From: an uncultured Desulfobacterium sp.
GTDB taxonomy: Bacteria > Desulfobacterota > Desulfobacteria > Desulfobacterales > Desulfobacteraceae
Reading direction: 5' to 3'
Length of the DNA: 9,133 nt
Assembly: GCA_937124525.1 (NCBI GenBank)
Contig: CAKZLA010000523.1
Location: forward strand, 1-9,133
In this document: piece by piece, positions 1-9,133 of the stretch
Layout: each line of letters opens with the position of its first letter
How positions within the stretch are numbered: the stretch's first letter is position 1
The notes under the pieces: model-generated
The model's database searches: none
The model's input: the letters and a program-made list of their open reading frames with translations, nothing else
Told to the model about the DNA's origin: nothing
Made by a program: the position numbers and the translations under genes

Positions 1-454
1 GGTTTGTGAGCCAGGAGATCCTTTCGTTAAGCGTTTTAATAATCTGGAGGCCAATCTTGGGATGCTGCAACACTAATTCTTCAAATTGGCTTCGGCTGAA
101 ACCACATGTAAGTGTGGGCTCAAGACAAACTGCACTGACAGGATACTGCCCTTCTTCAGAGAACATATTCTCCCCTACAAAGTCGCCGGCTTTTCGTATA
201 TCAAGGATTAATTCTGTACCATCTTCAAGAACTTTGGAAAGCTTGACCCGACCGCCTTTGATCAGAAACATTTCATTTGCAGGGTCTCCTTGTAAAAACA
301 AAGATTGACCCTTAGTTAATTTTTTTCTCAAAGCATCATGGCTCAGGGCTTTTATTTCAACAGGATCGAGATTTTCAAATATCCAGAGATTTCCAATGCA
401 GACCGGTGACAGATCAATGTCACCGCCGGCTATTTGTTCACATAAGCAAGTCAT
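1..454 (-). CDS. CRP/FNR-family transcriptional regulator, N-terminal part (cut at left edge)
   Basis: Reading leftward from the ATG at 454, 151 codons stay open to the window edge. AAGGAG (464-459) lies 4 nt before the start. The product begins MTCLCEQIAGGDIDLSPVC and continues into a cyclic-nucleotide-binding-type beta barrel at about residues 20-125, with typical motifs: KGQSLFLQGDPANEMFLIKG (48-67) and AGDFVGENMF (89-98). The C-terminal helix-turn-helix lies outside the window. In E. coli CRP, Arg and Ser in the phosphate-binding loop contact cAMP. Here the matching stretch reads EEGQYPVSAV, with no Arg-Ser, so cAMP is an unlikely effector. Cysteines at 3, 5, 19, 110 and 117 recall the N-terminal plus internal cysteines of FNR, but the spacing is not the classical one. 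An anaerobic redox or NO sensor is a reasonable guess (inference). It is divergent from the flavoprotein gene at 1122. Family assignment is firm; effector and targets are unknown. Confidence 0.85.
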   Translation of the reverse strand, partial: MTCLCEQIAGGDIDLSPVCIGNLWIFENLDPVEIKALSHDALRKKLTKGQSLFLQGDPANEMFLIKGGRVKLSKVLEDGTELILDIRKAGDFVGENMFSEEGQYPVSAVCLEPTLTCGFSRSQFEELVLQHPKIGLQIIKTLNERISWLTN

Positions 455-480
455 TTTTCTCCTTATTATATGTAAAAAAA

Positions 481-503
481 AGTTTAAAGTTTCGTTGTGG
501 CAG
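481..503 (-). repeat. possible degenerate inverted fragment of the 98-bp repeat
   Basis: TTTCGTTGTGG (490-500) is the exact reverse complement of bases 8089-8099 inside copy B. It is followed by CAG, and GTGGCAG (497-503) is the reverse complement of CTGCCAC at the start of copy A (533-539). This suggests a shortened, oppositely oriented piece of the same repeat family next to copy A. It lies in the leader of the CRP/FNR gene. The match is short, so this is tentative. Confidence 0.3.
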
Positions 504-528
504 ATGCTTACAGCCATGCAATTTTTAT

Positions 529-626
529 ATAACTGCCACGGGCAGACTGTATTGGGATATTGATCTGCCCACAACAAAAAACAAAACCCCAATTATTGCA
601 GTCTCTTAGACGGAGTTTCATATAAA
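529..626 (+). repeat. 98-bp dispersed repeat, copy A
   Basis: This segment aligns without gaps to 8049-8146 (constant offset 7520), with 80 of 98 positions identical by hand count. The most conserved blocks are ATAACTGCCACGGGCAGA at the left and TTAGACGGAG plus TTCATATAAA at the right. The centre (557-566) differs most. Copy A is bounded by a perfect 9-bp inverted repeat, TTTTTATAT (522-530) and ATATAAAAA (620-628). It can form a 7-bp stem GGGCAGA/TCTGCCC (540-546 with 564-570), or alternatively AGACTG and ATTGGG (544-549, 551-556) pairing with CCCAAT and CAGTCT (588-593, 599-604). It lies about 75 bp upstream of the leftward CRP/FNR start. A dispersed intergenic repeat is certain within this window; whether it is a MITE, a structured RNA or a protein-binding element is unknown. 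Confidence 0.75.
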
Positions 627-686
627 AAGTCCCGGCAAACCAAGAGGGACAGCGCTCCATATCTGTCAACATCAAAAAACTTGATC

Positions 687-814
687 CTCGACAGTCTGTT
701 ACGGAATGAATTATTTGCAATAATAATCACAACATGTAGTGGCTTGCTGGAACAACAACCACTACATAGGGTGTTTTTATGAAGACATTCTTAATTCCGT
801 AACAGCCTGTCGAG
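687..814. repeat. 128-bp MITE-like element with 21-bp terminal inverted repeats
   Basis: The left arm 687-707 begins CTCGACAG and ends CTGTTACGGAAT. It is the inverted complement of 794-814, with one mismatch in 21 (T at 695 against G in the inverted right arm). Inside is a second perfect inverted repeat, ATGTAGTGG (734-742) and CCACTACAT (759-767), around a 16-nt loop. The whole can extrude as a long stem with an internal stem-loop. There is no transposase and no ORF of note. No convincing target-site duplication is visible at the borders. The structure fits a non-autonomous miniature transposon or a large protein-binding hairpin. A related single end occurs at 1930-1944. Confidence 0.7.
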
Positions 815-915
815 TATACATAAATCATATTGAATCGTCATTCAAAAATTATTAACAACTAAGCGGGTCTGATTATATCCGGTCTGATATCTTCCATTTA
901 GGGGTTGATCATAAG

Positions 916-1095
916 ATGGGCCACTATAGGGTAGATAAAATTCTATCCATCGTAAATACTTGTAATAATAGAGCTTATTTTTCACTTATAAAATTCCAAC
1001 ACGATGAACAAACAAAATATAGAATAAGACCTTACATTGTAGCCGTTGCTACAGAATATTTGTACCCAAGGATATATGGTGCAAATACTTATTAA
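916..1095 (+). CDS. doubtful small ORF, 59 codons, no recognised family
   Basis: An ATG at 916 opens a frame ending at TAA 1093-1095. The product starts MGHYRVDKILSIVNTC and ends YGANTY. The frame is also open upstream back to about 856 but offers no ATG, GTG or TTG start there. A weak AGGGG (900-904) lies 11 nt before the ATG. The stretch is AT-rich, where a run of about 80 codons without a stop is somewhat unusual. No domain, signal peptide or membrane helix is recognised. It contains the palindrome at 1038-1053 and runs almost to the ribosome binding site of the flavoprotein gene, which argues against a real gene. It may be a decayed remnant or chance. Confidence 0.2.
   Translation: MGHYRVDKILSIVNTCNNRAYFSLIKFQHDEQTKYRIRPYIVAVATEYLYPRIYGANTY
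1038..1053. promoter_or_regulatory. putative CRP/FNR-family operator
   Basis: TGTAGCCGTTGCTACA is a perfect 6-4-6 inverted repeat. Read as TGTAG-N6-CTACA, it has exactly the 5-6-5 geometry of a CRP site (TGTGA-N6-TCACA). It lies 68 bp before the start codon of the flavoprotein gene, and the divergent gene encodes a CRP/FNR regulator, its most likely binder. Possible promoter elements just downstream (TTGTAC at 1060-1065, ATACTT at 1085-1090) are poor matches. Confidence 0.45.
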
Positions 1096-1121
1096 AAACA
1101 ATCAAAAAAGGAGAATTTAAC

Positions 1122-1775
1122 ATGAAACCTCAGATTTTAGGAATTTCAGGTAGTCCCATAAAAAACAGTAACACAGATCGTTTGGTTAAGGCAGTTCTTG
1201 ATAGCAGCGGCCTGGAATCAGAATTTGTAAAATTAAGCAAACTTAATGTAAAACCATGCATCGCCTGCCTTGGATGCAAAAAGGACAATATTTGCAAGGT
1301 TAAAGATGATTTTCCTGCATTGGCTGAAAAGGTCCGAAAAGCAGATGCCATTGTTGTGGGGGGATATTCGCCCTATGGCTCTGTTGATGGATTTACAAAG
1401 TCCTTTCTTGAAAGATTGTTTTCTTTGCGGCATCAAAATGGTCTGAACCGGGGCAAGTTTGCCGTTGTTGTGGCCACAGGCATTGGCCGGGGGGCTCCAG
1501 GGCTCGAAGAGACAAGCAAACAGATTGAGCATGCTCTGACGGTAGAGGGTATGGAAATACTGGGCAATCTAAAAGCCATAGGAAATACTGAATGCATGGT
1601 CTGCGGTTATGGTCAAACATGTCCCATGAGTTCTCTGCCCTGGGTATTTGGAGATGACACCACAATCACCCCGGATAAATTTTGTAAAGTTGAAGACCAG
1701 TCCGAGATTTGGGAGAAAGCCAATCAGTTGGGCCTGGAAATTGCTGAAAAAATCAAAAAACGGGTCTTGATGTAA
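1122..1775 (+). CDS. Isf-like iron-sulfur flavoprotein / NAD(P)H-dependent FMN reductase family
   Basis: This 217-residue protein has the flavodoxin-like fold of the NADPH-dependent FMN reductase superfamily. The N-terminus LGISGSPIKNSNT (6-18) is the FMN phosphate-binding loop, and VVGGYSPYGSVDG (78-90) is the second flavin-contacting loop. The compact motif C46-x2-C49-x2-C52-x5-C58 matches, almost to the residue, the cluster-binding motif of archaeal iron-sulfur flavoprotein Isf, which carries FMN and a [4Fe-4S] cluster and moves electrons in anaerobes. Unusually, a second cluster C158-x2-C161-x5-C167, with C188 further on, could bind another metal or form disulfides. AAGGAG (1108-1113) with 8-nt spacing supports the ATG. 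The protein is soluble, with no signal peptide. It is divergent from a CRP/FNR regulator and followed 6 nt after its stop by an inverted-repeat element. The electron donor and acceptor cannot be told; reduction of O2, peroxide or quinones is possible for the family. Confidence 0.85.
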   Translation: MKPQILGISGSPIKNSNTDRLVKAVLDSSGLESEFVKLSKLNVKPCIACLGCKKDNICKVKDDFPALAEKVRKADAIVVGGYSPYGSVDGFTKSFLERLFSLRHQNGLNRGKFAVVVATGIGRGAPGLEETSKQIEHALTVEGMEILGNLKAIGNTECMVCGYGQTCPMSSLPWVFGDDTTITPDKFCKVEDQSEIWEKANQLGLEIAEKIKKRVLM

Positions 1776-1781
1776 TATAAT

Positions 1782-1905
1782 ACCTTCGCCAATTTTATTT
1801 TTGCTTCAGTTCTCACCCACATATAGTGTTTTATTGGGTTGTGTTGGCACAATATATAGTGTTTTAATTACCAGATTTCAAATTGATTTTGAATTTGGCG
1901 AAGGT
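1782..1905. repeat. 124-bp MITE-like element with 11-bp inverted repeats and internal direct repeats
   Basis: ACCTTCGCCAA (1782-1792) and TTGGCGAAGGT (1895-1905) are a perfect 11-bp inverted pair. Inside, ATATAGTGTTTTA occurs twice in direct orientation (1821-1833 and 1854-1866), flanking a small hairpin TTGTG-TTGG-CACAA (1839-1852). The layout is nearly symmetrical about that hairpin. The element starts 6 nt after the flavoprotein stop codon. It has no ORF and no visible target duplication. It could be a miniature transposon, a transcription-ending structure or a protein-binding locus; it lacks the T-run of a standard intrinsic terminator. Confidence 0.55.
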
Positions 1906-1929
1906 CTTGTATAGATTTAAACTTTTTAC

Positions 1930-1944
1930 TTCGACAGGCTGTTA
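1930..1944. repeat. lone end related to the 687-814 element
   Basis: TCGACAGGCTGTTA (1931-1944) is identical to 14 bases of the terminal inverted repeat of the 687-814 element (the inverted right-arm version with G at the variable position). No matching inverted partner is found in the following few hundred bases, so this looks like a solo or decayed end. Confidence 0.45.
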
Positions 1945-1970
1945 TAAATTTTAAATAACATGCATGGCAG

Positions 1971-2176
1971 GGCTACCCACCTAAGCCGGGACAATTTGCA
2001 AAACAAATGGGCATCCTTCAAAAGTACTTTACACTTTTTTTGATCATTCCCCATTTGTAAGGACTTTTCTCAAAAGACTGTAAAGTATTTTTGAGGTCAT
2101 ATTAAAGATGCCAACAAATGACTTTGATATGCATAGTCAGCAAGGCTGAAAATTGTCCCGCTTTAGGTGGGTAGCC
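1971..2176. repeat. 206-bp MITE-like long hairpin with 27-bp terminal inverted repeats
   Basis: The arms 1971-1997 (starting GGCTACCCACCTAA) and 2150-2176 (ending GGTGGGTAGCC) are inverted complements at 25 of 27 positions. Nested inside are GGCATC/GATGCC (2010-2015 with 2107-2112) and a 15-bp pair 2019-2033/2079-2093 differing at one position, which would be a G-U pair in RNA. The three stems are collinear, so the whole element can fold into one long imperfect hairpin. It has no ORF, transposase or clear target duplication. The size and termini fit a non-autonomous MITE mobilised by a transposase elsewhere; no known family is recognised with confidence. Confidence 0.7.
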
Positions 2177-2237
2177 TAAAACAACTATAACCAATAATAT
2201 CAAAAACATACACAAAAGCATCATTCCAACTGTCAGG

Positions 2238-2260
2238 ATATTTTACAACCTGTAAAATAT
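2238..2260. promoter_or_regulatory. perfect 10-3-10 palindrome upstream of the stress-protein gene
   Basis: ATATTTTACA (2238-2247) and TGTAAAATAT (2251-2260) are perfectly complementary around ACC. No T-run follows on either strand, so it is not a standard terminator. It lies about 180 bp before the Usp start, so it could be an operator for the Usp-Pat-kinase operon or the remnant of another repeat. TGTAAA...TTTACA also occurs in the arms of the neighbouring 206-bp element, which slightly favours a shared origin. Confidence 0.35.
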
Positions 2261-2438
2261 AGCCATCTTAAGTCTCGCCCATTAACCATGAAAACCCACC
2301 CCTCCGATACAGAAATACCCTTTAAAATCAAATACTTATCATTTTCTGACCACAGAGGCATATAACTTGCTGATAAGCCAGTTAACAGCAAAAAAGACCC
2401 ATTGCAATCAATTGAACCTAACATTGGAGGGCGTATAA

Positions 2439-3374
2439 ATGACAGAATATGGAAACAAACTATTAGTTGTACTGGATGGTTCGGAAAGATCTTTTAAAAC
2501 CATAGAGTATCTCTGCGATTTCAAACCCTTTGCCCGGAAAGATCTTGTGCTTTTTAATGTGTTCAACTCAGTGCCGGAGAGCTATTGGGACATCAGCAAC
2601 GAGGCCTTCAGCCGCAATGCCATGGCCCAGGCAAAGGGATGGGAACTCCAGCGTAGAAGAGAAATGGAAGCTTACATGGAGCGTGCCAAGAGCCTGCTTG
2701 TGTCTGCCGGATATTCCAACACCGGCATTTCCGTCTGCATCAAGAATCGAAAAAAAGGCGTGGCACGGGATATCATTGCAGAAGCATCCAAGGGATACTT
2801 TGCAGTGCTTGCCAGACGTCGTGGATATGGTGCCTTGCTCCATGTGGTCATGGGCAGTACCACCACAAAACTTGTGGAAAACCTGTCTTCAGTGCCGGTA
2901 CTTCTGGCAGGTCTTCAGAAAATAAACAACGCTATTTTTCTCACGGTGGATGGTTCCCAGGGTTCCAACCGGGCCGTGGATTTCACGGCCAATGTGGTTG
3001 GCGATTCCCAATGCCGCATTGTTTTGTGCAGTGTACTCAGGGATTTTGAGAGTCCCACTTTGTCAGGGGAAGGCGAAAACACGGGCACAACAGAGTATGT
3101 CAAATCGTTTTTTAATACCATGCAGTCGGCCATTGATGACGCCGCAGAAAAACTCAAAGCGGCCGGTATCGCCAGTGAACGGATTCAACGAAAAATAATC
3201 ACAGGTACAAAGACCCGGGCTGGCAGCATCGCCAAGGCCGCAGAAGAAGAGGAATGCGATACCATCGTTCTGGGTAGAAGGGGCACATCCAATGTGGAAG
3301 ATTTCAATATCGGTCGGGTTCCCTGGAAGGTGATCCATGCGGCTCGTAAAATGACCGTGTGGATTGTTTCTTAA
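2439..3374 (+). CDS. tandem-domain universal stress protein (UspA family)
   Basis: The 311-residue protein carries two Usp domains, about residues 6-158 and 164-310. Each begins with a hydrophobic strand followed by an Asp-Gly-Ser turn: LLVVLDGSERS (8-18) and IFLTVDGSQGS (166-176). Usp proteins that bind ATP carry G-x2-G-x9-G-(S/T). Domain 1 has LARRRGYG with M-G139-S140 downstream, a close variant whose first Gly is replaced. Domain 2 has G279-x2-G282-x9-G292, but Arg293 stands where Ser/Thr is usual. Nucleotide binding is therefore plausible in both but not certain. The protein is cytoplasmic, with no signal peptide. GGAGG (2426-2430) with 8-nt spacing supports the ATG. It is the first gene of the cluster with the Pat-like acetyltransferase and the kinase. 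Usp is a known Pat substrate in mycobacteria, so it may be one here (inference). Confidence 0.9.
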   Translation: MTEYGNKLLVVLDGSERSFKTIEYLCDFKPFARKDLVLFNVFNSVPESYWDISNEAFSRNAMAQAKGWELQRRREMEAYMERAKSLLVSAGYSNTGISVCIKNRKKGVARDIIAEASKGYFAVLARRRGYGALLHVVMGSTTTKLVENLSSVPVLLAGLQKINNAIFLTVDGSQGSNRAVDFTANVVGDSQCRIVLCSVLRDFESPTLSGEGENTGTTEYVKSFFNTMQSAIDDAAEKLKAAGIASERIQRKIITGTKTRAGSIAKAAEEEECDTIVLGRRGTSNVEDFNIGRVPWKVIHAARKMTVWIVS

Positions 3375-3500
3375 AACTTGATGCCCCAATTTTGCAGGCC
3401 ATTTGAGGGGAGACAAAGTCAGGCTTTTTCCATTGGTTTTATGGTTGTAATTTTGGATTCGCGTGGGCTTTGGTAGATAGCCCCAATAACACAAGGCAAA

Positions 3501-3527
3501 ACCCGGGACAGCACTAACTGACCGGGT
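3501..3527. promoter_or_regulatory. leader stem-loop before the acetyltransferase gene
   Basis: ACCCGG (3501-3506) and CCGGGT (3522-3527) form a 6-bp GC-rich stem with a 15-nt loop, 46 bp before the ATG at 3574. No T-run follows. In the same 199-bp gap, GGGCT...AGCCC forms a weaker stem at about 3466-3484. Either could shape the leader or be a binding site; neither is diagnostic. No other feature is seen between the Usp stop and this gene. Confidence 0.2.
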
Positions 3528-3573
3528 ACCGAAATTGGAACCTGGCAAAAATTACATTCAAGGGGGAAAATTC

Positions 3574-6261
3574 ATGGGTACCATCAACATGCACAGGATG
3601 TTTAATCCAAAATCTATTGCTGTCATCGGTGCCGGTGAACGTCAGGGACGTATCGGGGCTGCCATCATGAATAATCTTTTAAAAGGCGAATTCCCCGGTG
3701 AGGTGTACCCGGTGAACCCTAACTACGATGCGGTCATGGGCCTGCCCTGCTTTCCCCATGTGGCAGCCATTGAAAAACCCGTGGACATGGCCATCATTGC
3801 CACCCCCATTAAAGGAGCACCAGACATTGTGGAGGCATGTTCAAATGCCGGGCTTGCCGGGGCCGTTATCATCTCCTCCGGTGGCAAAGAGATGGGGGCA
3901 AGTGGTCGCAGGATAGAAATGCAGATAATGGAAAAGGCTAAAAAAACCAACCTGCGTATCATTGGGCCCAATTGTCTTGGTATTGTTAACACCGCAAAAA
4001 ATTTAAATGCCAGCTTTGCCCATCAATCCCCCCTGGCCGGAAAAATTGCCTTTCTTTCCCAGAGTGGTGCCATTTGCACCTCTGTCCTGGACATGGCCAT
4101 GCGTGAGAATGTAGGGTTTAGCCATTTCGTCAGTCTGGGAACCATGATGGATGTGGATTTCGCGGATATGATCGATTATCTTGGGTCCCTGAATTCCGTT
4201 GAAAGCATTGTCATGTACGTGGAAAACCTTACCAATATCAGAAGCTTCATGAGTGCGGCCCGTTCTGTGTCCCGCATCAAACCCATCATTGCCCTGAAAT
4301 CCGGCCGATCAAAGGCCGGGGCCAGGGCTGCGGCCTCCCATACCGGGGCCTTGGCCGGTGAGGATTCCGTGTACGATGCCGCCTTTAAACGGGCTGGTAT
4401 TTTAAGGGTAAATGAATTTGAGGAGCTCTTTGATTGCGCCGAATTTCTGGCCAAACAAAAACAGCCCCGGGGAAAACGTCTTGCCATTGTCACCAACTCC
4501 GGTGGTCCTGGTGTAATGGCGGCCGATGCCCTGGCGGGCCATGGCTTGGAACCTGCAGAACTCAGCCCGGAAACCATTAAACAACTGGATGAATTTCTCC
4601 CAGCCAACTGGAGCCGGGGGAACCCCGTGGATATCCTGGGGGATTCTCCCCCCCAACATTATCTCCAAGCCGTTCGCATCTGCTTAGATGCACCGGAAGT
4701 CGATGGATTACTCTTGCTCTGTTCACCAGCAGGCACTCTGAATCTGCCGGACCTGGCCCACCCCCTGGCAAAATTGCTGGAAAAAACTCCATGCCCGGTG
4801 TTCACCGCATGGATCGGCGGTTTGGACGTGGACAAAGCCAGACGTATTCTGAACCAGTCTGGCATTATCACCTATGATTCCCCGGAGCGGGCCGTGCGGG
4901 CATTTGTGGACTTATATCAATATGCAGGCAATATCCAGGCCCTCCAAGAGATTCCCATTCGTACAGATAAAAGATTACGCATAGATCGGCCCGGAGCAGC
5001 CCGCATTGTTAAAGCGGGCCTTGATCAGGGCAATGGAGTTCTCACTGAACTTGAAGCCAAAAATCTGCTGGAGGCCTATGGCATCCCTGTAAACCGTACA
5101 GAACTTGCGGTATCCTACGCCCATGCCATGGCCATTGCCGATAATATAGGATTTCCCGTGGTCATGAAAATCTGTTCCAGGGATATCTTGCACAAGTCCG
5201 ATGCCGGAGGAGTGCTGCTGAATCTGGAAGACCTGGATGACGTCAAAATGGGATTTAAGAAACTCATGAAAGAGGCCATGGAATACGCCCCAGAAGCAGA
5301 GATCATGGGGGTTACCATACAGCCCATGTCCCCGGCTCCTGATTATGAATTGATCCTTGGGGCCAAGCAGGACAATGATTTTGGTCCCATATTGCTCTTT
5401 GGTATGGGTGGGGTCCTCACCGAAATTTTCAAAGACATGACAACGGCATTGCCACCCCTGAACCGTCCCCTGGCTCGACGCTTGATCCTGGAAACAAAGA
5501 TATCAAAGGTGCTCCATGGCTATCGCAACATCGAAGCCATTGATATGGAAGCACTGGAAGAGACCCTGATCCGCCTCGGTCGCCTGGTATCGGATTTTCC
5601 GGAAATCCAGGAGATGGATATTAACCCCATGATGGTCAAAAAAGGCCGGTATCTTGCCGTGGACGCAAGGGTATTGTTAAAACCCACCACGGCACCCGCC
5701 AACACCCATCTTGTGATCAGCCCCTATCCCTGGCAGTACGAAGCCGTGGATGAAACCATTGATGGCATTTCTATTTTTATCCGTCCCATCCGCCCCAGTG
5801 ATGCCGCCCTTGTGATTGAACATTTCAACGCCCTGTCCCCCCGCAGCGTCTACATGCGATTTTTCACCCCCATGAAACAGCTTTCTCACACCATGCTCAT
5901 CCGGCTGACCCAGGTTGATTACGACAGGGAAGTTGCCCTGGTGGCCCTTCTCCATGAAGGAGAGGAACAAAAAATGGCTGGCATCGCCCGGGTGATATTT
6001 GAGCCCGATGGCAAAAGTGGAGAATTCGCCGTGGCCGTGGCCGATCAATGGCAGGGCAAGGGCATTGGTGCATCACTGTTGAAACGCTGCCTCACGTATA
6101 CAAAGGATAAGGGCCTGACAAGGGTATGGGGACTTGTAATTGCGGAAAACAGGCAAATGGTGAAATTGGGGAAAAGACTTGGGTTTAATGTCCGTATGGT
6201 ACCCGGATCATCCGAATATGAATTGGAAATAGACCTGACGACCTACAACAAAGGCTTATAA
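3574..6261 (+). CDS. ADP-forming acyl-CoA synthetase fused to GNAT acetyltransferase (Pat-like)
   Basis: The architecture matches bacterial protein lysine acetyltransferase Pat. In order, over 895 residues: a CoA-binding Rossmann domain (10-135, with IAVIGAGERQGRIG), a ligase-CoA domain (about 150-460), an ATP-grasp domain (480-700, with ILHKSDAGGV and EMDINPMM) and a GNAT domain (735-890) whose acetyl-CoA loop is QGKGIG (about 827-832). Glu817 in GEFAVAV sits where Salmonella Pat has its reported catalytic Glu. His256 in SHTGALAG corresponds to the phosphohistidine of ADP-forming acetyl-CoA synthetases, said to be lost in Salmonella Pat. So this protein may still make acyl-CoA as well as transfer acetyl groups. 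The start was set at ATG 3574, with AGGGGG 7 nt upstream; an in-frame TTG at 3535 lacks a ribosome binding site. Likely cytoplasmic targets are acyl-CoA synthetases and possibly the neighbouring Usp. Confidence 0.88.
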   Translation: MGTINMHRMFNPKSIAVIGAGERQGRIGAAIMNNLLKGEFPGEVYPVNPNYDAVMGLPCFPHVAAIEKPVDMAIIATPIKGAPDIVEACSNAGLAGAVIISSGGKEMGASGRRIEMQIMEKAKKTNLRIIGPNCLGIVNTAKNLNASFAHQSPLAGKIAFLSQSGAICTSVLDMAMRENVGFSHFVSLGTMMDVDFADMIDYLGSLNSVESIVMYVENLTNIRSFMSAARSVSRIKPIIALKSGRSKAGARAAASHTGALAGEDSVYDAAFKRAGILRVNEFEELFDCAEFLAKQKQPRGKRLAIVTNSGGPGVMAADALAGHGLEPAELSPETIKQLDEFLPANWSRGNPVDILGDSPPQHYLQAVRICLDAPEVDGLLLLCSPAGTLNLPDLAHPLAKLLEKTPCPVFTAWIGGLDVDKARRILNQSGIITYDSPERAVRAFVDLYQYAGNIQALQEIPIRTDKRLRIDRPGAARIVKAGLDQGNGVLTELEAKNLLEAYGIPVNRTELAVSYAHAMAIADNIGFPVVMKICSRDILHKSDAGGVLLNLEDLDDVKMGFKKLMKEAMEYAPEAEIMGVTIQPMSPAPDYELILGAKQDNDFGPILLFGMGGVLTEIFKDMTTALPPLNRPLARRLILETKISKVLHGYRNIEAIDMEALEETLIRLGRLVSDFPEIQEMDINPMMVKKGRYLAVDARVLLKPTTAPANTHLVISPYPWQYEAVDETIDGISIFIRPIRPSDAALVIEHFNALSPRSVYMRFFTPMKQLSHTMLIRLTQVDYDREVALVALLHEGEEQKMAGIARVIFEPDGKSGEFAVAVADQWQGKGIGASLLKRCLTYTKDKGLTRVWGLVIAENRQMVKLGKRLGFNVRMVPGSSEYELEIDLTTYNKGL

Positions 6262-6290
6262 AAGATATTTAAGTGGAAGGGAAAGAGGGC

Positions 6291-8036
6291 ATGAAACACG
6301 CTTCAGAAGAACGAAATCTTTTTTATCAGGTGCTGACCAGAAAGATCACAGTGCTCATTGTCATTGTCTCTTTTTTCCCCATGCTGTTGACCACGGGAAT
6401 TCTCTTTTTTCGCTTCAATGGGGCATATACAGACAAAGTCCGTGCCCATATTTCAGAACTTGTCCAAAAGCATACCCAGAACATTGATACCTTTCTGGCG
6501 GAAAAATCAGGTAACATCCGCTTTTTGGCCCGGAATTTTGATCCCCGACACCAGTCCCCCGGGGAGTTCTTAGAGCAGAACCTGACCCTTTTAAAAAACG
6601 AGTATGGCGATGTGTTCACCGATCTGGGGCTGGTGGATGAAAACGGCATCCAGTTTGCCTATGAAGGCCCCTTTAATCTTAAAAATGCCGATTATTCATC
6701 GGCACAATGGTTCATCCAGGCCAAAACCCGACCAATTTACATTAGTGACGTATTTGCCGGATTAAGGGGGCACCCCCATTTTATCATTGCCGTTCAACTG
6801 AAACCCCCAAATTCCCATTATATTTTACGATCCACCATCAATTTTGGCGCGTTCAACTCCCTGGTGGAAAATGTTCACATGGGAAAAACCGGCATGGCAT
6901 TTATTGTCAATGCCCGGGGAGAACTTCAGACCAAAACCGAGGTGGCCCTTTTGCCAGAAATACTCCAATCGGTGCCCAAGCAGGCGGACTTCATGGAAGG
7001 CCATACCCTTTTTGTTAAAAAGGAGGATGCATCCGGCCGGGAATATGTGTGCGTGGCTGCCATGTTCAAGAATATTGATTGGATGATGGTGTTTCATCAG
7101 GATCTGAACGATGCCTTTCGAGATTTAAAAAGCACCAAATGGCTCACCTTTATTATCTTTGCGCTGGGGTGCATTGCCATCTTGTTTGTGGCCTTTGCCC
7201 TTCCCCGGAACATCGTCCGTCTGCTCTCCAGTGCCGATAAAAAAAGCGAGGTAATGAATCGCCAGGTGGTGGAGAGCGGCAGGCTTGCCACCATTGGAGA
7301 ACTTGCCGCCGGTATTGCCCATGAGATCAACAACCCTGTGGCCATCATGGTGGAAGAGGCGGGATGGATTGAAGATCTTCTGGAAGAGGAAGACTTGAAG
7401 CAGTGCGAAAATCTGGAGGAGTTCGTCCGGGCCCTGCGCCAGATAAACACCCAGGGCCGTCGGTGCAAAGAGATCACTCACAAATTGTTAAGCTTTGCCA
7501 GAAAAACCGATTCCACCCTCAACGATGTTCAAATCAACGATTCTGTCATGGAAATCGTCTCCCTCACGTCCCAGATGGCCCGGTACAACAATGTGATCAT
7601 TGAAACTGATCTCAATGAAGGCATTCCATACATCAGGATATCTCCCTCGGAATTGCAACAGGTCATTTTGAATCTGATTAACAATGCCATTGATGCCATG
7701 GAAAAAAGCGGGGGTACCATTAAAATTGCAACCAAGATCAGCCACATTGAAAACAAGCACCTGGTCATCGTCATTCAAGATAACGGACCCGGAATTCCCC
7801 GGGATAATCTGGCCCGAATCTTTGACCCATTTTTCACCACAAAACCCGTGGGAAAAGGCACGGGGCTGGGGCTTTCCATCTGTTACGGCATCATTGAAAA
7901 AATGAATGGGAAAATTGATGTCCACAGTGAGGTGGGGGTGGGCACAAAATTTCGCATATGGATACCGTTCCAGGAACTGGATGAAGAATACGAGGAAACG
8001 CATGTTGATGAGATGAGTGGGCTTTCCGGACTTTGA
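6291..8036 (+). CDS. membrane sensor histidine kinase with dCache-type periplasmic domain
   Basis: A 581-residue kinase. Membrane helix 1 spans about 19-41 ([20 protein letters not shown]), an extracytoplasmic domain of about 240 residues follows (with DLGLVDENG and [10 protein letters not shown], typical of dCache sensors), then membrane helix 2 at 284-304. The HisKA region holds [14 protein letters not shown] with phospho-acceptor His344. The ATPase domain shows the N box [10 protein letters not shown] (461-470), G1 DNGPGIP (497-503), and the F and G2 boxes FDPFFTTK and GKGTGLGLS. There is no PAS, clear HAMP or attached receiver. An acidic tail of about 20 residues ends the protein. ATG 6291 was preferred over an in-frame GTG at 6273, because GGAAGGG (6275-6281) stands 9 nt before the ATG and nothing suitable precedes the GTG. 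It starts 29 nt after the acetyltransferase. The ligand is unknown; partners are probably the two downstream receivers. Confidence 0.92.
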
Positions 8037-8040
8037 TCAA

Positions 8041-8153
8041 AGTTTCACATAACTGCCACGGGCAGACCGTATTGGGGATCTGGCAAGCCCACAACGAAAA
8101 ATGAAACTCTAATAATTGCAGTCCTTTAGACGGAGCTTCATATAAACTGCCAC
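8041..8153 (+). repeat. 98-bp dispersed repeat, copy B, with tandem-like ends
   Basis: Bases 8049-8146 are the ungapped counterpart of 529-626 (80 of 98 identical). The left flank AGTTTCACATAACTGCCAC (8041-8059) and right flank AGCTTCATATAAACTGCCAC (8134-8153) are near-identical direct repeats. Copy B therefore looks like one full unit of a tandem repeat of about 94 bp, followed by the first bases of another. ATTGGGG (8071-8077) can pair with CTCTAAT (8107-8113) using two G-U pairs where copy A has Watson-Crick pairs. The element fills almost the whole gap between the kinase stop and the ribosome binding site of the first receiver (8167-8172), so it is probably transcribed in the operon mRNA. 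Confidence 0.72.
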
Positions 8154-8179
8154 TAAAAAAACAGATAAGGAGAAAAAAC

Positions 8180-8611
8180 ATGAAAAACATTAATTTATTG
8201 CTGGTGGATGATGAAAAGGGCTTTTTGGATACCCTCACCAAACGGTTAAAAAAAAGAGAGCTGAATGTATCCGGTGTATACAGCGGCAAAGACGCGCTGG
8301 CATTCCTTGAAGCGCAAAAGAGTATGGAGGTGGTTATACTGGATGTAAAAATGCCTGAAATGGATGGCATGGAAACCCTCGTGGAAATCAAAAAACAATT
8401 TCCCCTGGTGGAGGTGATTATGCTTACCGGCCATGCCACCGTGGAAACCGCCATTGACGGCATGAAAATGGGGGCCTTTGATTACCTGATGAAGCCCTGT
8501 GACATTGATGTGCTGCTTTCCAAAGTCAAGGAGGCGGTGGCAAAGAAAAAAGCGCATGAAGAAAAGATCACCGAGGCACGCATCAAAGAGATAACACAAC
8601 GGATGGCGTAA
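8180..8611 (+). CDS. single-domain response regulator (receiver), first of two
   Basis: 143 residues that are almost entirely a CheY-like receiver. The acidic pocket is Asp10-Asp11 (LLLVDDEKG), the phospho-acceptor Asp55 (ILDVKMP), Thr83 (MLTGH) and Lys105 (MKPCD). All catalytic residues are present. After the receiver comes only a charged, Lys/Glu-rich helical tail (about 120-143), with no DNA-binding or enzymatic output domain. AAGGAG (8167-8172) lies 7 nt before the ATG. It is separated from the kinase by repeat copy B and from the second receiver by 9 nt. Its likely role is phosphate acceptor from the upstream kinase, acting by protein-protein contact or in a phosphorelay (inference). Confidence 0.9.
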   Translation: MKNINLLLVDDEKGFLDTLTKRLKKRELNVSGVYSGKDALAFLEAQKSMEVVILDVKMPEMDGMETLVEIKKQFPLVEVIMLTGHATVETAIDGMKMGAFDYLMKPCDIDVLLSKVKEAVAKKKAHEEKITEARIKEITQRMA

Positions 8612-8620
8612 GGAAAAACC

Positions 8621-9013
8621 ATGGACCAGAACAAAAATAAAAGTTGCACCATAAGTGTCCTGCTGGTGGATGATGAAAAGGGATATTTAAATGTTCTGTC
8701 CAACCGGCTGTTAAAACGTTCCATCCATGCCACCAAGGCCTTCAGTGGTACGCAGGCCATACAGATTTTGCGAAAGCATGATTTTGATGTGGTGGTTCTG
8801 GATCTTAAAATGGAAGACATGGATGGCATTGAGGTGTTGAAAATCATGAAAAAAATGGTGCCGGATCTCCCGGTGATTATTCTCACCGGCCATGGCTCCC
8901 AGACGGCAGCCCAAGAGGGGATGGCCTTTGGTGCCTTTGATTACCTGAGCAAACCCTGCGAGCTACAGGAACTCATGGACAAAATCCGTGAAGCCCACGG
9001 GTACCAGGGGTGA
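8621..9013 (+). CDS. single-domain response regulator (receiver), second of two
   Basis: 130 residues forming a receiver domain preceded by a short polar N-terminus (MDQNKNKSCT). Asp17-Asp18, phospho-acceptor Asp61 (VVLDLKM), Thr89 (ILTGH) and Lys111 (SKPCE) are all in place. There is no output domain. It shares LLVDDEKG, LTGH, GAFDYL and KPC with the preceding receiver, suggesting duplication followed by divergence. Its ribosome binding site AAGGA overlaps the stop codon of the first receiver (TAAGGA, 8609-8614), with 6 nt to the ATG, so the two are probably translationally coupled and made in similar amounts. Two stand-alone receivers after one kinase suggest a branched output or a phosphate sink. 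Confidence 0.9.
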   Translation: MDQNKNKSCTISVLLVDDEKGYLNVLSNRLLKRSIHATKAFSGTQAIQILRKHDFDVVVLDLKMEDMDGIEVLKIMKKMVPDLPVIILTGHGSQTAAQEGMAFGAFDYLSKPCELQELMDKIREAHGYQG

Positions 9014-9133
9014 TCCTCAAAAAAATATCTTCCACTTGATAATCTGTTTTTTTAGAGATTGCCTTTGGAATGGGTCAGGTCAGCGTTAAAAGACTGGGGA
9101 TGGGTTTGAGTATCAACCCTCTTCCAATGGCCG

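What the first reader, a model, noticed from the sequence alone, without database searches (positions are those of the whole stretch)
529..626. Ungapped 98-bp repeat shared by two distant intergenic regions
Copy A (529-626) and copy B (8049-8146) align end to end with no insertion or deletion and 80 of 98 matches, although they sit 7.5 kb apart in unrelated contexts: a regulator leader and a gap inside a signalling operon. Mismatches cluster in the middle while both ends are conserved. Substitutions in the one near-open reading frame (minus strand) fall at all codon positions, and copy B has an in-frame stop there, so protein-level constraint is not the cause. It is a candidate for a widespread, undescribed structured or protein-binding repeat.
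Basis: partly seen in the sequence, partly recalled or inferred. Interest (0 to 1): 0.7.

Follow-up and report, generated by a model that had tools for sequence, protein, structure and literature searches.

The report
Hairpin repeats crowding sulfate-reducer genomes
Two look-alike stretches in this DNA are copies of a short, hairpin-forming repeat that seems to have copied itself around the genomes of many sulfate-reducing bacteria, and the enzyme that moves it is not known.

Summary
The repeat is real: 80 of 98 matches, against at most 52 in 20 resampled windows. It belongs to a large family of dispersed elements. In the nearest held genome, Desulfocicer vacuolatum, I estimate 1,000-1,200 copies (187 in 796 kb). 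Copies share a frame, ATAAC-nnnn-CAY-[hairpin 1]-ACAACRAA-nn-ATGAAA-[hairpin 2]-TTTCATATAA, while hairpin sequences differ and keep their pairing (covariation 0.459 against 0.171 shuffled). A strict frame pattern occurs in 66 of 389 Desulfobacterales genomes and 11 of 395 across the phylum, with no reversed-pattern hit listed. Nearly all placed copies are intergenic; one lies in frame inside lpxB. Neighbouring modules stack in one orientation (110 same, 5 opposite). Copy B is absent at the orthologous D. vacuolatum junction, and six copies in another genome are 98% identical with unrelated flanks. I read it as a non-autonomous mobile element. No transposase, target duplication or gene-bearing version was found, so how it moves is open. 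It resembles MITE, REPIN, BOX and PATE elements but fails defining tests of REPIN and attC. Rfam and seven literature searches do not describe it; one unread supplement could.

The parts
529..626 (+). copy A of the element (long, P-type body), upstream of the cNMP-regulator gene
   Evidence: 80/98 with copy B; covariance-model match 525-628, 74.1 bits (copy A was one of the 52 sequences the model was built from)
540..570 (+). copy A hairpin 1 (GGGCAGA...TCTGCCC)
   Evidence: covarying helix in A1, A2 and A3
571..578 (+). copy A linker box ACAACRAA
   Evidence: mostly conserved in A1; conserved across genomes
581..621 (+). copy A hairpin 2; 5' arm 581-589 is degenerate, 3' arm 613-621
   Evidence: covarying helix; coordinates from the alignment
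616..625 (+). copy A 3' end box TTTCATATAA
490..518 (-). head of a related S-type module in opposite orientation next to copy A (weak, 18.1 bits)
8049..8146 (+). copy B of the element, between sensor kinase and response regulator; absent from the orthologous D. vacuolatum junction
   Evidence: covariance-model match 8045-8148, 65.2 bits (in the model's building set)
8060..8090 (+). copy B hairpin 1 (partly degraded at positions 35-38 of the repeat)
8091..8098 (+). copy B linker box ACAACGAA
8101..8141 (+). copy B hairpin 2 (arms ATGAAACTC 8101-8109 and GAGCTTCAT 8133-8141)
8136..8145 (+). copy B 3' end box (CTTCATATAA, one change from consensus)

Best explanation
Copies A and B are members of a family of short (about 70-105 nt) non-autonomous mobile DNA elements of Desulfobacterales. 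SHOWN: a constant frame (ATAAC, CAY, ACAACRAA, ATGAAA/TTTCAT, ATAA) holds two hairpins whose sequence is free but whose pairing is kept. Copies sit almost always between genes, in both orientations, and occur head-to-tail with other modules that use the same frame. Copy B is absent at an orthologous junction, one D. vacuolatum copy sits in frame inside lpxB, and near-identical recent copies have unrelated flanks. INFERRED: an enzyme supplied in trans recognises the frame and the hairpins, probably in folded single-stranded DNA, and inserts a copy in AT-rich sequence, often right after the TTTCATAT end of an older copy, without a detectable target duplication. Repeated insertion there builds the same-orientation arrays. 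In the host the copies are mostly tolerated passengers; where one lies inside an operon, as copy B does, its hairpins may change expression of the downstream gene (not shown).
For: Copy number: 187 merged copies in 796 kb of D. vacuolatum; 285 head and 291 tail pattern matches genome-wide, 0 for the reversed controls. Structure: covariation score 0.459 vs 0.171 in A2, 0.289 vs 0.087 in A3, 0.204 vs 0.144 in A1, each 0/500 shuffles as high. Frame: 21 model-found sequences (a few with changes in a box) and 66 of 389 genomes with a strict pattern and no control hit listed. Position: 168 of 187 between called genes, 18 at stretch ends, 1 inside a called gene; 0 of 32 in called ORFs in G695. Mobility: copy B missing at the D. 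vacuolatum kinase-regulator junction; R and S modules lie in a gap there that is empty in the window; the lpxB copy adds about 29 residues at a place where solved LpxB has none; six of eight fetched G695 copies are 98.2% identical with 200-nt flanks at 24-26% identity. Arrays: 110 of 115 adjacent module pairs in the same orientation. No target duplication beyond chance in 19 copies filtered as single.
Against: No transposase found: 0 elements at 30 Y1 loci, of which only 12 are in carrier genomes, and no ORF-bearing version in 796 kb or 800 kb. One partial element does lie about 0.6 kb from a Y1 gene in L139, as the density would lead one to expect. A lagging-strand bias, expected for single-strand transposition, is not significant in G019: 25/17 vs 25/31 clusters, p=0.16. 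Y1 genes are in 34 of 39 relatives whether or not they carry the element. The first 400 kb showed an orientation bias with genes (22 same, 9 opposite, p=0.029) that the next 396 kb did not (38, 36); together 60 and 45, p=0.17, or 41 and 26 per gap, p=0.086. G-T outnumbers A-C in hairpin 1 (45:25 in A1), but no more than column composition predicts (p=0.54 in A1, 0.10 in A2), so DNA-level folding is not proved. The count of pairs changed on both sides is less striking than the score: 90, 4 and 15 of 500 shuffles reach it. The stretch missing in D. vacuolatum around copy B is 167 nt and includes the last 48 nt of the kinase gene. Single copies fold only modestly better than shuffles (z -0.65 to -1.92).
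Confidence: 0.75

Rival explanations
1. It is a structured regulatory RNA (leader, attenuator or sRNA), and its copies control neighbouring genes.
For: Covariation; in many copies segment 'a' can pair with hairpin-1 segment 'b' instead of 'c' (a-b exact 5/5 in 38 of 67 copies vs mean 16.0 shuffled); some copies end just before a ribosome-binding site, and copy B lies within an operon; a leaning to gene orientation in the first 400 kb (22 to 9) and, per gap, over all (41 to 26, p=0.086).
Against: Tail faces a gene start 93 times and a gene stop 75 times; variable distances; convergent gaps are densest (30 copies in 21.1 kb, against 105 in 90.1 kb codirectional and 33 in 43.4 kb divergent); no excess of G-U over A-C beyond composition; absent at an orthologous junction; one copy inside lpxB.
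Confidence: 0.12
2. It is a PATE-like derivative of an IS200/IS605 element: left-end and right-end hairpins moved by a TnpA (Y1) enzyme in trans.
For: Ends-only layout with a hairpin at each end, no terminal inverted repeats, no detected target duplication, insertion next to short AT-rich sequence; PMC7290912 passages describe the same features for IS200/IS605 and PATEs. Y1 genes are common in these genomes.
Against: None of 30 Y1 loci carries these ends, 12 of them in carrier genomes; the nine of ten loci printed show other ends or none that I could recognise by eye; no significant replichore strand bias; guide pairing to the left flank not recognisable by eye; left and right hairpins differ.
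Confidence: 0.3
3. It spreads by an RNA intermediate (SINE-like or retron-like), primed at T-rich/A-rich sites.
For: Right flanks are A-rich (32 copies) and left flanks T-rich (38 copies); structured RNA-like body; two nested junctions lack the rest of the older element.
Against: No clear strand asymmetry of wobble intermediates; no target duplication; only 1 of 32 G695 matches starts beyond model position 5, so 5' truncation is rare there. Reverse transcriptases were not searched.
Confidence: 0.1
4. It is a chromosomal binding site kept by the host (nucleoid protein or segregation site) and not a mobile element.
For: High copy number, intergenic, constant boxes.
Against: Uneven across relatives (66 of 389 genomes), genome-specific hairpins, tandem mosaics, absent at an orthologous junction.
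Confidence: 0.05

Closest known systems
REP / REPIN with RAYT transposases (PMC3116915, PMC2817692, PMC3733652: search listing with start of abstract)
   Same: Short palindromic intergenic repeats, hundreds of copies, composite arrays, thought to be moved in trans
   Different: Two unlike hairpins in a fixed 70-105-nt frame; arrays head-to-tail instead of alternating; no element at the Y1 loci tested; the one D. vacuolatum Y1 locus printed in full (L113) has inverted copies of another repeat beside the gene (by eye)
PATE / IS200-IS605 ends-only elements (PMC7290912, passages)
   Same: Hairpin at each end, no terminal inverted repeats, no target duplication
   Different: No related full-length IS found here; far more copies than the single PATE-like element in that paper; interchangeable hairpins within a constant frame
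BOX, RUP and SPRITE of pneumococci (PMC3049150, abstract and section list)
   Same: Small interspersed repeats with extensive secondary structure, judged parasitic, low present-day transposition rate
   Different: Found almost only in pneumococcus and S. mitis; here several modules share one end frame and stack in one orientation. No sequence comparison with BOX was run
Mobile/repeat sequence candidates such as MRSC-65-2 (PMC11109978, passages)
   Same: Multi-copy structured motif, orientation to genes not constant, possibly acting as DNA
   Different: MRSC-65-2 is a single long stem with a UYCCGG repeat; the supplement with the other candidates (250 counted) was not readable here, so identity with one of them is not excluded
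Enterobacterial RU elements that also occur inside genes (PMC2759123, search listing with start of abstract)
   Same: Small mobile repeats of about 100-170 bp, mostly intergenic, some read as part of a protein
   Different: Different host group and length classes; no sequence comparison was run

Membership tests
MITE in the broad sense (short non-autonomous mobile repeat) | Short, non-coding, many copies in unrelated flanks | tested here: met
MITE in the broad sense (short non-autonomous mobile repeat) | Terminal inverted repeats and target-site duplication | tested here: not met
   No direct repeat between flanks beyond chance in 19 of 67 copies filtered as single (the filter let through at least one array member); outer ends ATAAC / TTTCATATAA are not inverted repeats of each other (seen directly). 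Flank inverted complementarity was p=0.028 at one of four lengths tried
MITE in the broad sense (short non-autonomous mobile repeat) | Ends shared with an autonomous element | tested here: inconclusive
   None in 796 kb of G001 or 800 kb of G695; most of both genomes unread
REP/REPIN | 20-40-bp palindrome tagged at one end (GTAG or CGTC), arrays in alternating orientation | tested here: not met
   Two hairpins in 70-105 nt; 110 same vs 5 opposite orientation
REP/REPIN | Associated RAYT (Y1_Tnp) flanked by the repeat | tested here: not met
   0 elements at 30 Y1 loci, one per genome, 12 in carriers; a partial element about 0.6 kb from one further Y1 gene, with another ORF between. Many Y1 genes not inspected
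IS200/IS605 PATE | Hairpins at both ends, no TIR, no TSD | tested here: met
IS200/IS605 PATE | Ends identical to those of a resident IS200/IS605 | tested here: not met
   Nine Y1 loci printed, other ends or none recognisable by eye; many further Y1 genes not inspected
IS200/IS605 PATE | Orientation bias to the lagging strand | tested here: not met
   25/17 vs 25/31, p=0.16 in G019, terminus set at 2.7 Mb by eye from GC skew; old insertions could blur it
Integron attC | R'' RYYYAAC and R' GTTRRRY ends, cassettes with ORFs | tested here: not met
   3' end is TTTCATATAA with no GTTRRRY box (seen directly); attC boxes recalled, no attC model run
Rfam RNA families | Match above gathering score on the element | tested here: not met
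   Only a sub-threshold cyano-S1 hit in the window; none of the 6 matches in 20 further loci overlaps an element
BOX | boxA/boxB/boxC sequences | not tested
   No BOX model run

The most novel reading that the evidence does not exclude
A distinct transposition system of Desulfobacterales: an element defined not by sequence but by a constant frame of single-stranded boxes around two freely evolving hairpins, into which different bodies can be fitted, moved by an enzyme of a family not yet linked to such ends. Each host lineage re-evolves its own hairpins, and the same frame builds same-orientation mosaics that fill about 3% of one genome.
Probability: 0.3. Interest if true: 0.8.

Novelty: new variant of a known kind. 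Interest (0 to 1): 0.6.

Why it matters
If right, a group of marine sulfate reducers carries a heavy load of short mobile DNA: the repeat modules cover about 3.2% of the D. vacuolatum DNA sampled and, by my estimate from the called genes, about 15% of its intergenic part. I made no comparison with other bacteria. Part of the repetitive DNA that was counted but not characterised in the Desulfobacterium autotrophicum genome paper may be this element. It gives a concrete search handle for an unknown transposase, a marker for annotation and assembly in this group, and a natural set of hairpins in which sequence is free but shape is selected.

Tried and rejected
Protein-coding cause: substitutions fall in all codon phases. 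Known RNA: Rfam negative on the copies. Plasmid and phage records: none. Exact pattern over genome contigs: 0. Viral contigs: a 16-mer gave 14 contigs that I took as chance and did not follow; longer patterns gave 0. RAYT/Y1 partner: one search shows Y1 in 34 of 39 genomes, no element at 30 loci; I reckoned by eye that strong Y1 hits are somewhat commoner in carriers, but high-copy G001 and carrier G018 lack one, so I count this as inconclusive. Orphan heads with long ORFs downstream: six ORFs tested were ordinary genes (Usp, aat, isochorismatase, symporter, MFS, MaoC). The list seemed to show all-plus copies in half of G019; a minus copy known was missing from it, so the list was cut unevenly and I discarded it and used (122 of its 142 G019 matches were listed and used). 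'a' pairing with 'b' is a property of many copies, not of the whole superfamily. I also added the orientation bias of the first 400 kb and the wobble test against composition.

Literature: searches (one found no paper). The claim that the family is not in print rests on these alone and on a library of open papers. PMC2702500 was read as passages: 2357 exact repeats of 50 bp or more, not characterised there.

Full report
Observation. Copies A (529-626) and B (8049-8146) match at 80 of 98 ungapped positions; 20 Markov resamplings of the window reach at most 52. Rfam gives nothing above threshold. Single copies fold only modestly better than shuffles, so structure had to be tested with relatives.

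Host. No genome is held for the window. The 895-aa CoA-ligase/acetyltransferase-like gene of the window (3574-6258) has its closest held relative in Desulfocicer vacuolatum DSM 3385 (L015, 88% identity), which lies in genome G001.

Copy number. Copy B finds 47 places in G001 and only noise in two more distant genomes. An iterated profile finds 83 copies in 20 stretches of 20 kb placed on a grid (82 with the final profile) and 110 in a further 396 kb; merged, 187 in 796 kb, that is about 1,000-1,200 in 5.0 Mb. Both sets were placed on round coordinates, but on contigs known to carry copies. Strict patterns over the whole genome give 285 heads and 291 tails, with 0 for the patterns read backwards. 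G019 has 142 and G018 50 model matches among 150 candidates scored in each; G695 has 32 merged copies in 800 kb.

Anatomy. D. vacuolatum has a common 86-nt type and the longer type seen in the window. They fit one frame: ATAAC, a few bases, CAY, hairpin 1, ACAACRAA, two or so bases, ATGAAA opening hairpin 2, and TTTCATATAA closing it. Of the 24 matches, the 21 printed show this frame with different hairpins; some deviate in a box (for example L149, L153, L154). Twenty more examples, one per genome, were picked by the 3' boxes themselves, so only their 5' part (AAC, CAT, hairpin 1 in most) is independent. Other modules in D. vacuolatum use the frame too: S and V wholly; R has the head but a GC-rich body of about 150 nt and the end TGTATATAA.

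Structure. On 52 sequences (window plus 50 from D. vacuolatum, aligned by sequence) the named helices score 0.204 against 0.144 in shuffles. On 50 model matches from the window and other genomes (41 distinct) the score is 0.459 against 0.171, with 15 of 18 pairs changed on both sides, and on 24 further matches 0.289 against 0.087; 0 of 500 shuffles reach these scores. The number of pairs changed on both sides is reached by 90, 4 and 15 of 500 shuffles. The last two alignments were fitted to the model and lean towards it, and shuffles do not correct for relatedness; sliding the partners lowers every score (same calls). In many copies a short segment before hairpin 1 can pair with its 5' arm instead (38 of 67 exact against a shuffled mean of 16), but this is not general. 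G-T exceeds A-C in hairpin 1 (45:25 in A1; 50:25 over both helices in A2), yet not beyond what column composition predicts (p=0.54 and 0.10); this neither shows nor excludes selection on one RNA strand.

Position. Of 187 copies, 168 lie in gaps between called genes, 18 at stretch ends and 1 inside a called gene (genes were called with a simple codon model of my own). Density per kb is 1.4 in convergent, 1.2 in codirectional and 0.8 in divergent gaps. Orientation relative to codirectional genes is 60 to 45 (p=0.17); the first 400 kb gave 22 to 9 (p=0.029), the next 396 kb 38 to 36; counted once per gap it is 41 to 26 (p=0.086). Adjacent modules are in the same orientation in 110 of 115 pairs, and 82 of 159 clusters are composite. 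Together the modules cover 25.4 kb of 796 kb (3.2%).

The copy inside a gene. L174 12351-12439 (minus) lies within an open frame of 422 codons that is lpxB (PF02684, E=4.6e-90). Solved LpxB chains match residues 15-245 and 301-387 to 5-240 and 267-354, so about 29 residues are extra just where the element (residues about 253-282) is read through in frame. A copy inserted in a conserved gene without closing its frame is direct evidence of insertion. I did not test whether the protein works.

Mobility. The window and L015 align on both sides of copy B (kinase 84%, regulator 86% DNA identity) with nothing between in L015; the missing stretch is 167 nt and includes the last 48 nt of the window's kinase gene, so it is not a clean single-element difference. 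Conversely L015 has R and S modules between the ligase gene and the kinase where the window has none. Near copy A, a 3.5-kb locus of G019 with the orthologous cNMP and FMN-reductase genes has no element, though the cNMP gene is inverted there. Among 118 full copies in D. vacuolatum the nearest-neighbour identity has median 0.909, and 6 have a neighbour at 0.98 or more. In G695 six of the eight copies fetched are 98.2% identical over 94 nt with flanks at 24-26% identity, which shows recent spread; the other two belong to other subfamilies. All six have ACT before AAC; whether that is element or target is open. No target duplication appears beyond chance in 19 copies filtered as single out of 67.

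Spread. The covariance model finds 27 of 242 order-level genomes at E<=1e-3 (17 candidates scored per genome), of which 15 reach 1e-5 by my count of the listing, and 4 of 395 phylum-level genomes at 1e-5 (10 scored). The strict frame pattern, drawn up after seeing some of these genomes, finds 66 of 389 order-level and 11 of 395 phylum-level genomes, with no reversed-pattern hit listed in either sample. Carriers G001 and G119 occur in both samples. Plasmids, phages and viral contigs gave none.

Mechanism. Shown: dispersal, structure, frame, mostly intergenic position, same-orientation stacking. Inferred: an enzyme in trans that reads the frame and hairpins. The nearest mechanistic model is ends-only IS200/IS605 transposition, which fits the hairpins, the missing inverted repeats and the missing duplication. 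Against it stand the absence of these ends at 30 Y1 loci, 12 of them in carriers, and the non-significant replichore bias. I could not find the enzyme: 796 kb of G001 and 800 kb of G695 hold no gene-bearing version that I could recognise. I give about 0.3 to the IS200/IS605-like route and 0.1 to an RNA intermediate.

Verdict. The finding is correct and understated. It is a new variant of the known kind 'short structured dispersed mobile repeats'. The claim that it is undescribed rests on Rfam and seven literature searches; one paper's unread supplement (PMC11109978) could contain it.

Noticed in passing
L174 12351-12439 (D. vacuolatum, G001:C37): A copy of the element lies in frame inside lpxB and adds about 29 residues to the predicted protein.
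   Followed up: partly
window 684-817: Second inverted-repeat element (59-nt arms, 71% complementary) with a 74% match at G001:C63:74320-74453; another MITE-like family.
   Followed up: partly
window 884-998: Third dispersed repeat: parts match three other places in D. vacuolatum (C47:157459, C37:85808, C75:114563).
   Followed up: no
window 1775-1912 and 1971-2176: Two further inverted-repeat structures (arms 86% and 90% complementary), MITE-like.
   Followed up: no
window 2-451 and 1122-1775; L200: cNMP-regulator and FMN-reductase genes are neighbours in G019 too, but the cNMP gene is inverted between the two genomes; the window stretch between them holds several repeats.
   Followed up: partly
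D. vacuolatum stretches L050-L069, L160-L179: Module R, a GC-rich hairpin of about 150 nt, 70 copies in 796 kb, often joined to the element in the same orientation.
   Followed up: partly
L136 near 14286; L271 near 17861: Two nested junctions where a new copy begins inside an older one and the rest of the older copy is missing.
   Followed up: no
L220 664-709 and 791-836: Two Acido-Lenti-1 (RF01687) matches above gathering score in the same locus as an element, pointing opposite ways.
   Followed up: no
L113: A RAYT-like gene of D. vacuolatum with inverted copies of a different repeat (GTCAGGCTTCGCTTATTG) beside it, seen by eye.
   Followed up: no
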